From positions 1 through 50,967 of the forward strand of contig JAJYDN010000016.1 in the NCBI GenBank assembly GCA_021777535.1: a stretch of DNA of 50,967 nucleotides, written 5' to 3'. Positions 1 through 50,967 of this stretch are shown here, one piece after another. The number at the start of each line of letters is the position of its first letter. Positions within the stretch are counted from its first letter, which is position 1. Below the pieces are notes generated by a model. That model ran no database searches. It was not told the DNA's origin and saw only the letters and a list, made by a program, of their open reading frames with translations. The translations under genes were made by a program, and so were the position numbers. The stretch is from Pseudomonadota bacterium. Its GTDB lineage: Bacteria; Pseudomonadota; Gammaproteobacteria; Acidiferrobacterales; Acidiferrobacteraceae.

Positions 1-3000
1 TGCCGCTTTGGTAGGCGAGCGCGGTGGTGAGACGGGCGCGCGGCTTGCGCCCGCGCGGGACGACAGGGCGGGATACGGGCGCCGGGGTACGCAGGAAATG
101 CGCCGCAAACACGCGCTCGGGCGCCTCGGCCGGGGCCATCGTCCACAGATGCGCGTCGGCGACGGGCGGCATTCCGGGTGCGTCCGGCCAGCGCACCAGC
201 ACCATCATGTCCCGGTAGCGGCGGGCCAGGATATCGTCTTCGGAATAGGCGATGCCGCCGAATATCTGGCCCGCCACCCAGGCACAGCCATCGGGCAGCA
301 CACCCATGCGCTGTTGCAGGAAGGCGATGACGCCCGCAGGATCGCGGGCGCAGAAATTTTCCAGGCGGGCGGCGGCGCTCAGCGCATAGCCAAGCGCCGC
401 GAGATGGCGCTTGATGGCCCCGAACTTGACGATGGCATCGTGGCCCTCGCGATCCGCGAACTGCCCCCGGAACTGTACCCGTTCATGCGCGAAGGCATGG
501 GCGCGTTTGTAGAGCGCCCGGCCAATACCCGCGAGCAAGGCGCGGTAAAGACGCGCAAAGGCCGCATCGACACCCACGGCATCGGCCACGGGCGCCTGCA
601 TGCGCACCGGCCGCGCCGAATCGAGACCGCAGCCGTGGGCCACGAAGGGCATCGGCGCAGGTACGCCCAGCAGGGCGCCGCCCGTATCGGGAAGCCACCA
701 GGACAGGCCGTCCTCTTCACGCAAAACCACCGCGCTCAAACGGGAAAGCGGCCCATGGCGGCTTTCGGCGAAGCAGTGGTGGGCCGCCACGAAGCCGAGT
801 CCGCTGTCGATCTCGGCCAGGGCCGCCACCCATTGGGCGGGGGATGCGCCGCGGCGGTGCAGCAGCGCCACGAAATCGGCGCGGTCCTCGGCACGCCATC
901 CGCAGGCCAGGAGGCGGCGGCGGCCTTGCGGGAAGACACGTTCGGCCGCCGCCGACCAGTCTTCGGCGACGTCGTTCCACAGCCGCCACGGACCCTGCGG
1001 CTGCTGCGCCGTCAACGCGGCCAGAAGCGGCTGCTGGGCATCGGCATCCAGCCAGCGCAACCAGACCGGCGGCAAGGTGGCGTCCGCAAAGGCCCCGCGT
1101 AATGCCGCGCGGGTAAGCGGTCCGGGGGCCGGATTGCTGCGCAGAAAGGCGATGATGTCCTGGAAGCGCTCATCGTGCGGGGCAGGCGGAGCCCAAAGCG
1201 CGCTGTCGGCGCTGCCGTCGAGCCAGGGCGCCGGATCGGCGGGCATGTAGGCAAGCCGGTGCCCGCTTGTGCGCATCCAGTCGAGGCCGGCTACGGCAAG
1301 GCGGCAGGATTCGCACTTGATGCAGTTGTCATATTGCGCCACCGCGCCGCCGTCGGCCGCGCCCGGACGGTAGACCATCGCCGGACACACGCTCCGGAGC
1401 CGCGCCACCGCCGTGGGATCGAGCAGCCTGGGCGCCGTGATATGGTTTTCATCGGGCAGCAGACGGGCGATGGGCGCAAGCCAGGCGGGTGCGCCCGGGG
1501 CGCCTGCCATGAGGCCCGATACATGCCGGCGCCGCCTTGCATAACGGAAATAGGGGCTTGCCAGCCCGCGGCGGCCAAGCGCAAGGAAACAGACGGCGTC
1601 GCCGAGCCAATGCCCCGCCCCGCGCGCCAGAGGCAGCGCCACCTGGAGACTTGCCGACACCAGCGCCCGCCGCAATGGCAGGGCCTCGATCGCGGCCAGG
1701 CGCTCGCGCACGCGCGGGATGCCACGGCCGTACAGGTAGCCAAGGGCCTGCGCGATGACCCCCCACGACGGGCCGGAGGGCACCCAGGGGTCGATGGTGG
1801 CGCGCACGGCCAGAAAGCGCACCGCTTGCGGTGGCACCGGTGTCGGCGCCGCCCCCGGGAAAAGGCGCAGGAAGGGCGGGCGTGCGCGCAGCGCGTGGAC
1901 GCAGGCGGCGGCCAGCGCCCGTCCGGCGAAGCGCTGGTCGGCGGCCACGGCCCCCACGGCGTCGGGGACGACCCGAAAGAGAAACGGCTGGTGAAGGGTG
2001 GCCGGAACCGCGCGCAGGGCCGCGGCGTTGTCGTAGTCGACGGCGGCTTGCAACCGCCCGCCATAGGCACGGGCGAGCGCGGCTTTCGAATAGTCGCCGG
2101 CAAGCTCGATCACGGCGTCGGCGAAGGCCACCCCCGAAAACGCGGCAGGCCCCATGAAATTGGGGTAAGGCACATCGATGCCGAGATTCAGCGCGGCGCC
2201 GCCGATGGCAAGCCCGTTGCAGGGAGAACACGATGCCGCGTCGTCTTGCCCCCCCGCGCGGATGACTTTTACACCGTAGGCGATCTGGCGCGCGCCGCCG
2301 AGAAGGTCCGCCATCACCGGCAGGCGCAGGAAGCGCTGCATATGCTGGCCGGGATCGGGGCCTCCATGCGTGGCCAGCCGGTCGAGCGGCAAGACGAGAC
2401 CGACCGACAGGCTCTCGTGATTCGTGTACACGAAACCGGTGGCGGCAAGCGGGGACCTCTGTCCGCGCAGGCAAGGATCCGCGAGGATCCATTCCTGGGC
2501 GAGGCCTTCTCCGGGAGACAAGCCGAAGCGGGCATCGATGGCCGCGGCATCGAGCGCCCAGACCCCCATCATGCCCTGTGCATAACGGGGTGCCGGCCGG
2601 TCGTTTACGCTGCGCTGCAGCAATTGCGCGGCGTCTCCCTCGGCCAGGAAGACCACGGGTGCCTCGATCGGGCCACGCGCCGTCTCCACGCCCGTCACGC
2701 AGCCGCCGATGATACGCAACCCGGTGACGGCCGTGCGCGGCAGGATCGTCACACCAAGCCGCATCGCCTGCGCCGCGAGCCAGCGGTCGAGACGCGGCCG
2801 CAGCACGGTCCAGGCTTCGCCGTAACCATTGCCGTCGACTGCGCGCGCCTCGAAGCCTCCCCCCGACAGGCCATCGTGCACAAAGAGCTGGCGGCGGGTG
2901 ATGCGCCGCTCGCGAGGGGCCTGTTCCCACAGCGAAGACCCGAGGACATCCTCCCGCAGAAGGGGCTCGGCGTGATAGACGCCGCCGGACCAGTTCTCGG

Positions 3001-3121
3001 CGCCCACGTAGTCGGCTGCCTCGAGGAGCAAAACCGGCACCCGTGCGCGCGCAAGCCGCATCGCCGCCGCGATCCCCGCGGGGCCACCACCTACGATCAG
3101 CACTTCCGGGGCTTGCGTCAT
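1..3121 (-). CDS. FixC/ETF-quinone oxidoreductase fused to an acyl-CoA dehydrogenase-like domain (3' end beyond window)
   Basis: The frame is open from ATG 3121 to the left edge, at least 1040 codons, so the C-terminus is missing. Residues 1-40 hold an FAD Rossmann fold with GGGPAG. A FixC-like stretch (GFVYTNHESLSVGLVLPLD) follows near residue 235. A ferredoxin-like loop CIKCESC has cysteines at 600, 603 and 606. From about 640 the chain resembles a diverged acyl-CoA dehydrogenase, clearest at HERVQF and QIFGGIAYSEDDILARRYRD (about 950). ETF-QO normally takes electrons from ETF, which is reduced by acyl-CoA dehydrogenases, and passes them to quinone; one chain holding both ends suggests direct transfer, which is inference. 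Family members are usually about 430-600 aa, so this one is nearly double. The long open frames on the opposite strand are its shadows. Confidence 0.82.
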   Translation of the reverse strand, partial: MTQAPEVLIVGGGPAGIAAAMRLARARVPVLLLEAADYVGAENWSGGVYHAEPLLREDVLGSSLWEQAPRERRITRRQLFVHDGLSGGGFEARAVDGNGYGEAWTVLRPRLDRWLAAQAMRLGVTILPRTAVTGLRIIGGCVTGVETARGPIEAPVVFLAEGDAAQLLQRSVNDRPAPRYAQGMMGVWALDAAAIDARFGLSPGEGLAQEWILADPCLRGQRSPLAATGFVYTNHESLSVGLVLPLDRLATHGGPDPGQHMQRFLRLPVMADLLGGARQIAYGVKVIRAGGQDDAASCSPCNGLAIGGAALNLGIDVPYPNFMGPAAFSGVAFADAVIELAGDYSKAALARAYGGRLQAAVDYDNAAALRAVPATLHQPFLFRVVPDAVGAVAADQRFAGRALAAACVHALRARPPFLRLFPGAAPTPVPPQAVRFLAVRATIDPWVPSGPSWGVIAQALGYLYGRGIPRVRERLAAIEALPLRRALVSASLQVALPLARGAGHWLGDAVCFLALGRRGLASPYFRYARRRRHVSGLMAGAPGAPAWLAPIARLLPDENHITAPRLLDPTAVARLRSVCPAMVYRPGAADGGAVAQYDNCIKCESCRLAVAGLDWMRTSGHRLAYMPADPAPWLDGSADSALWAPPAPHDERFQDIIAFLRSNPAPGPLTRAALRGAFADATLPPVWLRWLDADAQQPLLAALTAQQPQGPWRLWNDVAEDWSAAAERVFPQGRRRLLACGWRAEDRADFVALLHRRGASPAQWVAALAEIDSGLGFVAAHHCFAESRHGPLSRLSAVVLREEDGLSWWLPDTGGALLGVPAPMPFVAHGCGLDSARPVRMQAPVADAVGVDAAFARLYRALLAGIGRALYKRAHAFAHERVQFRGQFADREGHDAIVKFGAIKRHLAALGYALSAAARLENFCARDPAGVIAFLQQRMGVLPDGCAWVAGQIFGGIAYSEDDILARRYRDMMVLVRWPDAPGMPPVADAHLWTMAPAEAPERVFAAHFLRTPAPVSRPVVPRGRKPRARLTTALAYQSG

Positions 3122-3299
3122 GTCGGTCCGATCGCCCTTTTCCGTTCCAGTATAGCCGTCAGATCCGCGTGTTACCGTCTGCAGCGGCGGACGGCGAGGA
3201 TTTTTCGACTCAGACCAAAGACCCTTGCTGGGTTCGCCGGGGCCGGCAACCATGACTCGTGGGCGCGGCAGCGCCCCACTGATACAACAAGGGGGTCGC

Positions 3300-3992
3300 A
3301 TGTCCGTATGCCTGTCCTCCCAGCTGTCGCAGCAGGCGCCGCCGGGTCCACGCCTGAATCTCGGCTGCGGCGCCGTCATTCGGGATGGATGGATCAACAT
3401 AGATGGCAGCCGGCGCGCGTGGCTTGCATCGCGTCTGCCGCGTATCGACCGTCTCCTCACGGGTCTGCGCCTGTTGCGGCCGACCGCGTTCAGTCCCGCA
3501 GTGTTTTATCACGATCTCGGCCGGCCCTTGCCGCTTGCCGACATGTCGGTAGCCGCGATTTATGCCGGCGAAGTGTGGGAGCACTTCGAATATGCGGGCG
3601 CGCAGCGCCTTACCCGCGAGTGCTTCCGCCTCTTGAAGCCAGGTGGCGTACTGCGCGTCTGCGTACCGGATGGCATCGCGTTCTGGGAGCGCTATCTGGC
3701 GATCTTCCGCGAGGAGTGCGCCCGGCCCGCGCGGGAGCGCGACGCCAAGCGGCTGCGCGCGCATGTGGCGATGTACTTCGCCGACATCTGTACCCGCCCC
3801 GCCATCCTGAAATCGACCGGGCATTTCCACAAATGGCAGTTCGACGAGATCCAGCTCGCGGACCTCTTTCAGCAGAGCGGGTTCATGGAGGTGGCGCGCA
3901 TGCCCTTTCGTGCAAGCCGCATCGGCGACATTGCGCAGATCGAGCGGTCTGACTTTCTCATCATGGAAGGCGTGCGGCCGATGGCGTGCTGA
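3300..3992 (+). CDS. SAM-dependent methyltransferase (class I)
   Basis: A 230-aa protein with SAM-binding motif I LNLGCG at residues 18-23, then an acidic strand end (GWINIDGS) and the VWEHFEYAGAQRLTRECFRLLKPGGVLRVCVPD block typical of type-11-like methyltransferases, here given only to show the fold. The substrate cannot be told from sequence. The start at 3300 follows a GGGGGT Shine-Dalgarno about 5 nt upstream; an in-frame start at 3225 lacks support. It diverges from the FixC fusion gene, with a 178-bp shared upstream region, and ends 15 bp before the tail of the coupling-ATPase gene on the other strand. Confidence 0.85.
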   Translation: MSVCLSSQLSQQAPPGPRLNLGCGAVIRDGWINIDGSRRAWLASRLPRIDRLLTGLRLLRPTAFSPAVFYHDLGRPLPLADMSVAAIYAGEVWEHFEYAGAQRLTRECFRLLKPGGVLRVCVPDGIAFWERYLAIFREECARPARERDAKRLRAHVAMYFADICTRPAILKSTGHFHKWQFDEIQLADLFQQSGFMEVARMPFRASRIGDIAQIERSDFLIMEGVRPMAC

Positions 3993-4007
3993 CGGCGAAT
4001 CCGCTTA

Positions 4008-5603
4008 TCAGCCGGTGAAGACCGCGGGCAGATCCAGCACAGCCTCGATGGCTTCACCCCCCAGGGACAGGACCGCAAGCGCCTGGCGGTTTCGCAGGCG
4101 GCGCATGAGCAGCGCGGGCGCAAGCGGCAGATCGGCCCCCGCGCGCGGCTCCACTGCGCCAAGGAGGCGGCGGAAGAAATCGACCGTCGCCAAGTCGTCG
4201 CTGCGCAGGCAGATCTTCTGCCGGAAGTTCTGCAGGAGCGTATCGGCCAGATCGCGGTCGCCGATGGCCGCGTAAAAGCTCGCGATCGACTGCGCCGACA
4301 GGATGCCCACGGTGCCGAAGGCGCGCCCCTTGTCCCAAAAGTTCAGGTCGGACAGGCCGTCTTTGTTCGCGCTCACGATCTCCTGGTATTCGTCGCAGAC
4401 GAAAAGCACGGGGCGTGCGCGGTCTGCTGGACGCCTGCGCTGCATGAACTGGAAGAAGCGCAGCTTCAGAAAGGTGTAAATGACCTTGGCGCCCGTCCCC
4501 CAGACGCTCAAGGGAAGGTCGACGAGGACGACTGCGCCGCGCCCGAGCCCGTCGACGCCCACCGCATCGGCCGGTGGACAGAAGGCGTCGACGAGATCCG
4601 GATGGGTGAAGGGCGTCAGCACCTGGGCGCAGCTTGCGAGCACGCCGGCGACGACTTTGGTATCGAAGCGCGTGAAGACCCCCTCATGGTAGGCCTGGTA
4701 ACTGCGCAGAAGGCGGAGCGCCTGGGGACTCAGGCCCGCCATGGCGGCATGCAGCTGCACATCGATGCGCGCGCGGATCTCGTCGTGGAAGAGATATTGA
4801 TAGAGCCCCGCCAGATGGTAGTGCCCGGGCACGAAAGACAGCACGCCCAGCGCGTTGCGGCACAACTCCACCGCGGTCTCCACCCAGAAGGGGTCACCGG
4901 GCGCGCCGCCCAGAAGGAGTGCCGAACGCAGAAAGGAAGCGGCCGTTTCAGGGGTCAGGCCACGCAGGAGATTGAAGGCCCGGCGGCCGGGGCCGATGGT
5001 GGTGAACGTGCGGCCGGTACGGCGCGCGAGCGCAGACGCGGCCTGCCCGAAATCGCCCTTGATATCGAAGATGAGGCCGCCTGCGCCCTGCGCCAGTGCC
5101 TGCAGCAGCACGGGCTGGATCACCGACGTCGTCTTGCCTGAGCCGATACCCCCGAGAACAAGGAGATTCTGCCCCAGATCCCGCGCATCCAGGACGACTG
5201 GACGCGGTGGCGGACGGTAACGCGCGCGCGAGGCGATCAGGCCGTTGGCGTCGCCAAGCCAGATACGCAGCGCCGGGGCGCGGCGGCTGGCGGACACACC
5301 GTGCGCAATCTTCCACAAGGCGGCCACGGCAGCGGCCGGCGGCAGCAAAAGCCAGAGGACGGCACGCAGACAGCGGACGAGGGGGCCTGCGACGGGGCGC
5401 ACGCGATACCGGCGTGGCCGCCGCGGCCGCCAGATCCGCGGGAGCGGAGTGCCGCGGAGTGCATCCGCAGGCGGCGGGGGCGCGCCCAGGCGCACGAGTT
5501 CATGGACACGGTGCAGCAGACCGTGCGCCTCGAGGATCTCGCCGGCATCGATCAGCGCGCGCAGGCGGCGCCGGTCGGCCCGGTTGCGCAGTGGGGCAGG
5601 CAT
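4008..5603 (-). CDS. VirD4/TraD-like type IV coupling ATPase
   Basis: A 531-aa protein. A hydrophobic segment (about 78-100) would anchor it in the inner membrane. Walker A is GGIGSGKTT at 151-159, followed by LIFDIKGDFG, a recognised strand of the VirD4/TraD AAA+ fold. Walker B with its acidic partner is LFVCDEYQE. The TraD-type tail GILSAQSIASFY and LLQNFRQKICLRSDD is present. Coupling proteins bring relaxase-DNA complexes to a type IV secretion channel. The divergent neighbour 133 bp away is a relaxase, which supports this role. No VirB/Tra channel gene is in the window, so it is a stand-alone pair here, possibly part of a mobilisable element or a remnant. No clear Shine-Dalgarno precedes the start. 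Confidence 0.85.
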   Translation of the reverse strand: MPAPLRNRADRRRLRALIDAGEILEAHGLLHRVHELVRLGAPPPPADALRGTPLPRIWRPRRPRRYRVRPVAGPLVRCLRAVLWLLLPPAAAVAALWKIAHGVSASRRAPALRIWLGDANGLIASRARYRPPPRPVVLDARDLGQNLLVLGGIGSGKTTSVIQPVLLQALAQGAGGLIFDIKGDFGQAASALARRTGRTFTTIGPGRRAFNLLRGLTPETAASFLRSALLLGGAPGDPFWVETAVELCRNALGVLSFVPGHYHLAGLYQYLFHDEIRARIDVQLHAAMAGLSPQALRLLRSYQAYHEGVFTRFDTKVVAGVLASCAQVLTPFTHPDLVDAFCPPADAVGVDGLGRGAVVLVDLPLSVWGTGAKVIYTFLKLRFFQFMQRRRPADRARPVLFVCDEYQEIVSANKDGLSDLNFWDKGRAFGTVGILSAQSIASFYAAIGDRDLADTLLQNFRQKICLRSDDLATVDFFRRLLGAVEPRAGADLPLAPALLMRRLRNRQALAVLSLGGEAIEAVLDLPAVFTG

Positions 5604-5736
5604 GGCGCAGGTACCGTACGGGACGGCGCCCCGGTCTGGCAGAGGAAACTGGCGGCGGGCCTATCGCGGCCGTCCTCTTCCGGGTGGGCCGGCGCCACGG
5701 CCCATGGGAAGATGCCGGCGCCAGAGCGGGGGCGCC

Positions 5737-6483
5737 ATGACCGGCATGCTGTGGGTGAGAACCGTGTCAAGGGGACAGGGACAGAGCGCCGTGCGGGCCG
5801 CCGCCTATTGCGGCCGGCGGTGTCTGTATGATGAGCGGCGCGGCCGCACGTTCAATTTCGCAAGACGTCCCGGTCTTGCCTACTCGGAGTGGCTGCTGCC
5901 TGCCGGCGCCTTCTGGCAGGGATACGACAGCGGCCGCTTCTGGAACGCCATCGAGCATCACGCCCGGCGCGCAAACGCGCGTCTTGCGCGGGAAGTGATC
6001 ATGGCCCTCCCCCGGTCCTTGTCCTGCGAAGGGCAGATCGCCCTGGCGCGCGGCTTCCTCGACGAGGGCTTCGTCAGCGCCGGGCATGCCGTCGAATGGC
6101 ATCTGCACCAGGACCGTCCCCACAACCCCCATGTGCATGCACTGGTGAGTTTCGCGCGGGTGACGGCCGCGGGATTCGAGCCACCGGAGGCCGCGTTCGA
6201 CCGGCGCGCCTTCCTCGTCGGCCTGCACGGCCTGTGGCGGCGGCACTGGGAGCGCGCGGGCGGCGAGGCGCGATCCGGCAGCGGACCCGCCGGTTTCCAT
6301 TTGGGGGCAAGCCACGCGCTCATGCAGCGCGGCGTCATCACGCGTCAGGGACAACGGCTTGCGGCCCTGCAGGCGCTGTCACGGCGGCCACCGCCCCGGC
6401 GCTGGCCGCCGTGGCTGCGTCTGCGCCTGCGCCGCCTCGAACGGACACGTGTCCGTGTGCGCGCACGCGGACGGGGAGATTGA
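5737..6483 (+). CDS. MobA/MobL-family relaxase (short)
   Basis: A 248-aa protein. The N-terminus QSAVRAAAYCGRR is the MobA/MobL motif I, with the likely nicking tyrosine at Tyr24, the same position as in RSF1010 MobA. The three-histidine metal site is H124, H132 and H134 within HQDRPHNPHVHALVSF. The family nicks oriT and stays covalently bound to the transferred strand. The protein holds little more than the catalytic domain plus a basic, Arg-rich tail (about 215-248); the primase or helicase part of larger MobA proteins is absent. It diverges from the coupling ATPase, so an oriT could lie in the 5604-5736 gap, though I did not find a certain nic site. Start 5737 is chosen because motif I follows directly. 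Confidence 0.85.
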   Translation: MTGMLWVRTVSRGQGQSAVRAAAYCGRRCLYDERRGRTFNFARRPGLAYSEWLLPAGAFWQGYDSGRFWNAIEHHARRANARLAREVIMALPRSLSCEGQIALARGFLDEGFVSAGHAVEWHLHQDRPHNPHVHALVSFARVTAAGFEPPEAAFDRRAFLVGLHGLWRRHWERAGGEARSGSGPAGFHLGASHALMQRGVITRQGQRLAALQALSRRPPPRRWPPWLRLRLRRLERTRVRVRARGRGD

Positions 6484-6537
6484 GTTTACGGCCGCGCATG
6501 GCCCGGACACGCCGCCGGCGGGCGGACGCCCTGCGAA

Positions 6538-8169
6538 TCAGGCGGGACAGATCATCTGTCCGAGGTCTTCGGTGAGCCGCATGTTTTCCCGGTAATCGAC
6601 AGGACAATCGATCAGGGTCACGGTTGGCGTGGCCAGTGCCTTGCGCAGGATGGGCAGGAGATCTTCGGCACGCTCGACGCGAAACCCTTGGGCACCGAAC
6701 GAATCCGCATAGCGGACGAAATCCGGATTGGTGAAGCGCACATGGCCAAAGCGGCCGTAGTGCTGCCTTTGTTTCCACTCGATGAGACCGTAGGAGCTGT
6801 CGTTCCAGATGAGGATGACGAGTGCGCACTTCAACCGCATCGCCGTCTCGATCTCCTGGGAGTTCATCAAAAACCCGCCATCGCCGGTGACCGCCACGAC
6901 CTTGCGGCCGGGCAGGGCGAGCGATGCGGCCACCGCACCCGGCACCGCAATGCCCATGCTGGCAAAACCGTTCGAGATGATGCATGTATTGGGACGCTCG
7001 GCGCCGTACAGGCGGGCCATCCACAGCTTGTGGGCGCCGACATCGCAGATGACGACATCATCGGGACCAAGCGCTTCCCGCAGGTCGGCGACGATGCGCT
7101 GGGGTTTCACGGGAAAGCCGGGGTCCGCGCGGTGGACGGCGAGTTCGTGGCGGATGATTTCGTGCAGCTGGGCAAAGCGGGCGGGCTTCGGATGCGGCAC
7201 CTCGGCGGCGATGGCGGGCAGCGTCACCGTATAGTCGCCGAGCGCACCGGCAGCAAGGATGTAATGGGCATCGACCTCGGCCGGACGCTGGTCGATGTGC
7301 ACGATCTTCCGGTCGCCGCCCGGATGCCACAGGGCCGGCGGATATTCCACGATGTCATAGCCGACGCAGATGATGACGTCGGCGCGGTCGAAACCGCAGG
7401 AGATGTAATCGTGCGCCTGCAGGCCCACGGTCCCGAGGCTCAAGGGGTGCGAGGCGGGGATCGCGCCCTTGGCCATGAAGGTCGTGGCAACCGGAATGTT
7501 CAGGCGCTCGGCAAAGGCGACCAGCGCCTCCGTCCCCCGTCCGCGGATCACGCCGTTGCCCGCCATGATGACGGGAAAGTGCGCCTCCGCGATGACGCGC
7601 GCAGAGGTCATCACCTGCGCGGGTGTGGGACGCAGGGCCGAAGAGGCCTGCACCTTGAGCGGCTCTGCCGTCACCGGGCTGCTGGCGAGGTTTTCCGGAA
7701 AATCGATGAAACAGGCGCCGGGCTTTTCGATCTGCGCGAGCTTGAAGGCCTTGCGCACGATCTCGTTGACGGTCTCCGGCTCGAGGATCTGCGCCGCATA
7801 CTTGGTGATGGGCGCAAACAGGTTGACGAGGTTCAGGACCTGATGGGATTCCTTGTGCAGGCGGCGGGTCGAGGCCTGTCCGGCAATGGCGACGAGCGGG
7901 GCCCGGTCCATGTTGGCATCGGCTACACCCGTCACCAGATTGGTGGCGCCGGGGCCCAGGGTTGCGAGACAGACCCCGGCGCGGCGCGTAAGCCGCCCAT
8001 ACACGTCGGCCATGAAGGCGGCACCCTGCTCGTGGCGGGTGGCAACGAAGCGGATCGGCGAATCGAGCAGGGCATCCATGATGGCGAGGTTCTCTTCGCC
8101 GGGGATGCCAAAGACATACTCGACCCCTTCGTTTTCCAGACAGCGGATGAGCAATTGCGCGGCGTTCAT
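6538..8169 (-). CDS. alsS: Acetolactate synthase, catabolic AlsS type
   Basis: A 543-aa thiamine-diphosphate enzyme. The N-terminal domain has YVFGIPGEENLAIMDAL with the ThDP-activating glutamate in ATRHEQGAAFMA. The C-terminal ThDP/Mg site is TGDGGFLMNSQEIETAMR, ending in WNDSSYGLIEWKQ. The tail DYRENMRLTEDLG is typical of AlsS-like acetolactate synthases, which join two pyruvates to 2-acetolactate for acetoin or branched-chain amino acids. No regulatory small subunit lies beside it, in keeping with the catabolic class, although a biosynthetic role cannot be excluded. The start has GGAG about 6 nt upstream. It lies 55 bp downstream of dsbA on the same strand and may be co-transcribed. Confidence 0.9.
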   Translation of the reverse strand: MNAAQLLIRCLENEGVEYVFGIPGEENLAIMDALLDSPIRFVATRHEQGAAFMADVYGRLTRRAGVCLATLGPGATNLVTGVADANMDRAPLVAIAGQASTRRLHKESHQVLNLVNLFAPITKYAAQILEPETVNEIVRKAFKLAQIEKPGACFIDFPENLASSPVTAEPLKVQASSALRPTPAQVMTSARVIAEAHFPVIMAGNGVIRGRGTEALVAFAERLNIPVATTFMAKGAIPASHPLSLGTVGLQAHDYISCGFDRADVIICVGYDIVEYPPALWHPGGDRKIVHIDQRPAEVDAHYILAAGALGDYTVTLPAIAAEVPHPKPARFAQLHEIIRHELAVHRADPGFPVKPQRIVADLREALGPDDVVICDVGAHKLWMARLYGAERPNTCIISNGFASMGIAVPGAVAASLALPGRKVVAVTGDGGFLMNSQEIETAMRLKCALVILIWNDSSYGLIEWKQRQHYGRFGHVRFTNPDFVRYADSFGAQGFRVERAEDLLPILRKALATPTVTLIDCPVDYRENMRLTEDLGQMICPA

Positions 8170-8224
8170 CTCCCGCTCCGTAAGGTCGAGGACCGCGGGC
8201 CTGGGCCTGCGCGGCCGCTGCCGT

Positions 8225-8875
8225 TTACCGGATCCCCTTGCGCTGCTCCGCCTTGCGGATCAGGTAGTTCACCACCCGCATGAGTTCGCGGCGGCTACCG
8301 GCCATGCTCGGGTTGGTCCGGTAACGGCCGTCCACGATGAAGGTTGGCACAGAATGGATGCTCTCGGCATCCTGCTGCTGGCGCGCCCGGCGGACGGCAA
8401 GGCCCACCCCGAAGGAGTGGTACACGCGGCGGAATTCGGCAGCGCCCACGTGACTGTGGCGGGCGACCCAGCGGGAGATGGTCTGCGCGTTGTCGAGATT
8501 CTCATGCCGGATGTGGATGGCATCGAAAAACCTGTCGTGCAGCGCCGACACCAGACCGAGCTGCTTGAAGGCGAAGAATGCGCGGGCCTGGGGAATCCAG
8601 TAGGGACTTATGGCCGCGGCCTGGCGGCTGAAGACGACCTGCGGCGGCAGGTGCGCGAGCCACTTGTTGAGAACCGGCTGCAAATGGAAACAGTGCGGGC
8701 AACCATACCAGAACACTTCCTGCACGAGGATGCGCGGGCCAGGCGGCGTCGGCTGGGCCGGCACGACCGGAGCATACTCCATGGAGAGCAGGGTGTTCGC
8801 CTGCGCAAGCGGCGCCGAGACGCACACGACGACGAGCACGAGCGCCAAAATCCGCAGGAAGGGGGTCCTTTTCAT
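8225..8875 (-). CDS. dsbA: Periplasmic thiol:disulfide interchange protein DsbA
   Basis: A 216-aa protein with a clear Sec signal peptide (basic MKRTPF, hydrophobic core, likely cut after APLAQA). The thioredoxin-fold active site is FWYGCPHCFHLQP with the CPHC pair usual for DsbA, near residue 58. The cis-proline loop SVPTFIVDG is near residue 177. DsbA oxidises cysteine pairs of exported proteins and is re-oxidised by DsbB, which is not in the window. It diverges from the cNMP-binding gene across 106 bp and precedes alsS. Confidence 0.92.
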   Translation of the reverse strand: MKRTPFLRILALVLVVVCVSAPLAQANTLLSMEYAPVVPAQPTPPGPRILVQEVFWYGCPHCFHLQPVLNKWLAHLPPQVVFSRQAAAISPYWIPQARAFFAFKQLGLVSALHDRFFDAIHIRHENLDNAQTISRWVARHSHVGAAEFRRVYHSFGVGLAVRRARQQQDAESIHSVPTFIVDGRYRTNPSMAGSRRELMRVVNYLIRKAEQRKGIR

Positions 8876-8981
8876 TCGTTCTCCTCTTCGAAAAATAGGA
8901 ACTGTTCGCTTTCATTGTAGCCGCTTTGTGTTCCCGCGGGCCACACGCTATCCTAACGCAGCACGTATTGCGGGGAATGGC

Positions 8982-9473
8982 ATGTCAGCAAAATCCAAGG
9001 TCGAGTTGGCCCAATTCTTAAACCACCAGTACCTCTGTGAGTCCTTGACCATCAAGGAAGTCGAGACGCTCCTCGACTACACCGAACTGGTCGAGTTCCG
9101 CAAGGACCAGATCATCGCGGACATCGGTGAGGTCGGTGAAGCCCTTTATTTCGTCGTGCGCGGGGAGGTCGCCCTGTACTATGACGACGGCGGCCAGGAA
9201 CACGAGGTGGGGCGCATGACCGAGGGCGAACTGATGGGCGAGATGTCGTTTTTCGACCGCAAGCCGCGCTCTGCGCGGATGCGCGCGAAGACCGACAACA
9301 CCCGCGTGCTCTTGCTGTCACGCGCCAAGTACAAGCGGTTGCGCGTGGAACACCCCTACATCGCGGTGAACCTGCTCGAGCACGCCGTGATAAGCCTGGA
9401 CCATCTGTTCCGGCGGGTCAGCAACGACGTGGCGCGCTTCTCCCAGTACATCCACGGCGGCCTGAAGCTCTAG
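8982..9473 (+). CDS. Cyclic nucleotide-binding-domain protein without DNA-binding domain
   Basis: A 163-aa protein that is essentially one CNMP_binding (Crp-type) beta-roll: the GEVGEALYFVVRGEVALYYD strands, then GELMGEMSFFDRKPRSARMRA where the phosphate-binding cassette normally lies. There is no C-terminal winged helix, so it is not a Crp/Fnr transcription factor. It may be a cytoplasmic sensor or regulatory subunit. The start at 8982 has GGGGAA 5 nt upstream; an earlier in-frame start at 8610 would overlap dsbA and is rejected. The 230 bp after its stop, up to the end of mpl, show no gene. Confidence 0.83.
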   Translation: MSAKSKVELAQFLNHQYLCESLTIKEVETLLDYTELVEFRKDQIIADIGEVGEALYFVVRGEVALYYDDGGQEHEVGRMTEGELMGEMSFFDRKPRSARMRAKTDNTRVLLLSRAKYKRLRVEHPYIAVNLLEHAVISLDHLFRRVSNDVARFSQYIHGGLKL

Positions 9474-9703
9474 ACACACTGATCAACCCCTCCCGCTTGC
9501 GCAACGCCACGGGTGAAGGGGCGACCGGGGCCGCCCGCCGCCCCCGGGACCCAAAGGCTGCGGACATCCAGCGAAACCAGCCCCCCGCACGCGGTGGGTG
9601 CGGTGCGCCTGCCCGGCCATGGACGGGGTTTTGCGCCTTCGGGGGCGCGGCCGCACGTCCTGCGGACCCTCTCCTGCAGATCCCCTGAACGACCCGTAGC
9701 CCG

Positions 9704-11056
9704 TCAGCGGCCCGCCAGGGCGCGCAGGAGGCGGTCGTGAAGGCCGCCGAACCCGCCATTGCTCATGATGAGCACGTGATCGCCGGCCTTCAGTTCCTCT
9801 TGCAGGGCGATGAGCAGGGCATCATAACTCGCAGCCGTCGTCACCCGGTCTCCCAGGGGATCGAGGGCACCTGCCACATCCCAGCCGATATCGGGCGGCG
9901 CATAGAGGAAGACGCGGTCGGCACCGGTCAGCGACGTGGCGAGGGTATCGCGGTGTACGCCCAGGCGCATGGTGTTGGAGCGCGGCTCGAGGACTGCGAC
10001 CAGGCGCGCCTTGCCAATGCGCCCGCGCAAGCCCTCGATCGTGGTGGCGATCGCCGTCGGATGATGCGCAAAGTCGTCATACACCGTGATGCCGCGGACG
10101 CTACCCCGTACCTCGAGGCGGCGCTTGACGCCGGCAAACGTCGCCAGGGCGCCGATTGCGGTGTCCACCGGCACCCCGGCGTGGCGGCAGGCGGCAATGG
10201 CGGCCAGCGCGTTGTACATGTTGTGACGGCCCGCCAGACCAAAACGCACTTCGCCCTGGAAGCTGTTCTGCCAGTGCACGCGAAAATGGCTGTAATCGGC
10301 GTTCAGCGGCTCGGCCCACCAGCCGTCGGGGTCGGCAAAGGTCTCCTTCGCGCTCCAGATACCGCGGCCGAGTACGCGCTGGAGGGCGGGCTCCTGGGCA
10401 TTCACGAGGACCTTTCCGGTGCGCGGGACGGTTCGCAATAAAAAGCCGAATTCGCGCTCGATCGCGGCAAGATCAGGATAGATATCGGCATGATCATACT
10501 CGAGATTGTTCAGGACGAGCGTGCGCGGACGATAGTGGAGAAATTTCGGGCGCTTGTCGAAGAAGGCCGTATCGTATTCGTCGGCCTCGACGACAAAAAA
10601 CCCGCCGGTGCCGACGCGGGCCGATATGCCGAAGTTGGCGGCGATGCCGCCGATCAGGAAACCCGGATCGAATCCCGCCTGATCGAGGATCCAGCTCATG
10701 AGACTGGCGACCGTCGTCTTCCCGTGCGTGCCGGCAACGGCCATCACGAACTGGCCAGTGAGGATATGTTCGGCGAGAAATGCCGGACCTGACGTGTAGG
10801 GGATACCGCGATCCAGCACTTCTTCCACAGCCGGATTGCCGCGCGACAGGACATTGCCGATGACGGCGAGATCGGGGGCCGGATCCGGCAGGCGCTGGTA
10901 GCCTTCGGTCAGCGCAATCCCGCTCGCTGCGAGCTGGTCGCTCATGGGCGGATAGATGCCCTGATCGCTTCCCGTCACCGTGAAGCCGCGCGCGCGCGCG
11001 AGAAGGGCGAGACCGCCCATGAATGTACCGCCGATACCGAGGATATGGATGCGCAT
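9704..11056 (-). CDS. mpl: UDP-N-acetylmuramate:L-Ala-gamma-D-Glu-meso-DAP ligase (Mpl)
   Basis: A 450-aa Mur-ligase-family enzyme that attaches recycled murein tripeptide to UDP-MurNAc. It begins MRIHILGIGGTFMGGLALLA, the Mpl/MurC nucleotide loop. The ATP loop AGTHGKTT and the central FVVEADEYDTAFFDKRPKF are diagnostic of Mpl rather than MurC. Further down come YDDFAHHPTA and LEPRSNTMRLG. Length matches the family. Its start codon directly abuts the stop codon of the upstream membrane-protein gene, so the two are probably translated from one message. Confidence 0.95.
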   Translation of the reverse strand: MRIHILGIGGTFMGGLALLARARGFTVTGSDQGIYPPMSDQLAASGIALTEGYQRLPDPAPDLAVIGNVLSRGNPAVEEVLDRGIPYTSGPAFLAEHILTGQFVMAVAGTHGKTTVASLMSWILDQAGFDPGFLIGGIAANFGISARVGTGGFFVVEADEYDTAFFDKRPKFLHYRPRTLVLNNLEYDHADIYPDLAAIEREFGFLLRTVPRTGKVLVNAQEPALQRVLGRGIWSAKETFADPDGWWAEPLNADYSHFRVHWQNSFQGEVRFGLAGRHNMYNALAAIAACRHAGVPVDTAIGALATFAGVKRRLEVRGSVRGITVYDDFAHHPTAIATTIEGLRGRIGKARLVAVLEPRSNTMRLGVHRDTLATSLTGADRVFLYAPPDIGWDVAGALDPLGDRVTTAASYDALLIALQEELKAGDHVLIMSNGGFGGLHDRLLRALAGR

Positions 11057-11557
11057 TTATGTTTTGGGTAGAGGAAAAAGGGTGATGAGGATCCAGCCAC
11101 TCACCTGCAGGCCGGTAAGGCTGATGAGGGCGCTCAACAGGATCGGCACTTCCAGCGCGTGCGTGAGAATCTTCGTGACGATGGCAAGAAGCCACAAGGC
11201 CAGCACGATACCAAGCACCTTGGCACCAAGGGCGCCCAGACCAGGATCGAAGGAAAGCGGCCATGTCACCAGGTTGATGAGGATATTGCCACCGTAAACG
11301 GCCGACAGGGTCTGGTTATAGCGCACCCACACCCGGCGCAGGCTGATCGCCGCACCGATCCAGATGGCAAGCAGGCCTGTCTGGGCGAGCGCGAAGTCGA
11401 ACCGGTGGATTTCGCGGGCAAAACCGGTGTCGACGGCAAAGTTGGTCAGGAAGGCGAGCACACCCGTGAGGACCGGCAACGTCGTGGACGCCGGCAGTTC
11501 CTGTGGCTTGCCGATCAAAAAGCCGATACGCAAAAAAATGCCGAGCAGCGCGGTCAT
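11057..11557 (-). CDS. Predicted inner-membrane protein, unknown function
   Basis: A 166-aa, strongly hydrophobic protein with about four membrane segments (around residues 25-42, 55-72, 108-128 and 138-160). Charged residues are scarce and there is no signal peptidase site. I do not recognise a named family. It lies immediately upstream of mpl with stop and start codons touching, suggesting co-expression with murein recycling, but no function follows from that. It diverges from rnd with about 107 bp between starts. Confidence 0.7.
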   Translation of the reverse strand: MTALLGIFLRIGFLIGKPQELPASTTLPVLTGVLAFLTNFAVDTGFAREIHRFDFALAQTGLLAIWIGAAISLRRVWVRYNQTLSAVYGGNILINLVTWPLSFDPGLGALGAKVLGIVLALWLLAIVTKILTHALEVPILLSALISLTGLQVSGWILITLFPLPKT

Positions 11558-11664
11558 GGGCTCGGCACGAGCTCGGCGGTTGGGAGATGAAAAAAAAACA
11601 TGGCGCCATCATAAACCGCTTCCGCTCTGGAAGAAATTGGTCAAATTCCGTACACTCGGCGCAC

Positions 11665-12768
11665 ATGTCCGCCATTCTCAAAGATCCGCTGGCATTCGAG
11701 GAACTGTGCGAGCGGGTCGCCACGGCCGCGTTCGTCGGACTCGATACCGAGTTTGTGCGCGAGCGCACGTATTTCGCTGAACTTGCACTCATCCAGCTCG
11801 CGCTGCCGGATGGCCTCGTCCTCGTCGACCCGCTTGCCATCGATGTCGCGTCCCTTGGCGAGGCGCTGCAGGGCCCCGGCATCAAGATCCTCCATGCGGG
11901 ACGCCAGGATCTCGAGCTGATCCTGCAGGAGACAGGCCGCCTGCCGAGCCCCTTGTTCGACACGCAGGTCGCGGCGGCCCTTCTGGGCTTCGATGAGCAG
12001 ATCGGCTACGGCGGTCTGGTCGAAAAGATCCTGGATGTGCGCCTGCCCAAGGATGCCACGCGCACCAACTGGGCCAATCGTCCGCTGACCGACCACCAGG
12101 TGCGCTACGCGCTCGACGATGTCCGCTACCTGAAACCCCTCCACGAACGGCTCATGGAGGGACTGGCGGAACAGGGGCGCGCGGTCTGGCTGCAAGAGGA
12201 TGTGGCCGCCTTGTCGCAACCGGACCTCTACCACTTCGACCCGGCACAGCTCACGCGCCGCTACCGGCAGGGATCGGCGATGCCCGCCGCTGCACAGGCA
12301 CGGTTTGGTACGCTCCTGCGCTGGCGGGAAGGGGCCGCGCGCGACGCCAACCTGCCGCGCGGCTGGATCCTCCCCGATGCGGTGCTGGTCGATCTCGCCC
12401 ACCGGCCGCCGGCGCATCCGGACGAGCTCACGGGACGCCGCGGCGTCGAGGAGCGCGCCGCACGCAGGTGGGGGGCGGCGGTGTGCGAAGCGCTGCGGAC
12501 CACCCCCGCCGTAGCGGCGCATGTCTGGCCGCCTTCGACCCTGACGGCCGAACAGACCGCCCTCTACGAAGCCTTCGTGTCGCTCGTGGATGCGCGCGCA
12601 CGGAGGCTCGGGATCAGCGCGAGCCTGCTCGCGACCCGGCGCGACATCAAGGACATCGTCCAGGGCGGCCCTGCGGAATCACTGGAAAATGGCTGGCGGG
12701 CACAAATCCTGGGCGACGAGGGCCGCGCCCTCCTTGAGCGTGCGCGCCGCCATGCCCAGCCTGCATAG
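11665..12768 (+). CDS. rnd: Ribonuclease D
   Basis: A 367-aa 3'-5' exoribonuclease that trims tRNA precursors. The DEDD exonuclease residues are visible: the D-x-E pair in FVGLDTEFVRERTYF, the second Asp in ILHAGRQDLELIL, and the Y-x3-D motif in VRYALDDVRYL. HRDC-type helices follow in the C-terminal half. Start 11665 is chosen because MSAILKDPLAFEELCERV is a typical RNase D N-terminus; the longer frame from 11503 reads through non-conserved sequence. Its last 17 bases overlap engB in another frame, indicating translational coupling. Confidence 0.93.
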   Translation: MSAILKDPLAFEELCERVATAAFVGLDTEFVRERTYFAELALIQLALPDGLVLVDPLAIDVASLGEALQGPGIKILHAGRQDLELILQETGRLPSPLFDTQVAAALLGFDEQIGYGGLVEKILDVRLPKDATRTNWANRPLTDHQVRYALDDVRYLKPLHERLMEGLAEQGRAVWLQEDVAALSQPDLYHFDPAQLTRRYRQGSAMPAAAQARFGTLLRWREGAARDANLPRGWILPDAVLVDLAHRPPAHPDELTGRRGVEERAARRWGAAVCEALRTTPAVAAHVWPPSTLTAEQTALYEAFVSLVDARARRLGISASLLATRRDIKDIVQGGPAESLENGWRAQILGDEGRALLERARRHAQPA

Positions 12769-13345
12769 CGCGCAATTCGTCGCGGGCGCCACGAAGCTCC
12801 GTGACCTTCCCGCGGACCAGGGGCGCGAGATCGCCTTCACCGGGCGATCCAATGCCGGCAAATCGAGCGCCCTGAATCGCCTGACGGGACACACCGGGCT
12901 TGCGCGCGTAAGCAAGACCCCCGGCCGCACGCAACAGCTGAATGTATTCGCGCTCGACAGCCGCCACCGCCTGGTGGACTTGCCGGGCTATGGCTACGCC
13001 AAGGTCCCGGAGACCCTGCGCCAGCACTTTGCGCAACTGCTCACGGACTACCTGCGCAGCCGGCGCTCACTCTGCGGTCTTGTGCTGCTCGCCGATATCC
13101 GGCAGGGCCTGAAGCAGGAAGACCAGGAGCTGGTACGCGCACGAAGCGACATACCGATCCTCGTCTTGTTGTCGAAAGCCGACAAACTGGGCCGCGGCGC
13201 GCAGAGGATGCAGGTGACGGCCGTCGCCCGCACCGTGCCCGAGAACTGCTACATCCTGCCGTTTTCGGCACACACGGGCGAGGGGACAGACGAGGCGCGG
13301 GCGCGAGTGGAGACGTTCCTGCGCGACCGCAGTGCCGCCCCATAG
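12752..13345 (+). CDS. engB: Ribosome biogenesis GTPase YihA/EngB
   Basis: A 197-aa TRAFAC GTPase. G1 is GRSNAGKSSALN (about 32-43), G2 lies around SKTPGRTQQLNVF, G3 is DLPGYGYAKV, G4 is LLSKADKL and G5 is around FSAHTGEG. EngB acts in large-subunit assembly. Start 12752 gives the standard N-terminus and overlaps the end of rnd by 17 bp. The gene is convergent with polA across about 2.3 kb, recalling the polA-spf-yihA order of enterics but with two extra genes between. The stop lies in a small inverted repeat (TGCCGC...GCGGCA) that may serve as a weak terminator. Confidence 0.95.
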   Translation: MPSLHSAQFVAGATKLRDLPADQGREIAFTGRSNAGKSSALNRLTGHTGLARVSKTPGRTQQLNVFALDSRHRLVDLPGYGYAKVPETLRQHFAQLLTDYLRSRRSLCGLVLLADIRQGLKQEDQELVRARSDIPILVLLSKADKLGRGAQRMQVTAVARTVPENCYILPFSAHTGEGTDEARARVETFLRDRSAAP

Positions 13346-13524
13346 CGGCAGGAGCGGCCGATTCGGTGATCCTGTGCGGAAGGGGTGCGGCCGCAGGGCG
13401 CCGTTTTGCCATGGCGGCCACGCGATCGGGACCAGGAACACGCGTCCCATATGGCGCGCATACAGGATGCGCGAGACCGCTCTTCACGCAGCATGCCCTG
13501 GTCCCCGCCTGGCGCGCCGCGGCC

Positions 13525-14508
13525 TTACTGCACAAAGATGTCGCTCAGGATGGTCCCGTTGCGTATGCCGTATTTGAGCGCGTGTTTCTGCTGATAGCCC
13601 GCCTTCGGCAAGCCGTAGAGCGCCTCGACGGTCCGCAGGAGATTGACGTGGGTCACGCCTTTGCCCTCCGCGTAATTGCCAGGCCGGATATGGGCGCCCG
13701 CGATGATCGTCGGTATCCTGTTTTTTACGTCGCGGTTTGCGCTCGCGGGGTTGGTGAGCCCCTGGAAACCTGACCAGTCGCCATTTTCATCCCAGGTCAC
13801 GATCAACAGGCTGTCGTGTGTCTTTGCCCACCGGTAGTAAGGGCCGATGTTCTTCCGCAGCCACTCGTCTCCCCGCCTGACGCGCATCGAGGGATCGCCG
13901 CTGTGCATGTCGTCAAGCAGGTTCGGGACGACGATGCTTACGGTCGGAAGCCTGGAGAAATCCTTTGGAAACTGCGTGAACGGGAGATTGACGGATGTCG
14001 CTGCGGTCTTTCCGTTGGGGATGTTGGCGAAGCTGATCCACGGAACGTGCTTTCTGGCATACAGGGGCGCTTTGCCGGCACGGTCACCGATCGACGGCAG
14101 GCCCTGCGCATAGCCCTTGAACGTATAGCCTGCGTGGATCAGCTCCTCGCCCAGATTCGGGGCCATGAAGGGGTATCGCGGGTTGTTCCTGCGGGTCGGT
14201 ATGACGTCGTGATACCCGACATGCTGGTTGCTGCCGGAGAAGATCCAGAAATAATTGCCCTCGCTGTCATGCTCGTCTGCAAACATCCTTGTCAGATTGG
14301 CGCCCTGTTTGAGGAGGACATCATTTATGTACGGGGCGTTCTTGTTGCCGACGATGTCCGAGTAGTACTTGTTCTCTTCGATCACGATCACGACATGCGC
14401 GTACTTCGGAAGAAGTGCCGGCAGCCGCACCAACGCCGCGTTCGATGGCTGGCCCGATGCCCCAAGACACGCAAAGGCGGCAAGAACGGCGGCGAGAGTC
14501 TTTCCCAT
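13525..14508 (-). CDS. Secreted phosphoesterase (acid phosphatase/phospholipase C superfamily)
   Basis: A 327-aa protein from start 14508. MGKTLAAVLAAFACLGASG is a signal peptide, so the product is periplasmic or secreted. The phosphoesterase-family core follows: VVIVIEENKYYSDIVGN with the metal-binding Glu, then DEHDSEGNYFWIFSGSNQHV, LLDDMHSGD, and LLIVTWDENGDW near the C-terminus. These match the PF04185 AcpA/PlcC fold; the substrate (phosphomonoester or phospholipid) is open. An alternative start at 14520 has similar context. It follows the flavin reductase gene on the same strand after about 150 bp, without obvious functional link. Confidence 0.83.
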   Translation of the reverse strand: MGKTLAAVLAAFACLGASGQPSNAALVRLPALLPKYAHVVIVIEENKYYSDIVGNKNAPYINDVLLKQGANLTRMFADEHDSEGNYFWIFSGSNQHVGYHDVIPTRRNNPRYPFMAPNLGEELIHAGYTFKGYAQGLPSIGDRAGKAPLYARKHVPWISFANIPNGKTAATSVNLPFTQFPKDFSRLPTVSIVVPNLLDDMHSGDPSMRVRRGDEWLRKNIGPYYRWAKTHDSLLIVTWDENGDWSGFQGLTNPASANRDVKNRIPTIIAGAHIRPGNYAEGKGVTHVNLLRTVEALYGLPKAGYQQKHALKYGIRNGTILSDIFVQ

Positions 14509-14657
14509 GGTGGTACCCATCCCCGGTCCGTGACTGATCGGTCCGGATGATGCCACTGCGCGCAACCGGCCTCAAATGAAGAATTTGTTGCAGGAGAAAA
14601 CGGCCCCTGAACCGGGCGGCCGGCGCAGGCATGCCGGTCACCCGGAGCTTGCTGGAC

Positions 14658-15248
14658 CTAAACGCCGGCCGGAAGCTTCGCTGCCATCGCTTTCCTCCGG
14701 TCGATCCGGCGCCCGTCGACGATGAACGTGCCGTCGCCCACGGCGTGGATGGTCCGCTTCTCCCTGCGCGCCGGATTCACATACGCGGCCAGCCCCTCGA
14801 GCACGAGAATGTCGTGCTTTTTGACGACATCGACGACCCTGCACTCGATATTCGCCAGACACTCCTGGATGAGGGGCGCCCTGACGAACGCACCCTGCAG
14901 GGGCGTGAGCCTGAAACGGGCAAACTTGTCGGTGTCGGAGCCGGAGCACGTCCCTATGCCGACCACTTGATCGAGCATGTCGACGGCGGGGATGGCAAGG
15001 ACACACTCCCGGGTCTTTCGGAGCGCTGCGTAGGAATGGTTCCAGACGCCCGTGGTGATGGCGAAGAGCGGAGTGAAATCCAGAACCATGGTCCATGAGA
15101 TGGTCATGATGTTGTTCTTCTTTCCGTCGCAGGTCGTCACGAGGACGACGGGGCCGGGCTCCATCAGCGTAAAGGCCTTGGCGAGTTTCAGCTGACGCAC
15201 GAAGACACCTCCCGACATCTGCCTGGCATCAGGCGGCACAGGAAGCAT
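14658..15248 (-). CDS. Flavin reductase-like (FMN-binding split barrel) protein
   Basis: A 196-aa protein with the flavin-reductase-like core: GPVVLVTTCDGKKNNIMTIS, then FTPLFAITTGVWNHSYAALRKT, GIGTCSGSDTDKFA and IECRVVDVVKKHDILVLEG. Such proteins bind FMN and either reduce flavin for a partner or act on small substrates. Start 15248 is preferred for GGAG 5 nt upstream; a start at 15218 would drop ten residues. The longer frame from 15518 has unrelated composition and lies in the polA-downstream spacer. No partner monooxygenase is adjacent. Confidence 0.83.
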   Translation of the reverse strand: MLPVPPDARQMSGGVFVRQLKLAKAFTLMEPGPVVLVTTCDGKKNNIMTISWTMVLDFTPLFAITTGVWNHSYAALRKTRECVLAIPAVDMLDQVVGIGTCSGSDTDKFARFRLTPLQGAFVRAPLIQECLANIECRVVDVVKKHDILVLEGLAAYVNPARREKRTIHAVGDGTFIVDGRRIDRRKAMAAKLPAGV

Positions 15249-15515
15249 TGTACTCCGCTCGGGCGGCGCGCCGATTGCGGACGGAAGCACCACGCAAGGA
15301 GCGCCGCCGGTACGGACCAGGCCATGGATGGGGCGGCGTTCCCGTTGGCCGCATCCTCCGGATGGGCGGCCTTTCGGGCATTTCGCGCGCCACCGGCAAT
15401 CGGGCAGCCGCGGCGTCATGGAGATGCCGGACACCGATGAAGAAGGGCTCGCCTGATGATGCGGGTGTGCGGCTTGTGCACCGGATGACGGCGCGCACCC
15501 GTCGCGGGATCTGGG

Positions 15516-15623
15516 CAAAAAAACGCCCCGGACATAAGGGAGAACATCCGGGGCTTTAATAGGTCCCAGATCTGGCGATCCGGGTTACCCGCTCAGGGAG
15601 GAGAAGCGGGTAAGGACTCTGTG
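15516..15623 (-). ncRNA. Candidate small regulatory RNA downstream of polA (Spot 42 position)
   Basis: After the polA stop there is a -10-like TATGTAAT (15629-15636) with a weak -35. The predicted RNA begins around 15622. It can form a short hairpin (15614-15626), a perfect 9-bp stem at 15585-15593/15605-15613 with loop TCTCCTCCCTG, a self-complementary CCAGATCTGG, and an 8-bp terminator hairpin with loop TGTTCTCCCTTATG followed by seven U. Both big loops expose TCTCC, complementary to Shine-Dalgarno sequences. Length (about 108 nt) and place match Spot 42, but I see no primary-sequence similarity to it. The transcript is predicted, not shown. Confidence 0.6.
15517..15554 (-). terminator. Rho-independent terminator after polA/candidate sRNA
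   Basis: On the minus strand GCCCCGGA pairs with TCCGGGGC across a 14-nt loop and is followed by G then seven T. It would end both polA read-through and the candidate sRNA. On the plus strand the tail is only TTTAAT, so the minus strand is the likely working direction. Confidence 0.85.
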
Positions 15624-15660
15624 TCCTGATTACATAGACCCACGGGCGCCGTGGAAGTTC

Positions 15661-18306
15661 CTAATGCGCCTCGTCCCAGTTCGCGCCCGTGCCACAATCG
15701 ACGACCAACGGTACCGAAAGCTCCGCAGCATGCGTCATGCAATCGACAGCGGCGGCCTGCAGGACGGCCAGTTCCTGAGGCCGGGCCTCAAAGACGAGTT
15801 CGTCATGAACCTGCATGATCATGCGGGATGTAAAGCCCTTATTGGCTATAAAAGCGTCGATCTTCAGCATCGCCCGCTTTATGAGATCCGCCGCGGTGCC
15901 CTGCAGGGGCGCATTGATGGCCGTCCGCTCGGCATATTGCCGGCGCGCATTGTTGCTGGCCTTGATGTCCGGCACATAGAGGCGCCGCCCAAACAGGGTC
16001 TCCACATAACCCCGCTCCCGAGCCGCATGGCGCATGTCATCCATATAGGCGCGCACACCAGGATAGCGGGCGAAATACAGATCGCAATACGCCTGTGCCG
16101 CGCCCTGGTCGATCTTCAGCTGGCGGGCGAGCCCAAAGGCCGACATGCCGTACATGAGTCCGAAATTGATGGTCTTGGCCGCGCGGCGCTGTTCATCCGT
16201 CACGTCGGCAAGGGCGACGCCGAAGACTTCTGCTGCGGTGGCGCGGTGGACGTCGCGGCCCTCCTTGAACGCCCGCACGAGGCCCGGGTCGCCCGACAGG
16301 TGCGCCATGAGCCGCAGTTCGATCTGCGAGTAGTCGGCGGCAAGCAACGTGAAACCCGGGCTCGCAATGAAGGCGCGGCGCACCCGCCGCCCGTCCTCGG
16401 TCCGGACCGGGATGTTCTGCAGATTCGGAGCGCTTGACGACAGGCGGCCGGTTGCCGCCACCGCCTGATGGTAGGTCGTGTGGATCCGGCCGGTGCGCGG
16501 GTCGCACATGTGCGGCAATTTGTCGACGTAGGTGCTCTTCAACTTGCCAAGCGCCCGATAGTCGAGGATGCGCTGCGGGAGCGGATAGTCGAGAGCGAGC
16601 TCGGCCAGCACTTCCTCGGCGGTCGATGGCTGCCCTTTGGGGGTGCGCCGCTTCACGGGCAGTTTCAGGTCGACGAACAGAATCTGCTGGATCTGGCCTG
16701 GAGAATTGAGATTGAAAGGGCCGCCGGCGAGCGCAAAGGCCTCGGCCTCGATCGCGCGCATGCGTTCCTCCAGGATCTCCCCCTGGCGCGCCAACATCGC
16801 CCGATCTATCGCCACGCCATAGCTTTCGATACGGGCGAGAACCGGGGACAACGGCAGCTCGATTTCGCGATAGACGAAGCGCAAGCCCTCCTCGGTGGCC
16901 AGGCGTTCGCTCAGTACGTCACGCAGCAGCCCGCAGGCGCGCACGCGCCCGGCGCCGATGCGGGCGAGATCCTCATCGCCCACGTCGCCAAAGGCCGTCT
17001 GGTTGCGGCCGCGCCCGCAGAGCGCCTCCATGGTCGTGATGCCCTCGCCCAGATACTTGAGCGACAGCGCCGGCAGCGTGTAGTCGGCCGCGCCGCTGTC
17101 CAAGACATATGCGGCAAGCATCAGGTCGTCTTCGACCGGGCCTGGCACCGGCAATGCGAGCAGGCGCTGCAGGTACTTGCCGTCATGGACGACCTTCGGC
17201 GGGCCGTGCTCGAGCAGGTCGCGCACGGGCTGAGCCAGTTGGGCGAAGGCGCCGAGCAGCGGGTCCTCGAGGGGAATGACCGCGGCCTGGTCGCCCGCGC
17301 CCAGCGCGAGCGCCAGGGGACGCCCGTCGAGAAACCAGAAATCCACCAGAAGGCTCCTGGCCGCGCGCGCCCGTGCGCACCACGCGGCCACGGCGGCCGC
17401 ATCGCGGAGGATCGCCGCCGCAGCCACCGCTTTCGCCTGTTCCGGACCGAGCTCGGCCAGCCAGGTCTTGAATTCGAACCGCCGGTAAAGCGCGCGCAGG
17501 CGTTCGGTATCGGGTTCGTGCGGGACGAGATCGGCCACCGACACCGCAAGCGGCACGTCACGCCGGATGGTGACGAGTTCGCGGCTTAAAGCCAGACCAG
17601 GCGCCGCCTCCCGCAGCGCGCGCCCCGCCTGTCCCGGGATCTCCTCCTGGTGGGCGAGGACACCCTCGAGCGAACCGTATTCTTGCAGCCACTTGGCGGC
17701 GGTTTTCGGTCCGCAGCCAGGGACCCCCGGCACGTTGTCGACCTTGTCGCCCGTAAGCGCCAGGAAATCGGCGATCCGCGCGGGCGGAACCCCGAACCGC
17801 GCCTCCACGGCGGCGCTGTCCGAAACGGCAGCCGTCATCGTGTTGACGAGCGTCACCTGCGGTTCCACCAGTTGCGCCATGTCCTTGTCGCCGGTCGAGA
17901 TGATCACCTCGTAACCTGCGGCCACGGCGCGTGCGGCCAAAGTCCCGATGACGTCGTCGGCCTCGAAACCTGGTACCGCCAGAAGCGGCAATCCCTGCGC
18001 CTCGATGGCCTCATGGAGCGGCTCGATCTGGGTGACGAGATCGTCCGGCATGGCCTCGCGCGTGGCCTTGTAATCGGCATAGAGGGCGTCGCGGAAGGTT
18101 GGCCCCCTGGCATCGAAAACGATGGCGAGCGCCTTTGGCGCGTAATCGGCACGCAGCTTGCGCAGCATGTTCAGCACGCCGTAGATTGCGCCTGTCGGCT
18201 GGCCTGCAGATGTGCGCAGGTCCGGCATGGCATGAAACGCCCGATACAGATAGGATGACGCATCCACAAGAACCAGGCGCGGCGCTTTGGTGTCGCTTGA
18301 GGTCAT
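15661..18306 (-). CDS. polA: DNA polymerase I
   Basis: An 881-aa protein with the full three-domain plan. The 5'-3' exonuclease starts LVLVDASSYLYRAFHAMP and has ADDVIGTLA, STGDKDMAQLV and TGDKVDNVPG. The 3'-5' exonuclease-like domain (about 310-500) looks weakened: the first DxE pair is not evident (LVDFWFLDG), so proofreading may be reduced. The polymerase domain has motif A LLAADYSQIELRLMAHLSGD, motif B RRAAKTINFGLMYGMSAFGL and motif C MQVHDELVFE. Start 18306 fits known N-termini; starts at 18315 and 18381 are in frame. It faces the LOG-family gene head to head with overlapping 5' ends. Confidence 0.95.
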   Translation of the reverse strand: MTSSDTKAPRLVLVDASSYLYRAFHAMPDLRTSAGQPTGAIYGVLNMLRKLRADYAPKALAIVFDARGPTFRDALYADYKATREAMPDDLVTQIEPLHEAIEAQGLPLLAVPGFEADDVIGTLAARAVAAGYEVIISTGDKDMAQLVEPQVTLVNTMTAAVSDSAAVEARFGVPPARIADFLALTGDKVDNVPGVPGCGPKTAAKWLQEYGSLEGVLAHQEEIPGQAGRALREAAPGLALSRELVTIRRDVPLAVSVADLVPHEPDTERLRALYRRFEFKTWLAELGPEQAKAVAAAAILRDAAAVAAWCARARAARSLLVDFWFLDGRPLALALGAGDQAAVIPLEDPLLGAFAQLAQPVRDLLEHGPPKVVHDGKYLQRLLALPVPGPVEDDLMLAAYVLDSGAADYTLPALSLKYLGEGITTMEALCGRGRNQTAFGDVGDEDLARIGAGRVRACGLLRDVLSERLATEEGLRFVYREIELPLSPVLARIESYGVAIDRAMLARQGEILEERMRAIEAEAFALAGGPFNLNSPGQIQQILFVDLKLPVKRRTPKGQPSTAEEVLAELALDYPLPQRILDYRALGKLKSTYVDKLPHMCDPRTGRIHTTYHQAVAATGRLSSSAPNLQNIPVRTEDGRRVRRAFIASPGFTLLAADYSQIELRLMAHLSGDPGLVRAFKEGRDVHRATAAEVFGVALADVTDEQRRAAKTINFGLMYGMSAFGLARQLKIDQGAAQAYCDLYFARYPGVRAYMDDMRHAARERGYVETLFGRRLYVPDIKASNNARRQYAERTAINAPLQGTAADLIKRAMLKIDAFIANKGFTSRMIMQVHDELVFEARPQELAVLQAAAVDCMTHAAELSVPLVVDCGTGANWDEAH

Positions 18307-18313
18307 GACGTCC

Positions 18314-19045
18314 ATGGAATCCAGCAAAAACCCCTTCAAGCCCAAACATCCTCTCGCGCCCGCCCGTGACGGGGCGCTCACGCGCGAGGCATGGAAAATC
18401 TTTCAGATCATGTCCGAGTTTGTCGAAGGCTACGAGGCCCTCGCCCAGATCCGCCCGTCGGTCAGCATTTTCGGTTCAGCCCGCGTTGCCGCAGATCACC
18501 CCTACTTCAAGCTTGCCGAGGACATTGCGCGCCGCTTGTCGGACGCGGGATTCAGTGTCGTAAGCGGCGGCGGACCCGGCATCATGGCGGCCGCCAACAA
18601 GGGCGCCTATGCGGGGCGCTCGCCAAGCGTCGGACTGAACATCCGCCTGCCCCATGAGCAGATCGGAAATCCCTATCAGGACATCCGCCTGACCTTCCAG
18701 CACTTCTTCGCGCGCAAGGTCATGTTCGTGAAGTATGCCACAGCCTACGTGGTGATGCCCGGCGGGTTCGGTACCCTGGACGAGCTCATGGAAATCCTGA
18801 CGCTCATCCAGACCGGCAAGAGCCGGCGTATCCCCGTCATCCTGGTCCATAGCCCCTTCTGGCATGGTCTCACCAGCTGGTTCCGGGAGACGATGGTGGC
18901 GGAAGGGGTCATCGGTCCCTCCGACCTCGACCTTTTCGTGACGCTCGATCGCCCGGAAGATGTGCTCGAGGCCATATTTGGCTATTATGAGGCAAGCGGA
19001 TTCGAGCCTTCCGAAGAGGAAAAAGAGATCCAGCTCAACCTGTAA
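18314..19045 (+). CDS. LOG-family (TIGR00730) Rossmann-fold protein
   Basis: A 243-aa protein with SVSIFGSARVAADHPYF, VVSGGGPGIMAAANKGAY and the hallmark MPGGFGTLDELMEI (PGGxGTxxE). Members hydrolyse nucleoside 5'-monophosphates to base and ribose phosphate (cytokinin-activating LOG in plants, PpnN-like nucleosidases in bacteria). The N-terminal AWKIFQIMSEFVEGYE is a family feature, so the start must lie near 18305-18314; GAGG at 18299-18302 favours 18314. This places its start inside the polA start region on the opposite strand. thrB follows 19 bp downstream, probably in one operon. Confidence 0.9.
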   Translation: MESSKNPFKPKHPLAPARDGALTREAWKIFQIMSEFVEGYEALAQIRPSVSIFGSARVAADHPYFKLAEDIARRLSDAGFSVVSGGGPGIMAAANKGAYAGRSPSVGLNIRLPHEQIGNPYQDIRLTFQHFFARKVMFVKYATAYVVMPGGFGTLDELMEILTLIQTGKSRRIPVILVHSPFWHGLTSWFRETMVAEGVIGPSDLDLFVTLDRPEDVLEAIFGYYEASGFEPSEEEKEIQLNL

Positions 19046-19064
19046 GCGTGGATCTACCCCCACC

Positions 19065-20024
19065 ATGTCGGTTTTTACACGCGTCGAAAAACACGAGCTC
19101 GCCGTTTTTTTGCGAGGATACGCCGTTGGTGGCCTGAAGTCCCTGAAGGGGATTCCCACCGGCATCGAAAACACGAACTATTTCGTCACGACGGATTGTG
19201 GTGAGTATGTGCTCACGATCTTCGAGACCATTGATCCGCAAGAGCTGCCCTTCTTCCTCGACCTGACGGGCTTTCTGGCCGAACACGAGGTGCCCTGCGC
19301 GCATCCCGTGCACAACACGGGCGGCGGCTACATCGGCACCCTGCACGGCAAACCCGCGGCTTTGGTCGAACGTCTTTACGGGAGCTCCGTCCTCGAACCC
19401 GACACCGGCCACTGCCGGGCAATCGGCCTTGCGCTGGCCGCCTTGCACGAGGCCGCCCGGGATTTCCCCGTGCGGCGGGAGAATCCGCGCGGACCCGCAT
19501 GGTGGCGGCAGACGGCCGAGCAGCTTTCCCCCTGCCTCGACGAAGCGGATCGCACCTATCTGCAGGAGGAGCTGCGTTTTCAGGGACTCTACCGGCTGGC
19601 GGACCTGCCTCGCGGGATCATCCATGCCGACCTGTTCCGCGACAATGCGCTTTTTGCCGATCACACCCTGACCGGCGTCATCGATTTTTACTACGCATGC
19701 CATGACACGCTCGCCTATGACCTCGCCATCACCGTCAATGACTGGTGCAGCATGCCGGATGGCCGTCTCGATTTCGCGCGGGCAGAGGCACTCACGGGCG
19801 CCTACCGGGAACGGCGGCCGCTGACCGCCATGGAGCGTGGCGCATGGCCTGCGCTCTTGCGCGCAGCGGCCCTGCGCTTCTGGTTGTCCCGCCTGCGTGA
19901 CTGGCACTTTCCGCGCCAGGGGGAGATGACGCACACCAAAGACCCCCTGGTCTTCCGCCACATCCTGGATGCGCGGCGGCGCGAAACCGCCCAGTTGCGC
20001 GCCTTGTGGGCGAGCGGGGCCTGA
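19065..20024 (+). CDS. thrB: Homoserine kinase, ThrB type II
   Basis: A 319-aa kinase of the aminoglycoside-phosphotransferase-like fold used for threonine synthesis in Pseudomonas-type bacteria. SLKGIPTGIENTNYFV and YVLTIFE form the N-lobe. The catalytic loop is GIIHADLFRDNALF and the metal-binding segment is GVIDFYYACHDTLAYDLA. DWCSMPDGRLD follows, as in the TIGR00938 family. It phosphorylates L-homoserine. Closeness of thrB to polA is known in other gammaproteobacteria. The 87 bp after the stop hold no gene. Confidence 0.93.
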   Translation: MSVFTRVEKHELAVFLRGYAVGGLKSLKGIPTGIENTNYFVTTDCGEYVLTIFETIDPQELPFFLDLTGFLAEHEVPCAHPVHNTGGGYIGTLHGKPAALVERLYGSSVLEPDTGHCRAIGLALAALHEAARDFPVRRENPRGPAWWRQTAEQLSPCLDEADRTYLQEELRFQGLYRLADLPRGIIHADLFRDNALFADHTLTGVIDFYYACHDTLAYDLAITVNDWCSMPDGRLDFARAEALTGAYRERRPLTAMERGAWPALLRAAALRFWLSRLRDWHFPRQGEMTHTKDPLVFRHILDARRRETAQLRALWASGA

Positions 20025-20111
20025 GGGTTTTTCTCGCGGTGAGAATGGGATCCCGGCTGCAGCGATAGTGTCGGGGTGCACGGCCTTCGCCGCCGGACCC
20101 CGTGGTGGGGG

Positions 20112-20840
20112 CTACATCCGCGGGCGCGTTGCCTGGAACCGGGCCACCTGATTGCCGCCGGCGGCCCGCGCTGTCGCGAGCGCGCTGCGCGCACCGGCCA
20201 CGAATTTCTCGAGATCCTGTCCCCGGCCAAACTCCGCCACGCCGAAACTCACGGAAAGCGGCAACGGCCCCGGCCCGGCGACGCGGCCAAGGGTCGCCGT
20301 GATCGCCGCGCGCAGCCGCTCCGCCACCCTGGAAGCCTCGTCAAGGCGTGTCTGGGGCAACACCAGCAGGAACTCGTCTTCCTCGTAGCGGCCGAAACGA
20401 TCCGGCAGGCGCAGGCCCTCGCCGAGAACCGCCGCCACCAGGGACAGGCCTTCTTCCGGCACGTCCCCGGCCACACCCTCGACACCGAGACTCACCACAC
20501 AAAGCGGGGTGCCATAGCGCTGCGACTGCGCCATGGCCTCGATCAGGCTGGAACTGACCCCCCGGCGATTGAGGCTGCGCGTCAAGGCGTCGACCAGGCC
20601 GCCGGGCGGTTCCGCCTCCGGCGGGGCTGCGGCCGCGCCCGCCGGTTCGCCGCGGCGCAACAGGGCATAGGCAAGTGGCGCCTGCACGAAAGCGGCCACC
20701 AGAACGAGCGGCCAGCGCAGCCACGGAAAACTCTCGGCAAAGAGGGTCGCCAGGGCCCAGACGAGCGCCGCCGTGGCCGCCAGTGTGACCACCGGGCGCC
20801 ATGACCAGGGTAATGAAGAGGAGCGGGCAGGCTGCGGCAC
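20112..20840 (-). CDS. Membrane-anchored GGDEF protein with degenerate active site
   Basis: A 242-aa protein from a GTG start at 20840: two membrane segments (about 16-36 and 40-61), a Pro/Ala linker, then a GGDEF fold (about 80-240: DALTRSLNRRG, CVVSLGV, VSFGVAEF, ALATARAAGGNQV). The signature reads RYEEDEF at 151-157, so both catalytic-loop glycines are glutamate. Diguanylate cyclase activity is unlikely, and a GTP/c-di-GMP sensor or scaffold role is more plausible. The start is uncertain: an in-frame ATG at 20960 exists, but the promoter at 20883-20912 would lie inside that longer version. It is transcribed away from the BamE-like gene. Confidence 0.75.
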   Translation of the reverse strand: MPQPARSSSLPWSWRPVVTLAATAALVWALATLFAESFPWLRWPLVLVAAFVQAPLAYALLRRGEPAGAAAAPPEAEPPGGLVDALTRSLNRRGVSSSLIEAMAQSQRYGTPLCVVSLGVEGVAGDVPEEGLSLVAAVLGEGLRLPDRFGRYEEDEFLLVLPQTRLDEASRVAERLRAAITATLGRVAGPGPLPLSVSFGVAEFGRGQDLEKFVAGARSALATARAAGGNQVARFQATRPRM

Positions 20841-20882
20841 AGGCAGGTCCGATGAAATTCCGTTTTTGGATAGTCCATGAAG

Positions 20883-20912
20883 AATATAGGCTGCGGCCGC
20901 GCAGTTTTCCAA
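20883..20912 (-). promoter_or_regulatory. Sigma-70-type promoter for the degenerate GGDEF gene
   Basis: On the minus strand TTGGAA (20912-20907) and TATATT (20888-20883) are 18 bp apart. Predicted start of transcription is near 20877, about 37 nt before the GTG at 20840. This supports the short start for the gene. Confidence 0.5.
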
Positions 20913-20989
20913 TCCGGCGCCGGCGCGGCATGGACCGGGGATTGCGCGATCCGCTATCATGCGCCGCGTGATACCGCAAAGGGGGCTCT

Positions 20990-21475
20990 GTGAGTAACCG
21001 CTACCACACCATCTTCTGGGGAGTGATCCTGGGGGCAAGCTGCCTCGCGCCCGCCTACGGCTCGGAAGTGGGCCGCCTGCGCGCCGAAGTGCGTACATTG
21101 CAGGCGCAGGTGCGCCATCTGGAGAGGCGCCTTGGCGCCTGTGTGGCCGCACGTCCCGCTCCGGCGGCGCCGGCCGCCACCCCTGCTCCGCCCGCGCGCG
21201 CATCCAAAGCCACGCCTTCGCCTTCCCGGCACCTGGGTCCGCCCCGCCAGCAGACGCGCAGCGACATCTGGCGGCACGAATGGCAACGGCTGCGCCGCCA
21301 CATGAGCGAAAGGCAGGTCCGCGCCCTCCTCGGCCGCCCAAGCCGGGCGCTCATGCTCGGCGGAAAGCCGGTCTGGTACTACGACTACGGCACGCTCGGG
21401 AACGGCTCTGTCGCCTTTGGTGCGGACAGGCGTGTGCTGGCCTGGCAAACACCCCCGTTCGGCAGTTGGTGGTAG
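20990..21475 (+). CDS. BamE/SmpA-like periplasmic protein with coiled coil
   Basis: A 161-aa protein starting at GTG with AAGGGGG 6 nt upstream. An N-terminal signal (to about residue 24, ending APAYGSE) is followed by a heptad-rich segment EVGRLRAEVRTLQAQVRHLE, an Ala/Pro linker, and a C-terminal domain WQRLRRHMSERQVRALLGRP with VWYYDYGTLGNGSVAF, resembling the SmpA/OmlA (BamE) fold. A cysteine lies in LGASC, but the lipobox is poor, so lipidation is doubtful. Unlike canonical BamE, the coiled coil suggests a different partner. It faces uvrD tail to tail. Confidence 0.7.
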   Translation: MSNRYHTIFWGVILGASCLAPAYGSEVGRLRAEVRTLQAQVRHLERRLGACVAARPAPAAPAATPAPPARASKATPSPSRHLGPPRQQTRSDIWRHEWQRLRRHMSERQVRALLGRPSRALMLGGKPVWYYDYGTLGNGSVAFGADRRVLAWQTPPFGSWW

Positions 21476-21490
21476 GGATCCGCGGGGCCG

Positions 21491-23617
21491 TCAGAGCCAG
21501 GTGAGCCCCGCGTAGGCGAGCACGAGCCATTTGACGCCCTGCCGGGCAAAGCGGACCTGGACGCGTGTATGTTCGCCTTGTCCTTCGCAGTCGACCACCA
21601 CACCCTCGCCGAAAATCTCATGGCGCACGCGTCCGCCCATGCGCGGCTCCGCGGCGACAGCGACGCGCGGGGCCACCGCCGGTGCCGCTGGGCGGGCGCG
21701 CACGAAATGCAGCTGCTCGTCCGGGATTTCGGCGAGGAACCGGGAGGGCGTGCAGTAGATGTCCTGGCCATGGAGGCGCCGGTTCTCCGCGTACGTGAGC
21801 ACGAGCGTGCGCATGGCGCGCGTGATACCGACGTAACACAGCCGCCGCTCCTCTTCCAGACGGGTCTCGTCGTGAAGGGAGCGTTCGCCCGGAAACAGTC
21901 CCTCCTCGAGCCCTGTAAGGAACACCACCGGAAACTCGAGGCCCTTGGCCGCATGGAGCGTCATCAGCTGCACGGAATCCTGCCCCTCTCCGGCCTGTCC
22001 CTCGCCGGCCTCGAGTGCGGCGTGGGCCAGGAATTCGAGGAGATCGGACGTTTCGTGTTCTGCGGTCGCAAAAAAGCGTGCGGCCGAAACGAGCTCTTCC
22101 AGGTTTTCCCCGCGCGCCTCACCCCGGTCACGCCCTTCTTCGCGATAGAAATCCAGAAGTCCGCTGCCCCGGATGAGGCCCTCGACCACGCTATCGAGCG
22201 GCTGGCCGGCAGATTCCGCGCCGAGGCGTTCGATGAGAACCATGAAGGCCCGTACGGCCCCGGCCGCCTTGCCGCTCAAGGCGCCCGCCGCACTCAGCGT
22301 TTGCGCGGCACTCCACAGCGACTGGCCGTCGCGCGCCGCCTGTTCCCGCAGCACTTCCACCGTACGGGCGCCGATACCGCGGGTGGGCACGTTGACCACG
22401 CGCTCGAATGCCGCGTTGTCGTGGCGGTTGACCACCAGACGCAGATACGCGAGCGCGTCCTTGATTTCGGCGCGCTCGAAAAAGCGCAGGCCGCCATAGA
22501 CACGGTACGGGATGTTCGCCCTGACCAGCAGTTCCTCAAAAAGGCGTGACTGCGCGTTGGACCGGTAGAGGATGGCGCAATCGCTCGGCCTCGCGTCTTC
22601 CTCGACGAGCCTCCTGATCCGGTCGACGACGAACTGCGCCTCGTCGACGCCGCTGTAGGCCGCGTAGACCGACAGCGGCGCGCCCTGCCCGAGCGCCGTC
22701 CACAGCGTCTTCCCGAGCCGCTTCTCGTTGTGGGCGATGATGGCGTTGGCCGCTGCGAGAATGTGTCCCGTCGAACGGTAGTTCTGTTCGAGACGGACCG
22801 TCAGGGTGGCGGGGAATTCACGCTCGAAACGCAGGATGTTTTCGATCTCGGCCCCGCGCCAGCCATAAATGGACTGATCGTCGTCACCGACCACGAACAG
22901 ATGGCCGCCGCCCCCGAAGACCCTGAGCCACTGGTACTGGACGGCGTTCGTATCCTGGAACTCATCGACGAGGATATGCCGGAAACGGCGCTGGTAGTGT
23001 TCGCGCAGACCCGCGTTGTCGCGCATGACCTCGAGCGTACGCAACAGCAATTCAGCGAAATCCACGAGCCCCTGGTCCGCACACACCCGTTCGTAGCTTG
23101 CATACAGGGTGGCAAAGGCGCGGCTGACCGGGTCGACGGCCGCCGTGACCTGCCGTGCCCGGCGCCCCGCGTCCTTGTGCGCATTGATGAACGCCTGCGC
23201 CTGGCGTGGCGGAAAACGCGTCTCGTCGAGGGCCTGCTCGCGCAGCAGCCGCTTGATCAAGCGCTGCTGGTCGTCGCTGTCGAGGATGGTGAAGGCTTCG
23301 GGCAGATGCGCCTCCCGCCAGTGGGTGCGGAGGAACCGGTGCGACAGACCGTGGAAGGTGCCGATCCACAGCCCGCTCACCGGGCCCTGCAGGAGCGATT
23401 CGATGCGCCCCCGCATTTCTGTTGCCGCCTTGTTGGTGAAGGTAACGGCGATGAAGGCGTAAGGCGAATGGCCGGCGGCCACGAGCCAGGCGAGCCGATG
23501 GGTGAGTACACGGGTCTTGCCGCTGCCGGCCCCCGCCAGAACACGCACAGGCCCGTCCGGGGCCGTGACGGCCGCCCGCTGGGCCTCGTTCAAGCCCGCC
23601 AAAAATGTGGATTCCAT
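21491..23617 (-). CDS. uvrD: DNA helicase II (UvrD/Rep superfamily 1)
   Basis: A 708-aa SF1A helicase. Motif I is VLAGAGSGKTRVLTHR (about 26-41), Ia is AVTFTNKAATEM, II is ILVDEFQDTNAVQY, III is VVGDDDQSIYGWRGA, IV is LEQNYRST, V is VQLMTLHAAKGLEFP and VI is EEERRLCYVGITRAM. The C-terminal ERRLCYVGITRAM and the RVRHEIFGEGVVVDCEG tail (Tudor-like) favour UvrD over Rep. It unwinds DNA in excision and mismatch repair. Start 23617 (MESTFLAGLNEAQR) is the usual N-terminus; a start at 23653 adds twelve non-conserved residues. Confidence 0.95.
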   Translation of the reverse strand: MESTFLAGLNEAQRAAVTAPDGPVRVLAGAGSGKTRVLTHRLAWLVAAGHSPYAFIAVTFTNKAATEMRGRIESLLQGPVSGLWIGTFHGLSHRFLRTHWREAHLPEAFTILDSDDQQRLIKRLLREQALDETRFPPRQAQAFINAHKDAGRRARQVTAAVDPVSRAFATLYASYERVCADQGLVDFAELLLRTLEVMRDNAGLREHYQRRFRHILVDEFQDTNAVQYQWLRVFGGGGHLFVVGDDDQSIYGWRGAEIENILRFEREFPATLTVRLEQNYRSTGHILAAANAIIAHNEKRLGKTLWTALGQGAPLSVYAAYSGVDEAQFVVDRIRRLVEEDARPSDCAILYRSNAQSRLFEELLVRANIPYRVYGGLRFFERAEIKDALAYLRLVVNRHDNAAFERVVNVPTRGIGARTVEVLREQAARDGQSLWSAAQTLSAAGALSGKAAGAVRAFMVLIERLGAESAGQPLDSVVEGLIRGSGLLDFYREEGRDRGEARGENLEELVSAARFFATAEHETSDLLEFLAHAALEAGEGQAGEGQDSVQLMTLHAAKGLEFPVVFLTGLEEGLFPGERSLHDETRLEEERRLCYVGITRAMRTLVLTYAENRRLHGQDIYCTPSRFLAEIPDEQLHFVRARPAAPAVAPRVAVAAEPRMGGRVRHEIFGEGVVVDCEGQGEHTRVQVRFARQGVKWLVLAYAGLTWL

Positions 23618-23722
23618 GTGCGCAGTGTATCGCGGCCGGCGACTGGCGGCCAAACATCGCGCACCATGAGTGCGCGGCCCGCACCCTTGCCAAGCCCCGC
23701 CCTGGCCCGCCGGGGCGGGGGA

Positions 23723-25126
<1,404 letters not shown>

Positions 25127-25194
25127 TCCTGTGCGCCTCGTAGTCCGCCTCTGTCCCTCGGCAAGGCCGCCGGCCGTCTTCGCCGGCGCCGGCT

Positions 25195-26271
25195 TCAAAA
25201 TGTCATCGGGACCGTAAAGCTTAAATCCACGTTGGGGGCGTCTCGCGTAAGTCCGATGCCGAGATTGCTCACAATGGTAGTGGATGCGTTCTCCGCGTAC
25301 GAGACCCCGAAGTTCAGCACCGCGGCATTCTCCGAACTGCCCACGACCGTCTGCCAGGAGGAACCGGCGGGCTTGATGCTTGTCGACGCGATGAACGATT
25401 CGTTGAAGGAAAAGGTCAGACTGATGCGCCGATTGAGCGCGAACGCCGTCCCGCCGCCCACGCTCACCGCGTTGCCAGGCGCCACACGCCCTGGCGTCGG
25501 CGTGGTCGTCGTGGAGATATTGCCGAAGTCACGCGGGATCTCGTAGGTATACGAGAGGCTCGTAAACAGGATAACCGGGTTTACCGTCTTGATGGCCGAC
25601 AAGCCTGTCTGCACCGACCAGACGCCGTTACCCGTCGGCAGCGCCGTCGGGTAACTCAGATTGTTGTTCTGCGGCTGCGTGGCGATCGGGATGCCATAGG
25701 GACTGCGGCCGGTAGGCGCCTTGGCCACCAGGTTCCAGATCAACGCCGCTCCGGTCTGGCTGCCTGCCAGCTGATAGAAAAACGACGCACTCACGTCGCC
25801 GATCTGGCCTTTGTTGGTCACGCCCTGCTCGCTCGCCTGCAGGCTCGAGCCATTTACGCCGACGCTTTCGTACGTGCTTTGGCGTGCCAGATAGGGCACG
25901 GTCAAGGCGAACTGCATGTCGTCGGTCGGCGAATAACTCGTCTGCAGCGACAGCGTCTCGATGTTGCTTTTGACCTTGCTCACATTGATCTGGCCAAGAA
26001 AGATCGCACCCAGCGCCAAAAACCCGTTCAGGGTCACGGCATTGCTGTCGGAATAGGCGTAGCTGAAACCAGGCTGGATGATGAACTGGCCGGGCTTGAA
26101 CAAGGCGTTCTGTTGCCGATAAACCGATTCGACGCTCTGCTGCTTTTTCGGCTTGTGTTCGAGACCGAGATGCCCGCCCGCGTCGGCGGCATAGGCGGGC
26201 CCGCCTGCGGCGAGCACGGCGAAGCCGGCCGCGAAGCAGCGGCAAAATGGATTCCGTTTCCGTTTTCCCAC
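25195..26271 (-). CDS. fapF: FapF-like outer-membrane beta-barrel, amyloid exporter
   Basis: A 358-aa protein. The signal peptide (basic KRKRN, hydrophobic FAAGFAVLAAGG, cut near AYA-ADA) is followed by a short polar stretch with a possible helical plug (KKQQSVESVYRQQNALF), then alternating beta-strand sequence (FIIQPGFSYAYSD, IETLSLQTSYSP, and the final VDLSFTVPMTF ending in Phe as outer-membrane barrels do). By context, last structural gene of a fapB-C-D-E-F series, it is FapF, the pore that exports Fap subunits. The GTG start is forced: no other early start keeps the signal peptide. An A8G8 run ends one base before it. Confidence 0.78.
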   Translation of the reverse strand: MGKRKRNPFCRCFAAGFAVLAAGGPAYAADAGGHLGLEHKPKKQQSVESVYRQQNALFKPGQFIIQPGFSYAYSDSNAVTLNGFLALGAIFLGQINVSKVKSNIETLSLQTSYSPTDDMQFALTVPYLARQSTYESVGVNGSSLQASEQGVTNKGQIGDVSASFFYQLAGSQTGAALIWNLVAKAPTGRSPYGIPIATQPQNNNLSYPTALPTGNGVWSVQTGLSAIKTVNPVILFTSLSYTYEIPRDFGNISTTTTPTPGRVAPGNAVSVGGGTAFALNRRISLTFSFNESFIASTSIKPAGSSWQTVVGSSENAAVLNFGVSYAENASTTIVSNLGIGLTRDAPNVDLSFTVPMTF

Positions 26272-26272
26272 A

Positions 26273-26288
26273 CCCCCCCCTTTTTTTT
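26273..26288 (-). repeat. fapF: A8G8 homopolymer at the fapF translation start
   Basis: On the minus strand eight A then eight G are followed by T and the GTG start of fapF. The tract sits where the Shine-Dalgarno should be. Slippage would change the ribosome-binding spacing. One extra base would also join the upstream ATG at 26315 in frame with fapF. Confidence 0.8.
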
Positions 26289-26497
26289 GTGCGTCCCTGG
26301 CAGCGGACCGGCCATCCTGCCGGCACGCGTTCCTGCCCCGCTGTTACGACTTTGTCATAGACTTCTAACGTCCCTGGACCGCCGCACATCGCACGTGCGC
26401 GCTCATCCGCGCACTGACGGTGGCACATCTCGTCTCGTGATCGACATGACATCCCGATGCGACCACGAACCACCCCGCCTAATTGACCGGCCCGTCT

Positions 26498-26523
26498 ACT
26501 ATAACACTCTCGTACAATATTGT
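26498..26523 (-). promoter_or_regulatory. Possible internal promoter/operator before fapF
   Basis: In the 428-bp gap between fapE and fapF the only AT-rich patch has a perfect palindrome ACAATATTGT (26514-26523) and a minus-strand TATAGT (26503-26498), with an ATGACA-like -35 slightly too far upstream. It could start a fapF-regulator message with a leader of about 220 nt. I see no gene in this gap. Confidence 0.3.
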
Positions 26524-26699
26524 GTCATTCGTGCATACGGGATCGCCGCTGGGGCGGGCATGGTGGGCGGCACAGGCTGCGTGACGGTCGATGGGCGGGC
26601 TGCCTGCGCACCACGTGCACGCATCGGCCACGGTATGGCCCGTCATCGCACTGGCGCCCAGCACAATTTCTCTTTGGGTTATCCTGATCGCGGCCGGAC

Positions 26700-27449
26700 C
26701 TACTCGACTCCGTGCAGACTGGCGAGGATTTGAGTCAAGGCGCCCACCGAGAGGTGGCTTACCTGTTGCAAACCTACGGTGAGCGTCATCTGGTTGGTCA
26801 CCGTATTGGCATCCGACAAGACCTGCGCACTCTGCATGAGGCCTTGGGCGCTGAGCGTCTGCTCGGCAAGGCCCCGGCCGGGCAGATCGATCGCAACCGT
26901 CACCGCGTCCGGAGTGATCGTGACGCCCCCCGCAGAACCCGCGACGGTGGGTGTCCCGCCAGGCCCCGGCGGCGGACTGGGTGGCGTGCCGGTGACCACG
27001 TCGATGGCCGCCGCGTTGTGGACGGCGTTGCCCGTACCGATGACCTGGATGCCCTGGCCGACACCCGCCACAGCGCCAAGCGGTACGCCGCTGATGGTGC
27101 GATCACCGGAAGCCGGGGTAGTGGTGCCGTGGCCCTCTGTCGCGTAGCTCGTGATCGATACCTGGCGCGAACCCTGCAGGCCGAAGCCTATGCTGGTTCC
27201 GACATGGACAGTGCCCGCCGCGTCACTCCAGGTACTTTGCATCGCGAGCCCGAAATAGGTGATCTCGTTATCGTTGACATAGCGGCCCCGCAGCTGTGCA
27301 AGGACACGCGCCGGCAAAGGCGCCATGCCGTGCGGCAATCCGGTGAGCGGCGTCGCTGCGGCGGCGATCCCCGCACACAGTCCGTAGACCGCAAGACCCG
27401 ACACGAGTCGTGGCTTCAGGCGGCTGAATTTCGCTTTTTTGGCGTCCAT
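26700..27449 (-). CDS. fapE: FapE-like secreted accessory amyloid protein
   Basis: A 249-aa protein with a signal peptide (LVSGLAVYGLCAGIAAAA). It holds a Fap-like repeat half (GVGQGIQVIGTGNAVHNAAA) resembling the third repeat of the first gene in the operon, and a Pro/Gly linker (PPSPPPGPGG). Position between a C39 peptidase and an outer-membrane barrel matches fapE, a minor fibril component in Pseudomonas. Start 27449 has GGGAG nearby; a GTG at 27458 is possible. The gap to fapD is 21 bp, so the two are co-transcribed. Similarity is modest and the identification rests largely on gene order. Confidence 0.7.
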   Translation of the reverse strand: MDAKKAKFSRLKPRLVSGLAVYGLCAGIAAAATPLTGLPHGMAPLPARVLAQLRGRYVNDNEITYFGLAMQSTWSDAAGTVHVGTSIGFGLQGSRQVSITSYATEGHGTTTPASGDRTISGVPLGAVAGVGQGIQVIGTGNAVHNAAAIDVVTGTPPSPPPGPGGTPTVAGSAGGVTITPDAVTVAIDLPGRGLAEQTLSAQGLMQSAQVLSDANTVTNQMTLTVGLQQVSHLSVGALTQILASLHGVE

Positions 27450-27470
27450 TTCACCCACTCCCTGGTAAAC

Positions 27471-28163
27471 TCAAAACAGCGTCGTCGATATGAAGCCGAA
27501 GTCCGCCAGATGGCGTTCCTCGCCTTGCCTTAGGGCACTCATGACACCATGTACGCGGCGCACCGACATCCGGGACCGCAGGACCGTATGGGTGTCGTAG
27601 TGCGGCCCGATGACCAGAAACAGCACACCGTCCCAATCCTTTTTGAAGCGCGCAAGCGATACGCTCCGGTTACCGAGCGCCGGGTCGGCCAGATAGGCGC
27701 GGCCACCGACGACTCCTTTCAAGACCACGAAATGCTGATACCCGTGGATATCGAGCAGCGCAATCGCGGGAATGCGCAAGGCAGTCAGCCGCTGCATCGG
27801 CACGCGGTATCCGGCACCATGGAGACCCTCGTGACTTAGGTAGCGCGCCATGTCCAGCATGGAAAAGCCGCGCTCACGCACAACGCCGGGATTGCTCACG
27901 CGCAGCATGCCGAGGATCACCTGGCGTTCCGTCTGGTGCTGCCCGTAGGCGTAATCGAGAATCGTCGCGAGGGCCGCCGCGCCGCAACTATAGTCTGTGT
28001 GCTGACGCACGATCCCGCGAAACTTGAGGGCCTGCAGGCTCCTCACAGAGGCGATCATCGCACCGCCCGGCAACACCGGCCCACCGAGAAACACGGTACC
28101 GGCATGGGCGGCCATGGTGGCCGCGAGAGCGAGAAGCCCGAGACACCGGAATAATCTGCGCAT
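27471..28163 (-). CDS. fapD: FapD-like C39-family peptidase
   Basis: A 230-aa protein with an N-terminal signal (LLALAATMAAHA). The papain-like C39 residues are all present: Cys60 in TDYSCGAAALATILDYAYG, His144 in GYQHFVVLKG and Asp160 in LADPALGN. C39 peptidases cut double-glycine leaders. In Fap operons the homologous FapD is needed for fibril formation and is thought to process subunits in the periplasm. It follows fapC after a terminator-like hairpin and is 21 bp ahead of fapE. Confidence 0.87.
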   Translation of the reverse strand: MRRLFRCLGLLALAATMAAHAGTVFLGGPVLPGGAMIASVRSLQALKFRGIVRQHTDYSCGAAALATILDYAYGQHQTERQVILGMLRVSNPGVVRERGFSMLDMARYLSHEGLHGAGYRVPMQRLTALRIPAIALLDIHGYQHFVVLKGVVGGRAYLADPALGNRSVSLARFKKDWDGVLFLVIGPHYDTHTVLRSRMSVRRVHGVMSALRQGEERHLADFGFISTTLF

Positions 28164-28176
28164 ACGTTGCCCGCCG

Positions 28177-28201
28177 AAAAAAGGGGCCCCGCAGGGCCCC
28201 T
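28177..28201 (-). terminator. Intra-operon terminator/attenuator between fapC and fapD
   Basis: On the minus strand GGGGCCC and GGGCCCC pair over a 4-nt loop and are followed by six T, 11 bp past the fapC stop. Partial termination here would give much more subunit mRNA than export-gene mRNA. Confidence 0.8.
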
Positions 28202-28211
28202 CGCACTTTTC

Positions 28212-30479
28212 TTACTCGACGTTGGCGATCGACAGCGTGTTGCGCTGCAGATTGCCCGCGCCCGCTGCCACATTCAGACCGACGTCGCCGCTGGCGTTTT
28301 GCAGGACGTTGCCCGAGACGCTTGCGGTGTTGGTCGGCAGGGCGGCGATGTCGCTATAGCCGCTCAATGGCGCGCTGGCGGTGATGGCACCAAGCGACTG
28401 CTGCGAAACTTCCGTCAAGGCCGTGGCATTGTGGCCGCCGCGGTTGAAGGCGTACGCGAGGTCGTTGCTCTGCATGTTCTGCATGCCCGAGGCGACGTTG
28501 ACGCCGATCTTGCCGGTGGCGTTCTGGAGCACGTTATTTTGTACGGTCGCATTGTTGTTGCCGCCCATATCGAACGCGAAAGACCACGGACCCGAGGTCT
28601 GTTCGCCGCTCACGCCAGCCTTGGCGGAACCACCGAGGCTCGCGCCGGTAGCGAGTGCGATGGCGGTGTTGTTGTCCTGCGTGTTCTGCAGGCCGGCGGC
28701 GGCATTGGCGTTGATGTTGCCGGAGGCGTCCTGCAGGACGTTGGCGGACAGTCCGGCGTCGTTGGCGGTGTAAAAGCCCCCGGCGATCGACGGGATCCAG
28801 CACCACGCACCGTTGCTCCGCTGGGAATCCGCGATCAGGGCGCTTGCATGGGTCGTGCTGCTTTCTGTGGCGGCCGCCGTGCTGATCGCAAGCGCGTTGC
28901 TCTGGGTGTTGAAGTCACCCGCCGCCACGTTGAGACCGACGTTGCCGGTCACAAACTGCATGACATTGCCCGCGACCATGGCCCCGTTGTACCAGAGGCC
29001 CGCGAGGCTGAAACGGGGCGGGACGGACCACCGCTCCTGGCCGCCCTGATCGGTGTCGATGACGGCCTTGGCAACAGTGCCCGCACTGTCGTACGCAAGC
29101 GCGAGATCATTCGCCTGCAGGTTGTCGATGCCCGACGCCACGTTCAGGCCGATATTGCCCGAGGCGTTCTGCAGGACGTTGTCGGTGACGCTTGCGTGGT
29201 CGTACCCGATCAACGAGAAAGAAGCGCCAGGTCCGGAGCGCTGGCTGTCGTGGATCGTCGATGAGGCCGCGCCGTGCGTTGCGCTAGCCACATTCGAGGC
29301 GAGGGCCATGGCGTTGGACTGCATGTTCTGCGCGCCGGCGGCGACGTTGGCGTCGATGTTGCCGGAGGCGTTCTGCAGGACGTTATCGGTGATACTGGCG
29401 TTGTTGACGGTGCCGCTTGTGGCCGATCCGCCGCTCATCATGCCGCCCGCCTGGTGGTTGGTGACATGCGCCCTGCTGGACGCCGCGGTCGGGGTCGGCG
29501 GGTCGGGATATACGGGGGTGGCGGCGGAAACGGCGAGCGTGTTGCCCTGCATGTTCTGCACGCCGGCGGCGACGTTCACGCCAATGTTGCCGTGGGAAGA
29601 CTGCAGAACGTCATCGCTCAAGGTCGCGCTGTTGGCTGTGGCGTGCACGCCGGCTGCCTGCACACTCGCCGTCTGCATGCTGGACGCTGAGGCCAAAGCA
29701 TGGAGGGCGCCGTGGTTATAGGCGATCGCCAGATCGTTGGTCTGCATATTCTGGTCGCCGGCCGTGACGTTTGCGCCGATATTGCCGGACGCATACTGCA
29801 GGACGTAATCCGCAAGGCTCGCGTTGTTGGAGGCGTCGCCCGTGAACGCGACTGCGGCCGGATCCCAGGACCAATGCGTCCCTGCCTGCTGGGCGGAACT
29901 GGCTGCGGCATAGGCGACACCGGCCGGGTCCATGGCGAGATTGCTGGCAATGGCCGTGTTGTTTGCCTGCATGGAGTCGCTGCCGGCGGCGATATTGAGG
30001 CCGACGATACCCGAGGCGTTCTGCAGGACATTGTCGGTGGCACTGGCGTTATTTTGCGTGGCGATGGACGATGTAAATGCGTCCGGGTCACCCATGGTGT
30101 TGGCCGTTTGCGACGCGTGCACCACGGCACGGGCCGCGATCTCGGGTGTGAGCGGATTATTCGCCGTGGCGATGGCGGCGTTGTTTCCCTGCACGTTGCC
30201 GGATCCGGCAGCGATGTTCATGCCGACGTTGCCCGAGATGTTTTGGCCGACGTTGCCGCTCGCCGACGCCGTGTTGCGCGTGCCGACGCTCCAGCTTGCG
30301 CTCCCGTTGGTCGACTGGGAGCTACGGAGGCGGGCGGTGAGATGACCTGCCGCAGGATCCGGACCCGGGGATGGCGAAGGGCTGCCACACGACGGGCCGG
30401 GAACACACGCAGCAAACGCGGCGGGCGCCAGCGCTATGCCGACGGCCGCGGCCAGAATACGTTTTTTTAGCTGAACCAT
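28212..30479 (-). CDS. fapC: FapC-like functional amyloid subunit with ten repeats
   Basis: A 755-aa secreted protein from start 30479 (AAGGAG 8 nt upstream). The signal peptide ends AAFA, just before CVPGPSC. Ten copies of a roughly 30-residue repeat follow, built on NVLQNASGNIG, NVAAG and N-Q-N positions and ending LAIA, separated by 30-50-residue variable linkers rich in Ala, Ser and Thr. This matches the Gln/Asn-rich repeat style of Fap amyloids. FapC is the main fibril protein of biofilm matrix in Pseudomonas, where characterised forms have about three repeats. Apart from the N-terminal pair, cysteine is nearly absent (one in WCW). Automatic annotation may label it adhesin or heme-utilisation protein. 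Four to six large opposite-strand frames are shadows. Confidence 0.85.
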   Translation of the reverse strand: MVQLKKRILAAAVGIALAPAAFAACVPGPSCGSPSPSPGPDPAAGHLTARLRSSQSTNGSASWSVGTRNTASASGNVGQNISGNVGMNIAAGSGNVQGNNAAIATANNPLTPEIAARAVVHASQTANTMGDPDAFTSSIATQNNASATDNVLQNASGIVGLNIAAGSDSMQANNTAIASNLAMDPAGVAYAAASSAQQAGTHWSWDPAAVAFTGDASNNASLADYVLQYASGNIGANVTAGDQNMQTNDLAIAYNHGALHALASASSMQTASVQAAGVHATANSATLSDDVLQSSHGNIGVNVAAGVQNMQGNTLAVSAATPVYPDPPTPTAASSRAHVTNHQAGGMMSGGSATSGTVNNASITDNVLQNASGNIDANVAAGAQNMQSNAMALASNVASATHGAASSTIHDSQRSGPGASFSLIGYDHASVTDNVLQNASGNIGLNVASGIDNLQANDLALAYDSAGTVAKAVIDTDQGGQERWSVPPRFSLAGLWYNGAMVAGNVMQFVTGNVGLNVAAGDFNTQSNALAISTAAATESSTTHASALIADSQRSNGAWCWIPSIAGGFYTANDAGLSANVLQDASGNINANAAAGLQNTQDNNTAIALATGASLGGSAKAGVSGEQTSGPWSFAFDMGGNNNATVQNNVLQNATGKIGVNVASGMQNMQSNDLAYAFNRGGHNATALTEVSQQSLGAITASAPLSGYSDIAALPTNTASVSGNVLQNASGDVGLNVAAGAGNLQRNTLSIANVE
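28215..30257 (-). repeat. fapC: Ten imperfect amyloid repeats within fapC
   Basis: The coding repeats begin at residues near 75 and end two residues before the stop. Most keep D/G-N-V-L-Q-N-A-S-G-N-I-G, N-V-A-A-G, and N-M-Q-x-N. DNA copies diverge mainly at third positions, so the array is old and held by selection, not recently expanded. Confidence 0.85.
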
Positions 30480-30501
30480 ATGACTTCTCCTTAGGTTTAT
30501 A

Positions 30502-30524
30502 GAAAAGCGGATGAACCGCTTTTT
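30502..30524 (-). terminator. Hairpin between fapB and fapC (weak terminator or mRNA stabiliser)
   Basis: AAAAGCGG and CCGCTTTT form an 8-bp stem with a TTCAT loop, 22 bp before the fapC start. The U-tract is within the stem, so termination is probably partial; it may instead protect the fapC 5' end. Confidence 0.5.
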
Positions 30525-30548
30525 ATCCTTATGCCCGGCCACGGGCGC

Positions 30549-31136
30549 TCAATGGGCCGGAGCCATCCCTGCTGGAACATTCATGGCCAGACTGTTGGCC
30601 ACCTGATTGCCTGTACCGACCACCTGGGTTGCCTGGACGACTCCGCGCGCACCCGCGAAGACCGCCGGACCATCGAGAATCTGGCCGGACTGCGCAGATC
30701 CTGCGGGCGGTGCCGCCGTCCGATGGATCGGAAGGGAGACCGCGCCGAGCTGCGCCGCGGTGAGCGGTGTCCAGTTACGGTCGATGGTCACCATATTGGC
30801 TTCGCTGTTGTTGTTGCCGCTCGCCTGATTGAGGTTGACGATGCCCGCGAAGCCCGCGAACGCGTGGCCCAGGATCAGCGCGCCGCCGGCCACCGAAGGC
30901 AGCGGCGGGCGGACATTCGACTGCGTCACCGTGGCATGCGAAGGACCGGTGCTGATCGCGTCGCTATTGGCCTGCATGTTGCCAAAGCCGGCGGCCTGGT
31001 TTATGGCGGCGATTCCACGGCCGTTGCTGAACGCCTGGCCGCCGATGACCGTGGTATCGGGAAGCGAAGGTGGCGCGGAGGTCCGGCACAGTGCCGGCAA
31101 CGGCAACGCCAGTAGCGTCATCCCCCAGGCGGCCAT
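30549..31136 (-). CDS. fapB: FapA/FapB-like minor amyloid (nucleator) protein
   Basis: A 195-aa secreted protein with a signal-like N-terminus (MAAWGMTLLALPLPALC). Three diverged repeats follow: GIAAINQAAGFGNMQANSDA (41-60), GIVNLNQASGNNNSEANMVT (about 99-118) and GVVQATQVVGTGNQVANSLA (about 165-184). They resemble the FapC repeat, as expected for FapB, which seeds FapC fibrils; a FapA identity cannot be excluded as only one gene stands before fapC. Start 31136 is chosen over 31193 because GAAGG lies 6 nt upstream and because the sigma-54 start of transcription would fall only two bases before 31193. Confidence 0.75.
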   Translation of the reverse strand: MAAWGMTLLALPLPALCRTSAPPSLPDTTVIGGQAFSNGRGIAAINQAAGFGNMQANSDAISTGPSHATVTQSNVRPPLPSVAGGALILGHAFAGFAGIVNLNQASGNNNSEANMVTIDRNWTPLTAAQLGAVSLPIHRTAAPPAGSAQSGQILDGPAVFAGARGVVQATQVVGTGNQVANSLAMNVPAGMAPAH

Positions 31137-31204
31137 GCGGACCTTCGCCCGGCGCGCCGTCCCCGAATATCTGCAGGAGTCATGGATTGTCATGCCAGCC
31201 TCTA

Positions 31205-31222
31205 TATCAAGATCCGTGCCAA
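31205..31222 (-). promoter_or_regulatory. Sigma-54 (-24/-12) promoter of the fap operon
   Basis: The minus strand reads TTGGCACGGATCTTGATA. The consensus YTGGCACGRNNNTTGCW is matched except GA for GC at -12. The GG and GA pairs are 12 bp apart, as required. Predicted +1 is near 31195, giving a leader of about 59 nt before ATG 31136. Confidence 0.75.
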
Positions 31223-31232
31223 GGCCACATGG

Positions 31233-31257
31233 TTGTCCTAAGTAGCTGATTGTCCTA
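31233..31257. promoter_or_regulatory. Tandem TTGTCCTA repeat upstream of the fap promoter
   Basis: TTGTCCTA occurs at 31233-31240 and 31250-31257, a 17-bp period, just upstream of the -24 box. It may bind a regulator. The same bases also make a plus-strand TTGTCC-N17-TATATA promoter match, so the two readings compete. Confidence 0.4.
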
Positions 31258-31628
31258 TATAAAATAGATTGTGGCAGGAACGGCTCGAGGAGAACCGGGC
31301 ACCGGTGTAAGGCGGTCTCGGCAAATAACCGGGCCCGGCACCAGGAGGCTGCCCGACTGTTTCATGCATGTAACGCCAGACGGGCGCGACCGGGGATCTG
31401 CCGGATGATTCCTGCCCGGCAGACGCGGCCTTTAAGGTAAGCGTGGGGTGTAAAAAAAGTGGACAGTTGGGCCCGCTGGCGCTGAGCACGAGCGTCCAGA
31501 GGAAGCGGGGCTCGCCGCAGCAACGGCGGGCCGGGGATATGCGGCTTTTTGGATCCGCGGGCGTGGAGACACAGGGGGGATCGTGGGGGCCGATCGTTCG
31601 GCCGGCTTTTGTGTATCGACGACCCCGG
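31258..31628. other. Intergenic region without a gene
   Basis: The 371 bp between the fap promoter and the end of the S49 peptidase gene show no convincing reading frame. An 8-bp stem (TCTGCCGG 31397-31404 with CCGGCAGA 31416-31423) is the clearest structure. A plus-strand promoter match at 31233-31261 points into this region. Confidence 0.5.
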
Positions 31629-32429
31629 CTACAGAGTCAGGCGCGCAAGGGGGTGGGCAGCGCGCTCCTCGGCCACCTCGAGAACGGATTCGGCGGCGGT
31701 GCGCGCAAACAAACGGCTCAAGCCCCGGGGGCGGCGCGGCTCGACAAAAACGGGTTTGGCGCGGGGGCCACCCCACTCGCTCACCCAGGCGTCGATGCTG
31801 CCGAAACCGTCGATGAGGCCGACCTTCAGCGCCTCGCTTCCGAGCATGTATGAGCCGTCGAAGGCCGCCCCCTCGTCGCGCAGGCGCGATCCACGCCGCG
31901 TGCGGACCCAGTCCTTGAATTCGTCGTGGATGCTGGTGAGCAGCGCCCGCGTGAAGAGCACATCGTCAGCGTCCTCGGGCCGGAAGGGGTCGAGTCGCGC
32001 CTTGTGGGCGCCTGCGGTGTAAATGCGCCGCTCGATCCCGTGGCGCTGGATGAAATCCGCAAGCCCGAAGCCGCCGCCGATGACGCCGATGGAGCCGACG
32101 ATGCTCATGCGGTTGGCGATGATCTCGTCGCCTGCGCAGGCGAGCCAGTACCCGCCCGAGGCGCCGACATCGCCGATCGCGGCGATGACGCGTACACCCA
32201 GCGCGTCTGCCTGGGTCCGGATGTAGCTTGCCACGAGATCCGACTGGACCGGCGAACCGCCGGGGCTATCGATCGCCAGCATGAGGATTTTGTGGCGCCT
32301 GGCGAGCGCAAACGCGCGGCGGATGGGCTCGCGATAGCGGGCGATATGGATCGCAAACGGGCGCGCGGCAATCAGCCCGCGCAACACGAGCACCGGCACC
32401 CGCGAAGCCCGCCAGGAAAAACGCGCCAT
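31629..32429 (-). CDS. S49-family signal peptide peptidase (SppA/SohB-like)
   Basis: A 266-aa protein with the single S49 catalytic domain. MLAIDSPGGSPVQSDLVA is the conserved start of the fold, the nucleophile Ser lies in GASGGYWLACAGDEI, the Lys of the dyad lies in YTAGAHKARLDPF, and GSIGVIGG is the conserved strand between. The N-terminus has only a weak hydrophobic stretch, so the membrane anchor of typical SppA is reduced or missing. S49 enzymes degrade leftover signal peptides and membrane proteins. GGAG 9 nt upstream supports the start. It lies between the GGDEF-EAL gene and the fap operon on the same strand. Confidence 0.9.
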   Translation of the reverse strand: MARFSWRASRVPVLVLRGLIAARPFAIHIARYREPIRRAFALARRHKILMLAIDSPGGSPVQSDLVASYIRTQADALGVRVIAAIGDVGASGGYWLACAGDEIIANRMSIVGSIGVIGGGFGLADFIQRHGIERRIYTAGAHKARLDPFRPEDADDVLFTRALLTSIHDEFKDWVRTRRGSRLRDEGAAFDGSYMLGSEALKVGLIDGFGSIDAWVSEWGGPRAKPVFVEPRRPRGLSRLFARTAAESVLEVAEERAAHPLARLTL

Positions 32430-32562
32430 CTTGCTTGTCTCCTTTTTTGCGCAAGGCGAAAGCGCGCGGACTGTACCACTCGCGCGCGCAGCATATGCCT
32501 ACAAAATCCATTATGCGCCCAACCGGCGGGCGCCGACAGAGACCAGCCGCCAGGGCGCGCGC

Positions 32563-34968
32563 TTACGGCGGAGACAACGGCTCGGGCGCGCCGACGTATA
32601 TCCCCTGGGCGCCGTCGACGCCGATGTCGCGCAAGGCTGTGAGCGTGGCCTCGTCTTCTACCCATTCGGCGATCGTGATGATGCCGAGCAGATGCCCGAT
32701 CCGGTTGGTGGCCTCTACCATCGCCCGGTCGAGCGGATCGGATACGAGCTTGTGCACGAAGCTGCCATCTATTTTCAGGAAATCGACGGGCAGTTTCTTC
32801 AGATAACTGAAGGAACTCACGCCGCTGCCGAAGTCATCCAGGGCGATCAGGGCGCCAAGCTGCTTTAGCTCGCCGATCATGCGGCTTGCGATGGGCCAGT
32901 TGCTGATGGCGACGGTTTCGGTGATCTCGAAACAGAGCATGTGAAAATCCACGCCATGGCGCGCCGCCATGGCGCAGATGTAGTCGAGGAGCGTCGGGTC
33001 GACGAGCGAGGCGCCCGAAAGATTGATGGAGATCATGCTGCACGCCTCCTTGCGCGCGAGGCCGGCAAGATCCGCGAAGGTGTGCTCAATCACCCAGCGA
33101 TCGATGGCCGGCACGAGACCATAGCGCTCGGCGGTCGGCAGGAAGGCCTCGGGATAGATGAGTTCGTGGTTGGGCCCTTTTAGGCGCAACAGGATTTCCC
33201 AGGATTTGGCCTCGCCGCCCGAAAAAATCTCGGATAGCCAGCGCAACGGCTGGCGGTACAGACAGAAATCGTTGTTTTTCAGGGCGGCCTGTACCACGGT
33301 CGTCATGCGCATGTCGTGTTGCCGCTGCGCAAGGACGGCGTCACTCGGCCGATACACATGCACGCGGTTGCGCCCCATGTCCTTGGCCACATAGCACGAC
33401 AGGTCGGCGGCGCGCAGGACCTCCCCGGCATCCTTGATGTCCGGCGACACCGCCACCACGCCGATGCTCGCGCCGACCGAAAACGTCTTGCCGGCCCACA
33501 CGAAACGCAAGGTTTTTATGCACTCGCAGAGCGCCTCGGCAATGCCGACTGCCGTGTCCAGCGGACAGTCGAGCAACAAGACACCGAATTCGTCGCCGCC
33601 CAGGCGCGCGAGAATGTCGCCTGCCCGCAGGCCGTTTTGCAAGACGCCCGTTATCTGCCGCAAAAGATCGTCGCCGGCCGTATGTCCGCAGGTGTCGTTC
33701 ACGATCTTGAACTGGTCGAGATCGAGATAGACGAGTGCGTGGCGGCGGCTCACCGCCGAATCACTATCGAGCAAGGATGCCAGTGCGCCCTCGAAATAGC
33801 TGCGATTGTAGAGACCCGTCAGCGTGTCGTGGCTCGCCTGGTAAGCGAGCTGGCGGCCCATGCGGCGCGCCTGACTCACGTCCTGGAAAACAAACACGGT
33901 TCCGATCGGCTTTCCGCGGTCGTCTTGCATGGGCGCAATAGACAGATCCACCGCAATATAGGTGCCGTTGCCCGCGCGCACCGCCGCGTTGCGCAGCGGT
34001 CCGGTGGTGTCGTCCAGGGGCGGACTGCGCAGCACTCCGCCAAGCGAGGCCCCGGTCTGCTCATCGACCAGATACATGACCTCCTCGATCGGACAGCCTT
34101 CGGCTTCGCGCGCAGAACGGCCTACGAGACGCTCGGCAACGGGATTCATGTACTCGACGTGACCGGTCGTGTCGACCGTAATGACCGCGTCGGTGAGCGA
34201 GTAGAGGGTGATTTCGGCGCGCCTCTTCTCGGCGAGCAATGCGCGCTCCGATGCGGCAGCACGATCCAGGGCAAGCTCGAGTTCCGTTTGCTTGGCTGCG
34301 CCCGAATCGAGCGCCCGGTTGATGAATTTGGCCAGAAATCCGAACTCGTCGGCGAGCGATTCGTCCATGCGGGCGCGCCCGTCCCCGTCGGCGAAGCGTT
34401 GCGCATCGGCAACCAGCGCCGAGAAGGGCCGGGACAGCAACCGGCGCAAGACCGCTTGCAGGACCAGGCCGAACAGCACCATCACCATGCCTACGCCGAG
34501 CATCACGCGGTTGCGGCGCACGATCAGGCTTTTGTGCAGGGAAGCAAAACTGATCGCGGCATGTATTATCTTGCCGGGCACCGCGGGGCTCGTGATGATG
34601 CGGTTGACGGTGAAGGCAAAACGCCCCCCCGGACGGCCGACAGAGATGGTCTGGCCGGAGACGCGCAGCACCAGTCCCCGTACGCCGTACTGGCGCATCC
34701 AGTAAGAGAGTGCGACCTTCTCGGTGGAAATCGCGTGGCGGCCCTGCCCGACAAGTGGCCGCAGGTGCCGTACGAGTTCCGTGGCGGCCAACTGGTCCCG
34801 GGCCAATTGCGTCTGGCGTTCGCCGCGCAGGATGAAGACCGCAGTCAGCAGGCCGATCAGCACCATCCCCCAGAACACGAGGCCCGCGATCTTTACCGGG
34901 AGACTGCCCTGCGCGTTCGGAAGAGGGGTAACCGGAGGAACTGGGTCGCTCACCGAAAGCCCAGCCAT
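32563..34968 (-). CDS. Membrane PAS-GGDEF-EAL protein (c-di-GMP turnover)
   Basis: About 801 aa from start 34968. Membrane segments at 27-47 and 155-174 flank a small periplasmic sensor region; a HAMP-like stretch, a PAS domain (about 250-365), GGDEF (about 378-535, canonical LGGDEF at 456-461) and EAL (about 555-795) follow. The EAL signature reads EIL (591-593), with DDFGSG (711-716) and QGIYVGAP near the end; the metal-binding Glu is kept, so phosphodiesterase activity remains possible. Both synthesis and breakdown of c-di-GMP may occur. It overlaps the upstream membrane-protein gene by 19 bp. GTG at 34956 is an alternative start. Confidence 0.9.
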   Translation of the reverse strand: MAGLSVSDPVPPVTPLPNAQGSLPVKIAGLVFWGMVLIGLLTAVFILRGERQTQLARDQLAATELVRHLRPLVGQGRHAISTEKVALSYWMRQYGVRGLVLRVSGQTISVGRPGGRFAFTVNRIITSPAVPGKIIHAAISFASLHKSLIVRRNRVMLGVGMVMVLFGLVLQAVLRRLLSRPFSALVADAQRFADGDGRARMDESLADEFGFLAKFINRALDSGAAKQTELELALDRAAASERALLAEKRRAEITLYSLTDAVITVDTTGHVEYMNPVAERLVGRSAREAEGCPIEEVMYLVDEQTGASLGGVLRSPPLDDTTGPLRNAAVRAGNGTYIAVDLSIAPMQDDRGKPIGTVFVFQDVSQARRMGRQLAYQASHDTLTGLYNRSYFEGALASLLDSDSAVSRRHALVYLDLDQFKIVNDTCGHTAGDDLLRQITGVLQNGLRAGDILARLGGDEFGVLLLDCPLDTAVGIAEALCECIKTLRFVWAGKTFSVGASIGVVAVSPDIKDAGEVLRAADLSCYVAKDMGRNRVHVYRPSDAVLAQRQHDMRMTTVVQAALKNNDFCLYRQPLRWLSEIFSGGEAKSWEILLRLKGPNHELIYPEAFLPTAERYGLVPAIDRWVIEHTFADLAGLARKEACSMISINLSGASLVDPTLLDYICAMAARHGVDFHMLCFEITETVAISNWPIASRMIGELKQLGALIALDDFGSGVSSFSYLKKLPVDFLKIDGSFVHKLVSDPLDRAMVEATNRIGHLLGIITIAEWVEDEATLTALRDIGVDGAQGIYVGAPEPLSPP

Positions 34969-35348
34969 CGCGCGGTGATGACCATGGGACAGACGCCGCT
35001 CACGCCCGCACCCAGCATGCCGAAGGCGAGAAACCACGGCAGAAACCAGAAGATGTCGTGGTAGTTGACGATCCCCACGACGAGAAGCACGGCCGCGACA
35101 AGGCGCCACGCCCGCTCTGCCTCGAAACGGAAGCGGCCTACCGATTCGGTGCAGAAGGCGTATTCGGGACAAGACGCCCGCCCGAACAGTTTCACGCGCG
35201 CACAGGTGACAAGCCAGGGGATCCGCGCATTGGACAACCCTTCCAGGGTGAGCATCGCGACAACCCCCAGCACAACGTCATGCAACCCGAAATACAGCGA
35301 AACCAGCAACGTCGCGCCCAGGAGAAACCGATACAGGCGGTCGCTCAT
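34950..35348 (-). CDS. Small membrane protein, unknown function
   Basis: A 132-aa protein with two N-terminal membrane segments (about 9-35) and two C-terminal ones (about 82-125), separated by a soluble stretch with cysteines (LFGRASCPEYAFCTESVG). The ending FGMLGAGVSGVCPMVI recalls small YgaP/DUF2892-type membrane proteins, but I cannot name it with confidence. A start at 35423 is in frame; 35348 is preferred because the membrane pattern begins there. The 3' end overlaps the PAS-GGDEF-EAL gene, so the two are probably coupled. Confidence 0.6.
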   Translation of the reverse strand: MSDRLYRFLLGATLLVSLYFGLHDVVLGVVAMLTLEGLSNARIPWLVTCARVKLFGRASCPEYAFCTESVGRFRFEAERAWRLVAAVLLVVGIVNYHDIFWFLPWFLAFGMLGAGVSGVCPMVITARWLGFR

Positions 35349-37213
35349 GGCTTCGCGGACCCCGCGAACCTGCTCATTCCACCCACCACCCCGATATAAA
35401 TTCAGCCTATGTGCGGTGCGCATGCACGCAACCCCGTGTTTCAGTATAGCCGGAAAAGCGGGTGGCGAGACCAAAAAAGAGGGTGCCGGCAGGTCCGTGT
35501 CCGCGCGTTGTGCCGGTATCTGACCGAAACGGGTGCGCGCGGCGGGCACCCCCGGCGGCGCCTTGGTGGGCCGTGCGGCCCGAACCGGTCCGCCAAAAAC
35601 GGACGGCGCGAGCAGGGGTGTATGGGGAAGGGGTCTTCGTGGTCCGCTGCCGGTTTTGCCAGGTAGCTTGCCCTCCTGCGACCGGAAGCGCTCGCGCGTC
35701 CAGCAGGACCGTCGGCGCGCTGCGCCGTCGCGCCCCAGGCGGATTGGGCTGCCCAAAAGGCATGCCCGTCCCTGGTCGCCCGTCTCGTTGTGCCAAGCTC
35801 TGTCTTCGTCGTGCACGGCGGCCGATCCGCACAGCCAGAAGCGGCCTGCATGACCCCTGTCAGGGGGTCCATCGGGCACACTGTCACCGAAGCATCGACG
35901 CAAGCATCGGGACCCTGGCAGGCGCGATCTGGCGCAGATGAAGGTTCTTGCACGGCGCAGGCATGCTTTTGTGCACCGCATTGAGGCTAGGAGCGGGACA
36001 CTGATATCCGGAAACGAACGCCGCACCTTGCGATCCCCGGGGTACGAGCCTCGTTCCCGGCTTCGTTGCCGGCGCAACGAACGCGCAATCGCATGCGGAA
36101 CACTCTCCGTCACCCGCCAGCTCCGGAACGCGCTGCGAGTCCACTGCCTGTTCGCCGTCTCTCAGCAGATCCTCCGCCTCGCCCTGGGGGGCATGTGCCC
36201 GGCCAAAGGCCGGTTGCCCGCGCCTCGGGTACCCCGCGAGGATGTTTCGAGACTCACTGCGCCAGGGAACGGGCGCACCCGGCAGCGTTTCCGCTGCCGG
36301 GGTGAATTCGCCGGGCAGGTACGGATACGCCAGCACATTCGATTCCACGACAATCATGGACGGCCTGGCTTTTTCAGGCCATGAATGTCACGGGCATGAC
36401 ATCCGCTACCGAACCCCGCTCGCAACCGCCGGGCCCGGGCCAGCCGATCACCAGAGGCCATTTTGGTCGGTACGGGCACGGTCTCGAGGCACACTATGGC
36501 CTCGCTGTTTAAGCCGCGGCGATGCACCTGTGCCGCTGATTTCAGTCGCCCGTACACCTCGCCGGGAATATTCTTCAGGGTGCGTGTCCTGGGGATTTTA
36601 ACCCTCGGCCATCATGGTTGCGGTATACCGGGCACCCGGCCCGCGCGCCAATCCGCGAGTTGACCGCTGCAGGCGGTGTATCCGGCCCCCGATCCCTTTG
36701 GGCTCGGGTGCCCTGGCCGTCGTTTTCCCGGCTGCGGCAAGATTTGCACCCTGGATCATTCAGGGCTTTGTTGCGGCCCATGGATTCGCGGCCGGGCCGA
36801 TTGCCATAGCGTTTCGCGTCATGGTGTTTTGGCGAAACGCGCGGAAGCTTGCGCGTGGCCCCCAGGCGCCACACCAGACACTCATGGGCACGAAAGCCGG
36901 CCAGCGATCGCCCCCGGAACGCAGTCAGGCTGCATGCAAGAAGAATAAGGGGATTTGTTGCGGGTGGTTGTGGATATTCGACGATATCTGACAGCGTATA
37001 CATGTCCGCCGTGCCGTTCGGCGCCCTCGGATGCGTCCGCTTTGCGCCCTGGGGGCGTGCCCCCACCCCATCGGACTCGGGCTTGAAACGACCGCGGCTA
37101 CCTGTCTCACACAAAACGCGGGTGCTGCACATGGGCCTTGTGCGGGAACGGAAACCAGTGGCCCGATGCTTCGCGGGCACGAAACCATGGGAAACGAGGA
37201 GGCCGTCTGCGCG
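35349..37213. other. 1.9-kb region without a convincing gene
   Basis: Several frames of 60-200 codons exist on both strands, but none shows a recognisable motif, good start context or a sensible amino-acid mix, and they overlap one another. Visible structures are a GGCCTG...CAGGCC stem (about 36363-36382), a 9-bp stem GCGTTTCGC/GCGAAACGC (36809-36817/36832-36840) and an AT-rich patch near 36960-37005. It may hold decayed genes or untranslated RNA. Confidence 0.5.
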
Positions 37214-38362
37214 TCAATAGCGCCCCGTCGTGGCAAGGCGCTCGCTTGCGGCAATCAGGAGAGCGGCCACGCGGCGTATGTCGTCTTCCGTGGTGGCGGC
37301 ACCCAGCGACAGCCGTACGGCGCCGCGCGCCCGGTCGGCGTCCAGACCCATGGCCGCGAGAACGCCGCTCACGGCCTGCCCGGCTTCATGGCAGGCCGAA
37401 CCGACGGAGGCCGCGATCTCGGGGATTTCGGCAAGCAGCCGGCGGCCGCTTACCTTCGGGATAGAGATGTTCAGGGTATTGGGCAATCGGTGTTCGGGGT
37501 GGCCATTCAGTTGTAATCCCGGAATCCCGTCGGTCAATCGGGCATACAGCGCGTCTTGCAGTGCGCGCAGGCGGAATGAAAGCGCCGGCAAGCGCTCGCG
37601 CGCGAGATCGGCAGCCGCGCCGAGGGCCACGATATAGGGGACGTTTTCTGTTCCGGGACGCAGTCCGTGCTCCTGATCGGCACCCGCGAGAACAGGTAAA
37701 AGCGGCGTCTTGCGCCGCACATACAGCGCGCCTATGCCCTTGGGGGCATAGAACTTGTGTCCGGCAATGGTGAGGAGATCGATGCCGAGCGCATCGACGC
37801 TGACGGGAAGCTTGCCGACGGACTGGGCGGCATCGGTATGGAACAGCACACCGCGGGCGCGGGCGATGGCGCTCAATTCGGCGATCGGCTGCAGCGTCCC
37901 GACTTCGTTGTTGGCGTGCATGATCGAGACCAGGATGGTGTCACGGCGCAGTGCATCCTGAAGCGCTTGCGGCGATACGCGTGCGTGCGCATCGACCGCG
38001 AGCACGGTCACCTCATACGCCTCTTCGCGCAGCCGTTCCAGAGGCGCTGTCACCGAAGGGTGCTCGATCGACGAGGTGATGATGTGGCGGCCCTTATGCC
38101 GCAACGCCCGCGCCACGCCCCGCAGCGCGAGATTGTTGGATTCGGTGGCGCAGCCCGTGAAGACGATTTCGTCGGCTTGCGCGCCGAGCAGGCTTGCCAC
38201 CGCCATGCGGGCATTCGCGACCGCTTCGGCGGCGCGCCGGCCGTAGGGATGCGACGAGGATGGATTACCGAAATGCTGACGCAGAAAGGGCGCCATGGCC
38301 TCGAGCACCTCCGCCGCGATGGGGGTGGTCGCGTTGTAATCGAGATAGAGGGGCTCGTTCAC
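37214..38362 (-). CDS. Cysteine desulfurase (NifS/IscS-like)
   Basis: A 382-aa class V aminotransferase. LYLDYNATTPIAAEV opens the protein, with the substrate-binding HANNEVGTLQP, the PLP-binding lysine in TIAGHKFYAPKGIGA and the persulfide cysteine in SVGSACHEAGQAVSG. It removes sulfur from cysteine to form an enzyme persulfide for Fe-S cluster or thiocofactor synthesis. No iscU or iscA is adjacent, so a role in local sulfur metabolism is likely. The GTG start overlaps the stop of the transsulfuration gene (GTGA), showing coupling. Confidence 0.92.
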   Translation of the reverse strand: MNEPLYLDYNATTPIAAEVLEAMAPFLRQHFGNPSSSHPYGRRAAEAVANARMAVASLLGAQADEIVFTGCATESNNLALRGVARALRHKGRHIITSSIEHPSVTAPLERLREEAYEVTVLAVDAHARVSPQALQDALRRDTILVSIMHANNEVGTLQPIAELSAIARARGVLFHTDAAQSVGKLPVSVDALGIDLLTIAGHKFYAPKGIGALYVRRKTPLLPVLAGADQEHGLRPGTENVPYIVALGAAADLARERLPALSFRLRALQDALYARLTDGIPGLQLNGHPEHRLPNTLNISIPKVSGRRLLAEIPEIAASVGSACHEAGQAVSGVLAAMGLDADRARGAVRLSLGAATTEDDIRRVAALLIAASERLATTGRY

Positions 38363-39528
38363 CCCAGGGCCTGCTCGAGATCGCCGATCAGATCTTCGGC
38401 ATCCTCGAGTCCCACGGACAGCCGAATCATGCCCCCCGTGATGCCCCGCCGGGCGCGCTCGCCTTCGCTCAACCCATGGTGGGTCGTCGTCACGGGCTGG
38501 GTGGCCAGACTTTCAACGCCCCCAAGGCTTGGCGCGATGGCAAAGAGGCGCAGCCTGTCCACTACCGCGGCCGTCTGAGCGGTGCCGCCATCCACTTCGA
38601 TGGTGACCATGCCGCCAAAACCCGCCATCTGCCGCGCAGCCATCGGGTGACCGGGGAAACCGGGCAGGCCGGGAAACAGGACACGCCGGACCCGGGGGTG
38701 ACGCACCAGGGCTTCGGCGATCCGTTGGGCGTTGGCGTTTTGCTGGCGCACCCGTACGACCAGAGTACGCAGACTGCGCGAGAGCAAGGCACAAGTCTCG
38801 GGGGATGGTGTCGTACCCAGGTTTTTACGCCAGCCGAACACGGGCTCGATCAACTCCCTGCTTCCCATGATAGCGCCGGCAGTGAGATCGCTGTGGCCGC
38901 CAAGGTACTTCGTGGCGCTGTGGACCACGAGGTCGGCGCCGAGGCTGAGCGGCTGCTGGTTCACGGGCGAGGCAAAGGTGTTGTCCACGGCGAGCCGCGC
39001 GCCATGGACATGAGCCCGTGCCGCGATGGCGGCGATGTCGAATATCTCGAGGACGGGGTTCGTGGGCGTCTCTAAAAATACCAGACCGTAACCGGCGGCC
39101 AGCAGGACATCGAGCCGGTCCATCTCGTGGCCGAGCAGCAAAGCGGTGCGGATGCCAAGCTGCGGCAACTGTTCGGTGAGCATCTCCAGAGTTCCGCCAT
39201 AGGCGTCGCCCAGGCAAATGACGCCCCGGCGGCCGTGGGCAAGAAAGAGCGCCGATTCGGCCCCCATGCCAGAGCTGAAGGCCAATGCGGCCTCGGCGTT
39301 TTCGAGGCTCGCGAGTTTGGCCTCCAGGGCCCGCACGGTCGGATTGAAACCGTAGCGCGTATACAGGCTGCCCGATGCGCGTCCCTCGACCACATCCAGC
39401 AAGGCCGCAGTCGACGGAAAGGCGAACGTGGTGGTGGTATAGGTCGGCGTGTGCGGGCTGCCGTGGGCGTCATGGCCCTCGCCTGCATGCACGCAGCGGG
39501 TGGATAATCCCTGCGTCTTTGCATCCAT
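38359..39528 (-). CDS. Cystathionine gamma-synthase/lyase-type PLP enzyme
   Basis: A 389-aa Cys/Met-metabolism PLP enzyme. STRCVHAGEGHD at the start, YTRYGFNPT (PLP phosphate contact from the neighbouring subunit), SGMGAESALFLA, LAVDNTFASPVNQQPLSLGAD and the PLP lysine in HSATKYLGGHSD are family hallmarks. Synthase and lyase cannot be told apart reliably; the lyase reading would release cysteine or H2S and suit the neighbours. The start ATG shares one base with the preceding stop (TGATG). The longer frame from 39603 is not used. Confidence 0.88.
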   Translation of the reverse strand: MDAKTQGLSTRCVHAGEGHDAHGSPHTPTYTTTTFAFPSTAALLDVVEGRASGSLYTRYGFNPTVRALEAKLASLENAEAALAFSSGMGAESALFLAHGRRGVICLGDAYGGTLEMLTEQLPQLGIRTALLLGHEMDRLDVLLAAGYGLVFLETPTNPVLEIFDIAAIAARAHVHGARLAVDNTFASPVNQQPLSLGADLVVHSATKYLGGHSDLTAGAIMGSRELIEPVFGWRKNLGTTPSPETCALLSRSLRTLVVRVRQQNANAQRIAEALVRHPRVRRVLFPGLPGFPGHPMAARQMAGFGGMVTIEVDGGTAQTAAVVDRLRLFAIAPSLGGVESLATQPVTTTHHGLSEGERARRGITGGMIRLSVGLEDAEDLIGDLEQALG

Positions 39529-39833
39529 CAGTTCCACTCCGGCATCGCTCTTTTTGCGGCGCCTTCGAGAAGTGCCACTATGCGGCCTGCGTCCGGACCG
39601 CACAATCCGATGGCCGCGCCGATGTCGTGCGGCGCGACGATGACACCATCGGAAGGCGCGACCGGATCTCCATCGATCAGTATGGCTGGCGCCCTGATGT
39701 GCGGTTGCGCGGGCAGCCCGTCGAACCGCTCGACGCAGTGCGCGCCGGTATGTTCCACCAGGACGGTGGCGTAGGCGCGATAGAGCCGGCAGCGGCCGCC
39801 AGGCGGATCATTGAGAAGCAAGCTTACGATCAT
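39528..39833 (-). CDS. Unknown 101-aa protein in sulfur operon
   Basis: A small soluble protein with a clear Shine-Dalgarno (AAGGGGG). It lies 10 bp behind the TSUP gene and shares one base with the start of the transsulfuration gene. Cysteines are at 15, 33 and 78. I do not recognise a family; the pattern of hydrophobic strands with PHIRAPAILIDGDPV could fit a thioredoxin-like or ferredoxin-like fold. Tight coupling says it works with the sulfur enzymes, nothing more. Confidence 0.65.
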   Translation of the reverse strand: MIVSLLLNDPPGGRCRLYRAYATVLVEHTGAHCVERFDGLPAQPHIRAPAILIDGDPVAPSDGVIVAPHDIGAAIGLCGPDAGRIVALLEGAAKRAMPEWN

Positions 39834-39843
39834 GGGGCCCCCT

Positions 39844-40608
39844 TTACGGCAGGTTTTTTACGAGAATGGCGCTCGCGGCACACACCAGAAAGACGCCGAA
39901 GATGCGTTTCAGGTGGGCGGCCGACAACCCTTGCGCAAGCCGCATGCCGCCTACGCTGCCCACGATCGCCAGGAAAGCAAAGAGGCCGACCAGCGGATAG
40001 TCGATGGGCACATGGCCGGCGTAACCAACGAAACCGGATGTCGAATTCAACGTCACGATGGCAAGGGATGTGCCGATCGCCTGGCGGATCGGCAAACCGG
40101 AGAGAAGAACGAGCGAGGGGACGATCAGAAACCCGCCCCCCACACCGACCAGGCCGGCGAGCACCCCCACCCCGATGCCGATCAGGCCCGTGCGCATCAG
40201 GCTGCGCGAAACGGCCGCCGGCTCCCCCGCCACCGCCCCCAGGGAAGGATTCGCGGGCATGGGGCGCAGCATCTTCCAGGCCGCCGCGTACATCGCGCAG
40301 GCGAAGATCACGAGTTGCGTCACCGCGGTCAGGTGGGCCCCGAGGCGCGTCCCGCAATACGCCCCCGTGACACTGAAGATGCTGAAAACGGCGGTCATCC
40401 CGAAATCCACATTCTGGCGGCGCCATTGCTGAAACGTGGCCACGGCGGCCGTGATCGCGATCACGCCGAGACTCGTGGCGATCGCGGATTTGGGCGGCAG
40501 GTGGGCCAGATAAATGAGTGCCGGGGTCGTGATGATGCTGCCCCCGCTGCCGAAGACCCCGAGCACAAGACCCATGACGAGCCCGGCCATACCCGAAACA
40601 AGATCCAT
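39844..40608 (-). CDS. TSUP-family (TauE/SafE) sulfur-anion exporter
   Basis: A 254-aa membrane protein with about eight helices. The two pseudo-repeats each begin with the family glycine motif: GLVLGVFGSGGSIITTPALIYL (first repeat, near 12) and GLVGVGGGFLIVPSLVLLSG (second repeat, near 152). TSUP proteins move sulfite, thiosulfate, sulfoacetate or related anions. First gene of the four-gene sulfur operon, with promoter and inverted repeat directly upstream and AGGTGAGG as ribosome-binding site. With an ArsR-rhodanese regulator next door, export of toxic sulfite or uptake of thiosulfate is plausible. Confidence 0.9.
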   Translation of the reverse strand: MDLVSGMAGLVMGLVLGVFGSGGSIITTPALIYLAHLPPKSAIATSLGVIAITAAVATFQQWRRQNVDFGMTAVFSIFSVTGAYCGTRLGAHLTAVTQLVIFACAMYAAAWKMLRPMPANPSLGAVAGEPAAVSRSLMRTGLIGIGVGVLAGLVGVGGGFLIVPSLVLLSGLPIRQAIGTSLAIVTLNSTSGFVGYAGHVPIDYPLVGLFAFLAIVGSVGGMRLAQGLSAAHLKRIFGVFLVCAASAILVKNLP

Positions 40609-40618
40609 TGCCTCACCT

Positions 40619-40670
40619 CTAGTATTCGTTTGATCGCTTGAATACTAGATTAGTTAGGGAAGAGGGTCAA
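40619..40670 (-). promoter_or_regulatory. Promoter and inverted-repeat operator of the sulfur operon
   Basis: Minus-strand -35 TTGACC (40670-40665) and -10 TAGTAT (40647-40642) are 17 bp apart. The perfect inverted repeat CTAGTATTC (40619-40627) and GAATACTAG (40640-40648), spacer 12, covers the -10 box. This is the classic layout for repression by a dimeric ArsR-type regulator. Confidence 0.75.
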
Positions 40671-40798
40671 GATAAGGCCGCCGGGCGTCTCACGAGGGCG
40701 CGAAGGGGAGCGAGGGTCTTGCCGCCGACGGCGTCGGCGGCGGTGTCTTGCGGCGGCTTCGTCTGTCCGCGCGCGGCGGCTGGGTCGTGGGAGCCTGG

Positions 40799-41467
40799 TC
40801 ATGCCCGGGTTTCGTGGCCACGGCACTCGCTGCGCAGCAGGGCCACTGCGAGGAAGGCCCCATGCGGCCAGGACGCCGGCAGCAGGGGCTCCATCAGCCG
40901 GGCCATGGGGCCGGCGCCCGGAAGGAACACGGCGTAACCGGTGCGCACGCGCGCAGGGGGCGGCGTCAGGCCCGAAATCAAGCCTTTTATCGTGGTTTCG
41001 TCGTCCCAACGGGCGCCAGCATAGGCGCCGCGCCCGGCCTTTTGCCGGTACAGGAGGCTGTGTCGGTGGAGCAAACCGAGAACGATGCCACAACGCGCCA
41101 CGCGCCACATTTCCGCGACCGCGGCGGCAGGATCCGGCATGAAACAAAGGCTGGTGATGGCGGCGCAATAGTCAAAGCGCAGGCCGGCGAACGGCAAGGC
41201 CTGGGCAAGCCCCCGGACAAAGCGGACATCCGGACTCGCGGCGGCTGCGTGGACAAGTGCCGCGCGGTCCGGATCGAGGGCCGTCACGTCGAAGCCGATG
41301 TCCGCAAAGCGCCGCGCAAAGTGGCCGGTGCCGGTTCCCACGTCGAGAAGCGTCGCGTGCGCCTTCGGTGCGAGCAATCGCGTCAAGAGGGCGAACTCGC
41401 GCTTAGCGATCCAATGACCACGCCGCGTATGGTACCAGGCGTCGTACTGTTCCGGAGACGATGTCAT
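40799..41467 (-). CDS. SAM-dependent methyltransferase (type 11)
   Basis: A 222-aa protein with motif I LLDVGTGTGHFARRFAD (about 40-56), the acidic loop VTALDPDRAA, and FDYCAAITSLCFMPDP where the post-motif aspartate region lies. Such methyltransferases act on small molecules, often quinones or other lipids; the substrate here is not predictable. It diverges from the ArsR-rhodanese gene across about 111 bp and precedes the sulfur operon on the same strand, but 190 bp and a promoter separate them. Confidence 0.85.
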   Translation of the reverse strand: MTSSPEQYDAWYHTRRGHWIAKREFALLTRLLAPKAHATLLDVGTGTGHFARRFADIGFDVTALDPDRAALVHAAAASPDVRFVRGLAQALPFAGLRFDYCAAITSLCFMPDPAAAVAEMWRVARCGIVLGLLHRHSLLYRQKAGRGAYAGARWDDETTIKGLISGLTPPPARVRTGYAVFLPGAGPMARLMEPLLPASWPHGAFLAVALLRSECRGHETRA

Positions 41468-41578
41468 AAGGGGTCTTTTTAGGACTTGGGGAAATGGAAG
41501 GGCGGCGCCTGCGCGACGGCCCCCGGGCCGATTGTGCTAGTATCTTTTGGAAACCCCATTGTGTTCTCGCGATTGCCG

Positions 41579-42268
41579 ATGTCAAGTAACGGAAGTTTCA
41601 AGCACGACCTTTTTTCCGAGTTTGCCCGCGTCGGCAAGGCCCTGAGCAGCGGCAATCGTCTGGAGCTTCTCGAATTTCTTGCGCAAGGCGAGCGCAGCGT
41701 GGAGGCCTTGGCGCGTGTCGCGGGATTGACGACCGCCAACACCTCCGCCCACCTTCAACACCTGCGCCGGGCCGGTCTTGTGACCGTCCGCAAGGAGGGA
41801 CAGTCCGTTTATTACCGTCTGACGGGAGACGACGTTGTGACGCTGATCGAGTGTCTGCGTCGTGTCGCCCAAACCCATCTCGCGGAAGTCTCCCGGCTCG
41901 TTGATACCTATCTCACCGTCAAGGACAGTCTCGAGCCGCTGCCCGCCAAGGAGCTTTTGGGTCGCGCCCGCGAGGGTCTGGTGACGGTGATCGACGTGCG
42001 CCCGGCCGAGGAGTATGTGGCCGGCCACGTGCCCGGGGCCCTGAACATCCCGCTTGCGCAGCTGGAAAGGCATCTGGCCGATTTACCCCACGACACGGAA
42101 GTGGTGGCCTATTGTCGCGGCCCCTATTGCGTGCTGGCCTACGAGGCCGTTGCGAGGCTGCGGGAGAAGGGCTTTGCGGCACGGCGACTCGAAGACGGCT
42201 TTCCGGAATGGAAGGAGGCGGGTCTGCCGGTGGAGCAAGGGGGCGACAAAGACGGTGGAAAACACTGA
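41579..42268 (+). CDS. ArsR-family regulator fused to a rhodanese domain
   Basis: A 229-aa protein. Residues 5-100 form an ArsR winged helix (FARVGKALSSGNRLELLEFL, TTANTSAHLQHLRRAGLVTV, VYYRLTGDDV). Residues 130-215 form a rhodanese domain with VIDVRPAEEYVAGHVPGA and the active-site loop AYCRGPYCVLAYEAV, whose catalytic cysteine is in CRGPYC. Such fusions are thought to sense sulfur compounds through persulfidation. The likely target is the TSUP operon, whose promoter has an ideal inverted repeat. CTAGTATC also occurs at 41537-41544 in its own upstream region, hinting at self-control. Start 41579 is chosen for the family N-terminus. Confidence 0.9.
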   Translation: MSSNGSFKHDLFSEFARVGKALSSGNRLELLEFLAQGERSVEALARVAGLTTANTSAHLQHLRRAGLVTVRKEGQSVYYRLTGDDVVTLIECLRRVAQTHLAEVSRLVDTYLTVKDSLEPLPAKELLGRAREGLVTVIDVRPAEEYVAGHVPGALNIPLAQLERHLADLPHDTEVVAYCRGPYCVLAYEAVARLREKGFAARRLEDGFPEWKEAGLPVEQGGDKDGGKH

Positions 42269-42759
42269 GCGAGACCGGCGATGGGCAAATCCCGGACGGG
42301 AAAGGGATCGCGATAAAACACGGGAGAGACTCTCCAGGAGCCGGAGTTCATGTGCCCTTGGGACGCCGAGTTTGCCGGGCCCCGTCACGGGCGGCGAGCG
42401 TTCTGGACGGCACTGGCGGCGGCAAAAAATTGGGAATAGGCTAAAGCGTATATTCGAGTTGTAGGGCAATCGGTTTCGGAGGGGCGGGTGGGGGTGGGCG
42501 GGTAACCTGCCCGGGGCGCCGGCTGGGGGCCTCAAACGAGCACGGACCGGCGTATGGAAATGGTCACCGGGGTGGGCGCCAAAGCGTTGACGCATCCCAC
42601 GCTTTTGGGTGAGCGCGAAGAGGCGATCCGCCCTGCGCCGGGAGCTGTGCGCACTACCCCCACCCGCCTGGATGTGACAAGGTTGCGACAGGAGCACCGG
42701 GTGGCATCAGGGATGCAGATGGCCGGGGTCGGAGACTGCACACCGGCATACGGATTGCC
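42269..42759. other. Intergenic region without a gene
   Basis: The 491 bp between the ArsR-rhodanese gene and the exporter operon contain GC-rich inverted repeats but no frame with a recognisable product. The promoter of the exporter operon must lie here; I could not identify a clear one. Confidence 0.45.
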
Positions 42760-43755
42760 ATGAGGATATCGCGACGGAGTATGGCCCTCATTGCGGCTGG
42801 TACGCTGGTGCTGGCCTATGGCCTGTGGCAGATACCCCTCGTCCGGCGGTTTGTGCTGGGCCCTCCGGCGGGTCCGCGCACCATTACGGTATCCGGCAAC
42901 ATCGAGGCCCATCAAAGCGTGCTCAGCTTTGTCGATGTGCAGGCGCCGATCGTCTATCTTCCATTCGATGAAGGCCGTTTCGTCAAGGCCGGCACGGTGC
43001 TGGCCCGCGTGCAGGCCCGCCTCTACCGGCAACAGCTGGACATAGACCGCGGCAGCATGGAGGTCGCCCGCCGGCAGGTGCTCGTCAACCAGAGCAACGT
43101 CGTTGCCGCCCGGAAGACGGTCGTGAGCGACCGGCTGAACGTGGCGCTTACCCATCGCAACTATATCCGGGCCCTGCGCCTGATAAAGGTCGGCGCGGTC
43201 TCGCGGCAGGCATATGATGAGGCCTATACGACCGCCGCGCAGGCTGCAGCGACACTGGCGCGCGACCGGGCCCTTCTGCGGGTCGCAAAACAGAACGTCG
43301 CCCTGGCAAAGGCGGGGTATGCGGCGGCGAAGGCCCGGGTGGGCCTCGATCGGGTTACCTTGTCCTATACGACACTGCGCGCCCCCTTCAGCGGCGTATT
43401 GGCGGTGCGCGAGGCGGAACTCGGCGAACTGGCGGCGCCAGGGGTGGCCATTTTCACGCTCGACGACCTGAACCATGTGTGGCTGCGCGCCTATGTGAAT
43501 GAACGGAATCTGGGCGCGGTCCGGCTCGGTGAGCCGGTCACCGTCACCACGGACACCTACCCGGGAAAGAAATATCGGGGCCGCATCGGCTTCATCTCCT
43601 CACAGGCGGAATTTACTCCGAAGACCGTAGAGACCCACGCCGAGCGTGTCACGCTCGTCTATCGCATCCGCATCGACATCCATAATCCGACACACGAACT
43701 CCTGCCGGGCATGCCCGCCGATGCGAGGATCGCGCTGTTGCCGGCCGGCCCATGA
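42760..43755 (+). CDS. HlyD/YbhG-type membrane fusion protein
   Basis: A 331-aa periplasmic adaptor with one N-terminal membrane anchor (about 8-25). The biotinyl-lipoyl halves are VDVQAPIVYLPFDEGRFVKAG (near 66) and YTTLRAPFSGVLAVREAELG (near 205), given only to place the fold, with a long alpha-helical hairpin between (heptads from about 90-190) and a beta-barrel domain after. It is the first gene of a five-gene ABC exporter cluster resembling ybhGFSR. Its stop overlaps the next start (ATGA). Such systems export drugs, heavy-metal conjugates or lipids. Confidence 0.88.
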   Translation: MRISRRSMALIAAGTLVLAYGLWQIPLVRRFVLGPPAGPRTITVSGNIEAHQSVLSFVDVQAPIVYLPFDEGRFVKAGTVLARVQARLYRQQLDIDRGSMEVARRQVLVNQSNVVAARKTVVSDRLNVALTHRNYIRALRLIKVGAVSRQAYDEAYTTAAQAAATLARDRALLRVAKQNVALAKAGYAAAKARVGLDRVTLSYTTLRAPFSGVLAVREAELGELAAPGVAIFTLDDLNHVWLRAYVNERNLGAVRLGEPVTVTTDTYPGKKYRGRIGFISSQAEFTPKTVETHAERVTLVYRIRIDIHNPTHELLPGMPADARIALLPAGP

Positions 43756-44696
43756 GCGCCGCCGCCCCGGACATCACCATCCTCACACAGGGGCTCTCCC
43801 GCAGCTTCGGGACCGTGGCGGCGATCCGCAAGGTGGACATGGCGATCCTGCGCGGCGAGATATTCGGCCTGGTCGGCCCGGACGGGGCCGGCAAAACGAC
43901 GATCATGCGCATGCTCGCGGGGATCCTGACGCCCGATGCCGGCGCGATTTCCGTCGACGGGATCGACGTCGTGCGCGATGCCGAAAGTGTCAAGCACCAC
44001 GTGAGCTACATGCCGCAGCGCTTCGGCCTCTACGAAGATCTGACGGTGACGGAGAACCTCTTTTTTTATGGCGAGCTGTTTGGCGTATCGCGCAGGGATC
44101 GTCTGGCGCGCAGCCGCGAACTGCTTGCCGCCGCCGGCCTGCTGCCCTTCCAGGACCGCCTGGCGAGCCAGCTTTCGGGTGGCATGAAGCAAAAACTCGG
44201 CCTGGTCTGCGCGTTGATCCATGCCCCACGCATTCTGCTGCTCGATGAGCCCACCACCGGTGTGGATCCTGTCTCCCGGCGCGATTTCTGGGCGATCCTC
44301 TACAGTCTGCGCGAAAGCGGCGTCACCATCGTGCTGTCCACAGCCTACATGGACGAGGCCGAGCGCTGTTCGCGCCTGGCGCTCCTGCACGCAGGCGAGA
44401 TCCGCCACTGCGACACACCCGAGCGCCTGAAGCAGGCGATGCCGGGCGCCCTGCTTGCGGTCGCCGGTCCGGACCCGCGCACGTTGCGGACCCTGATCGC
44501 CGGCCGGCCGGGCGTGCTGGGTGTACTGCTCATGGGCGACCGGGTTCATGTCCGCGTCGATGACCCCGCCCGCCGCATTCCGGAACTGGAGGCGCTCTTC
44601 GCCGGCCAGGGTATCACCGGCGCGGTCATCTCTTCGGCCGACCCCGGGATCGAGGATGTGTTCGTGGCCCTGGTCGGGACGCAGACGGCGTCATGA
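43752..44696 (+). CDS. ABC exporter ATPase, first of two
   Basis: A 314-aa ABC ATPase. Walker A is GPDGAGKTT (about 42-50), the signature is LSGGMKQKLGL, Walker B is ILLLDEPTTGVDP and the H-loop is preceded by VLSTAYMDEAERC (the usual switch histidine is replaced by Ala in STAY). In E. coli YbhF the two ATPase halves are one protein; here they are separate genes. ATGA overlaps at both ends show coupled translation. The C-terminal about 80 residues are an extension common to this group. Confidence 0.9.
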   Translation: MSAAAPDITILTQGLSRSFGTVAAIRKVDMAILRGEIFGLVGPDGAGKTTIMRMLAGILTPDAGAISVDGIDVVRDAESVKHHVSYMPQRFGLYEDLTVTENLFFYGELFGVSRRDRLARSRELLAAAGLLPFQDRLASQLSGGMKQKLGLVCALIHAPRILLLDEPTTGVDPVSRRDFWAILYSLRESGVTIVLSTAYMDEAERCSRLALLHAGEIRHCDTPERLKQAMPGALLAVAGPDPRTLRTLIAGRPGVLGVLLMGDRVHVRVDDPARRIPELEALFAGQGITGAVISSADPGIEDVFVALVGTQTAS

Positions 44697-45646
44697 ACGC
44701 CACCGGGCCGGCGGTCGTCGCAGAGGGCCTGACGAAGAGATTCCGGTCGTTTACGGCCGTGGATCATCTCGACTTGCGCATCGAGAAAGGCGAAATCGCC
44801 GGCTTCATCGGCCCCAACGGGGCCGGTAAATCCACCACGATCCGCATGTTGTGCGGGCTTTTGCGGCCAAGCGAAGGCCGGGCCCTGGTGGCGGGCTTTG
44901 ATGTGGGCCAACAGCCGGAAGCGGTGCGCGAACACATCGGGTACATGTCGCAGAAATTTTCCCTCTACGGAGATCTGACGGTCCGCGAGAATCTGCGTTT
45001 CTTCGGCGGCATTTACCGGGTCGCGCGCGGCGAGATGGGGGAGCGGACGCGTTTCGCCATCACCATGGCCGGGCTGCAGGAACGCGAAGACGCCCTGGTC
45101 CGCACGCTCGCCGGCGGCTGGAAGCAGCGCCTGGCCCTGGGGTGCGCGATCCTCCACCGGCCGCCGATCCTGTTTCTGGATGAACCCACCTCGGGCGTCG
45201 AACCCGAAGCCCGGCGGCGGTTCTGGGATCTGATCCATGAACTGGCCGCAGGGGGTGTCACCATCCTGGTGTCCACCCACTATATGGACGAGGCCGAGTA
45301 CTGTAACCGGATCGCGCTGATCGACCGCGGCCGCCTGGTCGCCCTGGGGACACCGGGCCAATTGCGCAGCCGCCACCTGGGCGGAGAACTGTTCGAGATC
45401 CGCTGCACACCGCTTGGGGCCGCGCTGCACGTTCTGCAGGGCGCAGCCGGCGTGATCGACGCGGCGATTTTTGGCGACCGGCTGCATGTGGTGCTGGGCC
45501 CGGGCGGCCTCGATCAGGCCGGCCTTCCCGGATTTCTGCAGGAACACGGGGTGAGCGTGCAGGCCGTGCGGACCGTCACGCCGAGCCTCGAGGACGTCTT
45601 CGTCCGGCTGGTCTCCACTCACCACGGAGGACAGGACTCTTCATGA
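44693..45646 (+). CDS. ABC exporter ATPase, second of two
   Basis: A 317-aa ABC ATPase. Walker A GPNGAGKST (about 43-51), signature LAGGWKQRLAL (LSGG changed to LAGG), Walker B ILFLDEPTSGVEP, and the switch His in VSTHYMDEAEYC. The Asp of the D-loop is Glu (GVEP). The first ATPase lacks the switch histidine while this one has it, so the two sites of the heterodimer are probably unequal. ATGA overlaps with both neighbours. Confidence 0.9.
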   Translation: MNATGPAVVAEGLTKRFRSFTAVDHLDLRIEKGEIAGFIGPNGAGKSTTIRMLCGLLRPSEGRALVAGFDVGQQPEAVREHIGYMSQKFSLYGDLTVRENLRFFGGIYRVARGEMGERTRFAITMAGLQEREDALVRTLAGGWKQRLALGCAILHRPPILFLDEPTSGVEPEARRRFWDLIHELAAGGVTILVSTHYMDEAEYCNRIALIDRGRLVALGTPGQLRSRHLGGELFEIRCTPLGAALHVLQGAAGVIDAAIFGDRLHVVLGPGGLDQAGLPGFLQEHGVSVQAVRTVTPSLEDVFVRLVSTHHGGQDSS

Positions 45647-46779
45647 ACATACGGCGCGTCTTCGCGATGGCCTACAAGGAGACCCTGCAGATCTGGCGGG
45701 ATCCGCGCAGTCTCGCCATCGCCCTTTTGATGCCGCTCATGCAGATGACCTTGCTCGGGTATGGCGTGAGCCTGGACATCAAGCACGTGCCGGTATGCGT
45801 CTACGATCAGGAAAACAACCAGCAGACCCGCGGCATCGTCGAGCGCCTCGTCTCCTCGGGCTGGTTTTCCATCAGCCGCACCCTGACCCGCCAGACGGGC
45901 ATCCGGCGCGCGATGGACCGCGGCGAATGCATCGCCGCCATCGTGATCCCCGCCAATTTCTCGCGCGAGCTGGCAGCGACCGGATCGGCGCCGGTGCAGG
46001 CCATCCTCGATGCGACGGATGTCAACACGACCAACATCGCCATCGGCTATCTGCAGGGCGTTGTGGCCCAGATCAACGCCGCCCTCGACGCGCAATGGGC
46101 GGAGGCACACGGCGTGAAAGGGTCGCTGGCCGGGCAGGTCGAGCTCGCACAGAGTACCTGGTTCAACGAGACCCTCGACAGCCGCAACTTCATCATCCCC
46201 GGCGTAGTAGCCGTCATTCTGGCGCTGGTCGGCGCACAGCTTACGTCACTCACCATTGCGCGTGAGTGGGAGCGCGGCACGATGGAGCAACTGATTTCGA
46301 CGCCGGTAACGGCCCTTGAAGTCATGCTGGGCAAGCTGGTCCCCTATTTTGCGGTCGGTCTCATCGACGCCGTGTTCTGTCTGGCAAGTGCGGCATGGTG
46401 GTTCCGCGTGCCCTTCCGGGGCAACATCATCACGCTGTTTGTGACGACGGCTCTTTTCATCCTGGTCGTTCTCGACATCGGTTATCTCATCTCCGTGCGC
46501 ATACGCAGCCAGCTCGGGGCGAGCCAGGTGGCACTGCTCATCACCTTGCTGCCGACCACTTTGCTGTCGGGCTACACATTTCCGATCGATCAGATGCCGG
46601 CACCCATCCGGGCCCTGACGCTCATCGTCTACCCGCGCTACTACGTGACGATCTTGCGGGCGATTTTTCTGAAGGGCAGCGGGCTTGCCGATTTGTGGGC
46701 CCCTTCGCTCGGGCTTTTGGCCTATGCCGTGATCGTGATCTGGCTTGCCGCCCGGGCCTTCCAGAAGCGGCTGGACTGA
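45643..46779 (+). CDS. ABC-2 type exporter permease, first of two
   Basis: A 378-aa ABC-2 permease. One N-terminal membrane helix (near 25-45), a large extracytoplasmic domain (about 50-180) and five C-terminal helices (180-370) match the YbhS/YbhR and DrrB-like pattern. The motif REWERGTMEQLISTPV at about 205-220 is the conserved cytoplasmic loop that meets the ATPase. It is paired with the next gene as a heterodimeric channel. Confidence 0.9.
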   Translation: MNIRRVFAMAYKETLQIWRDPRSLAIALLMPLMQMTLLGYGVSLDIKHVPVCVYDQENNQQTRGIVERLVSSGWFSISRTLTRQTGIRRAMDRGECIAAIVIPANFSRELAATGSAPVQAILDATDVNTTNIAIGYLQGVVAQINAALDAQWAEAHGVKGSLAGQVELAQSTWFNETLDSRNFIIPGVVAVILALVGAQLTSLTIAREWERGTMEQLISTPVTALEVMLGKLVPYFAVGLIDAVFCLASAAWWFRVPFRGNIITLFVTTALFILVVLDIGYLISVRIRSQLGASQVALLITLLPTTLLSGYTFPIDQMPAPIRALTLIVYPRYYVTILRAIFLKGSGLADLWAPSLGLLAYAVIVIWLAARAFQKRLD

Positions 46780-46783
46780 CACC

Positions 46784-47914
46784 ATGTTCGAGCGTTTGTC
46801 GGTGATGCTGATGAAGGAATTTCTGGAGCTAAAGCGCGACCGCTGGGCGATGTTCCGCCTCGTGGTGCCCCTGCTCGTGCAGATGCTGGTGTTCGGTTAC
46901 GCCGCCACCTTTACGGTGCACCATGTGACGACCGCCGTGCTCGATCTCGATCAAAGCCAGGCGAGCCGCAGCCTCATTTCGCACATCGTAGCGACCTCCC
47001 GCTTTACCGTGGTCGATGTCGCCAAGACGCAGCGCCAGATCACGCACGACATCAACGACGGTTCAGCCACCATCGCGATCGTGATCCACGCAGGCTTTGC
47101 CCGTGAGCTGGCCAATGGTCAGGGGGCGCCGCTGCAGGTGATCATCGATGGAACCAACTCCAATACCGCGCTCATAGCGCTGGGTTATCTGGAGCAGATC
47201 GTAGCTCAGTATTCGGCGCAGTTGCCGGGCACCGTCACCCTGGTGCCGGGGTTTGCCGCCACCCCGCCCCGCGGCATAGATCTACGGACCCAACCCTGGT
47301 TTAACGCGGGACTGAATGACCGCTGGTTTTTCATTCCCGGCGTGATCGGCACGCTGACATTGATGCAGGTGGTCAGTCTGACCGCCTTTGCCATCGTCCG
47401 GGAACGGGAAATCGGCACACTCGAGCAGATCATGGTAAGCCCCATCCGTCCTGTCGAATTCATACTCGGCAAGACCCTGCCTTTTTTTCTGATCGGACTT
47501 GGCGATATCAGCCTCATCAGCGTATTGGGCATACTGTGGTTTCATATTCCTTTTCTGGGCAGTCCCCTCATCATGCTGCTTGGCGCCTCGCTGTTCCTGC
47601 TGGCGAGCTTGGGCATGGGCCTGTTGCTGTCGGCCTTCTCGCGTACCCAGCAACAGGCGTTCGCGCTCAACTTTTTCTTCGTGAACCCCTTTTTCATTCT
47701 TTCGGGTTTTGCGTTCCCCATCGCCGCCATGCCGAAGGCCCTGCGGTGGTTTACGCTCATCAATCCCCTGCGTTATTTTCTCGTGGTCATTCGCGCGATT
47801 TTCCTGAAAGGCGTCGGACTGAGTGCATTGTGGCCCGATCTGCTGGCCATGGCGCTTCTGGCTTTTGTGATGCTGACGATCAGTGTACGGCGCTTCCATA
47901 AATCGCTCGACTGA
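46784..47914 (+). CDS. ABC-2 type exporter permease, second of two
   Basis: A 376-aa ABC-2 permease with the same topology as the previous gene: N-terminal helix, extracytoplasmic domain with the conserved TVVDVAKTQRQITHDINDG stretch, and five C-terminal helices. The ATPase-contact motif is REREIGTLEQIMVSPI (about 206-221). The start at 46784 is 4 bp after the previous stop. As the last gene of the cluster it completes the adaptor, two ATPases and two permeases needed for a working exporter. No outer-membrane TolC gene is adjacent. Confidence 0.9.
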   Translation: MFERLSVMLMKEFLELKRDRWAMFRLVVPLLVQMLVFGYAATFTVHHVTTAVLDLDQSQASRSLISHIVATSRFTVVDVAKTQRQITHDINDGSATIAIVIHAGFARELANGQGAPLQVIIDGTNSNTALIALGYLEQIVAQYSAQLPGTVTLVPGFAATPPRGIDLRTQPWFNAGLNDRWFFIPGVIGTLTLMQVVSLTAFAIVREREIGTLEQIMVSPIRPVEFILGKTLPFFLIGLGDISLISVLGILWFHIPFLGSPLIMLLGASLFLLASLGMGLLLSAFSRTQQQAFALNFFFVNPFFILSGFAFPIAAMPKALRWFTLINPLRYFLVVIRAIFLKGVGLSALWPDLLAMALLAFVMLTISVRRFHKSLD

Positions 47915-48656
47915 AGATCGCGCTGGCACCACGCCACAGGACAGAAACCGGGATACACAGCCCGACACCGACCGTGTGCGGGTCGTATCAAAAGCGCGAA
48001 CATCCGGCGTGGCCTTGCGGCTGGCGGGAACCTCGCGACCAGGAACGTATTTCAGGCCGGCATGGACACCCTCTTGCGGATGGGGTTCGGGGCCACGGCG
48101 GGGCAATAGAACACGTCCATCTGGCGGAATGTCCGGTCCGCCACGCTGGGACCGGCTTTGCGCAACGCCCGGGTGGCCGAAGATCAGGAAGCCGCGCGTC
48201 CCGCATAGGCGATAAGGGCCTCATAGGGACGCCCGATCAGCCGCTCGTGATCGGACATACTGCCGATGATTATCCCGCGCGCCTTGCCCTGATTTCGCAC
48301 AGGCCCCGCGAACGCTTCTGGCGCGCACCCACATGGCAGGGTCGCGGGGGGGTCTTGCCCTTGGGCGCGAAGAGGTGCCGGCGCCTGCGCCGCCATGCCT
48401 TCGCGCTGCGCCCTTAACGGTGTGGCCTTGGCCACTGAACTCAAAAAGGGCTGTTGCGTGAGACCGATTGCCGTTTTGAACGGCAAGGCACGGGCGATCG
48501 CACTATCCGGTTTTTCCTCGCATACGGGGGCGCGGTTCCCTGTCGGCCACAAGATCGAGGCCGCCATACGGCATGCGCTGCTGTTTCAAGGGGGTGGCGG
48601 CTGTTACCGCCATATGCTAGGCTGACTACCATATGGCAGTTTCGGAGGACATGCTC
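47915..48656. other. Intergenic region with toxin-antitoxin promoter
   Basis: About 740 bp. Short frames on both strands show no motif. The right end carries the inverted repeat before the antitoxin gene. The rest may be decayed sequence; nothing further is supported. Confidence 0.45.
48609..48637 (+). promoter_or_regulatory. Inverted-repeat operator of the Xre-RES module
   Basis: GCCATATG (48609-48616) and CATATGGC (48630-48637) are perfect inverted arms with a 13-bp spacer, ending 19 bp before the antitoxin start. Xre antitoxins commonly bind such sites to repress their own operon. Confidence 0.6.
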
Positions 48657-49046
48657 ATGCACCCGGTTCCGCTAACGCAACCCGCGAACCTCAGTCCCGC
48701 TGCCCTGCGAACGTTCTTCAGGATTGTCGACCGCTGGGGGCTGCGCCCGGATGAGGCCCGAACCCTGTTGGGGGTCCCGAGCACCACCTATTTCCGCTGG
48801 CGCAGGGACCCCGCCCGTGTTCGGCTTGGCGCCGACACGCTGGAGCGGATTTCCTATGTTCTCGGGATCTACAAGGCTTTACGCATCATCTACACCGATG
48901 AGGCCGTCGCGGACCTGTGGTTGAAGCGGCCGAACGACAGTCCGGTTTTTGGCGGACACGAGCCGCTTTTTCGCATGCTGGCCGGACAGGTTGCGGACCT
49001 GTTCGTCACCCGGCAGCACCTGGACGCCCGCCGGGGCGTCGTGTGA
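48657..49046 (+). CDS. Xre/MbcA/ParS-family antitoxin
   Basis: A 129-aa protein. The N-terminal half has a helix-turn-helix (LRPDEARTLLGVPSTTYFRW) and the C-terminal half has the DUF2384 toxin-binding region (LERISYVLGIYKALRIIYTD, then ADLWLKRPNDSPVFGGHEPL) typical of antitoxins of RES toxins. Start 48657 is preferred: GGAGG lies 8 nt upstream, whereas ATGs at 48633 and 48651 lie inside the inverted repeat or too near the Shine-Dalgarno. Its stop overlaps the toxin start by 4 bp (GTGA). Confidence 0.9.
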   Translation: MHPVPLTQPANLSPAALRTFFRIVDRWGLRPDEARTLLGVPSTTYFRWRRDPARVRLGADTLERISYVLGIYKALRIIYTDEAVADLWLKRPNDSPVFGGHEPLFRMLAGQVADLFVTRQHLDARRGVV

Positions 49047-49768
49047 GTGTCCCGGTCACCCACGAGGGCTGGCCGCAGGCCCACCGCATCGTCAGCAGCC
49101 GCTTCCCTCCGATCGGGGTCTTCGATGCCGTCGCCGATCCGGCGGACCTCGAGGCCCTCTACTGGGTGGAGGGCCTCACCAACCCCCGGTTACGGGTGGA
49201 ACTCGGCGCGCTGGACCTCGTCCCCCCGGAAGAGGGTCTCGCGGGGCCCGGCACCACGCCCATCATGGCGGCCTTCACCCACTTCAATGCCGGCGGCAGC
49301 CGCTTTTCCGACGGCCGCTACGGGGTCTATTACGCCGGCCGGACCCGGGAGACCGCGGTCGCGGAGACGGTGTTTCATTGCGGGCGCTGGGCAGCGGAGT
49401 CCCACGACCCGGCCACGATTTTCACCATGCGGGTCTACGTCGGCCGGCTACACAGGCGCCCCTTCCATGACCTGCGCGGAACCTACGCCCGCGCCCATCC
49501 GGGATTCTTCGATCCGGATCCGGCCCACTATGCGCCCGCGCAGGCGTTCGCCGCGGATCTTCGCGCGGGGGGAAGCCCGGGGCTCCTCTACCCGAGCGTG
49601 CGGCACATCGGCGGGGAGTGTGTGGCGGCATTGCGGCCATCGGTTTTGGGGCCAGTAAAGCAGGGTGCGCATTTGGCGTATCACTGGGACGGGCGCCGGA
49701 TCGTCGATGTGATCGAACTGCGACCCATGGGCGTGCCCGGGCGCCCAGAACCATTGCGAGACCCCTGA
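49043..49768 (+). CDS. RES-domain toxin (NAD-consuming)
   Basis: A 241-aa protein starting at GTG. The RES domain residues are recognisable: R in AHRIVSSRFPP, GGSRFSDGRYGVYYAGR, the Glu in TAVAETVFH, and a terminal Ser in LLYPSVRHIGGECVA. RES toxins degrade NAD+ (phosphorolysis in MbcT; ADP-ribosylation in ParT). It is paired with the Xre antitoxin and next to an insertion sequence, as usual in mobile-prone DNA. It is full length with no frame break, so it could be active. Confidence 0.9.
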   Translation: MSVPVTHEGWPQAHRIVSSRFPPIGVFDAVADPADLEALYWVEGLTNPRLRVELGALDLVPPEEGLAGPGTTPIMAAFTHFNAGGSRFSDGRYGVYYAGRTRETAVAETVFHCGRWAAESHDPATIFTMRVYVGRLHRRPFHDLRGTYARAHPGFFDPDPAHYAPAQAFAADLRAGGSPGLLYPSVRHIGGECVAALRPSVLGPVKQGAHLAYHWDGRRIVDVIELRPMGVPGRPEPLRDP

Positions 49769-50196
49769 GAGGCGCGGCATCGGCGCCTGCGGTCCGGCGG
49801 TTTTGCGATTTTTGGCCCTAGGATAACGATTCATCCGTGGATGGCCTGCATGAGGAACGGCGTCCCGGCCGGCTGCAGCTCCCTGGCGCCTGCGCGCGCG
49901 GCGAGAGGCGGGCCGGGGCGTTGCCGACGCTGGATGAGCTGTGCGTGTGAGCCGCAGCCCACTTTGGTCCGTACAGATGGCCTCGGGGTAACTTTGTAGC
50001 AGAAATTCCATCGAACTTCGAATCGGTCCGGCCAGTCGTTATTCAGAGTTACGTGAAAACGATGCGTCTCCGACTGTGACCGTTTTACTTCTACTAATAC
50101 TGCTTTTTTCCTCGTCCACTTGAGATTGTCGCCATACACACACCACACGGTTGACACGTCTCTTTGTATATATGGCTTTTTTGAAATTTGAGTGGG
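49769..50196. other. Intergenic, AT-richer stretch at the insertion-sequence edge
   Basis: From about 49990 to 50190 base composition drops below that of the surroundings. A minus-strand frame (49831-50157, 108 aa) is unlike any family I know and is not called. The end of the ISL3 element should lie here, but I could not identify its terminal repeat. Confidence 0.45.
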
Positions 50197-50967
50197 TTAT
50201 GCGGCATGCGGGTTGATCCGGGTGAAGTCGAGCTTTCCCGCGATGAGGAAGAGCACGGTGCGCATGGTCGTGAAGCGGGTGTAGCCGCGTGCCTTGCGCC
50301 TGGCGGCCTGGAAGAGACCGTTCAAGGCTTCGATGAAGCCGTTGGTCTGGCGGGTCTGGGTCCAGGCAACGATGCCGTCGAAGTGAGAGCGGGCCATTCT
50401 GGCGGCCTCCTTCATCGGCTCGACCTTGGAGCGCAGCACGTTGGAGCACCACTGCTTGAGCAGACGGGAGACGACGTTGATCTGCTTGCGGTCGAGGATT
50501 TCGCGCAGGTGCTCGCGATAGAGCCAGGCGCGGGCGGTTCGCCTGCTCGCCGCCTTGGCGATCAGGGCATCGAGGTCTATGCGGCTGGCGCAGAAAGGCG
50601 GTCGCGGTCCTTGAGCAGAGCCCAACGCATGCCCTTGAGGGTCGGATCGGTTTTCTGTTCAATGCGGCGCATCTGATCGACGGCGGTCGAGGCATGGGCG
50701 ATGATATGGAATTTGTCGAAAGTGAGGCGCGCCCCGGGCAGATGTTTGCCGACCCCTTTGATGAAGGCAGGCGACATGTCGATGCTCACCGGCTCAACCG
50801 GCTCGGCGGATCCGTCATGCGCCGCCAGGTATTCGGCAAAGCGCCTGATGGTCTTGGCATCTTTGCCCTCGGTCACGAACACGACCTTGCGTTCGGTGAT
50901 ATCAGCAGCGAGGGTCAGATAGTCATGGCCGCGCCGGGAGGAGGTTTCATCGATCGCCACCGCGGTG
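50197..50967 (-). pseudogene. ISL3-family transposase, frameshifted and cut by the window edge
   Basis: Two overlapping frames make up one transposase. The upstream frame (to 50577) starts beyond the window and shows the DDE-type AIDETSSRRGHDYLT and a second Asp in SIDMSPAFIKGV with FDKFHIIAHA. The downstream frame (to 50197) shows ARAWLYREHLREILDRK, QTRQTNGFIEALNGLFQ (with the catalytic Glu) and ARGYTRFTTMRTVLFLIAGK. The switch is near 50580-50620, where the upstream frame ends SAPAA and stops. It is a broken gene or an assembly error. Confidence 0.85.

Follow-up and report, generated by a model that had tools for sequence, protein, structure and literature searches.

The closest described relative of the RNA reported here is the anti-hemB family (Rfam RF02837; also listed in PMC3521395), for whose role a search of the literature, mostly open-access, gave no explanation. 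For the Burkholderia homologue, expression as a small RNA with a start of its own and a terminated 3' end has been shown, and in B. cenocepacia, where it is ncS04, the 3' end was confirmed and the RNA was expressed and unchanged in the conditions tested (PMC5688073). sX13 represses mRNAs that carry G-rich motifs close to the start codon and is reported to be Hfq-independent, and its authors already remarked on the polA locus that it shares with Spot 42 and the alpha-r7 RNAs (PMC3771888). ErsA has been described as strictly sigma-22-dependent (PMC7565897), and GAACTT-16bp-TCTTA has been reported as an RpoE promoter (PMC9577009). Our mostly open-access literature search found no paper linking anti-hemB to the polA locus or reporting a class-wide promoter. 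Here we describe a member of this known sRNA family in a gammaproteobacterium of the order Acidiferrobacterales; the new part is its sigma-E/AlgU-type promoter.

We analyzed a stretch of 50,967 nucleotides, referred to as the window. Its sole Rfam match at the curated threshold was anti-hemB at 15612-15517 on the minus strand (54.4 bits against a cut-off of 49.5, full length 1-81, E 5e-10); matches to ncS037, ar14 and ErsA on the same strand were sub-threshold. Together with the match to our model R2 (see below), this defines an sRNA gene at 15517..15627 on the minus strand, with a start predicted at ~15627 from the -10 element GTCTAT at 15639-15634 and hence a predicted transcript of ~111 nt. 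Four hairpins are predicted in it. A 5' hairpin (AGGAC-ACAGA-GTCCT, 15613..15627) is followed by hairpin 1 (15586..15612), in which TCTCCTCCC at 15604-15596 forms the loop UCUCCUCCC on an 8-9-bp stem that covaries in relatives, where the loop is invariant. This loop contains CCUCC, as in the anti-Shine-Dalgarno at the 3' end of 16S rRNA. Next come a covarying middle hairpin (CCCGGAUC-GCCA-GAUCUGGG, 15565..15584) and an intrinsic terminator (15517..15554), identified by fold, terminator call and loop conservation, whose stem (15554-15525) presents TTCTCCC at 15544-15538 as the loop UUCUCCC and is followed by a T7 run at 15523-15517, the U7 tail. The anti-hemB features are thus all present: CUCCUCCC in the loop of hairpin 1, a middle hairpin, and a U-tailed terminator. 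The minus strand folds at -54.8 kcal/mol compared with -35.5 +/- 3.9 for dinucleotide shuffles (z -4.99; 0/200 as stable). A plus-strand element was rejected on the weaker fold of that strand (z -2.8) and its zero Rfam matches, and a coding RNA, like SpfP of Spot 42, on finding by eye no plausible conserved short ORF in three frames. The motif CTCCTCCC occurs twice in the window against 1.9 expected and is not significant by itself; the significance of the sRNA comes instead from the Rfam match, conservation and covariation. Judged from sequence, the stretch behind polA is a real small-RNA gene of the catalogued anti-hemB family with a predicted transcript. The initial annotation had placed a candidate sRNA gene behind polA, at the position of Spot 42, with two C-rich hairpin loops and a U7 terminator, and all of these were found on the minus strand. 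Its suggestion of a new translation-control RNA does not hold, because the RNA belongs to RF02837. The strand, the 5' and middle hairpins and the promoter were absent from that annotation.

Among the 96 genomes nearest to the window, 76 had a match at E 0.01, 35 of them above the cut-off. Conservation of the two loops in relatives had been set beforehand as the test on which the proposal should stand or fall, and it leaves the proposal unrefuted: loop 1 carries CUCCC in all 40 aligned members of the order, and the terminator loop carries CUCCC or UCCCC in 38 of 40. A model built from the order members (R1) was used to gather class-wide matches, from which a second model (R2) was built with the window left out. 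R2 scores the window at 83.5 bits and finds members in 100 of the 184 sampled genomes of the class, whereas few lie outside it (a phylum-wide search gave matches in 15/199, 14 of those within the class). In the class-wide R1 matches, standard pairs fill 92.4% of cells compared with 75.0% in shuffles, and 21 of the 22 pairs show changes on both sides; the alignment behind these pair counts was fitted to the model and leans towards structure, a bias that sliding and shuffling controls limit, if not fully. The covariation score is 0.491 against 0.183 when shuffled, and sliding the partners by one column lowers it to ~0.11. At least two sRNA copies lie close together in other genomes (L092, L084, L114, L101, L293/L305), so that local duplication is recurrent.

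The upstream neighbour on the same strand is polA, encoding DNA polymerase I (15661..18381, minus; Pfam DNA_pol_A, 5_3_exonuc). Across the genomes with both a match and a listed polA, the sRNA lies less than 2 kb downstream of polA in 59 of 95; it is on the polA strand at 60 of 63 places, at a median distance of 129 nt from the polA end. On the other side, an ORF at 12590..13345 (plus; Pfam MMR_HSR1), whose true start is probably further in, encodes a GTPase of the engB/yihA/ysxC type, named from sequence and synteny. While engB is the convergent neighbour of the sRNA in relatives, it is two ORFs away in the window; phosphoesterase and flavin-reductase ORFs occupy 13525-15518 between the two, where many relatives have engB directly after the sRNA. 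Within the fetched flanks, engB is convergent on the sRNA 3' side in 21/40 order members and 49/76 class matches. We also collected a named set of 120 contig stretches in which the first hairpin is matched exactly; among those listed, most titles name Betaproteobacteria. In 104 of these stretches engB is present and convergent, its start mostly no more than a few hundred bases away, and polA is seen in only five. One contig titled as a Klebsiella pneumoniae MAG (L171 2083-2104) carries a betaproteobacterial-type sRNA with engB and by sequence looks mislabelled or contaminated. The B. cenocepacia RNA is encoded opposite the hemB (ALAD)-engB gap, and E. coli spf is flanked by polA and yihA. The shared neighbours being polA and engB, the family name anti-hemB would seem misleading, with hemB apparently a local feature of Betaproteobacteria. 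Because the order polA-sRNA-engB has been inherited throughout the class, 'displaced analogue', another suggestion of the initial annotation, is too weak a term.

The strongest functional clue, overlooked in the initial annotation, is a conserved sigma-E-type promoter. A -35 element GGAACTT (15655..15661, minus), which overlaps the last base of the polA stop codon, is followed after 15 nt by the -10 element GTCTAT (15634..15639, minus), found by pattern search; GGAACTT-N15-GTCTAT fits the sigma-E/AlgU-type consensus. This is the single match in the window, with 0.01 expected. Genome-wide, GAACTT-N15/16-GTCTR gave two matches compared with four for a backwards control. The pattern alone is thus not selective, and what counts is its conservation upstream of the sRNA. 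We found GAAC[TC]-N16-18-[GA]TC[TA] just upstream of the sRNA in 33/40 order members against 0.12 by chance, and in 47/74 class-wide members against 0.32, nearly always with one spacing and with 0 to 2 matches in neighbouring stretches. This looser pattern was chosen after viewing the upstream sequences, a stricter one with a final A in the -10 having missed the window itself, and it was likewise the pattern applied in the shuffle, neighbour-stretch and reverse-strand controls. In the named, mostly betaproteobacterial set the motif is present in 30/120 (0.44 expected). The motif is missing from roughly one in three class members and from three in four of the named set, so sigma-E control is not universal. 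The genome encodes RpoE (317.7 bits against an NCBIfam cut-off of 236.15); rpoE is itself preceded by GAACCTTTTTCCATGGACGTGGTCTTT, in the same layout as the sRNA promoter, and the ORF after it looks by eye like RseA.

A second paralogue, CCGCTCGTCCTCCTCCCTGAGCGG..., is present in the window's own genome at C75:18377-18493 (+) (L064 around 4002) and in relatives (L059-L069). It is not polA-linked and is nearly invariant in the family, with the sigma-E motif in 0/12. It has an AATAAT box and, upstream, a conserved direct repeat, TCCGACTTNGGTCYGATG, which suggest another activator; the ORF with KGG repeats that follows looks like a stress protein.

To what extent the loops suit ribosome-binding sites, as had been proposed for them, was assessed over about 0.46 Mb of the genome with crude ORF calls, so that single targets are leads only. 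A complement to loop 1 of at least 6 nt occurs in 22 of 289 start regions and in 2 shifted control regions, while the complement to the true anti-Shine-Dalgarno occurs in 20 start regions and 3 controls. An opposite-strand control gave 3 against 4. Scrambled purine-rich controls were also enriched (13 to 16 against 3). In its match to ribosome-binding sites, then, loop 1 is about equal to rRNA, which fits translation blocking. Because it matches any Shine-Dalgarno region, matching does not choose targets; starts with 7-8 nt matches to loop 1 include, as leads, those of an ammonium transporter, a SurA-like chaperone and a porin-like ORF. The last of these, at L269:4149-5300, has GAGGAGA ahead of its ATG and is a tentative first candidate. 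Hfq is present in the genome.

We consider it probable, at roughly 70%, that the window RNA is a trans-acting anti-hemB sRNA that is induced by envelope stress through sigma-E and uses its anti-Shine-Dalgarno loops to repress translation. In this genome, a sigma-E (RpoE/AlgU-type) promoter of the sRNA's own, at the polA end, would drive its transcription, which the intrinsic terminator would end, and RpoE would raise the sRNA level upon envelope stress. The loops UCUCCUCCC and UUCUCCC may then pair with the G-rich ribosome-binding sites of selected mRNAs, which would block their translation, with Hfq possibly binding the U-tail.

The chief alternative is a constitutive, sigma-70-driven RNA of the anti-hemB/sX13 type that acts as a general translation modulator, the sigma-E-like motif being secondary or unused here. 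Such an RNA would agree with the unchanged level of the Burkholderia homologue in tested conditions (PMC5688073), with sX13 loci and the second paralogue of the window's genome being without the motif, and with TATAAT-like boxes that overlap the -10 region in some relatives. We regard it as unlikely, if deserving of weight, given the near-fixed spacing of the motif in most order and class members and our finding no sigma-70 promoter in the sRNA region. Far less probable is that the locus is merely the polA mRNA 3' end and terminator with chance hairpins, or an sRNA cut from the polA 3' UTR. The sRNA does follow polA immediately, in the same orientation, and contains the only terminator found there, but it has its own conserved promoter, its upstream hairpins covary, and homologues occur away from polA, beside engB or in tandem arrays; on the promoter and these homologues we rejected a 3' UTR only. 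Least probable, and likewise rejected, is a genuine Spot 42 homologue too diverged to be recognized, since despite the same polA-sRNA-engB order and similar length of E. coli spf, R1 finds nothing at spf, RF00021 (cut-off 80 bits) has zero matches in the window even at a permissive threshold, spf is without a GAACTT/GTCT-type promoter, and the plan of C-rich loops differs.

The sigma-E-driven anti-hemB RNA proposed here can be set beside its described relatives. To anti-hemB itself, as Burkholderia RNA 7 or ncS04, the likeness is close: hairpin 1, CCGCUUCUCCUCCCUGAGCGGG, agrees almost letter for letter, and in relatives engB lies convergent beyond the 3' end. The B. cenocepacia RNA, however, sits opposite the hemB-engB gap and the window RNA behind polA; the Burkholderia loci examined are without a sigma-E-type promoter, unlike the window RNA; and the Burkholderia terminator loop does not have the CUCCC motif of the window terminator loop. 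With Spot 42 the window RNA has the locus alone in common. Gene order and orientation are the same at ~110 nt (polA adjacent, engB farther on in the window and adjacent in relatives), but we detected no similarity of sequence, structure or promoter, in keeping with the initial annotation, which had called the sequence unlike Spot 42. The ar14/cuckoo RNAs (NfeR1, CcsR) likewise carry an anti-Shine-Dalgarno motif in hairpin loops (PMC10746234). They belong to a different bacterial class and have CCUCCUCCC in three loops, whereas the window RNA has the long motif once, only loop 1 approaching it; the ar14/cuckoo model RF02344 scores 24.2 bits in the window against a cut-off of 58.8. sX13 of Xanthomonadaceae also lies behind polA and has stem-loops with C-rich loops (PMC3771888). 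Its model RF02232 (cut-off 50 bits) has zero matches in window or genome, R1 matches sX13 loci weakly (24.2 and 21.5 bits), and these loci are without the GAACTT/GTCT promoter of the window RNA. ErsA shares the polA-engB locus (PMC8575079), which in the window has polA adjacent and engB two ORFs off but adjacent in relatives, and a C-rich terminator loop. Its promoter, GAACTT-N15-GTCATA, has the same sigma-E/sigma-22 layout as GGAACTT-N15-GTCTAT. ErsA differs in being without a hairpin 1 bearing CCUCCC; R1 misses it, and its own model (Pseudomon-1, RF01719) reaches 20.4 bits in the window against a cut-off of 50.

Forms that look intermediate between these families are found in one genome (G212; L111 1501-2268), where four tandem sRNA copies lie between polA and engB. 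The copies score 36-42 bits for anti-hemB, up to 48.3 for sX13, 37.1 for ErsA, 38 for ar14 and 26.8 for ar7, all five below the curated cut-offs, and their sequences suggest common descent of several Rfam families. A single ancient family comprising anti-hemB, ErsA and sX13 is supported, not proven. In its fullest form we hold this reading tentatively, at somewhat less than even odds, because C-rich loops and terminators rich in G+C might also arise by convergence: the polA-engB gap of Gamma- and Betaproteobacteria would house one ancient sRNA family with C-rich anti-Shine-Dalgarno loops, ancestrally driven by sigma-E. From it anti-hemB, ErsA and sX13 would have diverged locally, and Spot 42 would either have replaced it later or have diverged to an extreme degree. 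If this is true, sigma-E-driven translational silencing from the polA-engB locus would count among the ancestral branches of the envelope stress response. For the family of the RNA described here, which has a member in more than half of the sampled genomes of the class, the promoter and the inherited polA-engB locus point to a specific role, open to testing, in regulating translation under envelope stress. The conserved sigma-E-type promoter thereby offers the anti-hemB family a function that can be tested and connects it with ErsA, which is well studied.
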